DNA of 64,000 bases, taken from Planctomycetes bacterium ADurb.Bin069. GTDB lineage: Bacteria; Planctomycetota; UBA8108; UBA8890; UBA8898. Both the position numbers and the translations under genes were made by a program. The notes below the pieces were generated by a model that had not been told where the DNA came from, did not search any database, and was given only the letters and a program-made list of their open reading frames with translations. Positions 1 to 64,000 of this stretch are shown one piece after another. The DNA lies in contig MWEK01000007.1 of the NCBI GenBank assembly GCA_002070955.1, forward strand, positions 1 through 64,000, written 5' to 3'. Numbering within the stretch: position 1 is the first letter of the stretch; every line of letters begins with the position of its first letter.

Positions 1-2
1 GG

Positions 3-122
3 GGCCTGGGCCTGACGATCGCGCTCGGGCTCGCGCGGCGCAACGAGGCCCGCCTCGCCCTCGCGAACCGCCCGGAGCACGGCCTGAGGGCATGGGTCTG
101 TTTCCCGGCCCGCCGCGGGTAA
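3..122 (+). CDS. Sensor histidine kinase, C-terminal end only (5' part outside window)
   Basis: The open frame entering the window ends at a TAA at 120-122. Its first residues, GLGLTIALGLARRN, match the G2 box and following helix of the HATPase_c ATP-binding domain of sensor histidine kinases, and the last strand (LANRPEHGLRAWVCFPA) fits the end of that domain. About 39 residues are visible, so neither the sensor part nor the phosphorylated His can be seen. The frame is too short to appear as a complete ORF. The match to the G2 box is direct; the assignment as a two-component kinase rests on that family signature. A related GHKL ATPase cannot be excluded. Confidence 0.7.
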   Translation, partial: GLGLTIALGLARRNEARLALANRPEHGLRAWVCFPARRG

Positions 123-414
123 GAAGAACGCCGGGCCGGCCGCACTGTAGCAAATGCCGTACCGATTCCTTCCGTCCCGGCGCGAGTATTCGACGCTCGC
201 GCCCGCCGGTCGATATGTAGTGGTGTTGCTCTTCGTGAGCCGCGTCAGATTGGGACCCCCAAGAATTTCGCGCAAGACTTTCCAAGAAACCCGAGGGACC
301 CTTGATTTTTTCAGACGCGATCGTAGTTTATGTCTCGTAAACTACTTGTGCGGAGGGGAGCGAGCGGATCCCCGCCCGCGGCAAGGGCAAGGCTCGCAAA
401 AGGATCGACCTGCA
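123..414. other. Non-coding stretch after the kinase
   Basis: No frame here looks protein-like. The stretch is less GC-rich than its surroundings and holds a small hairpin TTGGG-ACC-CCCAA near 251-263 and a run of six T at 306-311, which could help end transcription of the kinase gene, but no strong stem directly precedes the T run. I see no tRNA, riboswitch or repeat. Confidence 0.4.
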
Positions 415-654
415 ATGCGGACGCCTGATCACGTCGATGGCTTGCTTTCGTCGCGGCGTTGTTTCTGGGTTTTCGTGGCGATCTTCAGCGCCACGGTTTT
501 CTGCGCGTCCTCCCAGATCGCGGCCAGGTACTGCCGTTACGTGGAGACGACCCAGCGGGTCTCGCTGCCGGGCGAAGACCCGGCCGCGCGCGGCGGCGTC
601 GCGGCGCTGCCGGAAAGGAGCACGGAACCACAACCGGTGCGTTCGCACTCGTGA
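415..654 (+). CDS. Small predicted membrane protein (79 aa), unknown function
   Basis: ATG at 415 has AAAAGGA about 8 bases upstream, which favours this start over the longer frame beginning at 154. The product has one clear hydrophobic segment at about residues 14-30 (CFWVFVAIFSATVFCASSQIAA), then a polar tail rich in Pro, Arg and Glu, so it would be a single-pass protein. I recognise no family. Overlapping frames at 437 and 459 are more Arg-rich and less protein-like. It could be a spurious ORF; the evidence is the ribosome site plus the membrane helix only. Confidence 0.35.
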   Translation: MRTPDHVDGLLSSRRCFWVFVAIFSATVFCASSQIAARYCRYVETTQRVSLPGEDPAARGGVAALPERSTEPQPVRSHS

Positions 655-791
655 CGACGAACACACAACACCTACACCTAGCGTACGGTCGCCGGAGAGA
701 AGTTGAGGACTTCGTGTAAAGAGGTCCGCGTGAATGTTTGCGGCGTTGCGTTTTTTCTCCGGCGGCCTCTTTTTTTCCCCGTCCCTCCCCC

Positions 792-1658
792 TCACGCGAG
801 CGTGAAGTTGACGCCGTTGTAGCAGGCGTGCAGGACGACGCACGGCCACACCGAGCCGCTCCACTCGTAGACGATCACAAGGAGAAGGGCGAGGACGAAG
901 ATCGGGGCCAGCGAGGCTTCGTTGAAGTGCAGCAGGGCGAACACGAAGGATGACACGAACGCGGCTCCCGTCCGCCCCGCGCCTTCCCGCAGGGACCGGT
1001 ACAGCGCCCCCCGGAAGATCGCCTCCTCCAGAATCGGGACCACCCCCACGGCGAGCAGCGCAAACCCGCCGATGACCAACGGCCCCCGGTCCAGCGGGGC
1101 GAGCAACACCTCCTGCAATTCGAGCGGCCGCCCGGCTGCATGCAGAACGCATCGCCAGGCGAGCGCCGTCACGAAGTGGATGGGGAAGAAAGCGGCCAAC
1201 ACCAGCGGCATCGCGGCGAGCGCGCGGCCGAGGCCTGCCCGCGGCCGCAGATCCCACCAGGGGAACGGAGTTCCGGGGGCGCGGCGGCGCTGAGACGCCG
1301 CCAGGGCCGCCAGGCAGCCGATGTTGATCGCAATTGCGCCGGCCAGACGCAGAAGGATGTCCCCCCATCCGAAAAAGCGCAGGAAGACGCCGAGGACCTC
1401 ACCGGCCACAAGGAAGAGGAAGACCGCGGCCATGCTCTCGCGGGCGGTGTTCGTCGACTCCGACGGCGGCCGGCGCGGCACGAGAACGCGCAGCAGCGTA
1501 ACCACCATCCAGCCGAAGGCCGCGCAGACCGCGGCGGCGGCGAGCGCGGCGGCGATCCCCCAGGGAGCCGAAAGTCCGCACACCGCCTCCAAGACGGCAT
1601 CATCGCCGGGCGCGGACTCCATGCCGCGCACGATGGGGGCGAGGATGACGGCGATCAA
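792..1658 (-). CDS. CPBP family intramembrane metalloprotease
   Basis: A multi-spanning membrane protein of about 288 residues with the three CPBP (Abi, CAAX-protease-like) signatures near its C-terminus: EEAIFR (Glu211-Glu212 and Arg), FALLH (His244) and HACYN (His277, Asn281), which form the metal site of this family. The family cleaves membrane-embedded or prenylated proteins; the substrate here is unknown. I place the start at a TTG at 1658 that overlaps the TGA of the upstream yjbQ-like gene, because the first residues (IAVILAPIV) continue the hydrophobic character; the first ATG is at 1622 and lacks a ribosome site. The overlap implies translational coupling and one transcript with the upstream gene. 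A much longer reading of the frame to 1979 is a shadow of that gene. Confidence 0.85.
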   Translation of the reverse strand: MIAVILAPIVRGMESAPGDDAVLEAVCGLSAPWGIAAALAAAAVCAAFGWMVVTLLRVLVPRRPPSESTNTARESMAAVFLFLVAGEVLGVFLRFFGWGDILLRLAGAIAINIGCLAALAASQRRRAPGTPFPWWDLRPRAGLGRALAAMPLVLAAFFPIHFVTALAWRCVLHAAGRPLELQEVLLAPLDRGPLVIGGFALLAVGVVPILEEAIFRGALYRSLREGAGRTGAAFVSSFVFALLHFNEASLAPIFVLALLLVIVYEWSGSVWPCVVLHACYNGVNFTLA

Positions 1659-2068
1659 GCGCCGCGCCCCTCGGAGGCCGCCAGGCACTGGATCTGAACG
1701 CGGCGCGTGCGCGGCCCGTCGAACTCGCACAGGAAGATCGCCTGCCACGTCCCGAGAACCGGCGCCCCTCCGCGCACAGGAACCAGCGCCGAACATCCCA
1801 CGAGGCTGGACTTGATGTGGGCGTCGGAGTTGCCCTCCCCATGCCGGAAATCGGCGCGCCGCGGGACCACGGCGCTCAGGTGCGCGAGCATGTCCGCCGG
1901 GACATCCGGATCGGCGTTCTCGTTGATCGTCACGCCGCAGGTCGTGTGCGGCACGTAGATGAGGCACGCGCCGTCGCACAAGCCGCAGGCCCGCACGGCT
2001 TCCTTCACCTCCCTGGTGATATCGATGAACTGGTTGCGCTCAACGCTTGAGATCGTCAGGACCTGCAT
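1655..2068 (-). CDS. YjbQ/UPF0047 family protein
   Basis: 137 residues matching the whole length of the YjbQ (UPF0047) family, a small beta-rich trimeric protein linked to secondary thiamine-phosphate synthase activity. Family signatures visible are PHTTCGVTINENADPDV, HGEGNSDAHIK and the late GTWQAIFLCEFDGPR; the His and Glu/Asp residues of these segments line the proposed metal site. The start at 2068 is set by GGGAGGA about 7 bases upstream; the longer frame from 2092 has no ribosome site between. The gene precedes and overlaps the CPBP protease gene by four bases, so the two are probably co-transcribed, though no functional link is known. The physiological role of YjbQ is still poorly defined in the family as a whole. 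Confidence 0.9.
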   Translation of the reverse strand: MQVLTISSVERNQFIDITREVKEAVRACGLCDGACLIYVPHTTCGVTINENADPDVPADMLAHLSAVVPRRADFRHGEGNSDAHIKSSLVGCSALVPVRGGAPVLGTWQAIFLCEFDGPRTRRVQIQCLAASEGRGA

Positions 2069-2172
2069 GCGTCTTCCTCCCGTCGCCCGCACGACCTCCG
2101 CGGGCGGGGCCGCCGGCTCAGGCGTATCTTGACACGGACGCCCGGCCCTGTAAAGCGCGCCGGGCGGCGCGC

Positions 2173-2862
2173 TCAGCGGGCGGCGTGCGCCGCGCCGCCC
2201 GTGCGCTCCAGAAGCTGCAGACGCCTGAGCTCCTGCGCGGCCTTCTCCTGGTGCGGGCTCTTAAGATCGGCGCAGAGGGTGAAATACTCGACGGCCTTGG
2301 CGCGGGCGCCCAGGGAGTCGTAGCAGCACCCGAGATAGTACAGCGCCGTCGGCTGGGCGGGATCGATGGCGATCACCTTCTCGAACTCGGCGATGGCTTC
2401 GGGGTACTTCTCCTGCATGGCCAGGGTGTACCCCAGGGCGAGGGGCGGGCCGGTGAACCCGGTGCGGGAACTGGCGACCGCGCCGCGGAACGCGGACTCG
2501 GCTTCGGGCATGCGGTTCAACTCGACGTAGTATTCCCCCAGGAGGAAATGAATCTCGCTGTTGCGGGGCTCCTTCTCCGCCGCGCACTTGAGCGTCGCGA
2601 TGGCCGGCTCGAACTGCTTGTCGCCGTGGTAGGCCCGCGCGAGCTGTATCTGCAGATCGACGCGCTCGGGCATGGACTGGACCTTCTTCTCCAGGGCGCG
2701 GATGCGGCTCTTGGTCGTGGTGCTGCTTTTGGGATCCTTCTCCTCCTGGCCCGCCAACACGAAGGAACTGCCCCGCGTCGTCTCACTGGTCACACACCCC
2801 GCCGCCAGAACGAGCGCGAAGGCTGCGCCCGCAATCCGCGTCGACTTGCAGCGCTTCCACAT
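2173..2862 (-). CDS. TPR-repeat lipoprotein
   Basis: 229 residues. The N-terminus is a lipoprotein signal: basic MWKRCKSTR, hydrophobic core, then the lipobox LAAGC with Cys around residue 20. A low-complexity Ser/Thr/Lys linker follows, then about four tetratricopeptide repeats between roughly residues 60 and 205 (for example FEPAIATLKCAAEKEPRNSE and YPEAIAEFEKVIAIDPAQPT). TPR arrays bind partner proteins, so it is likely a scaffold anchored to a membrane facing the periplasm. The ATG at 2862 has GGGGGAG five bases upstream; the frame further upstream to 3177 is not protein-like. No operon partner: the next gene is divergent. The specific partner is unknown. Confidence 0.85.
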   Translation of the reverse strand: MWKRCKSTRIAGAAFALVLAAGCVTSETTRGSSFVLAGQEEKDPKSSTTTKSRIRALEKKVQSMPERVDLQIQLARAYHGDKQFEPAIATLKCAAEKEPRNSEIHFLLGEYYVELNRMPEAESAFRGAVASSRTGFTGPPLALGYTLAMQEKYPEAIAEFEKVIAIDPAQPTALYYLGCCYDSLGARAKAVEYFTLCADLKSPHQEKAAQELRRLQLLERTGGAAHAAR

Positions 2863-3031
2863 AAGGCTCCCCCTTGGGCCGGCACCAACCCCGTCCGGCA
2901 CCGATGCTATATCGGCTCCCGCCCCCCGGAGAACACAGCGCCTCCGCCCGGTCCGATAACTTCGATTGCCAAGCCCGCCGCGATGCGCTAACTTCGCTTG
3001 ACCGGACGCGCGACGCGGGGGGGCGAACCGA

Positions 3032-3511
3032 ATGGACGCTGAAAGACCGGCGGCCGGGAGGCCGCGCAAGGAATGGTACGCCTCCGGACTGCGCTTCACC
3101 TGCGAGGCCGGCTGCGGGCTGTGCTGCACGGGCGCGCCGGGATTCGTGTGGGTGACCGCGGAGGAGATCGCGGACATCGCCGCCCGCCTCGGCCTGCCGG
3201 CGGATCTTTTCGCCCGCCGGTGCCTCCGGCGCGTCTACGGCAAGGTGAGCCTCAAGGAGCAGCCCGGCGGCGATTGCATCTTCCTGGAACGGCCCGCCAT
3301 GACCTGCGGTATTTACGATGTCCGCCCCACCCAGTGCCGCACGTACCCTTTTTGGCCAGAGATCCTGCGCTCCAGGGAACACTGGGAGGCCGAGGCCGGC
3401 GTCTGCCCCGGCCTCGGCGCGGGACGCCTCCACCCCGGCGAGGAATGCGCGCGGAAGGCCGCCGAAACCCTGCTGGCGGGGCGCGCGACCGCGCGGAAGC
3501 TGCCCCTCTAG
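3032..3511 (+). CDS. YkgJ-family cysteine cluster protein
   Basis: 159 residues with the cysteine pattern of the YkgJ (CxxCxxCC) family: Cys24, Cys28, Cys31 and Cys32 early, then Cys82, Cys92, Cys102 and Cys125 in contexts typical of the family (GDCIFL, MTCGIYDVRPTQCRTYPFWP, GVCPGLG). These residues are expected to bind zinc or an iron-sulfur centre. The biochemical role of the family is not established. The gene is monocistronic as far as can be seen, divergent from the TPR lipoprotein and followed by the PEGA-murD-radA operon after about 100 bases. A G-rich tract precedes the ATG. Confidence 0.85.
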   Translation: MDAERPAAGRPRKEWYASGLRFTCEAGCGLCCTGAPGFVWVTAEEIADIAARLGLPADLFARRCLRRVYGKVSLKEQPGGDCIFLERPAMTCGIYDVRPTQCRTYPFWPEILRSREHWEAEAGVCPGLGAGRLHPGEECARKAAETLLAGRATARKLPL

Positions 3512-3530
3512 ACCGCGGCCGAAACGGCTC

Positions 3531-3559
3531 TTTCCCCCCTTTGCACCGCCGCATATAAT
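3531..3559 (+). promoter_or_regulatory. Probable sigma-70 type promoter of the PEGA-murD-radA operon
   Basis: A perfect -10 hexamer TATAAT lies at 3554-3559. The best -35 at 17 bases spacing is TTTCCC (3531-3536), which is weak. It sits about 50 bases before the PEGA start, in the only gap ahead of the three-gene operon. Confidence 0.45.
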
Positions 3560-3610
3560 CACGGAGCGCAGCGCCGCGCCGGCGCTGAGAACGAGCGCAC
3601 AGAGGTGAAG

Positions 3611-4057
3611 ATGAGAGCCCAGGTCAGGTCGCCCGCGTCCTTCCCGCTCCGGATCGCCGCGCGTCTTGCGTGCGCGCCGCTGGCCGCGGCGTTGCTCGCG
3701 GGCTGTCTCACGCGGGTGCTCGAGATCCGCTCGGATCCTCCCGGGGCCCAGGCGTACGTCAACGGCCGCCTCGTCGGCACGACGCCCGCCGAGTACACGT
3801 TCGATCACTACGGCGACCGGACCCTCGTTCTCGCGCTGGATCGCCACGCCACGGTTTCCGAGACCATCGACCTGACGGCGCCGTGGTGGGCCTGTTTTCC
3901 CTGCGACCTCTTCGTCGAGCTCTGGCCCGGCCGGGTCGTCGACCGCCACGAAAAGACCGTCACGCTGGCTCGGAACCCGGGCGCGGACGCCGAACTGGAG
4001 GAACTTTTCCGAAACCTGGGGACCGCCCAACACGCCTTGCACGCGGAGGAGCAATGA
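3611..4057 (+). CDS. PEGA-domain lipoprotein
   Basis: 148 residues. A signal peptide ends in a lipobox (LLAGC, Cys about residue 29). The mature part is one PEGA domain (LEIRSDPPGAQAYVNGRLVGTTP), a small beta-sandwich domain found in surface or periplasmic proteins, followed by a short tail with WWACFPCDLFVELWPG. The ATG at 3611 has AGAGGTGA just upstream; a GTG two codons earlier (3605) is possible. The stop overlaps the murD start as ATGA. Such Trp/Cys tail motifs recur in PEGA lipoproteins of delta-proteobacteria-like and PVC bacteria, but the role is unknown. Its place at the head of a murD operon suggests an envelope function by inference only. Confidence 0.8.
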   Translation: MRAQVRSPASFPLRIAARLACAPLAAALLAGCLTRVLEIRSDPPGAQAYVNGRLVGTTPAEYTFDHYGDRTLVLALDRHATVSETIDLTAPWWACFPCDLFVELWPGRVVDRHEKTVTLARNPGADAELEELFRNLGTAQHALHAEEQ

Positions 4058-5535
4058 CCGCGCTGCCCGGCGGCGCCGATCCACCGGCCCTGGATCCGCG
4101 CCGGTTCGACGAGCGCGCACGGGCGCTGCTGGATGAACTGGCGCGCGGCCGCATCACCGTCATGGGCCTCGGGCGCTTCGGCGGCGCCATCGGCCTGATC
4201 CGCTTCCTCTCCGCCCTCGGCGCCGACATTACCGTCACCGACAAGGCGCCCGCGGGAGCTCTGGCGCAGTCTGTGGAGGCCGTCGCCGGCCTGCCCGGCG
4301 TCGCCTTGCGCCTCGGCGGCCACGCCGAGGAGGATTTCGAGGGCTGCCGCGTGCTTTTCGTCAACCCGGCCGTCCCACCGGCAGATCCCTTCGTCGCCCG
4401 GGCCCGCGCCCGCGGCGCGCGCATCGCCACCGAAATCGGGCTGACCCTCGCGCTCTGCCCCTGCGATGTCATCGGTATCACGGGCTCCAGCGGCAAATCC
4501 ACCACTTCCGCCCTCTGCGCCGCCATGCTCGCGGCCTCGGGCGTGCGCGCGCTGCTGGGCGGGAACGTCGGCGCGTCGCTCCTTGAGCGCCCCGCCGACC
4601 TAGCCGCGGCCGAGGCGGTCGTGCTCGAGCTGTCCAGCTTCCAGCTCCACCGCCTGGAGGCGGGCGGGCTGCCCCACCGCCCGCCGCGCATCGCCGCCCT
4701 CGTCAACGTGCATTGCGACCACCTCAATTGGCACGGCACCTTCGGGGAGTACGCCCGCTGCAAGCGCCTGATCTTCGCGCCGCGCGAGGACGAGGCCTGG
4801 GCCGTCGCCGCCGGCGACGACGGCCTCGCCCTCCCCTGGGCGCGCCGGAGCGGGCGCCGCGTCTTCGCGGTGGGCAGCGCGCCGGCGGGCGCGGACGCTT
4901 CGCTCTCCGGCGCCGGCGAGGTGGTGCTTCGCCGCGACGGGGGCGCCGAGCCCCTCTTCGCGCGCCGCGACCTCGCGCTGCCCGGCGCCATCAACCTGGC
5001 GAACGCCTCCTTCGCCGCCGCGGCGGCCCTGCTCGCGGGCGCGACCCGCGCCGGAATCCTCCAAGCCGCCCGGACCTTCCGGGGCCTCCCCCACCGCTTC
5101 GAGCACGCCGGCACCGTCGGCGGCGTCGCTTTCATCAACAGCTCCGTCGCCACGACGCCCCGGGAGGCCGCCCGCACCCTGGACGCCGTGGCCGGGCCCG
5201 CCATCCTCCTGGCGGGCGGCTCCCCCGAGAAAAATCTGCCTTTCGATGTCTTGGCCCGGGCCGCGCGCCGCGCCACCCGCTGCGCGGTCTTCTTCGGCAC
5301 GGCGGCGCCGGAGTTGAGAGTGACGTTCAAACGCGAGGCGCCGGCCGTGCGTACCATCCTGGCGGAGGACATGGCGCGCGCCTTCGCGGACGCCGCCGCC
5401 GAGGCTCGACCCGGCGACACGGTGATCTTGGCGCCGGGCGCGCCGAGCTTCGACGCCTTTGTCAACTTCCAAGCCCGCGGCGATGCGTTCAAGGACGCGG
5501 TGCGCCGCCTGGAAGCAGCCGCGGTGCCGCCATGA
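4054..5535 (+). CDS. murD: UDP-N-acetylmuramoyl-L-alanine--D-glutamate ligase
   Basis: 493 residues. MurD adds D-glutamate to UDP-MurNAc-L-Ala in cytoplasmic peptidoglycan precursor synthesis. Visible signatures are the N-terminal nucleotide-sugar fold (GRITVMGLGRFGGAIG), the ATP-binding P-loop GITGSSGKSTT, the MurD-typical SSFQLHRLE, the catalytic NVHCDHLNWHG stretch, the Lys of CKRLIF that corresponds to the carbamylated Lys, and the C-terminal LLAGGSPEKNL. The P-loop has Ser-Ser where many MurD have Thr-Asn/Lys. Start ATG overlaps the PEGA stop (ATGA), and its own stop overlaps the radA start the same way, so all three genes are translationally coupled. No other cell-wall genes flank it, unlike the usual dcw cluster. 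Confidence 0.95.
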   Translation: MTALPGGADPPALDPRRFDERARALLDELARGRITVMGLGRFGGAIGLIRFLSALGADITVTDKAPAGALAQSVEAVAGLPGVALRLGGHAEEDFEGCRVLFVNPAVPPADPFVARARARGARIATEIGLTLALCPCDVIGITGSSGKSTTSALCAAMLAASGVRALLGGNVGASLLERPADLAAAEAVVLELSSFQLHRLEAGGLPHRPPRIAALVNVHCDHLNWHGTFGEYARCKRLIFAPREDEAWAVAAGDDGLALPWARRSGRRVFAVGSAPAGADASLSGAGEVVLRRDGGAEPLFARRDLALPGAINLANASFAAAAALLAGATRAGILQAARTFRGLPHRFEHAGTVGGVAFINSSVATTPREAARTLDAVAGPAILLAGGSPEKNLPFDVLARAARRATRCAVFFGTAAPELRVTFKREAPAVRTILAEDMARAFADAAAEARPGDTVILAPGAPSFDAFVNFQARGDAFKDAVRRLEAAAVPP

Positions 5536-6893
5536 GCAAAGACCGCCCGAACTTCGTCTGCCAGGACTGCGGAGCGCGCGCCCCCAGGTGGCTCGGCCGC
5601 TGCCCGAACTGCGGCTCGTGGCACACGCTGGTCGAGGAGCGCGCGGCGCCGGCGGCGCCGGACCACGCGGCTCCGGCGCCTGAGGCGCCGGCGCTCAGCG
5701 CCATCGCGCCCTGCGCGGACGGCGCGCGCCTGAGGACGGGAATCTCGGAATTCGACCGGGTTCTGGGCGGCGGTTTCGTGCCCGACAGCGTCGTTCTGCT
5801 CGCCGGCGATCCGGGGGTCGGCAAATCGACCCTGCTCCTGCAGATCGCCGACAGGATCCCCGGCGACATCCTGTACGTCTCGGGCGAGGAGTCGGCGGCG
5901 CAGCTCAAGCTGCGCGCCGCGCGCCTGGGCATCGGAGGGGAGCGCGTGCGCGTTCTCGGCGATCCGGACGTGGACGCCATCCTCGGGGCCTGCCTGCGCC
6001 ACAGGCCCGCCCTCGCCATCGTCGATTCCGCCCAGACGCTCAGGTCCGCGGATCTGGCCGGGTCGCCGGGCACGGTGGGACAGGTGCGCGAATCCGTGGC
6101 GCGCCTCGCCGCCCAAGCCAAGAGCCTCCCGTACGCCCTCTGTGTCGTGAGCCACGTCACCAAGGACGGGCTGGTGGCCGGGCCGAAAGTGGTCGAACAC
6201 CTGGTCGACGTCGTCCTCCGGCTGGAGGGCGACAACCAGTACGACTTCAGGCTGCTGCGCGCCGTCAAGAACCGGTTCGGCCCGACGGGCGAACTGGGCG
6301 TCTTCGAAATGGCCGCGCGGGGGCTCGCGCCGGTGGAACGTTCCCAGCGCCTCTTCTGCCCCGGCGACAGACCGCCCGCCCCGGGCGCGGCCACGGTCGT
6401 CACCTGCGAGGGCACCCGCTGTTTCCTGGTCGAGGTGCAGGCCCTCGTGACGCCGAGTCCCTGGCAGATACCCAACCGCCGGGTCACGGGCATGGACCCC
6501 AACCGCGTGGCGCTCTACCTGGCCCTGCTGGGAAAGCTCGGCGCGGGGCTGGGGCAGCGCGACGTTTTCGTCAACGTGGCGGGCGGGTTCCGCGTCGCTG
6601 AAACCGCCGCCGACCTGGGCACGGTCATGGCCGTGGCGAGTTCCTTCTACGAGACCCCGCTCCCCCCCCAGGTCGCCTTCATGGGGGAGGTCGGCCTGCG
6701 CGGCGAGCTGCGCGCGATCCACAACTTCCAGGCGCGCGTCCGGGAAGCGGCCCATTGCGGCGTGACGCGCGTCATCGCGCCGCGCGGCAACGCCTGGCCC
6801 GACGCCCCGGCGCGGATCGACGCTTTTTCGGAACTCAGGGAGGTCCTCGCGCATTTCTGCGGGGAGCCTGCCAAGAATCGCGGAGTGCTGTAG
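5532..6893 (+). CDS. radA: DNA repair protein RadA (Sms)
   Basis: 453 residues, full length for RadA/Sms, a RecA-related ATPase that drives branch migration during recombination repair. Domain order is visible: an N-terminal zinc finger (FVCQDCG and GRCPNCGSW), the ATPase core with Walker A GDPGVGKSTL, the RadA-specific KNRFG motif, and a C-terminal Lon-protease-like domain (VFVNVAGGFRVAETAADLG; the protease Ser-Lys pair is not expected in RadA). It is the last gene of the PEGA-murD-radA operon, starting in the murD stop codon. The coupling of a repair protein to a cell-wall ligase is probably just operon packing. Confidence 0.97.
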   Translation: MSKDRPNFVCQDCGARAPRWLGRCPNCGSWHTLVEERAAPAAPDHAAPAPEAPALSAIAPCADGARLRTGISEFDRVLGGGFVPDSVVLLAGDPGVGKSTLLLQIADRIPGDILYVSGEESAAQLKLRAARLGIGGERVRVLGDPDVDAILGACLRHRPALAIVDSAQTLRSADLAGSPGTVGQVRESVARLAAQAKSLPYALCVVSHVTKDGLVAGPKVVEHLVDVVLRLEGDNQYDFRLLRAVKNRFGPTGELGVFEMAARGLAPVERSQRLFCPGDRPPAPGAATVVTCEGTRCFLVEVQALVTPSPWQIPNRRVTGMDPNRVALYLALLGKLGAGLGQRDVFVNVAGGFRVAETAADLGTVMAVASSFYETPLPPQVAFMGEVGLRGELRAIHNFQARVREAAHCGVTRVIAPRGNAWPDAPARIDAFSELREVLAHFCGEPAKNRGVL

Positions 6894-6896
6894 AAT
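6868..6896 (+). promoter_or_regulatory. Possible promoter of the triheme cytochrome gene
   Basis: CTGCCA (6868-6873) and TAGAAT (6891-6896) are 17 bases apart, matching four and five positions of the sigma-70 consensus. The -10 hexamer overlaps the radA stop codon; the cytochrome start is about 54 bases downstream. Confidence 0.4.
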
Positions 6897-6949
6897 TGCG
6901 GGCAGTGTCGCCGGCGAGTAGACTTTTTTCGGAGAGATGGAGGACGCTC

Positions 6950-7399
6950 ATGCGCAAGACGCTGTTTTTCACCATCGGCATCGCCATCGCGTGCGGCGCG
7001 ATCTACCTGTTCGACCGCTTCGACGCCTCTTCCGCGGCGGAGAAGCCCGAGAAGCCCAAGCTGCGGGCCACCGTGATCTTCCCCGCGGCCAAGGACAGCG
7101 AGTACGCGCCGGTCTCGTTCAGCCACACGTCGCACGCCCGCTTCGGCTACAAGAAGTGCAAGGACTGCCACGACGACAAGATCTTTTCCGAGGACAAGTC
7201 CCTCAACAGCAACAAGATGACCATGGATGACATCAACGAGGGCAAGTTCTGCGGCCATTGCCACAACGGCACCACCAAGGTCATGCAGGGGGACAAGCCG
7301 GGCGATGAGGTCGTTTTCGCGCCCACCATGGAAGGCGTCGAGATGTGCGTCCTCTGCCACAACGTCAAGTCGCGCGAAGCCCCGAAGGCCGCCAAGTAA
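6950..7399 (+). CDS. Triheme c-type cytochrome (cytochrome c7-like), exported
   Basis: 149 residues with an uncleaved or cleavable N-terminal hydrophobic segment (residues 4-21) and three CXXCH heme sites: CKDCH (70-74), CGHCH (101-105) and CVLCH (133-137). Extra histidines (FSHTSH, 58-62) are suited as distal ligands. This is the layout of small c7-type/triheme cytochromes that shuttle electrons in the periplasm. GGAGG seven bases before the ATG supports the start. It lies alone between radA and the convergent sigma-54 regulator, with only 15 bases to the latter. Its natural partner in this window could be NrfHA, but they are 18 kb apart, so that is inference. Confidence 0.88.
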   Translation: MRKTLFFTIGIAIACGAIYLFDRFDASSAAEKPEKPKLRATVIFPAAKDSEYAPVSFSHTSHARFGYKKCKDCHDDKIFSEDKSLNSNKMTMDDINEGKFCGHCHNGTTKVMQGDKPGDEVVFAPTMEGVEMCVLCHNVKSREAPKAAK

Positions 7400-7414
7400 C
7401 GTCGCGCGGCCGGC

Positions 7415-8926
7415 TCACTCCGCGGCCGGCTCCTCCGGGGGGCGCGCCGCGTAGCGTTCGAGGCGCCGGTACAGCGAGCGGCGCGTGATGCCGAGCATCG
7501 CGGCTGCGCGGGACTTGTTGCCCAGGGCGAGGTCGAGCGCGCGCAGCACGTGGGCGCGCTCGGCCTCCCGCACCGCGTCCCGCAAACGGCTCGCCGGCGC
7601 CCGCGCGCGGCCCGACTCCCGAACCCACGCGAAGTCCTCGGCGGCCACCGGGTCGCGCCCGAGCGCCCGAATCCGCCGCGCCTCGTTGCGAAGCTCCCGC
7701 ACGTTGCCCGGCCACGCATGCAGGAGCAGCGCGGCCTCGGCCTCCGGAGCGAGGCGGGGACACGCGCCCCCGCCGGCCTCCTCGAGGAATTGCCGGAAGA
7801 GCAGCGGCACATCCTCGCGCCGCGCGCGCAGCGGCGGCAGCGCCAGCACCGCGCCGTTGATCCGATACAGCAGATCCTCCCGCACGATGTGCTCGGCGCA
7901 GAGCGTCGAGAACCCCAGCGTGCTGGCGGCGACGAGCCTGAAAGCCACCGCGCGGGGAGCGGCGCCGCCCAGCGGCCGCACGACGCCCTCGGCGAGCACG
8001 CGCAGCAGCGCGGCCTGAAGGCCTCGCGGCGCGTCCTGGAGGTCGTCGAGAAACAGCGTGCCCCCCTCGGCCTCCGCCACGAGCCCGCGGCGCGCCGTCG
8101 TCGCGCCCGTGTAGGCGCCGGCCTCGCAGCCGAAGAGCTCGACCTCCGCCAGCGTCTCGGGAAGGGCGCCCAGACTCGCCGCGACGAAAGGCCCGCGCAG
8201 GCCGGACTCCGCGTGCAGCGCCCGCGCCAGCAGGTCCTTGCCGGTGCCGTCCTCTCCGACGATGAGCACGGGCAGATCCACCGGCGCGATGCGCGCGGCC
8301 TCGATCAACACATCGCGGAGCGCCGGCGAACGCGTCACGAATCCCCGCCAGCAGTACGCTTCCCGGAGCGTGCCCGCGGAGGCCGCGGCGGGGGCGGCTT
8401 CGGCGCAGCGCCGGGCGTATTGCTCCGCGCGCGCCGCCGGCGCCAGCGCCAAGCCGAGCAACTGCGCGCACAGAAGCAGCCCGGGATCGTCCTCTTCGCA
8501 CCTGAGCGGCACGGTATCGTGCGAGAGACACAAGGCGGCGGCGACGGCGTCGCCGCGGAACACGGGCAGCCCGAGCAAGGCGCGCTCGGTCCTGCGGTTT
8601 TCCGCCGCAGACTGGCTGCGCCAGCGCCGGTCGCGCCGGGCATCCTCCACGCGCACCGGCGCGCGGGTTTGGACGACCCGCCGCACGAGGAAATGGCTCA
8701 CCGCCGACGCCGCCGCGCGTACCCGCGCGCCCTCGATGGTCCACCCCTCGGCATCGCGGATATGCCCGTCGGGCGCGAGGCGCGCCATGACGCAGCGATC
8801 GGCTCCCACGCGGCGCATGAGGGCCGCGGCCGCGTCGGCGGCGGCGCGCCGCACGGCGGCCGCGCCGCCCGCCAGCGCCCGAGCGAGGACCCAGAGCCCC
8901 TCGGTAAACCCATCACACCCCTTCAC
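7415..8926 (-). CDS. Sigma-54-dependent transcriptional activator (GAF-AAA+-Fis type), slightly degenerate
   Basis: 503 residues. An N-terminal GAF-like sensor (about 20-165) is followed by the AAA+ activator core (about 190-410) and a C-terminal Fis-type helix-turn-helix (ALGNKSRAAAMLGITRRSLYRRLERY). Core motifs are Walker A GEDGTGKD (224-231), the sigma-54 contact loop GAYTGA (270-275) and Walker B GGTLFLDDL. Compared with the usual GESGTGKE, GAFTGA and LFLDE, the Walker A Glu/Ser and the catalytic Glu of Walker B (here Asp) are altered, so ATPase activity may be weakened. The GTG start lies one base after the NAD kinase stop, so it is coupled to that gene. Target promoters are unknown. Confidence 0.88.
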   Translation of the reverse strand: MKGCDGFTEGLWVLARALAGGAAAVRRAAADAAAALMRRVGADRCVMARLAPDGHIRDAEGWTIEGARVRAAASAVSHFLVRRVVQTRAPVRVEDARRDRRWRSQSAAENRRTERALLGLPVFRGDAVAAALCLSHDTVPLRCEEDDPGLLLCAQLLGLALAPAARAEQYARRCAEAAPAAASAGTLREAYCWRGFVTRSPALRDVLIEAARIAPVDLPVLIVGEDGTGKDLLARALHAESGLRGPFVAASLGALPETLAEVELFGCEAGAYTGATTARRGLVAEAEGGTLFLDDLQDAPRGLQAALLRVLAEGVVRPLGGAAPRAVAFRLVAASTLGFSTLCAEHIVREDLLYRINGAVLALPPLRARREDVPLLFRQFLEEAGGGACPRLAPEAEAALLLHAWPGNVRELRNEARRIRALGRDPVAAEDFAWVRESGRARAPASRLRDAVREAERAHVLRALDLALGNKSRAAAMLGITRRSLYRRLERYAARPPEEPAAE

Positions 8927-8927
8927 T

Positions 8928-9758
8928 CTAGCTCCCGATCACCTTCTGGACCAAGGCGCTCACGTAGCTGAAGTCCGGAGTCCTGAGCAGGCGGACCTTG
9001 CGGCCCGACCAGCAGATCACGGCGGACTCGGGCTCCGCGGTCTGGGCGCCGTCGGCCACAAGGCGCATGGCGCGCGCGCTCCGGTCGACGACCCGGATCT
9101 CCAAGCGCGCTCCCAAGGGCAGCACCAGGGGAAACTGCAGCGAGTGGAACTGGACCGGACGATGCGGGTTGACCGGGGTGATGATCATCGCGTCCACGGC
9201 GGGATGCACGGCCGGGCCGCCCGCCGCCAGGGTGTAGGCCGTCGAGCCGGTGCCGGTGGCGACGATCAGGCCGTCGCCCGAGTACCGGTTCAGCAGCACG
9301 CCCTCGATGAAGACGTCCAGGCGCGCGGTCTGGCTGCCGAGGCGCTCCAGCACGAAGTCGTTGATGGCGAGGAATTCGCGCTCGCCCTGGGCGTCGATCG
9401 CCCGCGCGCTCAGCACGGGAAGCTTGGTCTCCCGCCAGCGGCCCTCGCGCAGGATGGCGACGATGTCCGTGACCGCATCCGGCCCGTTCATCAGGAAGCC
9501 GACCTGGCCGAAGTTGACGCCGAACACCGCCAGGGGCGGATAGCCGAGGGCGGCCAGCGTGCGCATGAGGCTGCCGTCGCCGCCCAGAACGACGAGGAGA
9601 TCCTCCTCGCCCACCGCGCCCGCCGCGGTCACCGGCGCCGTGGCGAAGCCGGCCTTGCGCAACCGCCCCTGCACGTCCGACGCCGCGGCCGTGCACCGCG
9701 GGTTGCGTGGATCGGGGGCCAGCAGTATCCGCGTGAACGGCGTCTTTTGCGTGCTCAT
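8928..9758 (-). CDS. nadK: NAD kinase
   Basis: 276 residues. NAD kinase phosphorylates NAD to NADP using ATP or polyphosphate. The family signatures are all visible: LLVVLGGDGSLMRTL with the catalytic Asp, FGVNFGQVGFL, AINDFVLER in the NE/D position, and YSGDGLIVATGTGSTAYTLAAGGPAVHP. The ATG at 9758 is chosen from homology; the ribosome site is weak. It follows the groEL terminator and leads directly into the sigma-54 activator gene, forming a two-gene unit. Pairing with a regulator could make NADP supply and the regulator co-expressed, but no mechanism is visible. Confidence 0.95.
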   Translation of the reverse strand: MSTQKTPFTRILLAPDPRNPRCTAAASDVQGRLRKAGFATAPVTAAGAVGEEDLLVVLGGDGSLMRTLAALGYPPLAVFGVNFGQVGFLMNGPDAVTDIVAILREGRWRETKLPVLSARAIDAQGEREFLAINDFVLERLGSQTARLDVFIEGVLLNRYSGDGLIVATGTGSTAYTLAAGGPAVHPAVDAMIITPVNPHRPVQFHSLQFPLVLPLGARLEIRVVDRSARAMRLVADGAQTAEPESAVICWSGRKVRLLRTPDFSYVSALVQKVIGS

Positions 9759-9798
9759 ACACACCCGCAGTCGGAAGGATACCAGAAGGGGAGTCAAG

Positions 9799-9826
9799 AA
9801 AAAAGCCCCGGCGCGAGCCGGGGCTT
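9799..9826 (-). terminator. Rho-independent terminator of the groES-groEL transcript
   Basis: Read on the minus strand, a perfect 10-bp stem AAGCCCCGGC / GCCGGGGCTT with a four-base loop is followed at once by six T. It lies about 60 bases after the groEL stop and before the NAD kinase start, so it separates the chaperonin operon from nadK. Confidence 0.92.
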
Positions 9827-9887
9827 GCAACGGTCTCCGGACGACGAACCCGCGGGCCGGCGGCGGCCGCCGGCTCCGCGCTCTCGC

Positions 9888-11516
<1,629 letters not shown>

Positions 11517-11549
11517 TGTTTATTTCCTCCTGCGTGCGCCCACGCGGAC

Positions 11550-11846
11550 CTACTCGATCACCGCGAGAACGTCGTCCTCGCCCATGATCAGGTACTCTTC
11601 CCCGCCGGTCTTAACCTCGGTGCCGGCGTAGGCCGTGAACAGCACGCGGTCGTTGGTCTTGACCTGCGGCTTGCCGCGCTCGCCGCTGTCGAGCAGTTTT
11701 CCCTCGCCCACCGCGACGACGATGCCCTCCTTGGGCTTCTCCTTCGCGCTGTCGGGAAGCACGATGCCCCCCTTGGTCTTCTCTTCCGCCTCGACACGCT
11801 TCACCAGAATCCGATCGCCCAACGGACGGATGCGTGTTTTCGCCAT
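11550..11846 (-). CDS. groS: Co-chaperonin GroES (Hsp10)
   Basis: 98 residues, the usual GroES length. It caps GroEL as a heptamer. Family features are IRPLGDRILVKRVEAEEKTKGGIVLPDSAKEKP, including the mobile loop (KTKGGIVLP) that contacts GroEL, and the C-terminal YLIMGEDDVLAVIE. The start at 11846 is set by AAAGGAG eight bases upstream; the frame extends to 11873 but that part is not conserved. It sits 56 bases downstream of the receiver gene on the same strand with no visible promoter of its own between, so receiver, groES and groEL are probably one transcript. Confidence 0.97.
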   Translation of the reverse strand: MAKTRIRPLGDRILVKRVEAEEKTKGGIVLPDSAKEKPKEGIVVAVGEGKLLDSGERGKPQVKTNDRVLFTAYAGTEVKTGGEEYLIMGEDDVLAVIE

Positions 11847-11902
11847 CGCCGACTCTCCTTTCAAGCCTGACACGAAGTCGCCGCCGGACAGCGCGCCTGG
11901 TG

Positions 11903-12289
11903 CTACGGCGCCGAGCCCAGCCAGTCCCTCAGAATCCTACGCACCTCAACGATTTCGAGCGGCTTTTGCAGGAACGCCACCGCTCCCGCGGCCGCCACTT
12001 CACTCTCCGCAAAGGTCTCCGCGCCGGACATCAACACCCAGGGAAACCGGATCCGCTCCGCCCTGATGCGCCGGACCGCGGTGGCCCCGTCGGCATCCGG
12101 CAATTGGTAATCGAAGAACCCGAAATCCGGCCGGATCTTCCGGGCCACGGCGAGCGCCTCGCCGGCTTCCCCGGCCTCGCACGTCTCGAAGCCGCACGCG
12201 CGCAGGAGGTCGACCAGCGACACCCGGCACGCGGCGTTGTCGTCGCACACGAGCACGCGCTGAATATGAGCGAGAGAAGCAGCCGCCAT
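11903..12289 (-). CDS. Stand-alone response-regulator receiver domain
   Basis: 128 residues forming a single REC domain with no output domain. The acidic pair is Asp16-Asp17 (VLVCDDN), the phospho-acceptor is Asp60 (FGFFDYQLPDADG), Ser88 stands in the conserved Thr/Ser position (VLMSGAE) and Lys109 in FLQKPLE. All residues needed for phosphorylation are present. Single-domain receivers act by protein contact, as in CheY- or Spo0F-like relays. It is the first gene of an apparent receiver-groES-groEL operon headed by a -24/-12 promoter, an unusual partner for a chaperonin. The cognate kinase is not identified; the kinase tail at 3-122 is too far to argue from. Confidence 0.92.
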   Translation of the reverse strand: MAAASLAHIQRVLVCDDNAACRVSLVDLLRACGFETCEAGEAGEALAVARKIRPDFGFFDYQLPDADGATAVRRIRAERIRFPWVLMSGAETFAESEVAAAGAVAFLQKPLEIVEVRRILRDWLGSAP

Positions 12290-12333
12290 GACGCACTACC
12301 AGGAATTTCTCTTTGAGTTCCTGGCTCGAATGC

Positions 12334-12349
12334 AGCAAAAGACATGCCA
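12334..12349 (-). promoter_or_regulatory. Sigma-54 (-24/-12) promoter ahead of receiver-groES-groEL
   Basis: On the minus strand the sequence reads TGGCATGTCTTTTGCT. GG and GC have the exact 12-base phasing required for RpoN (TGGCAC-N5-TTGC); only the C at the sixth position is T. The predicted transcript start is near 12323, about 34 bases before the receiver ATG. A sigma-54 activator gene lies directly upstream and a 15-bp palindrome lies about 140 bases before the predicted start. Confidence 0.7.
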
Positions 12350-12455
12350 TCCCGCCGTAAAGCGCATTTCTCGAATGGCTTGCGGGGATACCACGTTCCG
12401 GGGCGCCGCCGCACTGTCATTATGGCGCATCGGATTGAGCGGCGTTTTTACGGTT

Positions 12456-12470
12456 CTGCCAGACTGGCAG
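12456..12470. promoter_or_regulatory. 15-bp perfect palindrome, possible activator-binding site (UAS)
   Basis: CTGCCAG-A-CTGGCAG, two perfect 7-bp arms around one base, lies between the end of the second sigma-54 activator gene and the -24/-12 promoter. The distance (about 140 bases to the predicted start) is typical of enhancer sites of sigma-54 activators. It could instead be a weak terminator of the activator gene, but no T run follows on the minus strand. Confidence 0.5.
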
Positions 12471-12505
12471 CCGGGTGGTTCCGGCAAGAAGCCGAAGGGG
12501 GGCTC

Positions 12506-14041
12506 CTACGCGCCCGTCCGGTCGCCGTCCTCTTCCACGAGACCGTGTTCGGCCAGCTTGTTGTACAGGCTCTGGCGCGGGATCTTCAGGGCGCGCGTCA
12601 CCCGGGACTTGTTCCACCGGTGCTCCCTGAGGGCGTTCAAGAGGATCGCCTTCTCGCACTCGGCGATCTGCGCCTTGAAGCTCGCCCGCGCCGGGATTCT
12701 CAGGCTGATCCCGCTCTCATCGCGCACGAGCCCCTCTCCGCGCCATTGCGACGCGCCCTCCCGGGCGACCTGCGCCTGAAACTCCTTCTTCCCGATCTCG
12801 CGGCCCTCGCCGGCCGTCATGACGCGCCGGAGCACGGAAGCGAGCTGCCTGACGTTGCCGGGCCAGTGGTACTCCTCCATGGCCCGGAGCGCGCTCTCGC
12901 TGAACGGCTTGACGCGCACGCCCTCGCCGGCCAGACCTCCCAGCACCGCGCGCACGAGCGCCGGCAGATCCTCCTTCCGCTCCCTGAGGGGCGGCACCTG
13001 GAGCCCGATCACGTTCAGGCGCCAGTACAGGTCCGACCTGAAGCCGCCCTCGGCGACCATCTGCTCGATGTCCCGGAGCGACGAGGCGATGATACGCACA
13101 TCGAATTTTCGCGCGCGGTCCGATCCGACCGGTCTGGCCTCGCCTTCCTGGATCGCCCGCAGGACCTTGGCTTGCATCACCGGCGACATGTCGCCGATCT
13201 CGTCCAGGAAGAGGGTCCCGCCGTCGGCGCGCGCGAAGAGCCCCTCCTTCGCCTCGTGCGCCCCGGTGAAGGCGCCCTTGGCATGCCCGAAGAGCTCGCT
13301 CTCGACCAGGCTCTCGGCGACGCTTCCGCAGCTTTCCGCGACGAAAGCCTTGTCCGCCCGCCGACTCGCCGCGTGAATCGCGCGCGCGACCAGCTCCTTG
13401 CCGCTGCCGCTCTCCCCCGCGATGCACACGCTGAAATCCGTGTTCTTGATCTTCTCGATCGTCGCACACAGCTCCCGCATGGCGGGGCTGCGACAGCACA
13501 AGCCGTGGTACGTGTCTCCGTCCGGCGCGGACGGCGGCGCCGGGAGGTAGCGCTCGCGCACCGCCACGCATTCGATGGCCCGGGCCAGCACGCGCATGGC
13601 CGCGCTCAGGGCCGCGTTCTCCCGCGCGCCGAACCCGGAGGCGCCGATGGGACGACGCAAGGAGAAAACCACCCTCCCGCCGTCGCACAAATCGGCCGCC
13701 GCGAAGAGCTCCGGGCCCAGCGCCTCCCCGCCGTGCATGCCGCTGACCGCGAAGGCATCCTCGCCCGCCAGCGCTCGGCGCAGCGCGCGATGGTTGAGCC
13801 TGAACGATACGTCCTGTATCAGGCCGCCGTCGGAACCCTTCCCGAAGGACCGCACGGCGCCATCGGCGCTCCGCACGCTCATGAAGGCGCAGGTCGCATC
13901 GGAATCCTCCCGCAGCGCCTCGACCAGGGCCGGCCGCGCGGCTTCCTCCATGGAAGCCGCGCTGACAATGGCCCAGCAGGCCGAGGCTCGCGCGGCATCG
14001 AGGCCGGCAACAGACAGCGCGCCGTGGGTCACCGTAGCCAT
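12506..14041 (-). CDS. Sigma-54-dependent transcriptional activator (GAF-AAA+-Fis type)
   Basis: 511 residues from the ATG at 14041 (a TTG at 14057-14059 would add six). A GAF-like sensory domain spans about 25-160; the AAA+ core has canonical Walker A GESGSGKE (209-216), GAFTGA (256-261), Walker B GGTLFLDEI (274-282), the arginine-finger region GGFRSDLYWRLN and WPGNVRQL; the C-terminus is a Fis-type DNA-binding helix-turn-helix (NKSRVTRALKIPRQSLYNKLAEHGL). All sigma-54-contact residues are intact, unlike the paralogue at 7415-8926. It lies immediately upstream of, and on the same strand as, the receiver-groES-groEL unit and its -24/-12 promoter, so it is the prime candidate activator of that promoter. 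The GAF ligand is unknown. Confidence 0.93.
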   Translation of the reverse strand: MATVTHGALSVAGLDAARASACWAIVSAASMEEAARPALVEALREDSDATCAFMSVRSADGAVRSFGKGSDGGLIQDVSFRLNHRALRRALAGEDAFAVSGMHGGEALGPELFAAADLCDGGRVVFSLRRPIGASGFGARENAALSAAMRVLARAIECVAVRERYLPAPPSAPDGDTYHGLCCRSPAMRELCATIEKIKNTDFSVCIAGESGSGKELVARAIHAASRRADKAFVAESCGSVAESLVESELFGHAKGAFTGAHEAKEGLFARADGGTLFLDEIGDMSPVMQAKVLRAIQEGEARPVGSDRARKFDVRIIASSLRDIEQMVAEGGFRSDLYWRLNVIGLQVPPLRERKEDLPALVRAVLGGLAGEGVRVKPFSESALRAMEEYHWPGNVRQLASVLRRVMTAGEGREIGKKEFQAQVAREGASQWRGEGLVRDESGISLRIPARASFKAQIAECEKAILLNALREHRWNKSRVTRALKIPRQSLYNKLAEHGLVEEDGDRTGA

Positions 14042-14233
14042 AAGCGGAAGAACTCCCAAGTGAGTATCGGATCGCCCCGGAAGCCCCCTTGATCCGACGC
14101 GGCGTGCCTGGCCGCCCTTCCGATGAACAGGCTACAATCTCACTGTTCGGCTTTCGCCGCCGCGCGTCCCCCGGCGCACGCCAATGCGCGCCGGCCGCTG
14201 TCGCGGCAGGCGCTTGAGTGCGCGGATACCCGC

Positions 14234-17086
14234 ATGATTCCCGACGAATTGCAGCCCTTTCGCGCGCAAGGCCGCCCCTCGGCCGGCGGGCTCCGGGCAT
14301 GTTCTCGGACCGGCGCGCGCCGCTCCGGCTGCGCCGCGCGCGCGGCGCTCCTCTGGACGGCGCTCGGCCTGCTCGCGGGGCCCCCGGGCTTCGCCGCGTC
14401 CCCCGAGGCCGGCGACTCCGGCGCCCGGCGGCTCATCCGAGACTTGGGCGACCCGGACTGGCGGACGCGCGAGCAGGCCCACCGGCGGCTCCTCGAGCTC
14501 GGGGCCGAGGCGGAGCCCGCGCTGCGTGAAACGCTGGCCGGATCGGACCGGGAGGCGGCCGGGCGCGCCCGGGAGATCCTGGCCGTCATCAATCCGATTC
14601 AAGCGGCGGCCGTTCTGATCCGCGTCCAGCTCCCCGCCGCCGGCGCGGCTTGGCGCATCGCGGAGAAAGCCTCCTTTCACGGCCGCGAAGGCCGCATCGC
14701 CGCCGCCGGCGGCGGCAGTTACCTCGTCGCCCTCGACGGCGATGACCCCGAGCGCGCCCGTTTTTCGCTGCGCGCGGCGCCTCCGGGCGCCTCGGCGCCC
14801 TCGGCCCTCGACCTGTCGGGGTTCGAGCGCGAGGCATGGTGCGTGGCGGACGAGCGCGTCACGACGAATCTTTGGCAGGAAGGCGTGCACCTGGAAGGCA
14901 CCCGCCGCGCAAGCATGCTCCTCGTATGGGCCGCGGTCACCAGGCTCCTGGACAACGACGCGGGAGCGCCTCCGCTCGACGCGTTCAGGCCCGGCGCCGC
15001 GATCGAGGAAGCCCTCGCGGAAAGCCTCCTGGCGCAGCTCGCCGGCCACCGCTCCCTCGCCGCGCGGCTCGCGGCCGGCGGCGTCCTCGCGCGTCTCGGC
15101 GAACAGCGTGCGCGACGCGAACTCGAACGCTTGGCAGGCGAGCCGGAAGCCGATGCGGCCCTCGCGCGGCTCGGCGACGAGGCCGCCATGGAGCGCCTCG
15201 CCCGGAACCTGGAGCGCGGCGCCCGCCTCCCCGAGGACGAGGAGGCGATCCTCGCGCTGGCGGCGCGAGGCCGCCCCGCCGGGTGGCGCGTCGCGGCCGA
15301 GCACGTGTTGGATTTCAGCGAACGCCGCCGCGAGGAAGCCGCCTGGCTCCTGGCCGAGCGCCTTCTGGCGGCGCCCGCCGAGACGCCGGCGGGCGGCGCC
15401 GTCGAGTTCCTCGCCGACCGCCTCCGGGACGACCATATGCCGTGGCACGCCCACGCCCGGTTCCTGCTTTACGCAACGGCGCGGCACCCGGAGGGCGCCG
15501 CCCGGCTGCTGCCGCTGGTCCGGGAAGGGCTGGGCGGCGCGCGCACCGCCTCGACTTCCGTCGAGCAGATCAGGCTCCACGCAATTAGGATGTTATTGAG
15601 CCGCGGCGCCGTGCCGCGGGATGAATACGCGCGCCTGGCGGCGGAGCTCGCGCCGCACACCCGCGGCTCGTACTGGCAGGAGGCGGTGCTCGCGCTGCCT
15701 TACCTGTGCGACGAGGGCACAACCGAGAACCTGCGGCCTTTCATCGCGGAGGCGCGAGGCGTCCTCGCCGACGACAAATCGGCCTACTACCTGAAGAACC
15801 TCTTGTGGACCTTGGCGATCCTCGCGCCGCGCGGCTCGCCCGAGGCAGCCGAGCTGAAGGAAGTTCTGGGCGCGGCGCTGCTCCGCAAGCCGCCCGAGCC
15901 CGGCGGCGCCGCCGCGGCGGCGGCGCCCCGCGGGCAAGCCTACCCCGCGGCCGTCCTCGAACCCCTCGCGTTCCTGCTGCGCGTACCCCTGGCCGCCGAC
16001 AACGCCGCCGGCGCCGCCCAACTCAGGGCGGTCCTGACCGGCGCCCCGCAGCCCGCCGGCGCGGCCGAGTCCGACGCGCCGGCCGAGGCCTACGAATTCT
16101 CGTTCTGGACGCTGGTCCACCGCGGCGATGCCACGGCGGTGCGGGATGCGCGGCACTTCACGCTGCGCATGTACGAGACGACGCGCTTCCGCGACGCCTT
16201 CGGGAACCTGCGCGCTGCGGCCCTCGCGCCGTCGCCCCACGCACACTACCAGAAGAACGCCTACGTCCAGCTCGTCACGCCCGGAACCGCGCGGCCGGTG
16301 CGCGCGGGCGAGCCCTTCGTGACGACGGTCTTTCCCGACAGCGGCGCGCGAACCGTTTCCGGCGGTGTGAACGACTTGTACGAGCGTTACGAGCAGTCTC
16401 CGGCGTTCGTGCGGACCTTCGTGTGCGTGCGGCGCGGGGAGAACGCGCGCGGCCCCCTGGCCTGGGAGCAGGCGCTCGACGGCCTCGCGGCGACGATGGA
16501 ATCGGACAATCACGCCGCGGTCCAGGCCACGGTGCGCCTCCTTGCCGAGCTCAAGCTCAAGGAAGCCGCGCCGGCGCTCCGCGCGCTGCTAGCGCGCCGT
16601 CCGTCGCTCGACGTCGCGGAAGCGTTGGCCGCCCTCGGGGACGCCGCCGGCGAGGAGCTGCTCGCCAACGCCATGCGGCGCGGCTCGCGCCCGGAGCAAA
16701 TCCGCGCGGTCACCCACTTTCTGGCGCGCGACGCCGCGCACCCCGAGGCCGTGGAAGCCCTCGAGAACCTCCTGCGCGCCTCCACCGAAAACGATGTTTA
16801 CGCGCTGATGGCGCCCGTGCGCTCCGCGTTCGGCGCCGGCGACCCGCAGCGGCGGCGGATCATCGCGGCCCTCGCCGCCCGACTTACGCCCGCCAACGCC
16901 CCGAGCCTCATCCTCCTTCTGCGCGAGGGCACCGGCCTCGATTTCGGCTACGAGGAGGCGTTTCAGTCCGGTCTCGCCCCCGCGGAACGCGAGGCCCGCC
17001 TGGCCCGCATGGTGGCCGCGTGGAAGGACGCGCTCGCGCCGCTCCCTACCGATAAGCGCCACCCCGCCCCGCCGCCGCGCGAATAA
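14234..17086 (+). CDS. Large exported HEAT-repeat protein, unknown function
   Basis: About 950 residues from the ATG at 14234; the open frame starts at 14123 but that part is not conserved-looking, and a possible -10 (TACAAT, 14133-14138) falls inside it. A hydrophobic segment ([19 protein letters not shown]) at about 35-55 is a likely signal peptide. Next comes a HEAT-like unit ([24 protein letters not shown]) of the type widespread in Planctomycetota secreted proteins, followed by long Ala/Leu/Arg-rich helical repeats to the end, with a non-repetitive segment (about 620-760) between two repeat blocks. No catalytic motif is visible. Probably an extracytoplasmic scaffold. The start is uncertain. 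Confidence 0.75.
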
Positions 17087-17092
17087 AACTTT

Positions 17093-17120
17093 TTGACAGT
17101 CTTCCGGCCGGGCGCACAAG
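17093..17120 (+). promoter_or_regulatory. Possible promoter of the sigma-factor gene
   Basis: A perfect -35 hexamer TTGACA at 17093-17098 is followed after 16 bases by CACAAG (17115-17120), a poor -10. It is the only promoter-like element in the gap between the HEAT gene and the sigma factor and would give a leader of about 190 bases. Confidence 0.35.
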
Positions 17121-17316
17121 CACCTTGCGCGGGAACCACTTAGGCAGCGGCCCGCGCGCCCGCCCGGCCATCAATTCCGTCCGGCGCCCTGCCGATAGAA
17201 CTGGCGGTCATGGGGAGCGGCGCCGCGGCAGCCCTCGGGGGGAGGCCGGCGGCCGGCGCCGTTCGCGGGGCGTCCGGCGGCGAGGGCACGGACGCAGCGC
17301 AGCACGGCGGACGGCC

Positions 17317-18246
17317 ATGTCGCGGGCGCAAAGATGCCGCGGCGGCGGACAGGAAGGAGATCGACCCATTAGCGCGAAAGAAGTCGGCCTCGAAACGTAC
17401 TTCCGGGAGATCAACCGCATTCGCCTGCTCAGCGCCAAGGAGGAGCGCGATCTGGCGCGCAAGATCCGCGCGGGCGACACGCACGCCCGCGATCTCATGA
17501 TCAAGGCGAACCTCCGCCTGGTGGTCAGCATCGCGAAAAACTACGTCGACCGCGGGTTGTCGCTGCTGGATCTCATCGAGGAGGGCAACGTCGGCCTGCT
17601 GAAGGCGGTGGAGCGCTTCGATCCCGCCGAAGAGTGCCGCTTCAGCACCTATGCGACCTGGTGGATCAAGCAGTCGATCAAGCGCGCGCTCATCGACACC
17701 GTGAAGACGGTGCGCATTCCCTCCTACATGGTCGAGATCATCTCCAAGTGGAAAAACGCCTCGGGCGATCTCGCGGTGAAGCTCGGGCGGCAGCCCACCT
17801 TCAACGAAATCGCGGAGGCCCTCGCCATCCCGCCCGAGAACTGGAAGATCATCAGGACCGCGATCCGGGTGTCCAATTCGTCCAGCCAGACGATCAGCAT
17901 CGAAAACATGTGGACCCTCTCGGAGATCCTCGAGGACAAGAACTGCAAGTCGCCCGAGGAGGTGCTGCTGCAGGAGATCGACGTCGAGCTGATTCAGAAG
18001 CTCCTCAACGTCATCGACGACCGCGATGCGCAGATCCTGAGGATGCGGTTCGGCCTGGACAGCGGCGACCCCATGACGCTCAAGGAGATCGGCGAGCGCG
18101 TCAACCTGTCCCGCGAGCGCGTCCGGCAGATCGAGAGCGAGGCGTTGAAGAAGCTGTACTACATTCTGACGCACCACCGCCGCAGCCTGGAGCGCGGGGA
18201 CTTCGACCCCGCGGCGCTGCGCGACGAAGCGGTGCCCCAGGTCTAG
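17317..18246 (+). CDS. RpoD-like sigma-70 family RNA polymerase sigma factor, short form
   Basis: 309 residues. It has region 1.2 ([26 protein letters not shown]), region 2 with the core-binding and -10 recognition helices ([33 protein letters not shown] and [19 protein letters not shown]), region 3 ([11 protein letters not shown]) and region 4 with the -35 helix-turn-helix ([26 protein letters not shown]). Region 1.1 and the non-conserved spacer of large primary sigma factors are absent, so it may be the primary factor of a lineage with short RpoD or a group 2 factor. The ATG at 17317 starts shortly before region 1.2; the frame upstream to 17125 is Arg/Gly-rich and unlikely to be translated. 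Confidence 0.88.
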
Positions 18247-18259
18247 AGCCGCGCGCGCC

Positions 18260-18288
18260 TTTACAGGCCCGCTCCGGTCTGCTATTCT
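18260..18288 (+). promoter_or_regulatory. Sigma-70 type promoter of apt, predicted leaderless
   Basis: TTTACA (18260-18265) and TATTCT (18283-18288) have the ideal 17-base spacing. The apt ATG begins only eight bases after the -10, so the transcript would start at or within two bases of the start codon. No ribosome site is present. Confidence 0.6.
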
Positions 18289-18296
18289 TCGGCGCT

Positions 18297-18812
18297 ATGG
18301 AATGGCAGCGCCGCATCCGCGCGATCCCCGACTGGCCTCGGCCGGGCGTCGTCTTCCGGGACATAACGCCCCTGCTTCAGGACGCCGCCGCGTTCGCCGC
18401 GTCCGTCGAGGCCCTCGCCGCCGCGGTGCGGCCCTGGCGCCCCACCCACGTCGTGGGGATCGAGGCCCGGGGCTTCATCTTCGGCGCCGCCCTCGCTTCC
18501 GCCCTCCGACTCGGGTTCGTCCCGGTCCGCAAGAAGGGCAAGCTCCCCGCGGCGACGGTGGAGGAGGAATACGCCCTGGAGTACGGCAGCGACCGCATCG
18601 CCATGCACGTCGACGGCCTCGGGCCGGACATGCGGCCGGTGCTCATCGATGACCTGCTGGCGACGGGCGGCACCGCCGCGGCGTGCGATCGTCTCGCGCG
18701 CAAGGTCGGCGCGGAGTTGGCCGGCGCGGCCTTCGTGATCGAGCTGGCCGCCCTCGCCGGGCGCCGCGCGCTGCGCGCCGACCTCCCCGTCGCGACGCTC
18801 ATGACGCTTTAG
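18297..18812 (+). CDS. apt: Adenine phosphoribosyltransferase
   Basis: 171 residues, normal length. It makes AMP from adenine and PRPP in purine salvage. Features are PGVVFRDITPLLQD, the GIEARGFIFGAALA loop, VPVRKKGKLPA and the PRPP-binding loop VLIDDLLATGGTAAA. The ATG at 18297 has no ribosome site, but a well-spaced promoter ends eight bases before it, suggesting a leaderless message. It stands alone, downstream of the sigma-factor gene and convergent with the DoxX gene. Confidence 0.95.
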   Translation: MEWQRRIRAIPDWPRPGVVFRDITPLLQDAAAFAASVEALAAAVRPWRPTHVVGIEARGFIFGAALASALRLGFVPVRKKGKLPAATVEEEYALEYGSDRIAMHVDGLGPDMRPVLIDDLLATGGTAAACDRLARKVGAELAGAAFVIELAALAGRRALRADLPVATLMTL

Positions 18813-18831
18813 CGCCGCGGGCCGGCCGGCG

Positions 18832-19245
18832 TCACTTCCGCGTTTCGAAGCGCGACTGCAGGCTCAGCCTCCCGGAGCCGCAGATGAGGAGGATCAGCGT
18901 CAGGCACAGGAGCACGAGATACTCCTCGGCCTCCGAGCCGTTCGCCGAGATCAGGGGCTCGCCCGCCTTCAGCTTGCGCACCAGCGTCGTCGCGAAGTAG
19001 ATCACCACGGGAATGAGCGCCGTGCGGACGAACAAGCCCGCCACGAGCAGGAGCCCGATGAAAAGCTCCGAGGAGCCGACCACCACGCGCGCGGCGTCGC
19101 CCGCCAAGATGCCCTCGGTCAGGGGGACCGCCGCGGCCTTGTCGGCCAGGCGGACCGCGCCGTGGATGAGCAGAACCCCCGCGAGCGTCAGGCGCAGCAG
19201 GAGGATGGCCCACGGCACCATGCGATATTCCGAATCCTGGCCCAT
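18832..19245 (-). CDS. DoxX family membrane protein
   Basis: 137 residues with four hydrophobic segments (about 11-32, 54-70, 75-92 and 106-123), matching the four-helix DoxX family. Typical family features are LLRLTLAGVLLIHGAVRLADK and ELFIGLLLVAGLFVRTALIP. DoxX proteins are linked to redox or sulfur metabolism in some bacteria but no general function is proven. The ATG at 19245 is preceded by AAAGGAGG. It converges on apt and is divergent from the HEAT-mraY pair. Confidence 0.88.
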   Translation of the reverse strand: MGQDSEYRMVPWAILLLRLTLAGVLLIHGAVRLADKAAAVPLTEGILAGDAARVVVGSSELFIGLLLVAGLFVRTALIPVVIYFATTLVRKLKAGEPLISANGSEAEEYLVLLCLTLILLICGSGRLSLQSRFETRK

Positions 19246-19326
19246 ACGCCCTCCTTTCGGGCCGGGCGGCGGCGCCCGCGCCGCCGCTCGGACAGGATTC
19301 TATCGCTCAACGTCCCCCGGGCGCAA

Positions 19327-19354
19327 TGGACAAGGCGGCGCGATGATCTACAAT
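19327..19354 (+). promoter_or_regulatory. Sigma-70 type promoter of the HEAT-mraY unit
   Basis: TGGACA (19327-19332) and TACAAT (19349-19354), each five of six matches, are 16 bases apart. The gene start is 11 bases after the -10, leaving a leader of about five bases and no room for a ribosome site. Confidence 0.55.
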
Positions 19355-19365
19355 TGCCCCCCGCC

Positions 19366-20157
19366 ATGGGGAGTCTCTTCTGGCGGTGCATCCGCGAGTA
19401 TCTCTGGCGCGCGGCGCACGCCCGATCGGCCGCGCGCGTTTTGGCCGAGGCCGAGGCCGCGCTCGCCGCGGGCGCGCCCGGCCGGCCCGAGCGCCTGGCC
19501 GAGTTGCGCGCCTACCCCTGGTGGGAGGTGCGCAACGCCGCGCTCAAGCTCACCGCCCTGGAAACCGGGGGATCCGCCGACGCACTGCTCTGCGGCCTCC
19601 TGCATGACCGAACCGACGTGGGCATCGTGCGCAGAAACGCGGCGGCAGCCCTCGGCGCGCGCCCCGCGTCGCCGGCCTCCGCCGCGGCGCTCCGCCGCGG
19701 CGCCGCCGACCCCTATTGGGAAGTGCGCCGCGAGGCCGTCTGGGCCCTCGCGCGCGTCGACCCCCGCAGCGAGGCCACCTTCGACGCGCTCCGCGCCGCC
19801 GCGCGGCGCGAGCGCGCGAGCCAGGTGCGCATGGCGCTGGCTCGGGCCCTGGGCGCGACGGGCAACCCCGAGGCGCTGGAGCCCCTCGAGCTTCTGAGCA
19901 CGGCCGCCTCCTGGCTCGTGCGCCTGCAGAGCGCCGTGGCCCTCGCCGAGCTGGCCGCCGCCGTGCCGGCGCACAGGGAGCGCGTGCGCGCGGTGCTGGC
20001 GCGCATGGAGCGCTCCTCGGAGGGGCTCACCGGCCGGATGGTGCTGGCCGACCGCATGGCGGTCCTCGACGCGCTGCTCGACACCGAACGGTGGCCGGCC
20101 GCCGGCGCGGTCGCGTCGCTCTATTTCTCTCCCGGCACGCCCTGGACGAGGCAGTAG
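19366..20157 (+). CDS. HEAT-repeat protein (cytoplasmic), upstream of mraY
   Basis: 263 residues made of about five HEAT/PBS-lyase-like repeats, for example ELRAYPWWEVRNAALKLTALE, PYWEVRREAVWALARVD and ASQVRMALARALGATGN. There is no signal peptide. Such arrays bind proteins; the partner is unknown. The stop is six bases before the mraY start, so the two are almost certainly co-transcribed, which hints at a role around the membrane step of cell-wall synthesis. A promoter with an unusually short leader precedes it. Confidence 0.8.
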   Translation: MGSLFWRCIREYLWRAAHARSAARVLAEAEAALAAGAPGRPERLAELRAYPWWEVRNAALKLTALETGGSADALLCGLLHDRTDVGIVRRNAAAALGARPASPASAAALRRGAADPYWEVRREAVWALARVDPRSEATFDALRAAARRERASQVRMALARALGATGNPEALEPLELLSTAASWLVRLQSAVALAELAAAVPAHRERVRAVLARMERSSEGLTGRMVLADRMAVLDALLDTERWPAAGAVASLYFSPGTPWTRQ

Positions 20158-20163
20158 CCGCCC

Positions 20164-21294
20164 ATGTTTCCCTGGCTTTACGACACGCTTTTTCGCGCCG
20201 AGTGGCCCTGGAGCATGCTGCGGCTTTTCCGCTACCCGTTCTTCTGCGCCATGGCGGCGGCGCTCACGGCGTTCCTGCTCTGCGTCTTGGCGACGCCGTT
20301 CTTCGCGCGCGCCTTCAGGCGAGGCGGATTCTGGGAGCGCACGCGCCACTTCAGCCTGCTGGCCGTGCCCGCGAAGCGCCACGTGCCCACCATGGGCGGG
20401 GCGGTTATCGTGGGCGTCGCGATCGCGTCGATTCTGCTCTGGTGCCGCCTCGGCGACCCGCAGGTCTGGCTCCTGTGCGGCGTCGCGGCGTTTCTGGCGG
20501 CAGTCGGTTGCGCCGACGATCTGCGTAAGATCGCCCGGGGCCGCGGCCTGTCCCGCGGCGTCAAGTACGCCGCCGCCTTCGCCGTGGCCGGCGCGGTCAC
20601 GACTTTCGTTTGCGTGCCCGCCCTGTCGCCCTTCCAGAACGCCGAGTTCAGGTGGGCTTTTTACATCCCCTGCGTCAAGGAGGGCTTCGCCGCCGGCGCG
20701 CTGCTCGTGCCCTTCCTCATCCTCTTTCTCGTCTACGCGGTCAACGCCGTCAACATCACCGACGGCATGGACGGCCTGGCCGCGGTGCCGGTGATCTTCA
20801 CGGGCGCCGTGCTCGGCGTCATGGCCTACGTTTTGGCCGAGCCCGAGTACGTCAGCTACCTCCTTTTCTTCCCGAGCCGCGTCGGCGGGCAGACGGTCTA
20901 CCAAACGCTCCCGAGCATGAACATCGCCGTCGCGGCGGCGGCCCTGTGCGGGGCCATGGCCGGCTTCCTATGGCACAACGCCTACCCGGCCACCGTTATC
21001 ATGGGCGACACCGGATCCCTCGCCGTCGGCGGCGTCTTGGGAACCATCGCGGTGCTCCTCAAGCAGGAGGCGCTGTTCCTGCTGGCGGGAGGCGTGTTCC
21101 TCCTGGAAACGGCGGCTTCTTGGGCGCAGGACGCCGTCGGCCTCGGCATCTTCGGCCGGCGGTTCTTCTCTCGCGCCCCCTTGCACGATGCCCTACTGTT
21201 GAAGGGAACCGGCGAGAGCAAAGTGACCATTCGGCTCTGGCTTCTTTCGGCGCTTCTCGCGGTCTTGGCCCTCATCACCCTGAAAGTCAGGTGA
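20164..21294 (+). CDS. mraY: Phospho-N-acetylmuramoyl-pentapeptide-transferase, with altered His motif
   Basis: 376 residues, about ten membrane helices. MraY transfers phospho-MurNAc-pentapeptide to undecaprenyl phosphate, the first membrane step of peptidoglycan synthesis. Conserved parts are PTMGG, the Asp pair in GCADDLRKI, NAVNITDGMDGLA, FLWHNAYPATVIMGDTGSLA with the catalytic Asp, and the C-terminal VTIRLWL...LKVR. The usual PxHHHxELKG loop reads PLHDALLLKG here, so two of the three conserved histidines are missing. All other catalytic residues are present. It is not in a dcw cluster; its only neighbour in the unit is a HEAT protein. Confidence 0.92.
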   Translation: MFPWLYDTLFRAEWPWSMLRLFRYPFFCAMAAALTAFLLCVLATPFFARAFRRGGFWERTRHFSLLAVPAKRHVPTMGGAVIVGVAIASILLWCRLGDPQVWLLCGVAAFLAAVGCADDLRKIARGRGLSRGVKYAAAFAVAGAVTTFVCVPALSPFQNAEFRWAFYIPCVKEGFAAGALLVPFLILFLVYAVNAVNITDGMDGLAAVPVIFTGAVLGVMAYVLAEPEYVSYLLFFPSRVGGQTVYQTLPSMNIAVAAAALCGAMAGFLWHNAYPATVIMGDTGSLAVGGVLGTIAVLLKQEALFLLAGGVFLLETAASWAQDAVGLGIFGRRFFSRAPLHDALLLKGTGESKVTIRLWLLSALLAVLALITLKVR

Positions 21295-21337
21295 AAACGC
21301 CCGAGCCCGGACACGGGCACGCAGCCCAGGAGGCCTC

Positions 21338-22978
21338 ATGTTCGATCGGCCCGGAATCGAAGCGCGCCCCCCGCGGCGCGGGATTTACCCGACGGCGGCC
21401 GAGCTCGGCCTGGACCCCGAGCGCATCATGCCTCACGGCCATTCGATCGCCAAGATCCCCATCGCGGAACTGGCCGCCCGCGGCGCGGACCCCGACGGCG
21501 ATCTGATTCTCGTTTCCGCCATGACCCCCACGCCCGCCGGCGAGGGCAAGACCACCGTCACCATCGGCCTGGGCGACGCGCTCCGCAAACTCGACCGCCG
21601 GGCGATGATCTGCCTGCGCGAGCCGTCGCTGGGCCCCTACTTCGGCATCAAGGGCGGCGGCACCGGCGCGGGCCGGTCGCAGCTCGCGCCGGCCGAGGCG
21701 ATCAACCTGCACTTCGTCGGCGACATGGGCGCGGTGGGCATGGCCACGAACTTGCTGGCCGCCATGATCGACAACCACATCCAGCACGGCAACGAGCTTG
21801 CCATCGACCCGCGCCGCATCGTGCTCAGGCGCGTCATCGATCTGAACGACCGCGCCCTGCGGGACATCTTCGTGGGCTTGGGAGGCGTCGTCAACGGCGT
21901 GCCGCGGCGCGACGGGTTCGACATTACGCCCGCCTCGGAGATCATGGCCGTCCTTTGCCTGTGCCGCGACGCGGAGGACCTCGGCCGGCGGCTCAGCGCC
22001 ATGGTCGTGGCCTTCACCTACCGTGGCGCGCCGATCTACGCCCGCGACCTCAAAGCCGTGGGCGCCATGCAGGTGCTGCTGAGCGACGCCATCAACCCGA
22101 ACCTCGTTCGGACGCTCGAGGGCACGCCGGCCTTCGTTCACGCCGGCCCCTTCGCGAACATCGCCCACGGCTGCAACTCGGCCCTTGCCACGCGCCTGGC
22201 CCTCAAGCTCTCGGACTACGTCGTCACCGAGGCGGGCTTCGGCACCGACCTGGGGGCGGAAAAGTTCTTTCACATCAAGTGCCGCCTCACGGGGCTCCAG
22301 CCCCGCGCCGCCGTCATCGTCGCCACCGCCAGGGCGATCGCCTACCACGGCGGCTTCACGCCGCGCGGCGGCCTGGGAAACCTCGCCAAGCATATCGAAA
22401 ACATCCGGCTCTTCGGGCTCGCGCCGGTGGTGGCGATCAACCGCTTCGCCGACGACAAGCCCTCCGACCTCCGGCGCATTTCCAAGTTCTGCGACCGTCT
22501 GGGCGTGGAGGCCGCGGTGGCCGACAACCACGCCAAGGGCGGCGCGGGCGCCGTCGCTCTGGCCGAAGCCGTCCTGCGCTCCATCAAGGCCAACCGCCGC
22601 CGGAAGCTGCGCTTCCTCTACCGCCTGTCGGATCCGCTGCAGACGAAAATCGTCAAGGTCGCCCGCGCCGTGTACGGCGCCTCGGGTGTGGAATTCGACC
22701 GGGATGCGGAGACGGATCTGGAACTTCTGGCCAAGCACGGTTACGACACGCTGCCGGTGTGCATCGCGAAGACCAACAAGTCCCTTTCCGACGACCCCGC
22801 CAAACGCGGGCGGCCGCGGGATTTCACCATCACCGTCAACCGCCTGCGGGTCTCGGCGGGCGCGGGCTTCGTCGTGGTCATCTGCGGCAACATCATGACC
22901 ATGCCGGGGCTGCCGAAAACGCCCGCGGCCGAGAGGATCAAAATCGCGCCCGGCGGCAAGGTAACCGGGCTGGCGTAA
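21338..22978 (+). CDS. fhs: Formate--tetrahydrofolate ligase
   Basis: 546 residues, typical length. It makes 10-formyl-THF from formate, THF and ATP, the entry of formate into one-carbon metabolism. Signatures are the P-loop-like PTPAGEGKTT (residues 64-73), REPSLGPYFGIKGGGTGAG, LHFVGDMGAV, EAGFGTDLGAEKF and the C-terminal MTMPGLPKTPAAERI. AGGAGG precedes the ATG. It is followed by glyA, which uses the same folate pool: together they connect formate, glycine and serine. The other Wood-Ljungdahl genes are not in the window, so autotrophy cannot be claimed. Confidence 0.97.
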   Translation: MFDRPGIEARPPRRGIYPTAAELGLDPERIMPHGHSIAKIPIAELAARGADPDGDLILVSAMTPTPAGEGKTTVTIGLGDALRKLDRRAMICLREPSLGPYFGIKGGGTGAGRSQLAPAEAINLHFVGDMGAVGMATNLLAAMIDNHIQHGNELAIDPRRIVLRRVIDLNDRALRDIFVGLGGVVNGVPRRDGFDITPASEIMAVLCLCRDAEDLGRRLSAMVVAFTYRGAPIYARDLKAVGAMQVLLSDAINPNLVRTLEGTPAFVHAGPFANIAHGCNSALATRLALKLSDYVVTEAGFGTDLGAEKFFHIKCRLTGLQPRAAVIVATARAIAYHGGFTPRGGLGNLAKHIENIRLFGLAPVVAINRFADDKPSDLRRISKFCDRLGVEAAVADNHAKGGAGAVALAEAVLRSIKANRRRKLRFLYRLSDPLQTKIVKVARAVYGASGVEFDRDAETDLELLAKHGYDTLPVCIAKTNKSLSDDPAKRGRPRDFTITVNRLRVSAGAGFVVVICGNIMTMPGLPKTPAAERIKIAPGGKVTGLA

Positions 22979-23001
22979 CCCGCGGACCCGCGGCCGTCGA
23001 A

Positions 23002-23061
23002 GGCGAGGGCCCGAGGCCGCCGAAACCGGCCTCGGAAGCCGCCGAACGGCCCTCCCTCGCC
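23002..23061 (+). promoter_or_regulatory. Nested stem-loop element between fhs and glyA
   Basis: An inner 9-bp stem CCGAGGCCG / CGGCCTCGG (23011-23019 with 23027-23035, seven-base loop) lies inside an outer 8-bp stem GGCGAGGG / CCCTCGCC (23002-23009 with 23054-23061). No T run follows, so a simple intrinsic terminator is unlikely. A -10-like TAAAAT at 23088-23093 follows, about 47 bases before glyA. It may be an fhs terminator without a U tract or a leader element. It matches no riboswitch that I recognise. Confidence 0.4.
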
Positions 23062-23139
23062 GCCTGTGCGCCGCCCGCGCGGCGTGCTAAAATACCGCTT
23101 TCCCCTTTGCAAGCCGCCTGCGAGCGGCATGGAGGACAC

Positions 23140-24450
23140 ATGGCAGACTCCCCGTCCAAGGCAGCTTGCCCCTGCCCGCACACGCGCGCGCTCCGAGACG
23201 TCGATTCCGAGATCGCGGACCTCATCGCCGCGGAAGAGCGCTACGAGTGCGACACGATCAGGCTCATCCCCAGCGAGAACTACGTATCGATGGCGGTCTT
23301 GGCGGCCACGGGCTCGATCTTCGCCAACAAGTACTCGGAAGGCTACGCGTCCAAGCGCTATTACGAGGGCCAGGTCTACGTCGACCAGGTGGAGAAGCTC
23401 GCCATCGCCCGGGCGTGCGCCCTCTTCGGCGTCGAGCACGCCAACGTGCAGCCGTACTCCGGCTCGCCCGCCAACATGGCGGCGTGCTTCGCCGTTCTGC
23501 GTCCCGGCGACACGGTCATGGGACTGGGGCTGCCCTTCGGCGGCCACCTGACCCACGGCTGGAACGTGAACTTCTCCGGCATGCTGTACCGCGCGGTCCA
23601 GTACGAGCTCGACCCGGAGACCCATCGCATCGACCTGGACAGGGTGCGGGACGCGGCGCGCCGGGAGCGCCCCAAGGCGATCTTCTGCGGGGGCACCGCG
23701 TACCCGCGGCTGTGGGATTTCGCGGCCTTCCGCGCCATCGCCGACGAGGTGGGCGCCGTGCTCATCGCCGACATCGCCCATGTCGCCGGCCTGGTCGCGG
23801 CGGGAGCGCACCCCAGTCCGGTGCCTCACGCCCAGATCGTCACCACCACGACGCACAAGACCCTGCGCGGCCCGCGCGGCGCCATGATCCTGTGCGGCGC
23901 GGACCTCGCCAAGGCCGTCGACCGCGCCGTATTCCCCACGCTCCAGGGCGGCCCTCACAACCACACGACGGCGGCGATCGCGGTGGCGCTCAAGGAGGCC
24001 GCGACGCCCGAGTTCCGCGCCTACGGCCGCCAGATCGTCGCCAACGCCAAGGCCCTGGCCGCCGCGCTCGCGGCGCGCGGCTACCGCCTCGTGTCCGGCG
24101 GCACCGACAACCATCTGCTGCTGATCGATCTGTCGGACCGGCCCTACACCGGCAAGGACGGCGCCCAGGCCCTGAGCCGCGCCGGCCTGATCGGCAACTA
24201 CAACACCGTTCCCTTCGACAAGCGCAAGCCCTTCAACCCGAGCGGCATCCGCCTGGGCACGCCGGCCGTGACATCCCGGGGCATGCAAACGGAGCACATG
24301 GAGCAGATCGCCGCCTGGATCGACACCGTGCTCGCGAACATCGAGGACGCCGGCCGCATCGCCGCCGTCAAGGAAGAGGTGCGCGAGTTCTGCGGCGGTT
24401 TCCCTACACCCGGCATCCTCATCGGCAACGGGCGCAAGCCGCGCTCCTAG
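23140..24450 (+). CDS. glyA: Serine hydroxymethyltransferase
   Basis: 436 residues. PLP enzyme interconverting serine plus THF with glycine plus methylene-THF. Features are LIPSENYVS near the N-terminus, the tetrahydrofolate/substrate region NKYSEGYASKRYYEGQ, the PLP-lysine motif TTTTHKTLRGPRG, and FPTLQGGPHNHTTAAIAVAL. GGAGG at 23131-23135 sets the ATG at 23140. It follows fhs on the same strand after 161 bases that hold a nested stem-loop and a -10-like element, and is followed after four bases by a Gfo/Idh-like gene, so the last two are co-transcribed. Confidence 0.97.
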   Translation: MADSPSKAACPCPHTRALRDVDSEIADLIAAEERYECDTIRLIPSENYVSMAVLAATGSIFANKYSEGYASKRYYEGQVYVDQVEKLAIARACALFGVEHANVQPYSGSPANMAACFAVLRPGDTVMGLGLPFGGHLTHGWNVNFSGMLYRAVQYELDPETHRIDLDRVRDAARRERPKAIFCGGTAYPRLWDFAAFRAIADEVGAVLIADIAHVAGLVAAGAHPSPVPHAQIVTTTTHKTLRGPRGAMILCGADLAKAVDRAVFPTLQGGPHNHTTAAIAVALKEAATPEFRAYGRQIVANAKALAAALAARGYRLVSGGTDNHLLLIDLSDRPYTGKDGAQALSRAGLIGNYNTVPFDKRKPFNPSGIRLGTPAVTSRGMQTEHMEQIAAWIDTVLANIEDAGRIAAVKEEVREFCGGFPTPGILIGNGRKPRS

Positions 24451-24454
24451 CGCC

Positions 24455-25636
24455 ATGCCGCTCCAACGCACCAGGGTCGCCCTCACGGGACGCGCCGCCG
24501 AACTGCTGCCGCTGCTGGAGCGCCTGGAGGCTCTCGCCCCCGCGCATTCCCTCGCGGTCGCGGCGGTGGCGACGCAAGACCAGCGCGACCCGGCGCTCCG
24601 GGCGGCGCTCGGGCGCCTGTCTCCGGCGCCCGAGGTGTACCTGCGCACCGAAGAAGCCCTCGCATCGGTGGGAACGGACGTGTTCCTCGTCGCCTCGTCC
24701 TTGGTCCAGCGCCACGCGCATGTCCGCGCCGCGCTGGCGAGCGGCTGCCACGTGCTCGCCGCCGCGCCGCTGGCCCTGACCGTCCGCGCGGCCGCGGGCT
24801 GCGTCACGGCCGCGGAAGACGCCGGCCGCGCCCTGGCCGTTTACGGTTCCGGCCGCTTCTCCCTCGACGTCCACATGCTCAAGTGGGCCGCCGGAAGCGG
24901 CATCATCGGCGATCCGACCTACGTGCTCGACATCGCCTTCGGCGCCGAAGAGACCTCGCCCAACCTGTGCGCGCGGGGCGACCCGGCGCTCCACGAGCGC
25001 TTGCGCGGCGGAGGCCTACTGCTGGTCCGCGCCGTCGGCGACTGCGCGCTGCTCAGGTTCGCGGTGAACGACATCGTCGAGGTCTCGGGGCACGAGGCCT
25101 GCCTGGAGCCGGAGCGGATCGCGCGGGGCCCCGACGGCCGCGTGCGGGCGCGCTTCGCATGCAGCGCCGCCGACACCATCGCCGCCCAGTTCCGGTTCGC
25201 AAACGGGGCGGCGGGCGTTTACACGCGCTCGTGGGCCGGCCGCGGCACGACGCTGCCGCCCCGCCGGACCGTGTGGGCGACTCGCGGCGCGGTCGACGAC
25301 GATTCCCTGTTTCTCCACACGGGCGCGCGGCGCAGCCTCCAAGAGGAATGGAAAGCGCACCTGACTCCGGTCGAGCTCGAGCGGCTCTTCCCCGGCGCCG
25401 TCACCGATTCCCTGACGCTTGAGCTCTTGAGCTTCTTGACGTCGGTCGCCCGCTGGGACAGCGGCCCGCAGACGGCGATGCCTCACCACGGCGGCCAGGC
25501 CCTGAGGGATCTGGCCACCGCGTGGGCTATCGCCGAGTCGAACACGACAGGCCGGCGCATGACCGTTCAGGAGGTGGAGAGCCTGGCGGCGGAGGAGGCG
25601 CAGCGCGACCTGAACGCGCACATCAAAGCCCTTTGA
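24455..25636 (+). CDS. Degenerate Gfo/Idh/MocA-like protein coupled to glyA
   Basis: 393 residues with the overall layout of Gfo/Idh/MocA oxidoreductases: an N-terminal Rossmann-like part (to about 125) and a C-terminal beta-sheet domain (GDPTYVLDIAFGAEE, QFRFANGAAGVYTRSW). However the GxGxxG nucleotide loop is absent (ALTGRAAELLPLL) and the EKP motif with its catalytic Lys reads AAPLA. The central LLRFAVNDIVEVSGHEA resembles the family's HxxDxxxxL region, also altered. It is likely a non-catalytic or strongly diverged member, with a binding role by inference. It starts four bases after the glyA stop. Confidence 0.7.
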   Translation: MPLQRTRVALTGRAAELLPLLERLEALAPAHSLAVAAVATQDQRDPALRAALGRLSPAPEVYLRTEEALASVGTDVFLVASSLVQRHAHVRAALASGCHVLAAAPLALTVRAAAGCVTAAEDAGRALAVYGSGRFSLDVHMLKWAAGSGIIGDPTYVLDIAFGAEETSPNLCARGDPALHERLRGGGLLLVRAVGDCALLRFAVNDIVEVSGHEACLEPERIARGPDGRVRARFACSAADTIAAQFRFANGAAGVYTRSWAGRGTTLPPRRTVWATRGAVDDDSLFLHTGARRSLQEEWKAHLTPVELERLFPGAVTDSLTLELLSFLTSVARWDSGPQTAMPHHGGQALRDLATAWAIAESNTTGRRMTVQEVESLAAEEAQRDLNAHIKAL

Positions 25637-25644
25637 CGCTCTGC

Positions 25645-25673
25645 TTGTCAAAGTCCCGGCCGTTGCCCATAAT
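25645..25673 (+). promoter_or_regulatory. Strong sigma-70 type promoter ahead of nrfHA
   Basis: TTGTCA (25645-25650) and CATAAT (25668-25673), each five of six matches, are exactly 17 bases apart. It is the best match to a housekeeping promoter in the window. The nrfH start is about 230 bases downstream, with a small ORF in between. Confidence 0.65.
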
Positions 25674-25775
25674 CTGCGGTTCGAGCTTCTCGGCCCCCGC
25701 CGGCGCGCGGATCGATCCCGCCCGCCGCCGCCGGGACCGGAACCCTGCCGCATGGGAAGCGAGGACCTGAACGCC

Positions 25776-25916
25776 ATGGAGACACGGAACATCTGCGTCG
25801 CCCGCCTTGACGCGCCGATTCGAAACGCCGCGGGGCCGCCCCCCCTCCGCTTCGGCGGCGAACCGCGGCGGCCGGCCGAACACGGCGGCGCGGCGCCGAC
25901 CGGAGCCGAACCGTGA
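25776..25916 (+). CDS. Possible small ORF in the nrfH leader (46 aa)
   Basis: An ATG at 25776 (with GAGGA about ten bases upstream; an ATG at 25752 is in the same frame) opens a short Pro/Gly/Arg-rich reading frame whose TGA overlaps the GTG start of nrfH as GTGA. The overlap is the main reason to list it: it could be a leader peptide that couples translation to nrfH. The sequence is low-complexity with no recognised motif and may be chance. Confidence 0.3.
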   Translation: METRNICVARLDAPIRNAAGPPPLRFGGEPRRPAEHGGAAPTGAEP

Positions 25917-26413
25917 AACCTGGAGCGCGCCACCGCCTCTTGCTCCTCCTGGCGGCCCTATGCGGCGTGCTGGGCGGCCTGGGCGCCTTCACCTTCGGAT
26001 ACGCCGAAGGTTTCTCGTACCTCTCCGACGACCCCGCCGTCTGCGCCAATTGCCACATCATGCAGGGGCACTTCGACTCCTGGCGCAAAGGCCCGCACCA
26101 CGCCGCGGCGGGTTGCGGCGACTGTCACCTGCCGGCGGGGCTCTTCGCCAAGTACCTGGCCAAGGCCCTTAACGGTTACCACCACGCCACGGGGTTCACC
26201 CTTCAGAGCCCGCAGCCGGACCTCCCCGGCGAGCGCAAGGTGTTCGACGAACCCATCCGCATCAAACCCTTCAACCACCGCGTGCTCCAGGAGAACTGCC
26301 TGCGCTGCCACGGCGCGCTGGTCCGGGAGCTGCTGCGCGGAGCCGTCTCGGGCGCCGACGCCGTGCTGTGCACCCAGTGCCACCGCGGCGTCGGCCACGA
26401 GGCCCAAAGCTAG
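25913..26413 (+). CDS. nrfH: NrfH-type tetraheme cytochrome c (NapC/NirT family)
   Basis: 166 residues: one N-terminal membrane anchor (about 9-29) and four heme sites CANCH (44-48), CGDCH (68-72), CLRCH (129-133) and CTQCH (153-157). The first is followed by IM, so Met50 fits the unusual CXXCHxM heme 1 ligand described in NrfH. NrfH oxidises menaquinol and passes electrons to NrfA in the periplasm. GTG start with GGAGCC upstream; the start overlaps the stop of a small leader ORF. It precedes nrfA by nine bases. Confidence 0.93.
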   Translation: MKPGARHRLLLLLAALCGVLGGLGAFTFGYAEGFSYLSDDPAVCANCHIMQGHFDSWRKGPHHAAAGCGDCHLPAGLFAKYLAKALNGYHHATGFTLQSPQPDLPGERKVFDEPIRIKPFNHRVLQENCLRCHGALVRELLRGAVSGADAVLCTQCHRGVGHEAQS

Positions 26414-26422
26414 GAGCCGTCC

Positions 26423-28135
26423 ATGGCGCGACGATCTTTCTTCCTGTCGGTCCTGCCCCTCCTCGCGGTGGGACTCGGCGCGGCCGTCGCCACCGGGCTG
26501 GCCGCGGCCCTCCTCATGAATATCTTCGAGCGCAAGCAGGAAGCCAGGAACCCCTACCTCAAGCTCGTGGAACTGAGCGAGGACGACGTCGATGCCGCGA
26601 AGTGGGGCATCAACTGGCCGCGGCAGTTCGACGGCTACCGGCGCACCGAGGAGGCCAGCGCCACCCGCTACGGCGGCGGGCTCATCGGCCCGGAGGGCGG
26701 TCTGCCGCCTCAGAAAAGCGCGCAGCATCCCTGGCTCAAGCGCATTTTCGCCGGATACCTTTTCGCGGTGGATTACCGCGACCGCCGGGGGCACGCCTTC
26801 ATGCTCAAGGACCAGGAAGTGACCAAGCGCAACGTGCCCGGCGAGAACAAGCAGAGCGGCAACTGCCTCCATTGCCACGCCGCGGTCATGCCGCTCTACC
26901 GCCGGCTCGGCCGCCAGGCCTTGCCGCAGGGTTCGCCCCGGGAGCAGGTCATGGCCGGGTTCGAACAGGCCGGCGCCATGGAATACTGGGAGGCCCACAA
27001 GCTCCTCGCCCAGACGCCCGGCGGCGCGCACCCGCTCTCCTGTGTGGACTGCCACGACCCGGACAGCATGGAGCTGCGCGTGACCCGGCCGGCTTTCCTG
27101 CAAGCCATCGAGAAGCTGGCCGCGTCCGGCGCCGCCGTGCCGCATCTGCCCAGCATCGAACGCTGGCGCAAGGAAGGCCGCGGCCGGCCCTACGATCCCA
27201 ACCGCGACGGGACGCGCCAAGAGCTGCGCTCCTTCGTGTGCGCCCAGTGCCATGTGGAATATTTCTGCGGCAAGGGGATGACTCTCTTCTTCCCCTGGGA
27301 GCGCGGCCTCAAGGTCGCGGAGATCGAGGCGCAGTACCAGGCCCTGGCCCCGGCGGGCAAACCCTTTCGCGATTGGCTCCACGCCGAGACGGGCTTCGCG
27401 CAGTACAAGGCGCAGCACCCGGAGTTCGAGGTGTGGAGCCAAGGCCTCCACGCCCGCTCCGGGGTGGCCTGCGCCGATTGCCACATGCCCTACAAGCGCG
27501 AGGGCGCCCTCAAGGTCTCGGAGCACTGGGTGCGCAGCCCGCTGCTTCAGGCGAGCCGCTCCTGCGGCGCCTGCCACCTGAGCGGCGAGCGGGAGCTGCT
27601 GGCGCGGGTCGACGCCATCCAGGACCGCCATGCCGCGCTGCTGGGACGCGCCGGGCAGGCGGCGGTCGAAGCCGTCGAGGCCCTGGCGGCGCTGCGGCGG
27701 CGCTTCGAGGAGGGAGTTCGATCCGCCGCGCAAGACGCCCTCCGGGCCGAGCTGGAGCGGGACGCGGCCTTCGCGAGCCTGCCTTCGGAGGCGAAGGAAA
27801 AACGCCTGGCCGCGGCGCTCCCCGAACGTCTGCTGGGCTTGTGGCGGGAGCGGGTCGAGACCGACGCGGAGCTCGGACGGCTTGAAAACCTCCAGCGCGG
27901 CGCCCAGTGGCGGCTGGACTTCGTCGCCGCCGAGAACTCGATGGGTTTCCACGCGCCGCAGGAACTGGCATCGATCCTGGCCGAAGCCATCGACGGATTC
28001 CGGCAGGCGCAAATCCAGGCCTTGCAGGCCGGGACGCGAGAGGCTGCGAGGACGGCTACACCCGCAGCGTCGCCGACCGGCGGCCCGCCGGCGACCTCGC
28101 CGGAGGGCGGGACACGTTCCTCGCCCAGGACCTGA
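26423..28135 (+). CDS. nrfA: Pentaheme cytochrome c nitrite reductase NrfA, CXXCH-type catalytic heme
   Basis: 570 residues with an N-terminal signal or anchor (7-32) and five heme sites: CLHCH (148-152), CVDCH (207-211), CAQCH (273-277), CADCH (350-354) and CGACH (381-385). NrfA reduces nitrite to ammonium with six electrons. Tyr280 (CHVEYFC) and His343 (QGLHARSG) match the catalytic Tyr and His, and CADCHMPY is typical. The first, catalytic heme has His as the proximal ligand rather than the Lys of CXXCK enzymes; CXXCH forms are known from Campylobacter-type NrfA. The C-terminus beyond about 530 is a low-complexity Pro/Thr/Ala tail. It follows nrfH with AGGAG before the ATG and converges on the redoxin-HEAT gene. 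Confidence 0.94.
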   Translation: MARRSFFLSVLPLLAVGLGAAVATGLAAALLMNIFERKQEARNPYLKLVELSEDDVDAAKWGINWPRQFDGYRRTEEASATRYGGGLIGPEGGLPPQKSAQHPWLKRIFAGYLFAVDYRDRRGHAFMLKDQEVTKRNVPGENKQSGNCLHCHAAVMPLYRRLGRQALPQGSPREQVMAGFEQAGAMEYWEAHKLLAQTPGGAHPLSCVDCHDPDSMELRVTRPAFLQAIEKLAASGAAVPHLPSIERWRKEGRGRPYDPNRDGTRQELRSFVCAQCHVEYFCGKGMTLFFPWERGLKVAEIEAQYQALAPAGKPFRDWLHAETGFAQYKAQHPEFEVWSQGLHARSGVACADCHMPYKREGALKVSEHWVRSPLLQASRSCGACHLSGERELLARVDAIQDRHAALLGRAGQAAVEAVEALAALRRRFEEGVRSAAQDALRAELERDAAFASLPSEAKEKRLAAALPERLLGLWRERVETDAELGRLENLQRGAQWRLDFVAAENSMGFHAPQELASILAEAIDGFRQAQIQALQAGTREAARTATPAASPTGGPPATSPEGGTRSSPRT

Positions 28136-28222
28136 AGGCGCTCGAGCGGCTCGAGTCCGAGGCGGCGCCGCGACAACGAGCCCGCCCCGGACAAACCGGC
28201 GGCGCGCCGCGGCGGCGCACGA

Positions 28223-30016
28223 TCAGAACCGCCCGGTCTTCGCCGTCTCCAGCAGCTTCTTGACTTCCGCCGTTCTGCGCTTGACCTGCTCGTCCCGGGG
28301 ATGTTTGGCCGCCAGCGCCTCGCAGAACTTGGCGACCTTCGCCCGGTGCGCCGGCGATTTGGCGAGCTCCGCGACGCCTTCCCAACTACTATCGAAGTCC
28401 CGGTCCCTCGCGAACACCTCGCCGAATGTCAGCAGCGCATTGCCGGCGTCGTCGTTGCGCACGTACGCCCACCCCAGCGTGTCGCGGAAGTTGATCTCGT
28501 CGGGTTCAAGCTTGACGGCTTTCTTGGCGAGCGCGAGAGCCTCGGCCTCACGCACTTTCCTCTGCACGTAAAACCAGCTCATGCTGTTGTACATGGAGGC
28601 CTTCGCCGTGCCCTCCGCGATCTTTTTCAGAACATCCGCGTTCGCCAAGTCGTACTGGACGAGAGCCTTGTCCACATCTCCCTTGGCCAGGTGGATCTCG
28701 CCGAGATGCGCGCGGAGGGTCCGCTCCATCCATTCCGCCACCCCCAACGCGAGCGCCTTCTCACACCAGGCAATCCCATCGTCGTAGGCCTTGGCCTCGA
28801 GGCAAGCGTCTCCCAGCCCCATATAGATCACGGCCGCGGAAACGTTCGTCGTCCTTTCGGCGCCTCCCTTCTGCTTCGCGGCCAGGGCCTTCTCGATAGC
28901 CTGCTCGACGGCCTCGCGCCGCCCCAGCGCGGCCAGGGCGGACGCCGCCATGACGGAAGGCTTGCGGCCCAGGAGCAAATCGACAAGGGGCGGGACGGCC
29001 CGCGGCTCCTTCAAGGCGCCGAGGGCCGTCACGGCGGCCTCCCGCACATCGCCGCATGGGTCTTCCAGGGCGGCGAGGAACGCACCGGCCGACTGCGCGT
29101 CGCCAAGCTTGCCGAGAGCCTCCATCGCGGCGACGCGGATGCAGACCGCTTCGTCCTCGAGCGCCGCGCGCAGAGCGCGGGCGGCGGGGGCGTAGCCGAT
29201 CCGGCCGAGCGCGCCTATGACGGCGCACCGGACCGCGCGCGAAGGGTCTTTGAGGCGGGCAAGTAGCGCTTCGCCCGCCGCCGGGTCGCCCAAGGCGCCC
29301 AGCGCGTCGGCGGCGCATTCGCGCACGCTTCCCGACGCATCCTCGAGCGCGGCGGCCAGTTGCGCGGCCGCCGCCTTGTCGCCCATCAATCCCAAGGCGC
29401 GGGCGGCTTTCCAGCGGGCGTAGGACTCGGGCGACCGGAGCGCCTCGCGCGCCGCCTCGGGCGTGGACAGGTCGAGGTCGGCGGGCTTGCCGAGGAGCTT
29501 GTCCAGCACGGCCTCCATCTCGGCGCGGGGCGTGAACTCGCCCACCAAGCGCACATTCCCGTCCCGATCGACGATGATATTCTTCGCGACGCTGGAATCT
29601 TTCTTCAAGCCGTAGCTCGCGACGACCTCGTTACGGAAGTCGTCGAGGCCGAGATAGTCGACCTTGAGGCGCTGCTTGAAAAGCGGGAGGATGCTCGCGC
29701 GCAGGTATACGGCGGCTTCCGAGACCACGAAAACCACCTGTACGGCGTCCTTGGGGTAGGCCGCGTGAATCTCCTGGAGGTGCACGCCATGTGCACGACA
29801 ACGCGCCGAGCCTCACCCAAAGGGGTTGCCGACGCCGATGACCGCGATCTTCTCGCCCCGCAGGGAAGACAGCGTGAAGGTGCTGCCGTCCGAGGCGCGC
29901 AGCGTGAAATCCTTGGCCTGAGCGCCGACCTTGACCGACGACTGGACGTCTTTGGTTTCGCCGGCCGCGAAGGCGAACATGCCGAGGGCCGTGGCCGACA
30001 AGCAGCGCAGAAGCAT
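28223..30016 (-). CDS. Exported redoxin-HEAT-TPR protein with in-frame UGA (candidate selenoprotein or nonsense-disrupted gene)
   Basis: Starting at ATG 30016 (AAGGAGG upstream) a signal peptide (MLLRCLSATALGMFAFAAG) and the beginning of an AhpC/TlpA-like redoxin (DFTLRASDGSTFTLSSLRGEKIAVIGVGN) run into TGA at 29813-29815 (codon 68). The same frame continues without any other stop: GSARCRAHGVHLQEIHAAYP aligns with the post-active-site CRAEMPHLQELY of TlpA-like proteins and completes the redoxin fold (to about 175). HEAT repeats (about 180-390) and TPRs (about 395-560) follow, to a TGA at 28223. The UGA sits five residues before the lone active-site Cys, and a stem-loop begins 16 bases after it. 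So the full 597-codon product needs UGA read as selenocysteine (or Trp by mutation or error). Both halves remain conserved-looking, which argues against an old pseudogene. Confidence 0.7.
29780..29796 (-). promoter_or_regulatory. Stem-loop downstream of the in-frame UGA (candidate bacterial SECIS)
   Basis: In the mRNA, 16 bases after the UGA, GTGCAC-ATGGC-GTGCAC folds into a 6-bp stem with a five-base loop containing two G. The apical loop starts 22 bases after the UGA, within the 16-37 base window known for bacterial SECIS elements. The loop lacks a G at its first two positions, so it is not an ideal match. Confidence 0.4.
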
Positions 30017-30189
30017 CGATCCTCCTTCGGGTGAACCAGCCGCGCAGAATCCACTGTACCGCCGGTTGCCGCCGGGGACAAGCCTCGCGCGCGGTTTGCG
30101 GCACGCCCGGGCGCGCGGTTCGGCCGCCGCCGCATCTTCCTGTCCGAACCGCTTCGCCGCCGCCTCGTTCGCTCCCTTCGGCCCGCGTC

Positions 30190-30903
30190 TCATTCCTCAG
30201 GCGGCACCAGAAAACTCTCAACCACCGTGTCGCCCGCCCTAAGCGTCAGCCGCTTGGGCTCCGACGGCTTATAGCCGGGCGCCGCCACGACGACGCCGTA
30301 CACGCCGCCCGCGAGACCCTCCACCGTGAAACCGCCGCCGTCGGCATCCTCGAAGGCGATCGCGCGCTCCTCGGCGCCGGTCAAGGTCAGCGTGAAGCTC
30401 CGGAGCGGCCGGCCGACATCCGCCGTCAGCACCTGACCTTTGAGGCGCGCGCCGCGGCGCAGCGTGAAGTCCAGGCCCCGCGTCGGGACCGGCACTTCGT
30501 CGACGCGCTCGGCCATGTGGCCGGGCGCCGACGCCTCCACCGAAAACACGATGCGATCAGCGAGTCCGGACAGGACGAACTCGCCGGCGCGGTTCGTCCT
30601 GACGGCCTTGACCTCCTCGCTGCCGATGAGGCAGCGCACCTGCGCCTGCCACATGGGGTTCCCGGCGGCGTTCCTGACGCGGCCCGCGATGGCGGTGGAA
30701 TCCGCCGCGGCGGTCTGGGCGGAAGGAGCCGGCGCTTCGCCGGGGGCCGCCCTGTCGCCGGCGGACGGCGCCGCCGGCTCAGGCTCGCCGACCGGCGCAA
30801 GGCCGCCTTCCCGCGGCTCGCCGCCATGGCGGGCCAGAAACGCCGTGATCCCGACGCCGACCGCGGCCGCGAGGATAACCGCAACGACGATTCTGGAGCG
30901 CAT
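30190..30903 (-). CDS. Membrane-anchored protein with carboxypeptidase-regulatory-like domains
   Basis: 237 residues. One N-terminal membrane segment (4-22) is followed by a Pro/Ala/Glu-rich linker (about 28-72) and two beta-sandwich units of the carboxypeptidase regulatory-like type: IAGRVRNAAGNPMWQAQVRCL...TNRAGEFVLSGLAD and LKGQVLTADVGRPLRSFTLTL...GGGFTVEGLAGGVYGVVVAAPGY. These domains usually mediate adhesion or stabilise extracytoplasmic proteins. The ATG at 30903 follows a perfect TATAAT by only six bases, so the message is probably leaderless. It is divergent from the sialidase-like gene. Confidence 0.8.
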   Translation of the reverse strand: MRSRIVVAVILAAAVGVGITAFLARHGGEPREGGLAPVGEPEPAAPSAGDRAAPGEAPAPSAQTAAADSTAIAGRVRNAAGNPMWQAQVRCLIGSEEVKAVRTNRAGEFVLSGLADRIVFSVEASAPGHMAERVDEVPVPTRGLDFTLRRGARLKGQVLTADVGRPLRSFTLTLTGAEERAIAFEDADGGGFTVEGLAGGVYGVVVAAPGYKPSEPKRLTLRAGDTVVESFLVPPEE

Positions 30904-30909
30904 GCCGCG

Positions 30910-30915
30910 ATTATA
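30910..30915 (-). promoter_or_regulatory. -10 element of a predicted leaderless gene
   Basis: Perfect TATAAT on the minus strand ends six bases before the ATG at 30903, putting the expected transcript start on the start codon itself. No good -35 is visible at normal spacing. No ribosome site is present. Confidence 0.5.
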
Positions 30916-30950
30916 CGCCGGCCGTCGGGCGGCGCCATCAAACTCGCGGA

Positions 30951-30979
30951 TTGATCGCCGGAGGGGCGGCCGGTAGAAT
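30951..30979 (+). promoter_or_regulatory. Sigma-70 type promoter of the propeller gene at 31032
   Basis: TTGATC (30951-30956) and TAGAAT (30974-30979) are 17 bases apart with four and five matches. The predicted start near 30986 leaves a leader of about 46 bases. It forms a divergent pair with the TATAAT at 30910-30915. Confidence 0.6.
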
Positions 30980-31031
30980 CGGGGCGCCGCCGGAGCGACG
31001 CCGCCGCTTCGGCGCGAAAGGGGGTGATGCG

Positions 31032-32309
31032 ATGATGACGCATGAGCGCAAGATTCGGTCCTGGTTCCCGCGCGCCGCGGCCGCCCTGGCGGGCGCCGCG
31101 CTGGGGCTCGGCGCCGCGGCGTGGGCCGCCGACTCACCCGCTCCCGCGCCCATCGCCGGCGAGACGCCGCATTTCTGGTATCGCGCCCAGCCGCCCGGCA
31201 GGTACATCGACTCCCAACGCGGCTCCAAGGCCTTCGCTTACGCGGAGGGCAAAATCTTCCTCTCCGAGGACAACGGGCGCACCTGGCCCCACGCCGCCGC
31301 CTTCCCCAACGCGGCGCGGATCACCTTCAGCCACGTCCTGAAGAATGGCAACGTTCTCTTCGCCACGAGCACGAAGCTCTACCTCAGCACCGACAACCTG
31401 GCGACCCACCGGGAAATCACGGTAAAGACCCGCGGCGGCGCGGACTACGTTCCGCACACCCCGCGGAATCCGAACTTCCCCGGCTGGTACTTCCACACCC
31501 TCCCGGGCGTCGTCTCGTGGGACGTGCGCGGCGCGGAAATGCTGGTCTGGGGCAACTACTGCAACGTCATCGGCGGCGCCACTCCGGTCAACATCTACTA
31601 CTCCACCGACGGCGGGCGCACGGTGAAGATCGCCTACAGCTTCGGCCGGAATCCCTTCTTCACCGACGACGGCTCCTCGGGCGGCGGCAGGGGCGGCACG
31701 CTCCTCGGCGATCCGGAGAATCCCGTCATCGCCCGCCACGTGCATTCGGTCGCTTACAACCCCGCCGAGGACGCCTTCTATGCCTGCACCGGCGACTTGA
31801 CCCGAGGCGCGGGACGCGAATGCCACTGGCTGCGCGGGACGTACGACGCGGAGAAGGACGCGTGGGCCTGGAAGGTCATCATCTCCGACGAGTCCAACTC
31901 GCGCTACAAGTGCGGCGGCATCAACTTCGTCGACGGGAAGGTCTACTGGATCAGCGACTCGAACGGCCCCGAGCCCCACGACCGCGGCATCTTCCGCTGC
32001 GATCCCGGCGATCTGGCCGACCTCGCCAAGCACGCGCTGCTTTTCAACCCCGAGGTCGAATCCGGGAACATGCTCATCCAGGACGGCGTCATCATCGCCT
32101 CGCACTGCGCTCCCGCCTCGCCCCTGGGCACGGGCTTCATCGTCTCCACCGACATGGGCGGGACGTGGGCCCAGTACGACCTCAAGGAGTTCGGCCGGCG
32201 GTCCCCCACCCGCTTCCACGAGAAGAACTCCGAAGGCTGGTTTCGCGTGGACCTGAGAGCGGGCTGGATCGATCGCGCGGAGGTGATCTTCATCAAGCCC
32301 AAGCCCTAG
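31032..32309 (+). CDS. Exported sialidase/BNR-like beta-propeller protein
   Basis: 425 residues. A signal peptide (ending about residue 33, AAAWAADS) precedes a propeller with Asp-box/BNR motifs LSEDNGRTW, YSTDGGRTV and VSTDMGGTW, as in sialidases and related carbohydrate-active or photosystem-assembly-like propellers. The catalytic Arg triad and Tyr/Glu pair of true sialidases cannot be identified with confidence. The start has two adjacent ATGs after GGGGGTG. It is followed by a second BNR-like gene and a PQQ-like propeller on the same strand, which suggests a set of exported glycan-related proteins. Confidence 0.8.
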   Translation: MMTHERKIRSWFPRAAAALAGAALGLGAAAWAADSPAPAPIAGETPHFWYRAQPPGRYIDSQRGSKAFAYAEGKIFLSEDNGRTWPHAAAFPNAARITFSHVLKNGNVLFATSTKLYLSTDNLATHREITVKTRGGADYVPHTPRNPNFPGWYFHTLPGVVSWDVRGAEMLVWGNYCNVIGGATPVNIYYSTDGGRTVKIAYSFGRNPFFTDDGSSGGGRGGTLLGDPENPVIARHVHSVAYNPAEDAFYACTGDLTRGAGRECHWLRGTYDAEKDAWAWKVIISDESNSRYKCGGINFVDGKVYWISDSNGPEPHDRGIFRCDPGDLADLAKHALLFNPEVESGNMLIQDGVIIASHCAPASPLGTGFIVSTDMGGTWAQYDLKEFGRRSPTRFHEKNSEGWFRVDLRAGWIDRAEVIFIKPKP

Positions 32310-32357
32310 GATTCCGGTCCCGCCGGAGGACGGCCGGACCCCCGAAAGGACCGCGCC

Positions 32358-33527
32358 ATGCGAAGCTTCGCCGCGCCGCTTGCCATCGCCGCGTGCCTGA
32401 GCGTCCGGGCCGCCGAGAAGCCTTTTCCCGACGTCCCCGGCGTCGTCATCGCTCACAGCCCGGCCGCCTCGGGCATCTTCATCGGCTCGCCGAGCCTGGC
32501 CGTCCTCCCCAACGGGGACTACGCGGCGTCGCACGATGAGTTCGGGCCTGAAAGCAGCGAGCACACGGCCGCCGTGTCCCACGTCTTCCGATCCCAGGAC
32601 CGCGGCGCCTCGTGGCGGCGCATCGCAACCGTCCGGGGGCAGTTCTGGTCGACGCTCTTCGTTCAACGCGGCGACCTCTACCTCCTCGGCACCGATCGGC
32701 ACCACGGCAACGCGGTCATCCGCCGTTCGCGGGACGGCGGCGCCACTTGGACGACTCCCGCCACGGCGGCGACGGGCCTCATCCGCGGCGACGGCGAATA
32801 CCACTGCGCCCCCGTGCCGGTGCTCGAGCACGCCGGCCGCCTGTGGCGCGCCATGGAATGGCGCCATCCGCCCGTGGGCTGGGGCGTCAATTACCGCGCC
32901 GGCATGCTCTCGGCGCCGGCGGGCGCCGATCTCCTCGACGCCGCGCAGTGGACCGTGAGCGAGTTCCTCCCCAGCGACCAGAGTTGGAACGGCGGCGATT
33001 TCAACGCCTGGCTCGAGGGCAACGCCGTCGTCGCGCCCGACGGCGCCCTCCTGAACGTGCTGCGGGTCCAGACGCGCTCGCCCGACGAAAAGGCCGCCCT
33101 CGTGCGGGTGGCGGCGGACGGCAAATCCCTCGCCTTCGACCCGGCGGAGGGCTTCGCCGCCTTTCCGGGCGGAGCCAAGAAATTCGCGATCCGCGCCGAT
33201 CCGCAAACCAAGCTCTACTTCGCCCTGGCCACCATCGTCCACGAGAGCTGCCGCGCGCCGAATCCCGGCGCGATCCGCAACACCCTCGCCCTGACCTCCT
33301 CGCCCGACCTCAAGACATGGACCGTCCGGCGCGTGCTCCTCCACCACCCGGACGTGGCCAAGCACGGCTTTCAGTACCCCGACTGGCACTTCGACGGCGA
33401 GGACATCATCGCGGTCGTGCGCACCGCCTACGACGACGGCCTCGGCGGCGCCCGCAACAACCACGATGCCAACTTCATGACCTTCCACCGCTTCGCCGAT
33501 TTCAGGCGCCCCTTACCGAGCGACTAG
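32358..33527 (+). CDS. Exported sialidase-like (exo-alpha-sialidase fold) protein
   Basis: 389 residues with a short signal peptide (MRSFAAPLAIAACLSVRA). The sequence matches the sialidase-superfamily layout seen in many PVC genomes: IGSPSLAVLPNGDYAASHDEFG near the start, Asp boxes SQDRGASWRRI and SRDGGATWTTP, then EYHCAPVPVLEHAGRLWRAMEW and a late TLALTSSPDLKTWTV. The family contains exo-sialidases and neutral glycosidases, so substrate is open. AAAGGA precedes the ATG; the gap to the upstream gene is 48 bases, so they are probably co-transcribed. Confidence 0.82.
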   Translation: MRSFAAPLAIAACLSVRAAEKPFPDVPGVVIAHSPAASGIFIGSPSLAVLPNGDYAASHDEFGPESSEHTAAVSHVFRSQDRGASWRRIATVRGQFWSTLFVQRGDLYLLGTDRHHGNAVIRRSRDGGATWTTPATAATGLIRGDGEYHCAPVPVLEHAGRLWRAMEWRHPPVGWGVNYRAGMLSAPAGADLLDAAQWTVSEFLPSDQSWNGGDFNAWLEGNAVVAPDGALLNVLRVQTRSPDEKAALVRVAADGKSLAFDPAEGFAAFPGGAKKFAIRADPQTKLYFALATIVHESCRAPNPGAIRNTLALTSSPDLKTWTVRRVLLHHPDVAKHGFQYPDWHFDGEDIIAVVRTAYDDGLGGARNNHDANFMTFHRFADFRRPLPSD

Positions 33528-33598
33528 CCGGTACAGTATCATTCTCGGAAGCGGCGCGCCGCGGGAAGGCGGCGCGGAGACGTGGAGGCGCGCGGCAC

Positions 33599-34822
33599 AT
33601 GCGAGGGAAAGTCCGGCTGAAGCTCGCCATCGCCCTGGGATTGGCGCTCGGCGCCAGGGAACGGATCCTCGCGCAGGACTGGCCTCAGTGGCTCGGCCCG
33701 AGCCGCGACTGCAAAGTCGCGGGCTTCGAGGCCCCGCAGACCTGGCCGGAGGAACTGACCCGCGTGTGGCGCGTGAACGTCGGCCAGGGGGAAGCCACTC
33801 CGGCCCTCGCGGGCGACCGGCTCTACGTCTTCGCGCGGGAAGGCGACGAGGAAATCCTGCGCTGCCTGGACGCGGCGGAGGGGAACGAGCTGTGGGCTCA
33901 CCGGCAGGCGGCGCGGGCGGTGACCGGCCCGGCCAGCCCTTACCCGGGCCCCCGGAGTTCGCCGGCGGTGTCGGAAGGCAAAGTCGTTTGCCTCGGCGTC
34001 GGGGGAGCCGTGACGTGCCTGGACGCCGCGACAGGCCGCAAGGTCTGGGACGCGGCCGGGCCGGCGGAGGTGCCCCGTTTCTTCACCGCCATGTCTCCCC
34101 TCGTTGTCGACGGCCGGTGCATCGTTCACTGGGGCGGCGAAAACCAGGGGGCGGTGACGGCCCTCAGCCTGGCGACGGGCGCGCCCCTGTGGAGTTGGCC
34201 GGGCGAAGGCCCGGCCTACGCTTCGCCGGCCCTGCTCACGGCCGACGGGATCAGGCAGGCGGTCGTTCACACGGAGAAACGGCTCATCGGCCTGGATCTG
34301 GCCGAGGGCAAGCTTCTCTGGGAGGTCGCGACCCACCAGGAGCGCGGCTACTGGAACTCGGCCACTCCGGTCGTCGACGGAGGCGTCGTCTTCTACACCG
34401 GCCAGGGCACGGGCACGCGCGCTCTGAGAATCGCGCGCCGCGGCGACGGCTTCGCGGCCGAGGAGATCTGGCACAACCCGAGCCTGGGAACCTGCTATAA
34501 CACGCCGGTCCTCAAGGACGGCCTGCTTTTCGGCGTTTCCGACCGCGGCTATCTTTTCTGCCTGGACGCCCGGACCGGCGCGACGCGGTGGAAGGCGCCG
34601 GCGCGTGTTTCGCCCTTCGCCGCCGTCGTCGATGCGGGAGCCGTGCTTTTCGCGCTGCCGGCCAAACCGGTCCTGGCGATCTACAAGCCCGACGGCGCAA
34701 GCTGCGTCGAGCTCGCCAAGTACACCGTGGCCGACGCCGAGACGTACGCCTTCCCCATCGTCGCGGGCCGGCGGGTGTTCGTGCGGGACCGCGGCGCGGT
34801 CACGCTCTGGACCTTTCCGTAG
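33599..34822 (+). CDS. Exported PQQ-like beta-propeller protein
   Basis: 407 residues. After a signal peptide (to about residue 25, ILAQ) the mature protein begins DWPQWLGPSRDCKV, the hallmark start of PQQ-like quinoprotein-type propellers common in Planctomycetota and Acidobacteriota. Repeats of the form ALAGDRLYVFA..CLDAAEGNELW, VCLGVGGAVTCLDAATGRKVW and LLFGVSDRGYLFCLDARTGATRW are the seven to eight blades. No quinone-binding residues can be shown, so it may be a binding scaffold rather than a dehydrogenase. It lies 71 bases after the sialidase-like gene, same strand; a TACAGT near 33532 is a weak -10 candidate. Confidence 0.85.
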   Translation: MRGKVRLKLAIALGLALGARERILAQDWPQWLGPSRDCKVAGFEAPQTWPEELTRVWRVNVGQGEATPALAGDRLYVFAREGDEEILRCLDAAEGNELWAHRQAARAVTGPASPYPGPRSSPAVSEGKVVCLGVGGAVTCLDAATGRKVWDAAGPAEVPRFFTAMSPLVVDGRCIVHWGGENQGAVTALSLATGAPLWSWPGEGPAYASPALLTADGIRQAVVHTEKRLIGLDLAEGKLLWEVATHQERGYWNSATPVVDGGVVFYTGQGTGTRALRIARRGDGFAAEEIWHNPSLGTCYNTPVLKDGLLFGVSDRGYLFCLDARTGATRWKAPARVSPFAAVVDAGAVLFALPAKPVLAIYKPDGASCVELAKYTVADAETYAFPIVAGRRVFVRDRGAVTLWTFP

Positions 34823-34863
34823 GCCGAGGACGAGGCCCGGCGCAAGGCGGGCGCCCGCCGCCC

Positions 34864-35688
34864 TCAGCGTAGTTCAAACTCCGCCACCACCGGCAGGTGA
34901 TCCGAGGCGTCGGAGGGCGGCAGCCAGGCGCGCACCGGTTTCAGCCTCTCGGGCGGCGTGAACCAGATGTAGTCGATCCGGTTCCGCGGGTCATTGGCCG
35001 GGCTGCTGAAACCGTCGCCGACTCCCACCGCGGCCCAGGTGTCTTGAAAGGTCCGGCAGAGTCTTTCATAGACGCGGCCCGCCGGCAGGTTGTTGAAGTC
35101 CCCCGTCATGATGATGGGCCTGCCGGCGAATCCCTGGGCGATTTCCTCGATTTCGCCCGTATTGCTCCAACGCTCGGAATCGTCCGAACGGAAGTCGATG
35201 TGGGTGTTCAAGAACGCCAGCTCGCGGCCGTGCACGTCGAGGACGAGCTGCAAGATGCCCCGCTGCTCCCCGGGACGAAGCATCTTGTAGTGGCGGTTGG
35301 TCCAGCTCTTGACGGGGAACCGGGTAAGCACCGCGTTGCCGTATTCGCCGCCCTGGTAATGGTAGTTGTTGCTGAACACGCAGGTCATGCCCGTCAGAGC
35401 CGCCAGTTCGCCGGGCAGATCGCGGCGCTGGGTCCGCTCCACGCCCTTGTCCACTTCCTGCAAGCCCACGATGTCCGCGTTTTGGGCCGCGATCAGCTGG
35501 GCGATGCGCGCCAAGTCCACCTTGCCGTCCAGCCCCTCGCCGTGATGAATGTTGTAAGTCATCACTCGAAAGACGGCGGCCGGGGCCGGGCCGGGCGCGG
35601 AAAGGCAGCCTGATCCGAGGCAGGCGGCCATGAAGCACAGCGCTCCGATCGGGAAGAATTCGCGACGGGTGAGTCCGGGTTCTTGCAT
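34864..35688 (-). CDS. Endonuclease/exonuclease/phosphatase-family lipoprotein
   Basis: 274 residues. The N-terminus has a Tat-like TRREFF motif and a lipobox-like LGSGC (Cys about 25), so it is exported and probably lipid-anchored. The domain is a complete EEP fold: VMTYNIHHGEG, DIVGLQEVD with the metal-binding Glu, LNTHIDFRSDDSERW, IIMTGDFNNLPA and the C-terminal SDHLPVVAEFEL. The family includes DNases, phospholipases and sugar-phosphate phosphatases; the HHGEG variant is frequent in exported phosphodiesterases of Bacteroidota and PVC bacteria. The start was chosen at 35688; the frame further upstream is Ala/Arg-rich. It converges on the PQQ-like gene and is divergent from pepT. Confidence 0.88.
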   Translation of the reverse strand: MQEPGLTRREFFPIGALCFMAACLGSGCLSAPGPAPAAVFRVMTYNIHHGEGLDGKVDLARIAQLIAAQNADIVGLQEVDKGVERTQRRDLPGELAALTGMTCVFSNNYHYQGGEYGNAVLTRFPVKSWTNRHYKMLRPGEQRGILQLVLDVHGRELAFLNTHIDFRSDDSERWSNTGEIEEIAQGFAGRPIIMTGDFNNLPAGRVYERLCRTFQDTWAAVGVGDGFSSPANDPRNRIDYIWFTPPERLKPVRAWLPPSDASDHLPVVAEFELR

Positions 35689-35939
35689 GGGATCGAGCTC
35701 GGTCCAAAAAGTCGGGCCTTGGCAAACCTCGCCGGCAGCAGCGGCGCCCGCGATCATACGCGCGAGCGGCCCGGGCGTCAAAGGCGCGGCTGCCCGCGGG
35801 CGCCTCGCGGCGGCGCGCCGGGCCGCGGCCGCCGCCGCGCCCGCTCCGCACCCATTGCGCGAAAACGCCCCAGCCTTTACAAAGGTACGGTGCGCGCCGC
35901 CCGCCGCGGCCGCGCCGCGCAACCCCAGGGAGAAAAGGC

Positions 35940-37193
35940 ATGGCGCGCGATACGCTCCTCGATCGATTCCTCCGGTACGTCAAGATCGACACCCAGTCCG
36001 TCGAGGACGCCGAGGACTACCCGAGTTCCCCCGGTCAACGGGTCCTCGGCGAGCGCCTGGCCGCCGAGCTGCGCGACCTCGGCCTGCCCGAGGCCGGCGT
36101 CAACGCCGACGGCATCGTCACGGCGACGATTCCGGCCACCGTTCCCCGGGCGCCGGCCATCGCCTGGCTCGCCCACCTGGACACGTCCCCCGAATCCAGC
36201 GGCAAAAACGTCGTCCCCGTCCTCCACGCCCCCTACGACGGCGGAGACATAACGCTCCCCGGGGACAAGTCCCAAGTCATTCGGGTCGACGAGACGCCGG
36301 GGCTGGCCGCCCTCGCGGGAAAAACGATCATCACGTCGGACGGAACGACGCTTCTGGGCGCCGACGACAAGGCCGGCATTGCCGTCATCATGACCGCCGC
36401 GGCGGAGCTCGCGCGCCGCCCGAAGCAGCCCCGCGGCCCGATTCGCATCGTCTTCACCTGCGATGAGGAGATCGGCCGCGGCTGCGACCGCATCGACCCG
36501 CGGAAGATCGATGCCGCCTGCGCCTACACCCTCGACGGCGAGGGGGCCGGTCTCATCGAGAACGAGACCTTCTCGGCGGACCTCGCCACGGTCACCATCA
36601 CGGGCAAGAACATCCACCCCGGCTTCGCGGCCGGCAAGATGCGCAACGCCGTCCGCATCGCGGCGCGGTTCCTGGAGGCGCTGCCGTGGCAGACGCTGGC
36701 GCCGGAGACCACCGCGGGCCGCGACGGCTTCATGCATCCTTACGTGATCGAGGGCGGCGTCCCCGCCGTCGCCATCAAGATCCTCCTGCGCAGCTTCGCC
36801 ACGGCGGAGCTCGCCGTCCAGGCGCGGCTTCTCAGGACCGTGGCGCGCGGGGTCGCGGCCGAGTTCCCCGGAGCCGTCATCGACGTCGCCGTCAAGAAGC
36901 AGTACCGCAACATGCGCGAGCACCTCGCCAAGGAGCCGCGCGCCGTCGCGCTCGCCGTCCGCGCCGTCGAGGCCGCGGGCCTGGCGCCCGAGCTGAAGTC
37001 GGTGCGCGGCGGCACCGACGGCTCGCGCCTGAGCGCCATGGGCCTGCCGACTCCGAATCTCTCCGTCGGCATGCACAACTTCCACTCCAAGCTCGAGTTC
37101 GCCTGCCTGGAGCAAATGCAGTCCGCCGTGCGCGTGCTCCTGGAGTTGGCCCGTCTCTGGAGCCGGGAGAAGCCGCGGCGCCGCGGCCGCTGA
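35940..37193 (+). CDS. pepT: Peptidase T (tripeptide aminopeptidase)
   Basis: 417 residues, usual length. M20-family zinc aminopeptidase that removes N-terminal residues from tripeptides in the cytoplasm. Metal and catalytic motifs are AHLDTSP (His79, Asp81), GADDKAG, CDEEIGRG, TLDGEGAG and the late HNFHSKLEF. GGGAG precedes the ATG. The gene is followed after 18 bases by an OPT peptide transporter, forming an uptake-and-hydrolysis pair. Confidence 0.95.
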   Translation: MARDTLLDRFLRYVKIDTQSVEDAEDYPSSPGQRVLGERLAAELRDLGLPEAGVNADGIVTATIPATVPRAPAIAWLAHLDTSPESSGKNVVPVLHAPYDGGDITLPGDKSQVIRVDETPGLAALAGKTIITSDGTTLLGADDKAGIAVIMTAAAELARRPKQPRGPIRIVFTCDEEIGRGCDRIDPRKIDAACAYTLDGEGAGLIENETFSADLATVTITGKNIHPGFAAGKMRNAVRIAARFLEALPWQTLAPETTAGRDGFMHPYVIEGGVPAVAIKILLRSFATAELAVQARLLRTVARGVAAEFPGAVIDVAVKKQYRNMREHLAKEPRAVALAVRAVEAAGLAPELKSVRGGTDGSRLSAMGLPTPNLSVGMHNFHSKLEFACLEQMQSAVRVLLELARLWSREKPRRRGR

Positions 37194-37211
37194 CCCCCGC
37201 CGGGAGGAACC

Positions 37212-39371
37212 ATGTCCGAGAACGAGATCAGGAACACGCTGCCCGAAAACGCCTACCGGGAGCTCAAGCCCGGCGAGACGTACGTGCCCATGGTGCCGCC
37301 CCACGTCGACGCGCCCGAGTTGACGCCGCGGTCGATCGCCTTCGGCATCGCCATGAACATCCTCTGGGCCGCGGCGGCCACCTATATCGCCCTGAAGGTC
37401 GGCCAGGGCATCGAAACGGCCATCCCCATCTCGATTCTCGCCGTCGGCCTGTCGGGGCTGCTCTTGAGGCTCGGCTTCCGGCGCAGCACGATCATCGAGA
37501 ACATCAACATCCTGGCGATCAGCACGACCTCGGGCATGGTGGCGGGCGGCACCGTGTTCACCATGCCGGCGATCTACATCCTCGGAATCGACCAGCACCT
37601 CGCGCTGGGCAACGGCGCCGTCTTCCTCCACATCTTCCTCGTGCCGCTGTTCGGCGCGGTGCTCGGGGTCATCTTCCTGGTCCCCTTCCGGCGCTTCTTC
37701 GTCAAGGAGATGCACGGCAAGCTGCCCTTCCCCGAGGGCACCGCCACCAACGAAATCCTGGTCACGGGCCAGGGCGGCGGCGCGGGCGCGCTGACGCTCA
37801 TCTGGTCCTTCGCCGTGTCGTCCCTCTACACCCTGGGCACGGCGGGCCTGAAGCTTTGGTCCGAGGTGTTCACGACGGGGAAGATCGAGGTCGCCTGGAA
37901 GGAAACCGCCGGCGCGGCGGCGCCCCTGGAGGCGGTGCAGCGCTCCGTGGTCATGCCGGCCTTCGCCGGCGATTTCTGGACCGATCTCACCGACCGGGTC
38001 AAGGCCGTGTTCTCCATGGGCACGGGCGCCGAGTTCATCGGCCTGGGATTCATCATGGGCGCGCACTACGCGGCGATCATCGTCGCGGGCTCGATTCTGT
38101 CGTACCTCGTCATCGTGCCGCTCCTGGCGCCCCTGAGCCTGGAAGCCCTGCAGAGCATCAGCTCGGGGATCGAATCGACCTCGGCCGAGGCCATCTTCAA
38201 GGCCGTCTCCAAGAACGTGGGCATCGGCTGTATCTTCGCGGCAGGCGTCCTCTCGATCCTGAAGATGAGCCCTATCATCATGACCGCGCTGCGCGAGGGG
38301 CTCGGGGGCCTTTTCCGCGGCGCGCGGACGACCGGGCGGCCCGAGCGGACGGACAGGGACATCGCCTACCCGGGGCTCGTCGTCATCGGCCTCCTGACGG
38401 CCGTCGCGCTGGGGGTCTACTTCCGGTTTTTCGTCCTCGCGGACATGCCCGGCGCCGACCTCCTGGCCGCCGGCTCGGTGCTTCTGGCCTTGGCGGCCGC
38501 GTTCTTCTTCATCACCGTTTCGGCCTGGGCCATCGCCACCATCTCGGTGACCCCGATCTCGGGCATGACCGTCACGACGATCATCGTCACGGCCCTGGCC
38601 CTGGCGGCGGCGGGCCTCCAAAAGGGCCCGGCGGGGCAGTTCGCGGTGCTTCTCATCGGCGGCGTCGTCGCGTCGTCGCTCTCGGTGGCCGGCACTCTGG
38701 TGACCGAGTTCAAGCTCGGGTACTGGGCCGGCGCCACGCCGCGCCGCATCCAGTGGAGCTGCATGATCGCCTGCGTGCTCGCCTCGGCGGTCGTGGCCGG
38801 GACGGTGCTCGTCCTGGCGCAGGGGGGCGGGTTCGATCCGTCGGCCAAGGAAGGCGCGCTCCAAGCCCCGCAGGCCAACATGATCGCCGGCGCCCTCCGG
38901 AGCTTTCTCGGCACCGGCGAAGTGCCCTGGGTCCCCTACGGCACGGGCGCCGTGATCGCGCTGATGCTCCAGCTCATCGGCGTGTCGCCCCTGGCCTTCG
39001 GCCTCGGGATGTTCCTCCCCATGGAGCTCAACGTGCCGATTCTCATCGGCGCCCTCGTCGGGGCGGCGGTGAAGAAAGGCACCAAGGACGAGGCCGTGCT
39101 CCGGGCCCGGGCGAACCAGGGCACCATCATCGCCTCGGGCTTCATCGCCGGCGCCGCCATCGTCGGCGTGCTGCTGCGCGGCCTTAAGTCCTTGGCGGCC
39201 ACGGCGCCGCTCGTCGACGCCATCGATGTGCCCGCGGCGCTGCTGCGCGGCGGCGCCGACCCGGTCTTCGTCGGCCGCACCCTGAACGTCCTCGCCCCGG
39301 CGGCGCTCCTCGGCCTGTGCGCGATCATCTATCTGAATTCGCGTCGCGCGCGGCCGCCGGCGGCGCCCTGA
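37212..39371 (+). CDS. OPT family oligopeptide transporter
   Basis: 719 residues with roughly 14-16 membrane helices. The bacterial OPT signatures are AATYIALKVGQGIETAIPISILA at the first helices, the conserved LPFPEGTATNEIL loop and LGMFLPMELNVPILIGALVGA near the C-terminus. OPT carriers import oligopeptides, or in some branches metal chelates, with protons. The ATG has GGGAGGA upstream. Eighteen bases separate it from pepT, so co-expression for peptide use is the simplest reading. Confidence 0.93.
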   Translation: MSENEIRNTLPENAYRELKPGETYVPMVPPHVDAPELTPRSIAFGIAMNILWAAAATYIALKVGQGIETAIPISILAVGLSGLLLRLGFRRSTIIENINILAISTTSGMVAGGTVFTMPAIYILGIDQHLALGNGAVFLHIFLVPLFGAVLGVIFLVPFRRFFVKEMHGKLPFPEGTATNEILVTGQGGGAGALTLIWSFAVSSLYTLGTAGLKLWSEVFTTGKIEVAWKETAGAAAPLEAVQRSVVMPAFAGDFWTDLTDRVKAVFSMGTGAEFIGLGFIMGAHYAAIIVAGSILSYLVIVPLLAPLSLEALQSISSGIESTSAEAIFKAVSKNVGIGCIFAAGVLSILKMSPIIMTALREGLGGLFRGARTTGRPERTDRDIAYPGLVVIGLLTAVALGVYFRFFVLADMPGADLLAAGSVLLALAAAFFFITVSAWAIATISVTPISGMTVTTIIVTALALAAAGLQKGPAGQFAVLLIGGVVASSLSVAGTLVTEFKLGYWAGATPRRIQWSCMIACVLASAVVAGTVLVLAQGGGFDPSAKEGALQAPQANMIAGALRSFLGTGEVPWVPYGTGAVIALMLQLIGVSPLAFGLGMFLPMELNVPILIGALVGAAVKKGTKDEAVLRARANQGTIIASGFIAGAAIVGVLLRGLKSLAATAPLVDAIDVPAALLRGGADPVFVGRTLNVLAPAALLGLCAIIYLNSRRARPPAAP

Positions 39372-39465
39372 GGAAACGGCGCCGGCGCCCCGCCGCGGCG
39401 CGGGCGCGCATCCCTCGGGAAACCTAAGGCGGCGGGCGGCGGCCTCGGGGAGAGTCCGCGCCTAA

Positions 39466-40992
<1,527 letters not shown>

Positions 40993-41023
40993 GGCCGCCC
41001 TGGGGAGCCGGGTTCGGCGGCCT

Positions 41024-42070
41024 TTAGAGCCGCACCTCCCGGCGCGCGGCCGCGCTCTCGTAGACCGCGTCGATGAGGCGCTGCACCTTCAGGGCCTGCG
41101 CGTGCGTCACGCAGAGTTCCTCCTCGCCGAGGATGGCCCTGAAGAAGTTGACGAAGCGGTTCGCGGGCGCGTAGCGCAGCGGAAGGCCGAGGCCGCGGAT
41201 GGCGACGTTCGCGCCCAGATCGCCGTCGAACCGATAGACCTCGCCGCGGCAGACCCGCGCCCCGGCCTCGGTTCCGAACAGCTCCACGTCGTGGCGGTCG
41301 GCCTCCTTCTGGTGCGCCGCCCAACTGATCTCGACCTGCACGGCGGCTCCGGACCGCAGGCGGATGAAGGCGAGCGCGCCGTCGTCCACGTCGAAGGGCA
41401 GGCCTTCCGGCATCGAGGCGCCCCAGTCGCCCTGGCCCAGGCCGCGGTTGCCGAATGTCGTGTAGACCGAGCCGCTGACGCTCTCGGCGTCGAAGTCGCC
41501 CGCGGTCCAGAGGGCCAGGTCGAGCACGTGCACGCCCAGGTCCAGGAAACAGCCCCCGCCGGCCAGCGCCCGGCTTCCGAACCAAGTCCCGAGGCGCGGA
41601 ATGCCCCACCGCCGGCGCCAGTAGGCGCGCAGGCGGTAGATCCGGCCGAAATACCCGCGCTCGGCGAGCGCGCGGATTCTCTGGGCGTTCTCGGTGAAGC
41701 GCTGGTTCATGCCCACCGTGAAGACCTTTCCGCTCCTCCGCGCCGCCTCGACGACCTTGCGGGCCTCGGCGTAGGAGACGGCGAAGGGCTTCTCGAGGAT
41801 GACGTGCTTGCCGGCCTCCAACGCCGCGATGGCGTAAGGCGCGTGGAACGCGTTGGGCACGGCCACGTACACCGCGTCGATGCCCTGGTCCCCGATCAGG
41901 TCCTCGGCCTTCGCGAAGGTCCGACCGATGGAATGCTCGCGCGCGAAGGCGGCCAACCGGCGCGGGTCCGCGTCGGCGACGGCGACCGTCTCGGCCGCGC
42001 CGCTCAGCGCGGCTCCCTCAACGCCCGACGCGGCGATCGCGCCCGCGCCGATAATGCCGAACTTAAGCAC
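41024..42070 (-). CDS. Gfo/Idh/MocA family oxidoreductase
   Basis: 348 residues. NAD(P)-binding Rossmann domain with FGIIGAGAIAASG (residues 4-16), the catalytic EKPFAVS motif and the C-terminal domain with GGGCFLDLGVHVLDLALW containing the conserved His/Asp. These enzymes oxidise or reduce sugars and cyclitols; the substrate cannot be read from sequence. GTG start with AAAGGAG upstream. No signal peptide, so it is cytoplasmic. It is convergent with tpl and divergent from the large exported protein at 42301. Confidence 0.93.
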   Translation of the reverse strand: MLKFGIIGAGAIAASGVEGAALSGAAETVAVADADPRRLAAFAREHSIGRTFAKAEDLIGDQGIDAVYVAVPNAFHAPYAIAALEAGKHVILEKPFAVSYAEARKVVEAARRSGKVFTVGMNQRFTENAQRIRALAERGYFGRIYRLRAYWRRRWGIPRLGTWFGSRALAGGGCFLDLGVHVLDLALWTAGDFDAESVSGSVYTTFGNRGLGQGDWGASMPEGLPFDVDDGALAFIRLRSGAAVQVEISWAAHQKEADRHDVELFGTEAGARVCRGEVYRFDGDLGANVAIRGLGLPLRYAPANRFVNFFRAILGEEELCVTHAQALKVQRLIDAVYESAAARREVRL

Positions 42071-42300
42071 ACCGGCTCCTTTCGAAAACAGGAATCAGTG
42101 GGAGTGTAGCGAGGCGGAGGGGCGCTCGCAACAGGGTGGTCGGCATGCCGACCGGAGACGGCCGGAGACAGCCGCGCTTAACGGCGACATACCCCTTGGC
42201 GCGGGAGCCGTAGTATACTGTCTACACTGGAGCCGAGCGGCGCCGCGGGCGCGCGCGGTCTCCCTTCCTGCGGCGCGGCCAAGCCGCGCGGGAGGTGGCT

Positions 42301-45159
42301 ATGCGGTGGGCGACGGTCGTCTTTCTTTGGGCGGCGGCGGGAAGCACGGCGGCGGAGCTGGTCTTCGAAACCGAATTCCTCCGCTATGCAATCGACGCCG
42401 ACGGAACCAACGCCGTCTTCGCCGACAAGATCGGCGGCCGGAACTACCTGCACCCGGACCGCCACGCCTTCGTGACGATCGCGCGCGGCGGAGCGATTTC
42501 GCGCCCCGTCGCCTGCGCGCCGACGCCGGACGGCCTCGTCGTGACCTTCGCCGAACCCGCGGCCGCCGTAACCCTGCGCGCCGCCGCCAAAGGCGAATAC
42601 CTCGTTTTCGAAATCGCCGATGTAAGCGGCCCGGCGGCCGACGAAATCGTCTTCGCGGAGGTGCGGCTCGCGCTGTCCGGGCGGGCGAGCGAAATGTCGG
42701 GCGTCATCGCCTCCGACGCTTTCGCCGCCGCGGCGCGGCCCCTCAACCTGAAGACAACCCTCGAACTCCGGGGAGGATTCCGGCCGCGCGCCTCCGCATC
42801 GCGCGGCATTGTGGGCGCGCGGATCGCCCTGGCAGCGGCGCCGCCGGAGCGCCTGCGCGCGATTCTCAAGGACGTCGTGCGTCAGGAAGACCTGCCCTGG
42901 TCCCCGCTGGGCGGTCCTTTCGCCCTGGACGCCGAGGAGAACCGCGGTTCCTACGTCTTCGCGACCGTCTCCGAGCAGGACATCGACGCGTGGATCGCCC
43001 TGGCGCGCAAAGCCGGGCTCATGCAGATTCACCTGATCGCATGGGAACAGTCCCTCGGGAGCTACGCCCCGCGCAAGGATCTCTTTCCTCAGGGCCTGGA
43101 GGGGCTCAAGGCCGTCGTGGCGAAGATTCACGCGGCGGGGCTCAAAGCGGGAATGCACACCCTCACGGGCGGGATCGCGCGCAACGACCCCTTCGTGACG
43201 CCGGTGCCCGACCCGCGCCTCGCCAAAGACGGGAAGTTCACGCTGGCCGCCGACATCGGCGATGCCGATGACGTCGTGCCCCTCACGGAACCGCCGGGCA
43301 ACCTGGAAACCTCCTGGGAATATTCCGGACGCAGCAACATCGTCCAGATCGGCACGGAGCTCATCGAGTACCGCGGCCTTTCGCGGAATGCGCCCTACGC
43401 CCTTACGGCGTGCGTGCGCGGAGCCTTGGGCACGCGCCGGGCCGCGCATGCGCGGGGCGCGGCGGTGCACCACCTCTTGGCGATCTACGGCACGTTCCAG
43501 CCCGACGAGAACTCGACGCTGGTCGCCGAGGTTGCCGAGTGCATCGCGCGCCCCTTCAACGAGTGCGGCTTCGACATGATCTATCAAGACGGGGCTGAGG
43601 GCATGCCGGGAGGCCCCTACGGCTGGGCCGTAATGCGGGAAGCCGTATTCCGGCGCCTTCAGGGCCGCGTTCTCGTCGAGGCCAGTCAATGGGGCTGCCT
43701 TTCGTGGCCGTACCACTCGCGCATCGGCGCCTACGACCACCCCAACTGGGGGCTCAAGCGCTTCACCGACGTGCATCTGCGCGATGTCGAGAGCTATCGA
43801 GCCTCGAGCCTTCTGGCCGCGCAGCTCGGCTGGTGGGCCATCTTGGGGCCGAGCCCGGATCACCCGGCGGAGTTCCCCGACGAAATCGAGTATCTCTGCG
43901 CCAAGGCCCTGGCGACCGACATGCCGATGTCGTTTCAAGGCCTCGGGGTCGGTCCGAATCCCTGGAACGCGCGCCAGGATGAGTACCTGGAGTTGATCGG
44001 CAGGTACGAACGCCTGCGCCTCGCGCGCGCGGTGCCCGAGGCGGCGCGCCAACGCCTCGGCGCCCCGCGGGAGGACTTCCGACTGCTCCCGCGGCCCGGC
44101 GGCGGCTTTCATTTCGTTCCCGCCGATTACCTGGCGCACAAGGTGACGGGGCTGGACGACGGCTCGACGGACTGGACCGTCCGCAATCGCCACGCCGCGC
44201 AGCCTCTCAAGGCGCGTGTGGAGGCGCTCTTCTCCGCCGAGCCCTACGAGTCGGCGGGAGCGGCGGTCCTGGCCGGCCACGAGAAGCCGGAGGAGATCAA
44301 AGTCGAGGGCGCCGCCCGGGGAGTGACGGCGGCGTGGGCCCTGTCGAAAGATGGTCCGAAGACGCCGGCGGCCTGCGGGCGCTATACGGCGAAGAGCGCC
44401 CTCCCGGCGCGGCGGGGGGCCTGGGCGCTGGCGCGCGCGGCCTATTCGCCGCCGGTCGATATCGGCCGGTGCGGGGCCCTCGGCGTCTGGATCCGCGGCG
44501 ATGGCAAGGGCGAGCTTCTCAACTTCCAACTCACCAATCCGCCGCGGTTCTGGCCGACTCTGGCGGAGCACTACGTCGACGTGGACTTCGAAGGGTGGCG
44601 CTACGTCGAGCTGCACCTTCGAGAACGGGACGCGGACCGCTTCGGCGACTACCTCTGGCCCTACGGCGGAACTTACGAGGTGTTCCGCTCGCCGCTAGTT
44701 CGGGCGCACACGAGCGCCCTCGGGCTCTACTACAACAACCTGCCGCCCAACGAGACCGTCGAGTGCACGCTGAGCGCGGTGAAGGCCTTGCCCGTCGTCA
44801 AGGTCGCGCTCGACCGGCCCGCCCTGACCGTGGGCGGGCGGGCGATCGTCTTCCCGGTCGCCCTCGAAAGCGGCCAGTATATCGAGATGGAGTCCATGGA
44901 AGACTGCCGGTTGTACGACGAACGGGGAGCGTTGCTCAAGAACCTCGCGCCCGAGGGCGAGGCGATCGAGCTTGCGCCGGGCGAAAACTCGGTGCGCTTC
45001 GCCTGCGTTCCTCCCGCCGGACACCGCGCGCGCGCCAAGGTGACGCTGATCCTCTGCGGCGAGCCTTTCGGCGCTTGCGACCTCGCTCCCGGCGCCGGCG
45101 GCGGCGAGGACGATGCGGGGCGCCGGCGAGGTTCTTCAACTTCCGCCGAATCCCGATAG
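42301..45159 (+). CDS. Large exported protein, TIM-barrel glycosidase-like, unassigned
   Basis: 952 residues with a signal peptide (residues 1-17, ending AAAGSTAAE). An N-terminal beta-rich part (about 18-190) is followed by a region that looks like a TIM barrel (about 225-570: IDAWIALARKAGLMQIHLIAWEQSLGSYAP, GLKAGMHTLTG, FDMIYQDGAEGMPGG, VEASQWGCLSWPYHSRIGAYDH), then two beta-sandwich segments to the end. The Asp of IYQDGAE and acidic residues nearby are candidates for catalysis, as in alpha-galactosidase-like glycosidases. I cannot place it in a named family. GGGAGGTG precedes the ATG. A palindromic TAGTATACTGTCTA lies about 80 bases upstream and may include the promoter. Confidence 0.7.
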   Translation: MRWATVVFLWAAAGSTAAELVFETEFLRYAIDADGTNAVFADKIGGRNYLHPDRHAFVTIARGGAISRPVACAPTPDGLVVTFAEPAAAVTLRAAAKGEYLVFEIADVSGPAADEIVFAEVRLALSGRASEMSGVIASDAFAAAARPLNLKTTLELRGGFRPRASASRGIVGARIALAAAPPERLRAILKDVVRQEDLPWSPLGGPFALDAEENRGSYVFATVSEQDIDAWIALARKAGLMQIHLIAWEQSLGSYAPRKDLFPQGLEGLKAVVAKIHAAGLKAGMHTLTGGIARNDPFVTPVPDPRLAKDGKFTLAADIGDADDVVPLTEPPGNLETSWEYSGRSNIVQIGTELIEYRGLSRNAPYALTACVRGALGTRRAAHARGAAVHHLLAIYGTFQPDENSTLVAEVAECIARPFNECGFDMIYQDGAEGMPGGPYGWAVMREAVFRRLQGRVLVEASQWGCLSWPYHSRIGAYDHPNWGLKRFTDVHLRDVESYRASSLLAAQLGWWAILGPSPDHPAEFPDEIEYLCAKALATDMPMSFQGLGVGPNPWNARQDEYLELIGRYERLRLARAVPEAARQRLGAPREDFRLLPRPGGGFHFVPADYLAHKVTGLDDGSTDWTVRNRHAAQPLKARVEALFSAEPYESAGAAVLAGHEKPEEIKVEGAARGVTAAWALSKDGPKTPAACGRYTAKSALPARRGAWALARAAYSPPVDIGRCGALGVWIRGDGKGELLNFQLTNPPRFWPTLAEHYVDVDFEGWRYVELHLRERDADRFGDYLWPYGGTYEVFRSPLVRAHTSALGLYYNNLPPNETVECTLSAVKALPVVKVALDRPALTVGGRAIVFPVALESGQYIEMESMEDCRLYDERGALLKNLAPEGEAIELAPGENSVRFACVPPAGHRARAKVTLILCGEPFGACDLAPGAGGGEDDAGRRRGSSTSAESR

Positions 45160-45420
45160 AATCCGCCGGCGCGGTTCTTATGCCTTCTTCCGGTTGTTTG
45201 CTTGACCTCCGGGGCCTGCGCCGGTCAGGCCTCCGGCGCTCCGCTGTCCTTCCTCCAGTGCAAGATCTGCCTGCCGACCGCTGCCTCGCCTCGCGCGACG
45301 GGCACGGCTTCCGTTGGCACGAAAACGGGACCAGGTACCGCAGCCGGCAGTCCGGGCCTGCCTCGCGCGAACCCGCGCGCGAGGCCCGCGCAGGCAAGGA
45401 ACCCCGCAAGCAGCGAGCGC
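45160..45420. other. Gene-poor stretch at the left edge of the accessory region
   Basis: No convincing gene. Several short Arg/Pro-rich frames exist; a 65-codon minus-strand frame (45225-45422) starts with a hydrophobic stretch but ends without recognisable domain. Probably eroded coding DNA, since an HTH-regulator remnant follows directly. Confidence 0.4.
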
Positions 45421-45555
45421 ATGGTCGCCTAGTACGAGGGTAAGACCGACTACTCCCAGGCCGGCGTCCTCCCCGACCTCGCGCGCGCCCTCGGCGTCGC
45501 CACCAATCAGCTCCTCGGCGTCAAGGGCATCCGCTCACGCACCAAGAAGCCATAG
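45421..45555 (+). pseudogene. Remnant of an XRE-type (Cro/C1) HTH regulator
   Basis: The frame reads MVA, a TAG stop, then YEGKTDYSQAGVLPDLARALGVATNQLLGVKG and a basic tail to TAG at 45553-45555. The LPDLARALGVATNQLLG part is the characteristic last helices of HTH_3 repressors. The preceding DNA-recognition helices are missing and the TAG interrupts the fragment, so the gene is broken. It marks the left side of the accessory region. Confidence 0.6.
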
Positions 45556-45624
45556 GATGCCCGCCGCGGATAGACCGTGAAGTGTCGGAAACGTGCGTGC
45601 GTCGCGCCATCCCGGAGTCTCATC

Positions 45625-46218
45625 CTAAAAATCTATCGGGCAGCGCTGCGGCTCGTCACGAAAACCGATATTAAGGCGGTTCCAGCCATTTATGGCGATA
45701 ATCGCCAGGCTCAGATTGGCTAGTTCACCCCCTTTGAACCTAGTGCTCACCTCGTTAAAAAGTTCATCCGTGATGGTCGTCTTCGAGATCAGGGTGAGGG
45801 CATCAGTCCAGGCGAGGGCGGCTCTTTCGCGTGGCGAGAAAAGCTCAGACTCGCGCCACTTTGCAACAGCATCGAGCTTAGCCTGATCGGTTGCGATTTT
45901 AACAGCCTCTCTTTCGTGCATGTCAAGGCAGTACAGGCACTGATTGAGCTGCGATGCACGAATTTTGACCAGGACCAGGATACTTTTTTCAAGTCCGCTG
46001 TTGCGAACCTGTTCTTCCAGTCCGCTCATGGCCTTGAGCACCCCGGGCGCCTCTGAAAAGTAGTCCAGGCGTAGGGGTCCCGGCGTATGGACTGCCGCCG
46101 TGACCACCGGGATCTTATCCCTGGCAGCCTCACCTTCGGTTTTATCACCCGCACTTGCCATGTAGCCGCCCGCCAGGAGCAGCGCCACCGTACCTCCGAA
46201 TAGAAATGTTGCTTTCAT
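45625..46218 (-). CDS. Exported AhpD-like carboxymuconolactone decarboxylase family protein
   Basis: 197 residues with a signal peptide (about 1-23, LLLAGGYMASAG). The domain is of the CMD/AhpD type: KIRASQLNQCLYCLDMHEREA gives the CXXC...H redox motif of alkylhydroperoxidase-like members, followed by ERAALAWTDALTLI and FKGGELANLSLAIIAINGWNRLNIGF. Such proteins reduce peroxides or act as uncharacterised redox proteins; a signal peptide is unusual in the family. The DNA is clearly less GC-rich than the flanking genes and codon choice is more relaxed, pointing to acquisition. GAAAGGTG lies before the ATG. Confidence 0.88.
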   Translation of the reverse strand: MKATFLFGGTVALLLAGGYMASAGDKTEGEAARDKIPVVTAAVHTPGPLRLDYFSEAPGVLKAMSGLEEQVRNSGLEKSILVLVKIRASQLNQCLYCLDMHEREAVKIATDQAKLDAVAKWRESELFSPRERAALAWTDALTLISKTTITDELFNEVSTRFKGGELANLSLAIIAINGWNRLNIGFRDEPQRCPIDF

Positions 46219-46965
46219 TGCGCACCTTTCTCGGTATTTTTACCGTGTGATAACCCGCACGTTTCGGACATCGCGGCCCGTGTGCTCTAAGCGATACTCT
46301 ACTATGGCGATCGACATTCTGCAAGGACCGCCGCGGAATTAATTTTCAGGCCTGGGGCCGTTCTTGCTCAGGAATCGGCGCGGGCAAAAAGCGCCGTGTT
46401 CAGGTGCTTCTCGCCCCGGTCGGGGAAGATCACGACGATGGCGCCACGAAACCGCCGCGGGCGAGCCCCGCGCGCTCCCCGCGCGGAGCGCGCGCCGGCT
46501 TGCCCGCGGCGCGGACCCCACGCTCCTCTATGGCGCAGGATACGCTCAATCGTCTCTTCGTCGGTGATCCACGCGATTGCAGAGCATCAATCGAAGACGA
46601 TGCTGAGGAACACCCGCAGGAAGAACGAGTCGTTGCGGTCGGTGAGCGGCGTGAGCGTCTAGCCTGTCACGTACAGGACGACCGGCAGTACAATCAGAGC
46701 CAGAACGCAGGCGGGCACGGTCACGCGCAGACGGTAGCTGAACGTGTGTTGAAGTTCGTCGATCATGGATGACGGTCTTTCCGCAGACTCTTGAGGAATC
46801 GGAGGGTGGCCGTATTGTAGAGGCTCGCCTCCGCAGGGCAAGCACCGCGCGGCGAGGGGACGGCGATCCAACAACGCCCGGCTGCCATTCGACAAGCTCA
46901 TGGCCCCGAGCGACGCCGAAGGGGATGACGCAGCCGTGGCGCCCACGGCAACGGCCTCCGCGGCG
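46219..46965. other. Non-coding stretch with a small disrupted frame
   Basis: Nothing convincing except the broken small membrane frame at 46587-46766. The left part (46219-46345) is AT-richer and holds the promoter region of the AhpD-like gene. The centre is very GC-rich with many short Arg/Pro frames. I see no RNA gene or transposon end. Confidence 0.4.
46587..46766 (-). pseudogene. Small membrane-protein frame interrupted by TAG
   Basis: From ATG 46766 the frame encodes MIDELQHTFSYRLRVTVP followed by a clean membrane helix (ACVLALIVLPVVLYVTG), then a TAG at 46659-46661; the same frame continues TLTPLTDRNDSFFLRVFLSIVFD to TGA at 46587-46589. The continuity of a protein-like sequence across the stop suggests a nonsense-broken small protein or the remnant of a larger one. 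No family recognised. Confidence 0.3.
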
Positions 46966-48435
46966 CTAGAGCTTCTTCGTGGCGGCGGGCGGGGCGACCT
47001 TTTCGGTCTGGTCGACCTCGGCGCGATAGCGGCTGCGGCCCAGGCGGCGGATCAGGCCGTGAATGGTCCTGACCTCGTACAGACACTCATCCGAGAGCCG
47101 CCAGTAGAGAGCCGCTTCAATGTCGCGCAACAAGTCCAGGTCGGCGGGGGTCGCGGCCGAGAGCACGTGGCGATCCTCGGCCCACTCAAACGTGCCGCCG
47201 TCGAGACGGTGCCTCTCCTTCCATTCCTTGGCGGCGGCGAGCAGCTCGTCGTGGGTCATCCGCCGATCGTCCTTCTTGAGGACGAACCTCTCCTCATTCG
47301 TGGCGCGCAGGCGGGCGGCGATGGCGCGTCGCTCGTCCGGCGATTTGGCCTGGTAGGCGTCCCAGGTGAGTTTGGCGTCTTCGAGCCGCTTGACGACGTA
47401 CTCCCGGCATTCGGTCTTCTCTTCGTCGGTGAGGGCCTCCCGCGACCAGCATTCGAGAGCTTCGAGCGAGGCCGGGCACACCAGGTGCTTCAACGTGGCC
47501 AAGACTTCGCGACGAACCTCGTCGTGGGGCGACTTGAGCAACGGAGCCACATCGGCCACGCAGCGGAGGTCGCCGTACTCGTAAAGGGCGAAGACGTAGG
47601 CGTGCAGGTCCTCGGGGTCCGTGGACTTGAGGCCGGCCATGAGCGCGGCGTAGTCGTCGGGATGACCGAATTCGCCGAGGGCCCGAACGGCGTGGCGCCG
47701 CAGATCGCCATCTTCGTGTTTGGTCAGTTGGCGGATCGTCGGCAGGGCCTCGGCGGCATGAGACATCGTGAGCAGAACCAGGGCCGATTTCAGTTCGACG
47801 AGGTTCTTTGACGTTTCCAGGATTTCGGCCAGCACGGGCAGACCCTTGGAGCCGTAGGCGCCCCAGAGGAACTGGTGCGTGAGCGGCCACTGGACGCGCA
47901 TGAAGTGCATGGCAACAAAGATGGACCCTTCGTTGTCGGCCAGGCAGGCTTTGAGCAGGGGCACGGCCCGGGCGTCCTGCGTCTTGGCAGCGTCGAAGGC
48001 GGTGTAGAAGACATAGTTGTAGTTGAGGGTCAGCGGGGCCTGTCGCCACTGCTCGGCGATGAGATCGGCGGCGTCGAGCTTGGCGAGTTGCCAAAGCAGC
48101 ACGCCGGCGCCAAGGCGGAAGAACGGGTCCGGCTGCTTGGCCTGATCGAGGGCCTTGAGTTCCTGCTTCAGCCGCGCGAGACCGACGGGGCCCGCGGCGA
48201 CGATGAGTTTCCACGCCTGGTCGATTTCCTCGGCCTTGGCTTCCAGCTGCTCCTTGGATAACTTGGCCAGGTCGGCATTGCGCAGCGACGCCACCGCCTT
48301 GTCGAGCGCGGCCGGGTCGACGGACATGGTGGCGTCCGCCGGAGCCGGCGACTGCTGGCCGGGAGCAGGAGCGGACGTCAGGGCAGCGACGATCAGCGCG
48401 ACGAGGACACGGACCACATCACGTGAGCGGACCAT
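46966..48435 (-). CDS. Exported HEAT-repeat protein, atypical composition
   Basis: 489 residues. The ATG at 48435 is set by GGAGG eight bases upstream; a signal peptide follows (VVRVLVALIVAALTSAPAPGQ). After a helical region (about 45-150) come HEAT-like repeats (LTMSHAAEALPTIRQLTKHEDGD, LRRHAVRALGEFGHPDDYAALMAG, VADVAPLLKSPHDEVRREVLATL), then a charged C-terminal part (DEERRAIAARLRATNEE). Codon use is less GC-biased than in the other HEAT genes of the window, and it stands alone in the accessory region, so it was probably acquired. Function unknown; likely a periplasmic protein-binding scaffold. Confidence 0.8.
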   Translation of the reverse strand: MVRSRDVVRVLVALIVAALTSAPAPGQQSPAPADATMSVDPAALDKAVASLRNADLAKLSKEQLEAKAEEIDQAWKLIVAAGPVGLARLKQELKALDQAKQPDPFFRLGAGVLLWQLAKLDAADLIAEQWRQAPLTLNYNYVFYTAFDAAKTQDARAVPLLKACLADNEGSIFVAMHFMRVQWPLTHQFLWGAYGSKGLPVLAEILETSKNLVELKSALVLLTMSHAAEALPTIRQLTKHEDGDLRRHAVRALGEFGHPDDYAALMAGLKSTDPEDLHAYVFALYEYGDLRCVADVAPLLKSPHDEVRREVLATLKHLVCPASLEALECWSREALTDEEKTECREYVVKRLEDAKLTWDAYQAKSPDERRAIAARLRATNEERFVLKKDDRRMTHDELLAAAKEWKERHRLDGGTFEWAEDRHVLSAATPADLDLLRDIEAALYWRLSDECLYEVRTIHGLIRRLGRSRYRAEVDQTEKVAPPAATKKL

Positions 48436-48659
48436 CGGATGCGCCTCCAGGAAGGATTGCCGCAGTAAACCCATGGGCCTTCTCGTTGCCGTTTTCGACA
48501 TCGATGATGCTAATCGGAAACGCCCCGGGCGTCAAATAACACACGCAGGAGCCCCGAAACCGCCGCGGCAGACCCGGCGCGCACTCCGTGCGGGCAACGC
48601 GCCAGGCACGCCCGCGGCTCCGGCTCGCCTGTCCGGCCCGAACGCCTCCCGCACGGCCG

Positions 48660-48797
48660 GTGTGCGCGCTCAACGGGATAAACGCGTTCGACTACCTGAC
48701 CCAACTGCTCAAGCACACGCCGGAGGTCGCGCGCGACCCGAAGAGGTGGCTGCCTTGGACCTACAAGGCAACGCTTGCGCCGCTGGATAGCGGATAG
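48660..48797 (+). pseudogene. C-terminal remnant of an IS66-family transposase
   Basis: The frame CALNGINAFDYLTQLLKHTPEVARDPKRWLPWTYKATLAP to a TAG at 48795-48797 matches the conserved C-terminal end of IS66 transposases (NPFDYLxxLLxH..W.PWNY). Only about 45 residues remain; no DDE core or ends are nearby. It records an earlier IS66 insertion. Confidence 0.75.
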
Positions 48798-49268
48798 CGC
48801 GTGCGCCGCCGCTGCCGCGGCGCCGGCGATGCTCCCCGGCGGGGACGCCGCCACCGCAGGCCCCGCCCTTCTGCCAATCTCGCCTCCCCATGGTGTGCTC
48901 TCGCGAACCGCGCCACCGCTGCGTGCCAAGGCAGGGCTACGAGCGCAGCCGCGGCGGGCGCGCCGGGGGGCTACGCTTCATCGCCACCAGCGCATGCGCT
49001 CTCGCAGCGGCTCCCATGGATCATGGCCCGTGGACCGGGAAGACGCTCCGGCCAAGCGCTGGATAACTGGCCGCGCGAGGGGCTCTGCAACGTAAGGCCG
49101 AGGTATCGGAACCGCTGACCTGCCGGGATGGCCGTCGACCGGATAACGGCCGGCGCCGCGACCAGCGACCGCCGCGACCCGCCACCGCCTTCCCCCGCCC
49201 TGCGCCCTGGATTACGGAGAATTCTCCGTGCTGCGCACCCTCACCGAAAGGACACTATGCATCGCCAC
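48798..49268. other. Stretch without a gene, left of the insertion sequence
   Basis: No frame looks protein-like and no repeat or RNA gene is seen. The end abutting the element shows no duplicated target bases when compared with the right flank, and no continuation of the WG-repeat gene cut on the other side. Confidence 0.45.
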
Positions 49269-49291
49269 GGGAGCATTCCCATTTTGTGACC
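49269..49291 (+). repeat. Left terminal inverted repeat of the insertion sequence
   Basis: Starts GGGAGCATTCCC and continues ATTTTGTGACC. Against the reverse complement of 51128-51150 it differs at three of 23 positions. The adjacent bases 49292-49294 are the transposase stop. Confidence 0.9.
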
Positions 49292-50716
49292 TCACAAGAG
49301 GGCCTCGACAGGGGCGCTGTAACCGAGCCGTTCGATCTCATGCCAACGCTGTGCTTTGTAGTACGCGCGGATCATGATCATGGTTTCCGCCGTGTCTTCG
49401 TGCCAGAAGATGCCGGGCCCCTTGAGGCGCATGTTGATGACGCGCCGAACGGCGCTCTCCATGGGACCACTGCCGATGGGGACACGCAGCCGTCGAGCCC
49501 ATGCGTAGCAGAAACGACCGCCATTGTTGAGGAAGTAGTGCATCTCCCGCTTGAGAGCCTTATTCCGTGGGTGACGGCGCACGAGTCGTTGCATGTCGGC
49601 GAGGACTTTTCCGATCTTGCCCTTGCGCAATAGAGAACGCGCTTTGTTTCGCCAACGGGTACGACAGGCCGAATGCCAGCCAGGATACTCTTGGGCAAAG
49701 ACGCCCAGGTGTTGGACTGCATGGTAGAAGTCGATCAGTTGCAGGACCTGACCAACCCCTGCCAGGCAGCCATCTTTCACAATGGCCTCGAAGCGCGCCC
49801 AGATCCAGGGCGCGCCGTCGGCGATCAGGACGACACGCGTGGGCTGAATAGAGAGCAGCGACGGCAAGTACAGACGGAGCATGTCGAAGAGGGTATCGGC
49901 CCCGCCGAGCGTGCCATCGATCAACGGCGAGAAAGAGCGATCCACGGATCCATCGGGATTGAGGACGTAGACATGCAGGAGCAACGGCTCGCGCCAGTCG
50001 GTATGGTATCGACGCCGGCCTTTTCGCGTAGGAGGACCGCGCTTGTCGCGGCGCACCCGCAATCGACCCCCGTCCACCGATATGACCAACGTGCGTCCCT
50101 CGCCGTTCGGGGTCATGATCCGCAAGTGGTCCGGCAATGCGGAGCGGGCGCACTGGCCGAAACGGCGCGTGATCCGGCGTATCGTTTTGACGTCCACGTC
50201 TAACCCGCCGGTGTCACGGAGACATGCAGCCGCCTCCTCCAGGGAACTCATGGCGCACGCGGCGCGTGCAATCTGCGAGGTGGCGCCTGGCGAGGCACGT
50301 TCCTGGATACCCAGTAGCACGAACGCCGGGAATAGCCCCTTCTCCCGACGCAGGACGTCGCGCTTGCGCCGTCGATAGTACTGAGTGGACAACGGCACTC
50401 GCGGTCCGCGCTGGAACTGTACGTATACCGTCCGTACGTCTGCAGGTTTCAGGCGTTTGGACGTTGCGGCGGCCAGTTCTTGCGCCTTCGCCTTGACCGC
50501 AGCGCGGTCCAACGCCAGTTGAGTCACGGTCCCCATCACGATGGCGTGCACCGCGTCACAACCCCGCGTGCATTCCCGCTCGAACGCTGCAAGATCTGCC
50601 GCGGTCTCCAGGGGTGGCGGATGCTCGGCCAGTTCCTCCACTGCCCGCAGGGAGGCGCGGACACGCTCGAGCCAGTGCCCTGCCGGGGTCTCGCACGCGA
50701 TCGCCGCAGTGGTCAA
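49292..50716 (-). CDS. Insertion-sequence transposase
   Basis: 474 residues if it starts at the TTG at 50716 that overlaps the TGA of the upstream DUF6788 gene; the frame is open to 50824. Visible are an N-terminal helical part, TLVISVDGGRLRVRRDKRG (first catalytic Asp of the DDE/RNase H fold), VVLIADGAPWIWARFEAI followed by QLIDFYHAVQHLGVFA (second Asp region), and VPIGSGPMESAVRRVINMRLKGPGIFW with the catalytic Glu, followed by AETMIMIRAYYKAQRWHEI. The gene looks intact, so the element may still be active. Its family is ISKra4-like or another DDE group with a GSGxxES motif; this is inference. Confidence 0.9.
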   Translation of the reverse strand: MTTAAIACETPAGHWLERVRASLRAVEELAEHPPPLETAADLAAFERECTRGCDAVHAIVMGTVTQLALDRAAVKAKAQELAAATSKRLKPADVRTVYVQFQRGPRVPLSTQYYRRRKRDVLRREKGLFPAFVLLGIQERASPGATSQIARAACAMSSLEEAAACLRDTGGLDVDVKTIRRITRRFGQCARSALPDHLRIMTPNGEGRTLVISVDGGRLRVRRDKRGPPTRKGRRRYHTDWREPLLLHVYVLNPDGSVDRSFSPLIDGTLGGADTLFDMLRLYLPSLLSIQPTRVVLIADGAPWIWARFEAIVKDGCLAGVGQVLQLIDFYHAVQHLGVFAQEYPGWHSACRTRWRNKARSLLRKGKIGKVLADMQRLVRRHPRNKALKREMHYFLNNGGRFCYAWARRLRVPIGSGPMESAVRRVINMRLKGPGIFWHEDTAETMIMIRAYYKAQRWHEIERLGYSAPVEALL

Positions 50717-51051
50717 CCCCGTTCCGTGACCAATGCGGCGACGCCCATGCGTCGCGCCTCTTCCACGTAGGCAGCAACGAGTTGCGTGCTCAGTTCCTTG
50801 AAGCGCCGATACCGCCGCACGCACTCGCGCACGGTCGGGAGTTCTTCGCGTTTGAAGAACATCGTGGAGCTTCGGCCGCCCACGGAGAAGCTCAGCTGGT
50901 AGTACGGGCCGTGTCGCTGGGGCCGCTCCGGGTCCTTACACCGGCAGGCAGGCTTGCCGCAGACGTTCCATTGGGTGCTGATGCTGCCGGGCAGCATCGG
51001 TCCGAGCGCATTGAGCGCTTCCTTGAGCGTGGCAATCGACTTGCGGGCCAT
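50713..51051 (-). CDS. DUF6788-like accessory protein of the insertion sequence
   Basis: 112 residues. A short helical start (MARKSIATLKEALNAL) leads into VCGKPACRCKDPERPQRHGPYYQLSFSVGGRSSTMFF, a Cys-containing motif of small IS-associated proteins, then a long basic helix. It precedes the transposase and its TGA overlaps the transposase TTG, so the two are translationally coupled. AAGGAGG lies just before the ATG. The role is unknown; DNA binding or regulation of transposition is a reasonable guess. Confidence 0.8.
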   Translation of the reverse strand: MARKSIATLKEALNALGPMLPGSISTQWNVCGKPACRCKDPERPQRHGPYYQLSFSVGGRSSTMFFKREELPTVRECVRRYRRFKELSTQLVAAYVEEARRMGVAALVTERG

Positions 51052-51062
51052 ATGACCTCCTT

Positions 51063-51087
51063 CCGATAGCATGCATACGGCTATCGG
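51063..51087. promoter_or_regulatory. Inverted repeat in the IS leader, next to the ribosome site
   Basis: CCGATAGC and GCTATCGG form perfect 8-bp arms around nine bases. On the minus strand the hairpin would lie at the very 5' end of the IS transcript, directly before AAGGAGG and the ATG of the DUF6788 gene. It may limit readthrough translation from outside or serve as an operator. Confidence 0.6.
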
Positions 51088-51088
51088 A

Positions 51089-51116
51089 ATTATGCCACAA
51101 AAAAACGGTTCCGCAA
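51089..51116 (-). promoter_or_regulatory. Promoter of the insertion-sequence genes
   Basis: Read on the minus strand, TTGCGG (51116-51111) and CATAAT (51094-51089) are 16 bases apart. It lies inside the right end of the element and would start the message at the hairpin. Confidence 0.6.
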
Positions 51117-51127
51117 GCCCCTTTTTC

Positions 51128-51150
51128 GGACACAATTTGGGAATGCTCCC
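51128..51150 (-). repeat. Right terminal inverted repeat of the insertion sequence
   Basis: On the minus strand it begins GGGAGCATTCCC and continues AAATTGTGTCC, 20 of 23 identical to the left end. It marks the junction with the interrupted WG-repeat gene. Confidence 0.9.
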
Positions 51151-51592
51151 TGGCCCCTGTCTTGTCGACATATCCCCAGTTGTTATGCAACTTGACTGCC
51201 GCGAGCCCCTCGTAAAACGCACTCACTTCTGCAAAACGCGGTTCAATGACAACTGCTCCTGTCCGGTCACAGAATCCCCAAAGTTCACGGCTCATGGAGC
51301 GCCGCCGGAAGCAACAGAAACCCTCGGAAAAAAAGCCGCAAAACCAATCAGCTGGTTCCTCCAAGATCGTCTTGCCCGTGCGGTCGATGAAGCTCCAACC
51401 TGCGTCTGTCTTGACCTTCGCCAGACCGTCGAAAAAGCCTCGCACGTTGTCGAACTTAGCCTCGATTACGATCCGCCCGTTTTCATCAATGAAACCGTTC
51501 TTTCCCGACGCTGTCCGAAAAGGATAGAGTTCGCCCTTCCCGGCGTCAGCAAGGCTAAGTCCAAACCACAAGAAAATAATTGCGGACTGCAT
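51151..51592 (-). pseudogene. WG-repeat protein gene, truncated by the insertion sequence
   Basis: From ATG 51592 (AAGGGAGG upstream) a signal peptide (MQSAIIFLWFGLSLADAG) is followed by WG/KWG beta repeats: GFIDENGRIVIEAKFDNVRGFFDGLAKV, WSFIDRTGKTIL, WGFCDRTGAVVIEPRFAEVSAFYEGLAAV and WGYVDKTGA. The frame then runs into the inverted repeat at 51150 and ends inside the element (TGA-free fusion to 50936). The distal repeats are not present on the far side, so the gene is truncated, probably with loss of adjoining DNA. The DNA is near 50% G+C, unlike the chromosome average. Confidence 0.8.
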
Positions 51593-52302
51593 TCGCCCTC
51601 CCTTTCTCAGCCTTCCGGAATCCCAGTATCATAGACCGCCTTGACAACTCGACTAGAAACACTTCCCCGGCAGGGGACCTTGCGGAGGCCAGATAACCAC
51701 CTACGCATAGGAAATGCCGTTCACGTTTTCATTATCCACTAGCGTAATCGCGACCCTCGCCGCGGTCAATCAACGGTCGCGCGAACTCTTGAGGCGCTCC
51801 GCGACACGCCTTGGAACGTCCTCTAATCGACGCCGAGCATGCTGCGCACCTTCACGGGGGACGGTGGCCGGCAAGCTCGCCGCCCGCGGCCTCGACGGCC
51901 AACGGCGCGAAGTCAGTTGGAGTGCGGAGGGCGGGACGATCCTCGTCCCATTCCCCAACGAGCCGGCCGGTCTCACCGTGGAAGCGGTGTGGCAGCGACG
52001 GCGCCCTAAGGAGGCCGGCGCCGCGTCCGGCGGAAACCGCGGACGGCAATCCGCCCGTTAAAACCGTGCCCCACGCCTACATCGCGGCCTGATCCGACGT
52101 ATATAATGGATGGCCGACAGCAAATGGCGGCGACGGGAGCGGTGCGCGCGGTTTTCGGCCTTGGATGGCGCCGCGGGATCGAGCGGGAGGTCCTTTCCGC
52201 GCCGAACCGTGAAAACCCGTCATTCGCGGCGCGCCGCGCGCTTTTCAACCCGTCGAGGGAAGGGCGCGAGCCGCCGAGGGACGTCCGCACGAGGATTGCC
52301 GC
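51593..52302. other. Right edge of the accessory region, with a possible coding remnant
   Basis: No intact gene. A frame ending at 52061 contains LAARGLDGQRREVSWSAEGG and TILVPFPNEPAGLTVEAVW, which resembles the last beta strands of an exported carbohydrate-active protein, but its N-terminal part (51714 onward) is not protein-like, so it is probably a remnant. A perfect TATAAT at 52102-52107 without a good -35 may drive the FHA-kinase gene with a leader of about 190 bases. Confidence 0.4.
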
Positions 52303-55300
52303 ATGCCGAGCATCGTCTTCGAGCGAGGAAGCCTGCGCGGGAAGCGATGGCTGCTTCCCGCCGGCGGCGTCATTCGCTTCGGCCGCGACCAGGCCTGCCA
52401 AGTCCAGGTCCGGGACGCCATGGTTTCCCGCATCCACTGCATTCTGCGCGGCGACAGGGACGTGTGGACCATCGAGGACGCGGGCAGCCGCAACGGCACC
52501 ATGGTCAACGGCGCCGCGGTTCGGAAAACCACCCTCGCCCCCGGCGATCTCGTCCGCATCGGCGACTCGGTCTTCTCCTTTCTCGCCACCCAGGACGATC
52601 CCTTGGTCGGCACGACGCTGGGAGGCTATCGCCTGCAGGCGCGCATCGGGCGCGGCGGCATGGGCACCGTCTACCGCGCCCACCAAATCTCGCTCGAGCG
52701 CGAGGTCGCGCTCAAGATTCTGACGGCTTCGCTGGGCGCGAATCCGGAGTTCGTGGCGCGCTTCATGAAGGAGGCCCGCGCGGCCGCGCGCCTCAACCAC
52801 CCCAACGTCGTTCAGGTCCACGACGCGGGCTTCGAGGGGAACGCGCACTACATCGCCATGGAGTACCTGCCAGGCGGCGCGTTGGAGGACGCCATTCTGA
52901 AGCGCGGCCCCATCCCCTTCCGCGAGGCCGTCGCCATGGCCTGCGACGCCTTGAAAGCCCTCGCCTTCGCCCAGGCGCACGGAATCGTGCATCGCGACAT
53001 CAAGCCCGGCAACCTCCTGCTGACCGATAGCGGCGCCGTCAAGGTCTGCGATCTCGGCATCGCGCTCGACCTGCGGCAGCCCGATGCGTCGCGCGAGGGC
53101 GCCACGGCCGGCTCCCCCGCCTACATGGCGCCCGAGCAGGCCCGCGGCGAGACGCTCGACCACCGCGCCGACCTGTACGCCCTCGGCGCCACGCTCTACC
53201 ACGCCATCGCCGGCGCGCCGCCCTTCGACGGCGCGACCATCAAGGAGATTTTGAACAAAAAGGTGTCCCAAGAGGCGCCGCCGCTGGCGGAGCGCGCGCC
53301 CGCCGTGCCGCGGCGTCTCTCGCTGGCCGTCGCCAGGCTGCTTGCGCGGAATCCCGCCGAGCGCTTCGCGTCGGCGGAGGAAGCCGAAGCGGCTCTCAAC
53401 GCGGCGCTCGACGTTCCCAGCCTAGCCGCCAGCCCGCGCGCGAGCTCGGCGGCGCCGGCCGACTCCCGCAAAAAGCTGCGTCTCGCCGGCCTGATCGGCG
53501 CGGCGGCCGCGGTGGCGATCGCCGCCGCCATCGCGTTTGTGGCCGTTCCGCCCCCGAGCGCGACGCCTGAGCGCGACACGGCCGAGGTCGCGCCGGAGCC
53601 GGTCCCGACCCTCGCCGCGCCCGCCGCCGTGGAGGCTCCGCCCCCTCCGGCCGAGGCGCGGGAAAGCCGCCCCGCGGAAGCCCCGGCGCCTTCCAAGGCC
53701 GCGGAGGATGCAGGCCGCGCGGCCGAGACTCTCGCCCGCCGCGTCGAAGGCCTGCTCGCCGAGGGCGACCTGGCCGGCGCCGCCGCGGCGCTCGCCGGCT
53801 TCCCCGCCTCCGCCAACTCCGCCGCCCTCCGGGCGCCGCTTCAGGAGACGCTCGAGGCGAAGATCAATGCCGCCCTTGCGGCCTGCGCCACCCGCGCTAC
53901 GGAGCTCTGCGATGCCGCGCGCTTCGACGCCGCCCGCGACGAAGTGGAGAAGCTGCGCGCCCGTCTGCCCTCCGTCGAGCGGCGGCGCGTCGAAGGCATC
54001 CTCCAGGTGGTGAGCCACGCCCAGTCCGTGCACACGGCCACCGTGATGGCCTTGGATCTCGCCACGCACGAGCTTATGGAACGGGTGGCGGCCCTCGACT
54101 TCCCGGCGGCGTTCAAAACTCTCGATGACTTTCTTGCGCAGCGGCCGAAGGCCCGGGATCGGATCGCGCCGCTCAGGGCCGAGGTGGAAGCGGCGGCGGC
54201 GCTCTGGGAGCGGCTCACGAAGGCCGTCGAAGAAGCCGCCGCGGCCCAGAAGGAGCTCGACCTAACGTTCCTTCCCGACCCGCTCGCAAGCCCCGCGGCG
54301 AGCCGCTTGCGCGTGACCGCGGTGGCACGCGGCCGCGTGAGCCTCGAGGCCGCGGACGGTTCGAAGCGCAAGGAAGTGCGGGCGCTCTTCGAATTCGCGC
54401 CCGCCGCCCTCCTCGGACTCCTGGGCGATGTCGAGCCGCCGCCGGCGCTCAGCCTCCTCTGCCTCCTGCGCGCCGGCGTGGATCCGAACGCGGCGTTCCC
54501 CAACGCCTCCGCGGCATCCGAGGAGGTCCGCGCCGAGGACGCGGCACGAGTCGCCGCGTTCGGCACGTTGTGGCTGAACGCGCGCCGGGAAGAGCTCAAA
54601 GCCTTCCGCGAGGAACTCGCCGCGGCGGAGAAGGCCGCGCCAGAGGAGTGGACCTTTGCGGCGCGCGAGGCCGCGCGGCTTCTCCACGCGTGGCCGGATC
54701 CTCCGGCCGGCGTAGCGTCCGACCTCGCCAAGGGGTTCGTCGCCGATCGCGCCAAGGCTCTCCTGAACCGGCCCCTGGAGAGTTTTTTCCACGCCCAATC
54801 CCTGAAGACACTCCAATCCGGCGGCATCCTCCTGACCTACGATTTCGCCGACGACGCCCAGCTTGAGGATTTCGTGCCGGCGCGCCCCGCGCGGGCGCCC
54901 GCCAAGTCCGCGGGCTCCGGGGGGAAGGCCGGCGCCTCGCCCGGGGTGTGCAAACGGCTGTCCGACAAGAAGGCCCTGGAGCTCACGGGCGAAGTGCGGT
55001 TTCTTCACGGCGATCCCTTCGAGGAGACCATCGTCGTCACCGGCAAGGTGGGCGCGTGCGCGGCCGAGGCGCCCAACGTGAACGTCGCCGTCTTCACCTC
55101 CCCTGAGGACGCCGTCGCCTTCACGCCGGCAGAGTTCGACGGGAACGCCTGGTGGCGCCGCAGGGGGCGGCTGCTGCGGCCCGAGTACGTGGTCTTCGGC
55201 ACGGGCTACCACCTTCCTCTTGAGCTCAGCGACGAAGTGCTCGCCGCGGGGGGACGGCGCGCGCTCGGCGCCGCGCACGGACGGGAACCGTCCTTCGCGC

Positions 55301-56565
55301 TCCTGGGAGGGGAGCACGGCCGGAATCTCGGTTACAGCCCGGAGCAAATTCTGTGGTCGCAGGCGGGAAGCGGCGGGCTCGCGTCGTCGTTCACCTTCCA
55401 GGTGGGCGCCGGCAAAGGCGCGCTGCAATGGACGGTGAAAGGCAGGAAAGTGCCCTTTGCGAAAACGCCCGACATCGCGCGGCTCGGCGAAACGCTTTCG
55501 ACGCGGGGCTCGTTTTCGCTTTTCACGCTGGGAAGCACGGTCGTCTACACCGGCCTGGAAGTCCAGGGCAAGCTCAGGGCGGCCTGGCCCGCTGAGGAAG
55601 CCGAGCGCCTGGCGCGGGAGGAACTCGCGCTCCTCGGGTCGAACGTGAACCTCGCCTGGCTGCCCGAGGCGGACGGCGCCGCGCGCGAAAAGCCCGCCGG
55701 GGACAAGGCGGCCGCCGCGCCCGCCGCGGCGTCGGAGGAGGCCGCGGACGCGCCGGACGTGTGGGCCTTCCTCGCTCAGCACAAGTCCTTGCTCTTCGCC
55801 TGCCCGGCCAAGTTCTCCGGCGGCAAGGTCGTCCTCGATTACTCCGCCGGCGAGGCGTTGGGAAAAGATGCCGTGGCGCGCAGCTACGGGAAATCCAAGC
55901 TCGTGTTCCACCGCGAGAGCGCGCGGACATTGTCGCCCATGTCCTTCGAGGCCGGCGGCGACAAGAGTTGTTTCTTCATCGAGCCCCGCTTCACGCGCCA
56001 CGTGCGCGTGTCCATGACCGTGGAAATGGAGGTCGTGGCCGCCGGCGACGCCTATGTCGTCGTGCACGTCATGAGCGACAAGGCGGGCAACGGCTACGGC
56101 TGCAAGTTCGGCGCCATCGCCGGCTACGCCACCGGGGTGTTCGGTTTCAGGGCGGGCGCGCCCAGCACCGTCGCGGGCGCCATGACGAAGCCTCCGAAGG
56201 ACTGGGTCGTCAAGGCGCCCCGCGACTGGGTCATCGATTTCGAGTGGCCCGAGGAAGCGGCGGCCGGCAGCCTCACGGCCACGTTCAGCGGGAAGATCGT
56301 CTCCAAGATCGAGAAGATCAAGGCGGCGTCTTCGGGCGCATTGCCCGCGGGCCGCGTGGGCGTTTCGTGGAACAAGTGCATGTTCACCGTCAGGGACCTC
56401 AAGATCGAGGGCGTGCTCGACCAGGCGTGGGCCATGGAGAAGCTTCGGGGGCTGGGCGTGGAGATTCCCCCGGCGCTTCGCGTGGAGGCGGGCCTCAAAC
56501 ACGAAACTGAGAGCGCGGAGTCCGCCGGCGAAAAGCCCGCCGGCACGGCGCCGCCCTCTCGATAA
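52303..56565 (+). CDS. FHA-domain Ser/Thr protein kinase with large extracytoplasmic region
   Basis: 1420 residues. An N-terminal FHA phosphothreonine-binding domain (about 1-95: IRFGRDQACQVQVRD, VSRIHC, SRNGTMVNG) precedes a Hanks-type kinase (about 107-370) with glycine loop GRGGMGTVY, Lys138, HRDIKPGN (Asp232), CDLG (Asp250, DFG position) and APEQARG. A membrane helix follows (about 391-415), then a Pro/Ala linker, a long helical region (about 440-780) and two beta-rich segments (about 850-1130 and 1200-1400) resembling concanavalin/LamG-type domains. GAGGA lies before the ATG. FHA inside with sensor-like domains outside suggests a signalling receptor. The gene downstream (22 bases) encodes a membrane protein of GIDE-LemA type. 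Confidence 0.9.
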   Translation: MPSIVFERGSLRGKRWLLPAGGVIRFGRDQACQVQVRDAMVSRIHCILRGDRDVWTIEDAGSRNGTMVNGAAVRKTTLAPGDLVRIGDSVFSFLATQDDPLVGTTLGGYRLQARIGRGGMGTVYRAHQISLEREVALKILTASLGANPEFVARFMKEARAAARLNHPNVVQVHDAGFEGNAHYIAMEYLPGGALEDAILKRGPIPFREAVAMACDALKALAFAQAHGIVHRDIKPGNLLLTDSGAVKVCDLGIALDLRQPDASREGATAGSPAYMAPEQARGETLDHRADLYALGATLYHAIAGAPPFDGATIKEILNKKVSQEAPPLAERAPAVPRRLSLAVARLLARNPAERFASAEEAEAALNAALDVPSLAASPRASSAAPADSRKKLRLAGLIGAAAAVAIAAAIAFVAVPPPSATPERDTAEVAPEPVPTLAAPAAVEAPPPPAEARESRPAEAPAPSKAAEDAGRAAETLARRVEGLLAEGDLAGAAAALAGFPASANSAALRAPLQETLEAKINAALAACATRATELCDAARFDAARDEVEKLRARLPSVERRRVEGILQVVSHAQSVHTATVMALDLATHELMERVAALDFPAAFKTLDDFLAQRPKARDRIAPLRAEVEAAAALWERLTKAVEEAAAAQKELDLTFLPDPLASPAASRLRVTAVARGRVSLEAADGSKRKEVRALFEFAPAALLGLLGDVEPPPALSLLCLLRAGVDPNAAFPNASAASEEVRAEDAARVAAFGTLWLNARREELKAFREELAAAEKAAPEEWTFAAREAARLLHAWPDPPAGVASDLAKGFVADRAKALLNRPLESFFHAQSLKTLQSGGILLTYDFADDAQLEDFVPARPARAPAKSAGSGGKAGASPGVCKRLSDKKALELTGEVRFLHGDPFEETIVVTGKVGACAAEAPNVNVAVFTSPEDAVAFTPAEFDGNAWWRRRGRLLRPEYVVFGTGYHLPLELSDEVLAAGGRRALGAAHGREPSFALLGGEHGRNLGYSPEQILWSQAGSGGLASSFTFQVGAGKGALQWTVKGRKVPFAKTPDIARLGETLSTRGSFSLFTLGSTVVYTGLEVQGKLRAAWPAEEAERLAREELALLGSNVNLAWLPEADGAAREKPAGDKAAAAPAAASEEAADAPDVWAFLAQHKSLLFACPAKFSGGKVVLDYSAGEALGKDAVARSYGKSKLVFHRESARTLSPMSFEAGGDKSCFFIEPRFTRHVRVSMTVEMEVVAAGDAYVVVHVMSDKAGNGYGCKFGAIAGYATGVFGFRAGAPSTVAGAMTKPPKDWVVKAPRDWVIDFEWPEEAAAGSLTATFSGKIVSKIEKIKAASSGALPAGRVGVSWNKCMFTVRDLKIEGVLDQAWAMEKLRGLGVEIPPALRVEAGLKHETESAESAGEKPAGTAPPSR

Positions 56566-56586
56566 CGCGCCGCCGGCGTCTTGACC

Positions 56587-57927
56587 ATGGAAGCCGCCAT
56601 GACCCAGGAACTCGCGTGGAAGCTGGTGCCGCCGTCGATCGGCGCTCTGCTGGCCCTGGGGTGCCTGTACCTGGCGATGCGCACCGGAGCGCGCCAACGC
56701 CTGGTGGACAACCTGCCCACCTCGAAGACCACCGGAGTCTTCGTCGGGCTGGTGGAGGTGCAAGGCACCGCGGAATCGGAGGTGCCTCTCACCAGCTTCC
56801 TGGCTGAGCGGAGCTGCGTCTTTTACCGGTGGTCGATCGAGGAGCACTGGTCGCGCACGGTGACGGAAACGTACACCGACAGTAAAGGCCAGACCCATAC
56901 CCGCACCCGGCGCGAGAGCGGCTGGAGCACCGTGGCCGCCGGCGGACAATCCGCGCCCTTCTACCTCCGGGACGACCACGGCGTGGTGCTGGTGCGGCCC
57001 GAGGGCGCCGAGATCCAGCCCGCGGTCGTTCTCTCCGCGACTTGCGGACCCGGCGATCTCTTGTACTACGCGAAGGGCCCGGCGGCGGCCGTGGCCAATT
57101 CGGATCATCGCCGGCGCTTCTTCGAATCCGCCGTCGTCCTGCATGCCCCGCTTTACGTGCTCGGCCAGGCACGCGAGCGATCGGACGTCGTCGCTCCGGA
57201 AATCGCGCATGACAAGTCCGCTCCCCTTTTCTTGATCTCCACCCGGAGCGAAAAGCTGGTCAGCGCCACCATGAAAGCGGGGGCCTGGATCTGGGCCGCA
57301 ATAGGGTTGATCTTTGCCGCGGCCGGTCCCGCGGTCGCCCTGTTGCTTTGCGAGTCCGAGGCGGAGCAGATCGACCCGACTCCGATCGCCTTGGCCGGGG
57401 CGGCTTACCTGCTCGCCGGAGCCGTGGGTTGGGTCTGGATGGTGTTCAACAGCATGGTGGACCTGCGCCAGCGCGTGCGGCAGGCCTGGTCCCTGGTGGA
57501 CGTGCAACTCAAGCGGCGCCATGACCTCATTCCCAGACTCGTCGCCACGGTGAGCGAACTGCGCGATTACGAGCGGCGCCTGCAAGCTGAGATCGCGGAC
57601 CTGCGCGGGCAAATGGCGACCGCGCCGCCGGGAGAGGCCGGACCGCGCGATCACGCGGTGGGCGCGGTGCTTGCGGCGATCGAGGAGCGGTACCCCGAGT
57701 TGAAGTCGCAGGCGGCCTTCCTGAACCTGCAGAAAGAGCTGGCCGACACCGAAACCCGCATTGCCCTGGCGCGGGACTACTTCAACGCGATCGCCGTGCA
57801 CTACAACACGCGGCTGGAAATCGTGCCCGATCGCTTCGTCGCCGCCCTAGCTCGGATGCGTCCTCAGGCCTTGATGGCCGCGGGCGACTTCGAGCGCGCC
57901 CCGGTGTCCGTCAAGCTGGTCGCGTAG
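56587..57927 (+). CDS. GIDE-domain plus LemA-like membrane protein
   Basis: 446 residues from the ATG at 56587 (56599 is an alternative; a TTG at 56581 is also in frame). A first membrane helix (about 14-30) is followed by a GIDE-type domain (about 45-225: VEVQGTAESEVPLTSFLAERSCVFYRWSIEEHW, FYLRDDHGVVLVRPEGAE), two more helices (about 235-285) and a LemA-like coiled region (MVDLRQRVRQAWSLVDVQLKRRHDLIPRLVATV, FLNLQKELADTETRIALARDYFNAIAVHYNTRLEIVP). GIDE and LemA fusions occur in many bacteria; LemA domains are thought to form membrane-associated helical bundles. It follows the FHA-kinase closely and could be its partner, by position only. Confidence 0.88.
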   Translation: MEAAMTQELAWKLVPPSIGALLALGCLYLAMRTGARQRLVDNLPTSKTTGVFVGLVEVQGTAESEVPLTSFLAERSCVFYRWSIEEHWSRTVTETYTDSKGQTHTRTRRESGWSTVAAGGQSAPFYLRDDHGVVLVRPEGAEIQPAVVLSATCGPGDLLYYAKGPAAAVANSDHRRRFFESAVVLHAPLYVLGQARERSDVVAPEIAHDKSAPLFLISTRSEKLVSATMKAGAWIWAAIGLIFAAAGPAVALLLCESEAEQIDPTPIALAGAAYLLAGAVGWVWMVFNSMVDLRQRVRQAWSLVDVQLKRRHDLIPRLVATVSELRDYERRLQAEIADLRGQMATAPPGEAGPRDHAVGAVLAAIEERYPELKSQAAFLNLQKELADTETRIALARDYFNAIAVHYNTRLEIVPDRFVAALARMRPQALMAAGDFERAPVSVKLVA

Positions 57928-58016
57928 CTCCGCCGCGCCGCGGCCGCGCCTTCCTTCGAGACCTGCGGCTCTTGCGCGCTCCGCCCGCCGACCGCCTCAA
58001 TCCATCGCGGACGGCG

Positions 58017-59363
58017 TCACTCGGCGGCGTTTCTGGGCGCCGCCGCCTCCCGCGCGAGCGCGTCGTAGCGCTCGCGGAGTTCCTTCACCTTCTCCGGAAA
58101 CTTCGCCGCCAGGTTCTCCCGCTCGCCCGGGTCGTCCCGCAGGTTGAAAAGCTCGACGAGCGCCTCCGGCGCCTTCTTCTTGCGCGGCGCCGAAGCGGTG
58201 GACAGGACGAGCTTCCAGTCGCCGAGTCGCAGGGCGCCGCCCCTGGGCGTCGTGTTGAAGAGAATCTCGCTGCGCGGCGACGGCTTCCCCTCCGCGATCG
58301 TTGCCCACGCATCGCGGCCGTCGATGGCAAGGGGCCGGCCGCCCCCCGCGCCGGCGATCCCCAGGAGCGTCGGGTACCAGTCGACCATGTGGAGGGGCTC
58401 GTCGACGATGCTTCCCGCGGGGATGCGGCCCGCCCACGCGGCGCAGGCGCACACGCGGACGCCGCCCTCGTACAGGGTGCCCTTGCCGGCGCGCAAGGCG
58501 CCGTTGTCCGTCACGCGGCCGGGATCAGGCCCGCCGTTGTCGCTGGCGAAGATGAAGAGCGTGTTCTCCCGGCGGCCGGTCTCGTCGATGGCGGCGACAA
58601 TCCGCCCGACCGCCTCGTCCATGGCGGCCACCATGCCGGCGTAGGTGCGGCGCTCCCCCTCCAGGTGCCCGTACGGCTCCTCGTAACGCGGCGGCACCTG
58701 GCGCGGCGCGTGCACCGCGTTGAAGGCGACGTAGAGAAAGAGCGGCTTTTCCTTGGGCTGCGCGCGGAGGATGCGCACCGCTTCGTCCGCCAGGAGGTGC
58801 GTCGTATAGCCGGGCTCGGCCAGCGGCGCGCCGTTCCGGTACCAGTCGAGCTTCCCGTCCCGAAGATGCGTGAAGTAATCCAGCGCGCCGAAGAGGTGCC
58901 CGTACCAATGGTCGAACCCGCGCGCGTTCGGCCAGTACGCCTTGTCGAAGCTCCCGAGGTGCCATTTGCCCACCATCGCCGTCGTGTAACCCGCCTCGCG
59001 GAGCGCCTGGGGCAGCGTCCGCTCCTCGAGCGGCAACCCGTAGGTCGCCTCAGGCCGTATCACGCCGACCTGCAGTCCGCAACGCATGGGATAGCGTCCC
59101 GTCATCAGCGCGCAACGCGTCGGGGAGCAGAGCGGCTGCGCGTAGAACTGGTCGAGTCTCACGCCGGCGGCGGCCAGCTTGTCGAGGTGCGGGGTCTTGA
59201 TCTCCCTCCCGCCCATGAAACCGACATCGCGCCGGCCCAAGTCGTCGGCCAGAAAAAAGACGATCGTGGGGCGCGCATCCGTCCCCGGGCGGTCGGCCGC
59301 CGGTGCCGTCGCCGCGCCCATCCACGCGCACGCAAGAGCGATCCTGAATCCGGTCGCACCCAT
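58017..59363 (-). CDS. Exported sulfatase (formylglycine-dependent)
   Basis: 448 residues with a signal peptide (about 1-22, MGAATAPAA). The Type I sulfatase signature CSPTRCALMTGR has Cys79, the residue converted to formylglycine. Metal ligands appear in FFLADDLGRRDVGF and FASDNGGPD; TTAMVGKWHLG is the second sulfatase signature. It hydrolyses a sulfate ester, probably on a glycan. GGAGGTG precedes the ATG at 59363; upstream residues of the frame are not part of the protein. The maturing enzyme (FGE or anSME) is not in the window. It is divergent from the Tat-exported Gfo/Idh gene. Confidence 0.94.
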   Translation of the reverse strand: MGATGFRIALACAWMGAATAPAADRPGTDARPTIVFFLADDLGRRDVGFMGGREIKTPHLDKLAAAGVRLDQFYAQPLCSPTRCALMTGRYPMRCGLQVGVIRPEATYGLPLEERTLPQALREAGYTTAMVGKWHLGSFDKAYWPNARGFDHWYGHLFGALDYFTHLRDGKLDWYRNGAPLAEPGYTTHLLADEAVRILRAQPKEKPLFLYVAFNAVHAPRQVPPRYEEPYGHLEGERRTYAGMVAAMDEAVGRIVAAIDETGRRENTLFIFASDNGGPDPGRVTDNGALRAGKGTLYEGGVRVCACAAWAGRIPAGSIVDEPLHMVDWYPTLLGIAGAGGGRPLAIDGRDAWATIAEGKPSPRSEILFNTTPRGGALRLGDWKLVLSTASAPRKKKAPEALVELFNLRDDPGERENLAAKFPEKVKELRERYDALAREAAAPRNAAE

Positions 59364-59566
59364 CGCAGCACCTCCGCGGCTCCGGGAAACCCAAGGGACC
59401 CAAGCCTTTTCAACCGGCCTTGGGATGTACAATGATAGCGGAGCGGCGCCGCGGATTCCTCCCCCGCCGCCCCGGCGCCGCGCGCGCCGCCTGGCACGGC
59501 CCGCGCGGACGGCCGTGTTCAGTCCATGCGCCCCGCCGGGCGCCGTTTTCCGGAAAGGAGCTTTTC

Positions 59567-60919
59567 ATGACCACCACGGAGAAGTCTTGCGCGTCCGCTT
59601 CGCGCCGCCGGTTCCTCGCGCGCTCGGGGGCCGCGCTGGGCGCCTCGACGCTGGCCGCTCTGTCGGCGCCCAACGTCCACGCCGCCGAGAACAACACCAT
59701 CAAGCTCGCGCTCATCGGCTGCGGCGGGCGTGGCACGGGCGCCGTGGCCGATGCCTTCGCGGCCGCGGGCGGGCCGGTCAAGCTCCACGCCATGGCCGAC
59801 CTCTTCGACAACCGCCTGCAGGGCAGCCTCAAGGCGCTCTCCGCCCCGCACGGCTCGAAGGTCGACGTGCCGCCCGACCGCCGCTTCCTCGGCTTCGATG
59901 CCTACCGCAAGGCCATCGACTGCCTGGCTCCCGGCGACGTCGCGATTCTGGCGACGCACGCGGCGTTCAGGCCGCTTCAATTCGAGTACGCCGTCAGCAA
60001 GGGTGTCAACGTCTTCATGGAGAAGTCCTTCGCCGTCGATGCGCCCTCCGTGCGCCGCTTGCTCGCCGCCGCCGAAGCCTCCGAGCAGAAGAAGCTCAAG
60101 GTCGGAGTCGGCTTCATGTGGCGCCACTCGGACGCCCGGCGCGAGGCGATTCGCCGGATTCACGACGGCGCCATCGGCGAAATCCACACCCTGCGCATCT
60201 ACCGCGTGCACGGGCCGGTCCACTGCCCGCGCCGGCCGGCCGACGCCAACGAGATCGCCTTCCAGCTCCAGCACCCCAACAGCTTCACGTGGGTGTCGGC
60301 GGGATTCTTCGTGGACTGGCACTGCCACAACGTGGACATCGCCTGCTGGGCCAAGGGCGCCTGGCCGACGGCGGCGCAAGGCATGGGCGGCCGCGTGTAC
60401 GCCGAAGCCGGAAACCAGTTCGACCATTACACGGTGGAGTACACCTTCCCCGACGGCACGAAGCTCCTGGCCTTCTCGCGCCACATGCGCGGCTGCTGGG
60501 AGACGTACGCCGACTACGCCCACGGCTCGCGGGGCTCGGCGGTCCTGATGGCGACGCTGAGCGACCCGCGGCCGCGAATTTACAAAAGCCACCGAATGAC
60601 GCCCGAGGACCAAATTTGGGAGTACGGCAAGCCCGACCCGAATCCCTACCACGCCGAGTGGCAGGCGCTCTTGGACGCCATCCGCAACGACAGGCCCCAC
60701 AACGAGGCGCGCCGCGCGGGCGAGGCCGATGTCGCCGCGCTCATGGGACGCATGGCGACCCACACCGGCCGGTACGTCACCTGGGACCAAGTCATGAAGT
60801 CGGACTTCCGCTTCGTGGAGGACATCGACAACCTCACCTTCGAGAGCCCCGCTCCGATCCGCGAGGGCCCGGACGGGCTCTACCCGGCTCCGCTGCCGGG
60901 GTTGACACAGGAGATCTAA
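59567..60919 (+). CDS. Tat-exported Gfo/Idh/MocA family oxidoreductase
   Basis: 450 residues. The N-terminus has a twin-arginine signal (SRRRFLARSGAALGASTLAALSAPNVHA). The Rossmann domain follows (IKLALIGCGGRGTGAVADAF), the catalytic motif reads MEKSFAVD (EKS instead of EKP), and the C-terminal part includes GFFVDWHCHNVDIACWAKGAWP, with the family His/Asp. Tat export implies that the cofactor is bound before export, as in glucose-fructose oxidoreductase and the many planctomycete-type exported members. GGAAAGGAG precedes the ATG. TACAAT at 59428-59433 is a possible -10. Its neighbours (sulfatase, DUF4091 protein) suggest sugar processing outside the cytoplasm. Confidence 0.94.
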   Translation: MTTTEKSCASASRRRFLARSGAALGASTLAALSAPNVHAAENNTIKLALIGCGGRGTGAVADAFAAAGGPVKLHAMADLFDNRLQGSLKALSAPHGSKVDVPPDRRFLGFDAYRKAIDCLAPGDVAILATHAAFRPLQFEYAVSKGVNVFMEKSFAVDAPSVRRLLAAAEASEQKKLKVGVGFMWRHSDARREAIRRIHDGAIGEIHTLRIYRVHGPVHCPRRPADANEIAFQLQHPNSFTWVSAGFFVDWHCHNVDIACWAKGAWPTAAQGMGGRVYAEAGNQFDHYTVEYTFPDGTKLLAFSRHMRGCWETYADYAHGSRGSAVLMATLSDPRPRIYKSHRMTPEDQIWEYGKPDPNPYHAEWQALLDAIRNDRPHNEARRAGEADVAALMGRMATHTGRYVTWDQVMKSDFRFVEDIDNLTFESPAPIREGPDGLYPAPLPGLTQEI

Positions 60920-61056
60920 GCGGAGGCCGCGGTCGTGCGCCGCGCCGGGACCGCGCTCCCGCCCGGGCATCGCGCCCGGAGGAGCGCGGCCGGCCGGCCT
61001 CTTTCGCCGCCCGGCTCTTTCCGGTACCTTGAGGTCGGCATGCAAGGAGGCCCGCC

Positions 61057-63465
61057 ATGAGCGTTGCCGCGTTCTGCCTCGCTCTGTGTCTCTCCGAAGT
61101 CCCCGAGAACATCGCGCTGGGCAAGAGCTACTCCCTCGCGCCCGCCCCGAACTACCCGCACTGCACCGATCCCGGCGATGCGCGCCAGCTCACCGACGGC
61201 GCGCGGGTCGAGGGATACTTCTGGACGCAGCAAGGCACGGTGGGCTGGTCGGGCGCGCACCCCGTGCGGATCACCATCGACCTTGAGGCCGTCGAGCCCA
61301 TCGCGGGAGTCGCCTACAGCACCGCCGCCGGCGTCGCCGGCGTCGCCTTCCCCGCGGCGATTTGGGTGCTGGCAAGCGATGACGGCGTCACGCACCGCCT
61401 CTGCGGCGACCTGGTCGCCGCGAGCGCGGCGGCGTCCACTCCGCCCGCGCAGGGCTATGCCTTGCACACCTTCAAAACCCTGGGGTTCGCCGCGCGGGGC
61501 CGCTTCGTCACCCTGCTCGTCGCGGGGACTCCGTATATCTTCGTCGACGAAATCGAGGTGTATCGCGGGCCGCCCGAGCTGCGCGACAAGGAGCCGGCGG
61601 GGCCCGTGGTGAAAGACCCGAACGCGTTCTTCCGCGCCATGCGCATGACTACCATGCTGCGGCGCCGCCTCACGCAAGATTGCGCGGCGGTGGAGGCCGC
61701 CTGCGGCGCGACGGCGATGCCCGCCGCGCGCCGCGCCGAGCTCGCGGAGGCCATCGCGGACCTCCGGAAGGAGATCGCCGCGGCCGCCGTGGATCCGGAC
61801 CGCGAATTTTCCACCGCCTTTCCCATCGATGCCCTCCACCGCCGCATCTTCTCCCTCCAGGGACAGGTGTGGCGCCGCATGGGGCACGAGCGCTTCGTCG
61901 TCTGGCAGAACGACCGCTGGGACATGCTCAGCCCCGCCGAACCACCCCGCCCGGGCGGCGCCTCGATCGATGTGGCCATGATGTCGGGCGAGTATCGGAG
62001 CGCCGCCTTCAACCTCAGCGATCCCGGTCCGGAGGGCCGCGACGCCGGCGAGGCTCCGCGCCGGCTCTCCCTGCGCCTGGAGGGGCTCCCCGGCGCGCCC
62101 GTCTGTCCGTACCTGACCGTCCACGAGGTCGTCTTCACGGACACCGTGTCGGGAACTCCCGTCGCCGCCGCGCTGCCCGTCGCGGAACGAGTCGGCAACG
62201 ACTGGCGCGTCGCCGTCTTCCCCGGGCTCACGCGGCAGGTGTGGCTCACGTTCAATCCGCGCGACGTCGCTCCCGGGCGCTACGAGGGCGCCATCCTCAT
62301 CGGCGATGCCCTCGGGCGCGTGCCGGTCCGTCTCACCGTCCACCCCCTCGTCTTCCCCGCCCAGCCGGCGCTGCACCTGGGCGGCTGGGACTACACCGAT
62401 CGGGAGCGCTGTTATCAAGTGGGGCCCGAGAACCGCGAGGCTTTCATCCGCCACCTGCGCGAGCGTTTCGTCGACACGCCCTGGGCGCAAGCGGCGGTGC
62501 TTCCCCGCGGCGAGTACGATGCCGCGGGCGCCATGGTGGCGCCGCCCTCGACGCGGGAGTTCGAGCGTTGGCTCGCTCGCTGGCCCGGAGCGCGCAACTA
62601 CTTCGTCTTCGCGTCCGTCGGCGATTCCTTCGCGGGCTTCCCGCTGGACAGCGCGCCGTTCCGCGCCGCCGTCGGGGCTTGGATCACCTGGTGGGTCGAG
62701 CGCCTCGCGGGCTGGGGCATCGCGCCCGGGCGCCTCGGCCTCCTCCTTGTCGACGAACCCCATACGCCCGCTCAGGACAGAACCATCATCGCCTACGCGC
62801 AGGCGATTCGCGCGGCACAGCCCGAAGTGGCGATCTTCGAGGACCCTCTCTGGCACGACCCCGCGCAAGGCAATCCCGCGATGTTCGAACTCTGCCACAT
62901 TCTATGCCCGAACCTTCCCATGTGGCACGACCGCGGCGCGCCGTTTCGCGACTTCTACGCGGCCCGGCGCGCGGCGGGCGCGCGGCTCTGGTTCTACTCC
63001 TGCAGCGGCCCGGGGAAACTCCTCGATCCTTTCAGCTACCACCGCATGCAGCCCTGGTTCTGCTGGCTCCACGGCGCCGAGGGCTGCGGCTACTGGGCCT
63101 TCGGCGACGGAAACGGCGCCTGGCCGTGGAACGAGTACGGATCCGTCGTCGGGGCATACACGCCGCTCTTCATGACCGCGACGACCGTGACGGCGGGCAA
63201 GCACATGGAGGCGATCAGGGAGGGAATCGAGGACTACGAGTACCTGCGCATGCTGCGCCAACGGATCGAAGCCCTGGCGGGCGCCGGCGTGGCGGAGGCG
63301 GCGCTCGCGCCGGCGCGAAAACTCCTCGCCGAGGGGCCCGCGCGCGTGACGGCGTGCATGACCTCCTCGGCGGCCTGCTCCTGGCAGGCCCCGAAGGACC
63401 GCACCGTCGCGGACCGGGTCCGCGGCGAAATCCTCGAAGCCCTGGCGGAACTGGCGGGCAAGTGA
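61057..63465 (+). CDS. DUF4091-type glycoside-hydrolase-like protein
   Basis: 802 residues. After a short hydrophobic start (MSVAAFCLALCLS), a discoidin-like sugar-binding domain is likely (about 18-170: NIALGKSYSLAP, VRITIDLEAVEPIAGVAYS, VDEIEVYRG). The middle and C-terminal parts match the DUF4091 glycoside-hydrolase-like layout: VWLTFNPRDVAPGRYEGAILI, RLGLLLVDEPHTP with the acidic pair, LWFYSCSGPGKLLDPFSYHRMQPWFCWLHGAEGCGYWAFGDGNGAWPWNEYG and EGIEDYEYLRML. Substrate unknown. AAGGAGG sets the ATG. It follows the Gfo/Idh gene after 137 bases on the same strand. Confidence 0.88.
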   Translation: MSVAAFCLALCLSEVPENIALGKSYSLAPAPNYPHCTDPGDARQLTDGARVEGYFWTQQGTVGWSGAHPVRITIDLEAVEPIAGVAYSTAAGVAGVAFPAAIWVLASDDGVTHRLCGDLVAASAAASTPPAQGYALHTFKTLGFAARGRFVTLLVAGTPYIFVDEIEVYRGPPELRDKEPAGPVVKDPNAFFRAMRMTTMLRRRLTQDCAAVEAACGATAMPAARRAELAEAIADLRKEIAAAAVDPDREFSTAFPIDALHRRIFSLQGQVWRRMGHERFVVWQNDRWDMLSPAEPPRPGGASIDVAMMSGEYRSAAFNLSDPGPEGRDAGEAPRRLSLRLEGLPGAPVCPYLTVHEVVFTDTVSGTPVAAALPVAERVGNDWRVAVFPGLTRQVWLTFNPRDVAPGRYEGAILIGDALGRVPVRLTVHPLVFPAQPALHLGGWDYTDRERCYQVGPENREAFIRHLRERFVDTPWAQAAVLPRGEYDAAGAMVAPPSTREFERWLARWPGARNYFVFASVGDSFAGFPLDSAPFRAAVGAWITWWVERLAGWGIAPGRLGLLLVDEPHTPAQDRTIIAYAQAIRAAQPEVAIFEDPLWHDPAQGNPAMFELCHILCPNLPMWHDRGAPFRDFYAARRAAGARLWFYSCSGPGKLLDPFSYHRMQPWFCWLHGAEGCGYWAFGDGNGAWPWNEYGSVVGAYTPLFMTATTVTAGKHMEAIREGIEDYEYLRMLRQRIEALAGAGVAEAALAPARKLLAEGPARVTACMTSSAACSWQAPKDRTVADRVRGEILEALAELAGK

Positions 63466-63499
63466 GCCGGCGGTCCCGCGCCGCGCGGCGGAGGCCCCG

Positions 63500-64000
63500 T
63501 CACTCCTCCTCGAAGCGCAGGACCCGCCGCGGGTCGAGCACGCCGAAGAGGACGCGGGCTTCCCCGGCGCCGCGCGGGCACTTCAGCATGATCTCGTGGC
63601 TCCCGCGCTCAAGGGCGCGCGGGACGAAGAGGCTCGCGGCGTCGCGGCCCTCCTTCTCGACGATCTTCTCCCGGTCGATCCACGCGGCCAGGCCTCCCCG
63701 GCTCCCGAGGATGAAGCCGAACTCGCCCCCTTTGTCCGCCGTGAAGCGCGCCAGCGCGTAATAGACATCCGCCCCGGGCGCCGGCGGCAGGACCAGCACG
63801 CCCCCTGAGAGCGCAATCGTCTCCCAGCGGGCCTCTTGACCTTGGAAATCCCGGAAGGGCTGTCCGATGACCGCGCCCTGCTCAGGCCCGAATCGGGCGC
63901 GAATTCCGGCGCGGTGCGGGTCGGCGAAGGGTCCGACGACGTGCCACGCCAGCGGCGCGGCCGCCCGGCCGTGCCGCCGGAGGATTTCCAGCGCCGCCTC
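63500..64000 (-). CDS. C-terminal part of a large exported protein (continues beyond the window)
   Basis: The frame is open from the window end to a stop at 63500 (166 residues visible). It shows LAWHVVGPFADPHRAGI, FGPEQGAVIG, then GADVYYALARFTADKGGEFGFILGSRGGLAAWIDREKIVEKEG and ERGSHEIMLKCPRG, a pattern of jelly-roll or PA14-like modules used in exported PVC proteins (often after HEAT or heme-binding parts): W-V-x-GPF, then a beta domain that presents an abstract 'wing' for ligand. The start lies outside. The GTG at 63797-63799 is internal, since the frame stays open upstream with conserved-looking sequence. Confidence 0.7.
   Translation of the reverse strand, partial: EAALEILRRHGRAAAPLAWHVVGPFADPHRAGIRARFGPEQGAVIGQPFRDFQGQEARWETIALSGGVLVLPPAPGADVYYALARFTADKGGEFGFILGSRGGLAAWIDREKIVEKEGRDAASLFVPRALERGSHEIMLKCPRGAGEARVLFGVLDPRRVLRFEEE

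Follow-up and report, generated by a model that had tools for sequence, protein, structure and literature searches.

The window analysed here (the whole stretch of 64,000 nucleotides) carries the gene of a receptor kinase that ends in two domains, which we call D1 and D2, followed by the gene of a GIDE (BAM)-LemA membrane protein. The features of the two genes are given below.

52303-56565, plus strand: FHA-Ser/Thr kinase-TM-stalk-D1-D2 receptor kinase, 1420 amino acids (open reading frame, Pfam, same-genus orthologue at L043:13446-17888)
52372-52563, plus strand: FHA domain, residues 24-87 (Pfam, E 4.6e-17), with GR at 27, SRIH at 42 and NGT at 64
52627-53373, plus strand: protein kinase domain, residues 109-357 (Pfam Pkinase, E 1.1e-44, and motifs)
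53491-53547, plus strand: single membrane helix, residues 397-415 (hydrophobicity, with R/K residues N-terminal to the helix)
53548-54777, plus strand: long stalk, residues 416-825 (helical for the most part as judged by eye; conserved in the orthologues)
54778-55704, plus strand: D1, predicted ConA-like jelly roll, residues 826-1134 (AlphaFold model and Foldseek; tail of kinases of the class)
55720-56562, plus strand: D2, predicted ConA-like jelly roll, core about residues 1150-1400 (AlphaFold model and Foldseek; common to a class-wide lipoprotein)
56581-57927, plus strand: GIDE (BAM)-LemA membrane protein, 448 residues from a TTG start, or starting at the ATG at 56587 (Pfam; adjoins the kinase gene)
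56869-57315, plus strand: GIDE domain, residues 97-245 (PF12483, E 3.5e-19, 69.3 bits against a cut-off of 23.6)
57484-57915, plus strand: LemA domain, residues 302-445 (PF04011 above cut-off, E 1.7e-32)

The original prediction had placed an FHA domain, a kinase, a membrane helix, a helical stalk and two beta-rich ends in a single chain of 1420 residues, and this is confirmed by the reading frame, the Pfam matches, the helix and the AlphaFold models. On inspection of the motifs, the R, S, H and N positions of the FHA domain are all as expected, and the kinase domain keeps GRGGMGTV, VALK, HRDIKPGN, DLG (in place of DFG) and APEQ, that is, the glycine loop, catalytic Lys, HRD, DFG-type Asp and APE of a Hanks-type kinase. 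The helix at residues 397-415, which lies between the kinase and the sensor part, is the only transmembrane helix of the chain, and together with its basic N-terminal flank it predicts a topology with the kinase inside and the tail outside. The stalk gave no match in a Pfam scan. The frame and the domain order recur in orthologues and paralogues from other genomes, which excludes a chance arrangement.

Searches of D1 and D2 by sequence against Pfam and the PDB, profiles included, returned no usable match. The AlphaFold models, built on shallow alignments (5 and 10 rows), are beta-rich for both domains, with a pLDDT of 73 and a pTM of 0.75 for D1 (residues about 826-1134), and 81 and 0.80 for D2 (about 1150-1400). 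When the two models were compared with the PDB by Foldseek, almost all matches were ConA-like proteins: the best ones for D1 (E 5.8e-6 and weaker) include SraP, VIP36, phytohaemagglutinin, YesU (1oq1) and GH16/PL7 enzymes, and those for D2 (E 1e-6 and weaker) include Emp46p, CBM66, legume lectins and a DUF1080 protein (3hbk). Against individual PDB structures the TM-scores reach modest values of about 0.3-0.6, and the likeness to L-type lectins, CBM66 and YesU, all of the ConA-like superfamily, lies in the overall predicted fold, with identities of about 6-13%. Between D1 and D2 there is only a weak sequence likeness, located towards the final strands (hhalign probability 48%). As a prediction, the ConA-like lectin/glucanase fold of both domains is well supported, and the lectin-like outer domains that had been proposed are thus borne out at the level of predicted fold; models lacking a carbohydrate-binding fold, the outcome set beforehand as speaking against the proposal, were obtained for neither domain. 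The ConA-like fold also serves ligands other than sugars and is therefore no proof of sugar binding, so that glycan sensing by D1 and D2, as judged from their fold, is possible.

A first scan of the genome collection for relatives used patterns chosen from a mixed D1 and D2 alignment, in which rows of separate proteins were joined for that purpose only. D1 is present in 10 of the 29 class genomes searched, strongly in nine, and in several families it is almost always the tail of a kinase or FHA-kinase, the exception being an FHA-D1 copy in G017 with no kinase match in its frame. The genome of the window encodes a second FHA-kinase (C40) that has D1 and no D2, and a likely orthologue with both domains is found in the same genus, in Planctomycetes bacterium UBA4800 (G001, contig DHGK01000261.1). 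Beyond the class, weak D1 matches were checked at nine loci, of which eight encode kinases with the match in a C-terminal part where no Pfam domain could be named; the ninth (L185) encodes a protein of 401 amino acids with no Pfam match. D1 is best explained as the sensor that this family of kinases acquired earlier in the class. Two proteins of 1320-1350 amino acids, at L127:5996-10057 (G000:C22) and L128:8386-12357 (G001), also have weakly D1-like tails; the kinase match is weak in the L128 copy and, in Pfam, missing from the L127 copy, and these may be degenerate kinases. In two kinases of family f4 (L046 and L047), a stretch behind D1 (DKNGDGKLDENE and DKNGDGSLDDDE) resembles a calcium-binding EF-hand loop.

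D2 has a different spread, since it is found in all 29 class genomes, with no strong match in the 363 other genomes of the phylum that were searched. The genome of the window has a separate D2-only protein (C1), in which a lipobox-like LLWSC can be read, and in the other families D2 lies in lipoprotein-like proteins, mostly of 560-800 amino acids. Their genes stand in a recurring order of accA, exbB-exbD (in some families), the D2 gene, gcvT, gcvH and the P-protein genes (gcvP), as seen at L051, L058, L059, L060, L135, L138, L139, L141 and L143. This class-wide protein is possibly a class marker and a partner of ExbBD. Within the genus, the D2 of the kinase and that of the lipoprotein share 55-63% identity, compared with about 25% to other families, which indicates that D2 was copied between the two inside the genus. 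The universal spread of the lipoprotein points to it as the most likely source of the kinase D2, by which a putative second binding surface would have been added.

Planctomycete kinases carrying DUF1080, which is ConA-like, on the periplasmic side have already been reported (PMC11032199), and they resemble the window kinase in the cytoplasmic kinase, the single transmembrane helix and the outer ConA-like domain; a DUF1080 structure (3hbk) is also among the fold matches of D2. For this reason, and from the kinase loci outside the class, the order kinase-TM-ConA-like is not without precedent in the phylum, and the view that such an arrangement is unusual does not hold. In contrast to the DUF1080 kinases, the window protein has two ConA-like domains in tandem, an N-terminal FHA domain and a long stalk, and its D1 and D2 have no sequence match to DUF1080 or any other Pfam family; no member of either alignment matched DUF1080 (3-keto-disaccharide hydrolase), at E-values up to 1. 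What is new here is thus two unrecognised ConA-like families in tandem, together with the N-terminal FHA domain and the long stalk.

This receptor type is real and recurs in these bacteria. In our view the protein is probably a single-span Hanks-type receptor kinase activated by a ligand, with the FHA and kinase domains in the cytoplasm and the stalk holding the tandem D1 and D2 outside the inner membrane. The two domains would attach to some component of the cell envelope or surface, either a polymer or a protein, and binding would cluster or re-orient the kinase domains, after which the activation loop would be autophosphorylated; the FHA domain, as elsewhere, could then hold on to the kinase itself, or to a substrate, once it carries a phosphothreonine. 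The signal sensed is known for few bacterial receptor kinases. D1 and D2 represent two putative sensor or binding domain families that have no Pfam model, the first marking a kinase subfamily and the second present throughout the 29 genomes, and identifying their ligands would open surface signalling to testing in a planctomycete lineage for which metagenome-assembled genomes are the main source here.

An alternative proposal, which we regard as tentative and rather doubtful, is that D1 kinases belong with secreted CotH-family proteins, the kinase on the inside sensing the cell surface or matrix and the CotH kinase-like protein on the outside modifying it. In Bacillus subtilis, CotH phosphorylates spore coat proteins as a Ser/Thr kinase (PMC7821199). 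In G001, the CotH gene lies about 208 bases behind the orthologous D1 kinase; four genomes of f4 have the same arrangement, with gaps of 0-24 bases where measured (three genomes), and in G013 CotH lies one gene further on, the gene directly after the kinase there encoding a weakly D2-like protein. The CotH-type neighbour looks secreted, occurs in three lineages and is a commoner neighbour of D1 kinases than GIDE. In addition, CotH (PF08757) is expanded in families f1, f3, f4 and f5, with 16-54 matches per genome (12 in G007), the expanded genomes being G000, G001, G003, G005, G009, G011, G013, G015, G017, G019 and G021, whereas f2 and f6, in which a strong D1 is likewise missing, have almost no CotH matches. 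Each class genome with a strong D1 has 16-50 CotH matches, and those without mostly have none, although G003, G007 and G015 have CotH and no D1, and genome size and ancestry confound this co-occurrence. No CotH gene stands beside the window kinase, the nearest one on the contig being at C7:92951, nor beside the C40 and C154 paralogues, and in G000 no listed kinase adjoins a listed CotH gene. The abundance of CotH makes some adjacency by chance expected and the f4 genomes amount to a single lineage, so that, with the window kinase having no such neighbour, the link is a lead only.

It is unlikely, but consistent with some of the data, that the protein is an envelope-surveillance kinase akin to the PASTA kinases PknB and StkP, one that would sense peptidoglycan or some other structural polymer through D2, its putative wall reader. 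The Hanks-type kinase, the single transmembrane helix and the extracytoplasmic sensor are shared with those proteins, and the kinase region scores well on the NCBIfam PASTA-kinase model, though at 305.5 it falls far under the cut-off of 450. D2 is a class-universal domain of lipoprotein type, and in several genomes its gene stands right behind exbB-exbD, an arrangement reminiscent of envelope systems of the Tol-Pal type. However, Pfam found no PASTA repeats in the window kinase, lectin-like jelly rolls being predicted instead, and the ExbBD neighbours are absent in several families. A broader reading, which we offer as speculation with little confidence, would give this uncultured class an envelope-sensing module of its own, with the class-defining D2 lipoprotein domain beside an ExbBD motor as one arm and the D1 kinases, tied genetically to secreted CotH kinase-like proteins, as the other, the two being fused in this genus so as to link inside and outside phosphorylation. 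Still less probable is that D1 and D2 are divergent enzymes or decoys on a constitutive or inactive kinase; GH16, PL7 and DUF1080 enzymes do share ConA-like folds, but all kinase motifs are kept and the fusion of D1 to a kinase persists from family to family.

The GIDE-LemA gene was correctly recognised beside the kinase gene, and the spacing given, 22 bases, was close, the gap being 15 bases to the TTG or 21 to the ATG. The two genes are perhaps co-transcribed. The protein resembles the BAM/GIDE and LemA proteins in having PF12483 and PF04011 above cut-off; its C-terminus is LemA, where Pfam found no RING finger of the kind that GIDE E3 ubiquitin ligases carry, and prokaryotic BAM/GIDE proteins have been reported to lack RING (PMC4457424). 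GIDE occurs in 30 of the 392 phylum genomes searched, and the other 29 loci are mostly GIDE-LemA fusions, which are common in Planctomycetota; literature searches for the two domains together brought up no publication on such a fusion. None of these 29 loci has a D1/D2 kinase within the flanks examined; only L155 has another kinase nearby, its GIDE being of a different type with no LemA nearby, and the four relatives from the same class have another LemA gene just upstream. In a tree of GIDE-LemA proteins the window protein is nearest to rows from other families and not from its own class, and since the support is weak and the L162 row was mis-read, horizontal transfer is only a suggestion.

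Downstream, the sulfatase that had been predicted is confirmed by Pfam, on the opposite strand, and the expected glycosidase received no confirming Pfam match, the next two genes encoding a Gfo/Idh/MocA-type oxidoreductase and a protein of 802 amino acids with only a sub-threshold F5/8C match; the genes around D1 kinases that were scanned with Pfam included no sulfatase. The proposal of a glycan-sensing pair, in which the kinase and GIDE-LemA would be dedicated to the downstream sulfatase and sugar genes, is very improbable, since despite the close spacing on one strand, the lectin-like predicted folds and the nearby sulfatase, the two genes were not found linked in the other class and phylum genomes searched, which is the second outcome set beforehand as speaking against the proposal, the sulfatase faces the other way, and the same-genus orthologue adjoins CotH in place of GIDE, with no GIDE found in that 84%-complete genome. 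On present evidence, GIDE-LemA would be a local neighbour of the kinase and not part of a conserved pathway. Upstream on the minus strand, a transposase-like frame and a small overlapping one at 49292-51222 look like an insertion sequence, and a WG-repeat frame at 50936-51592 runs into them and may be interrupted by them.
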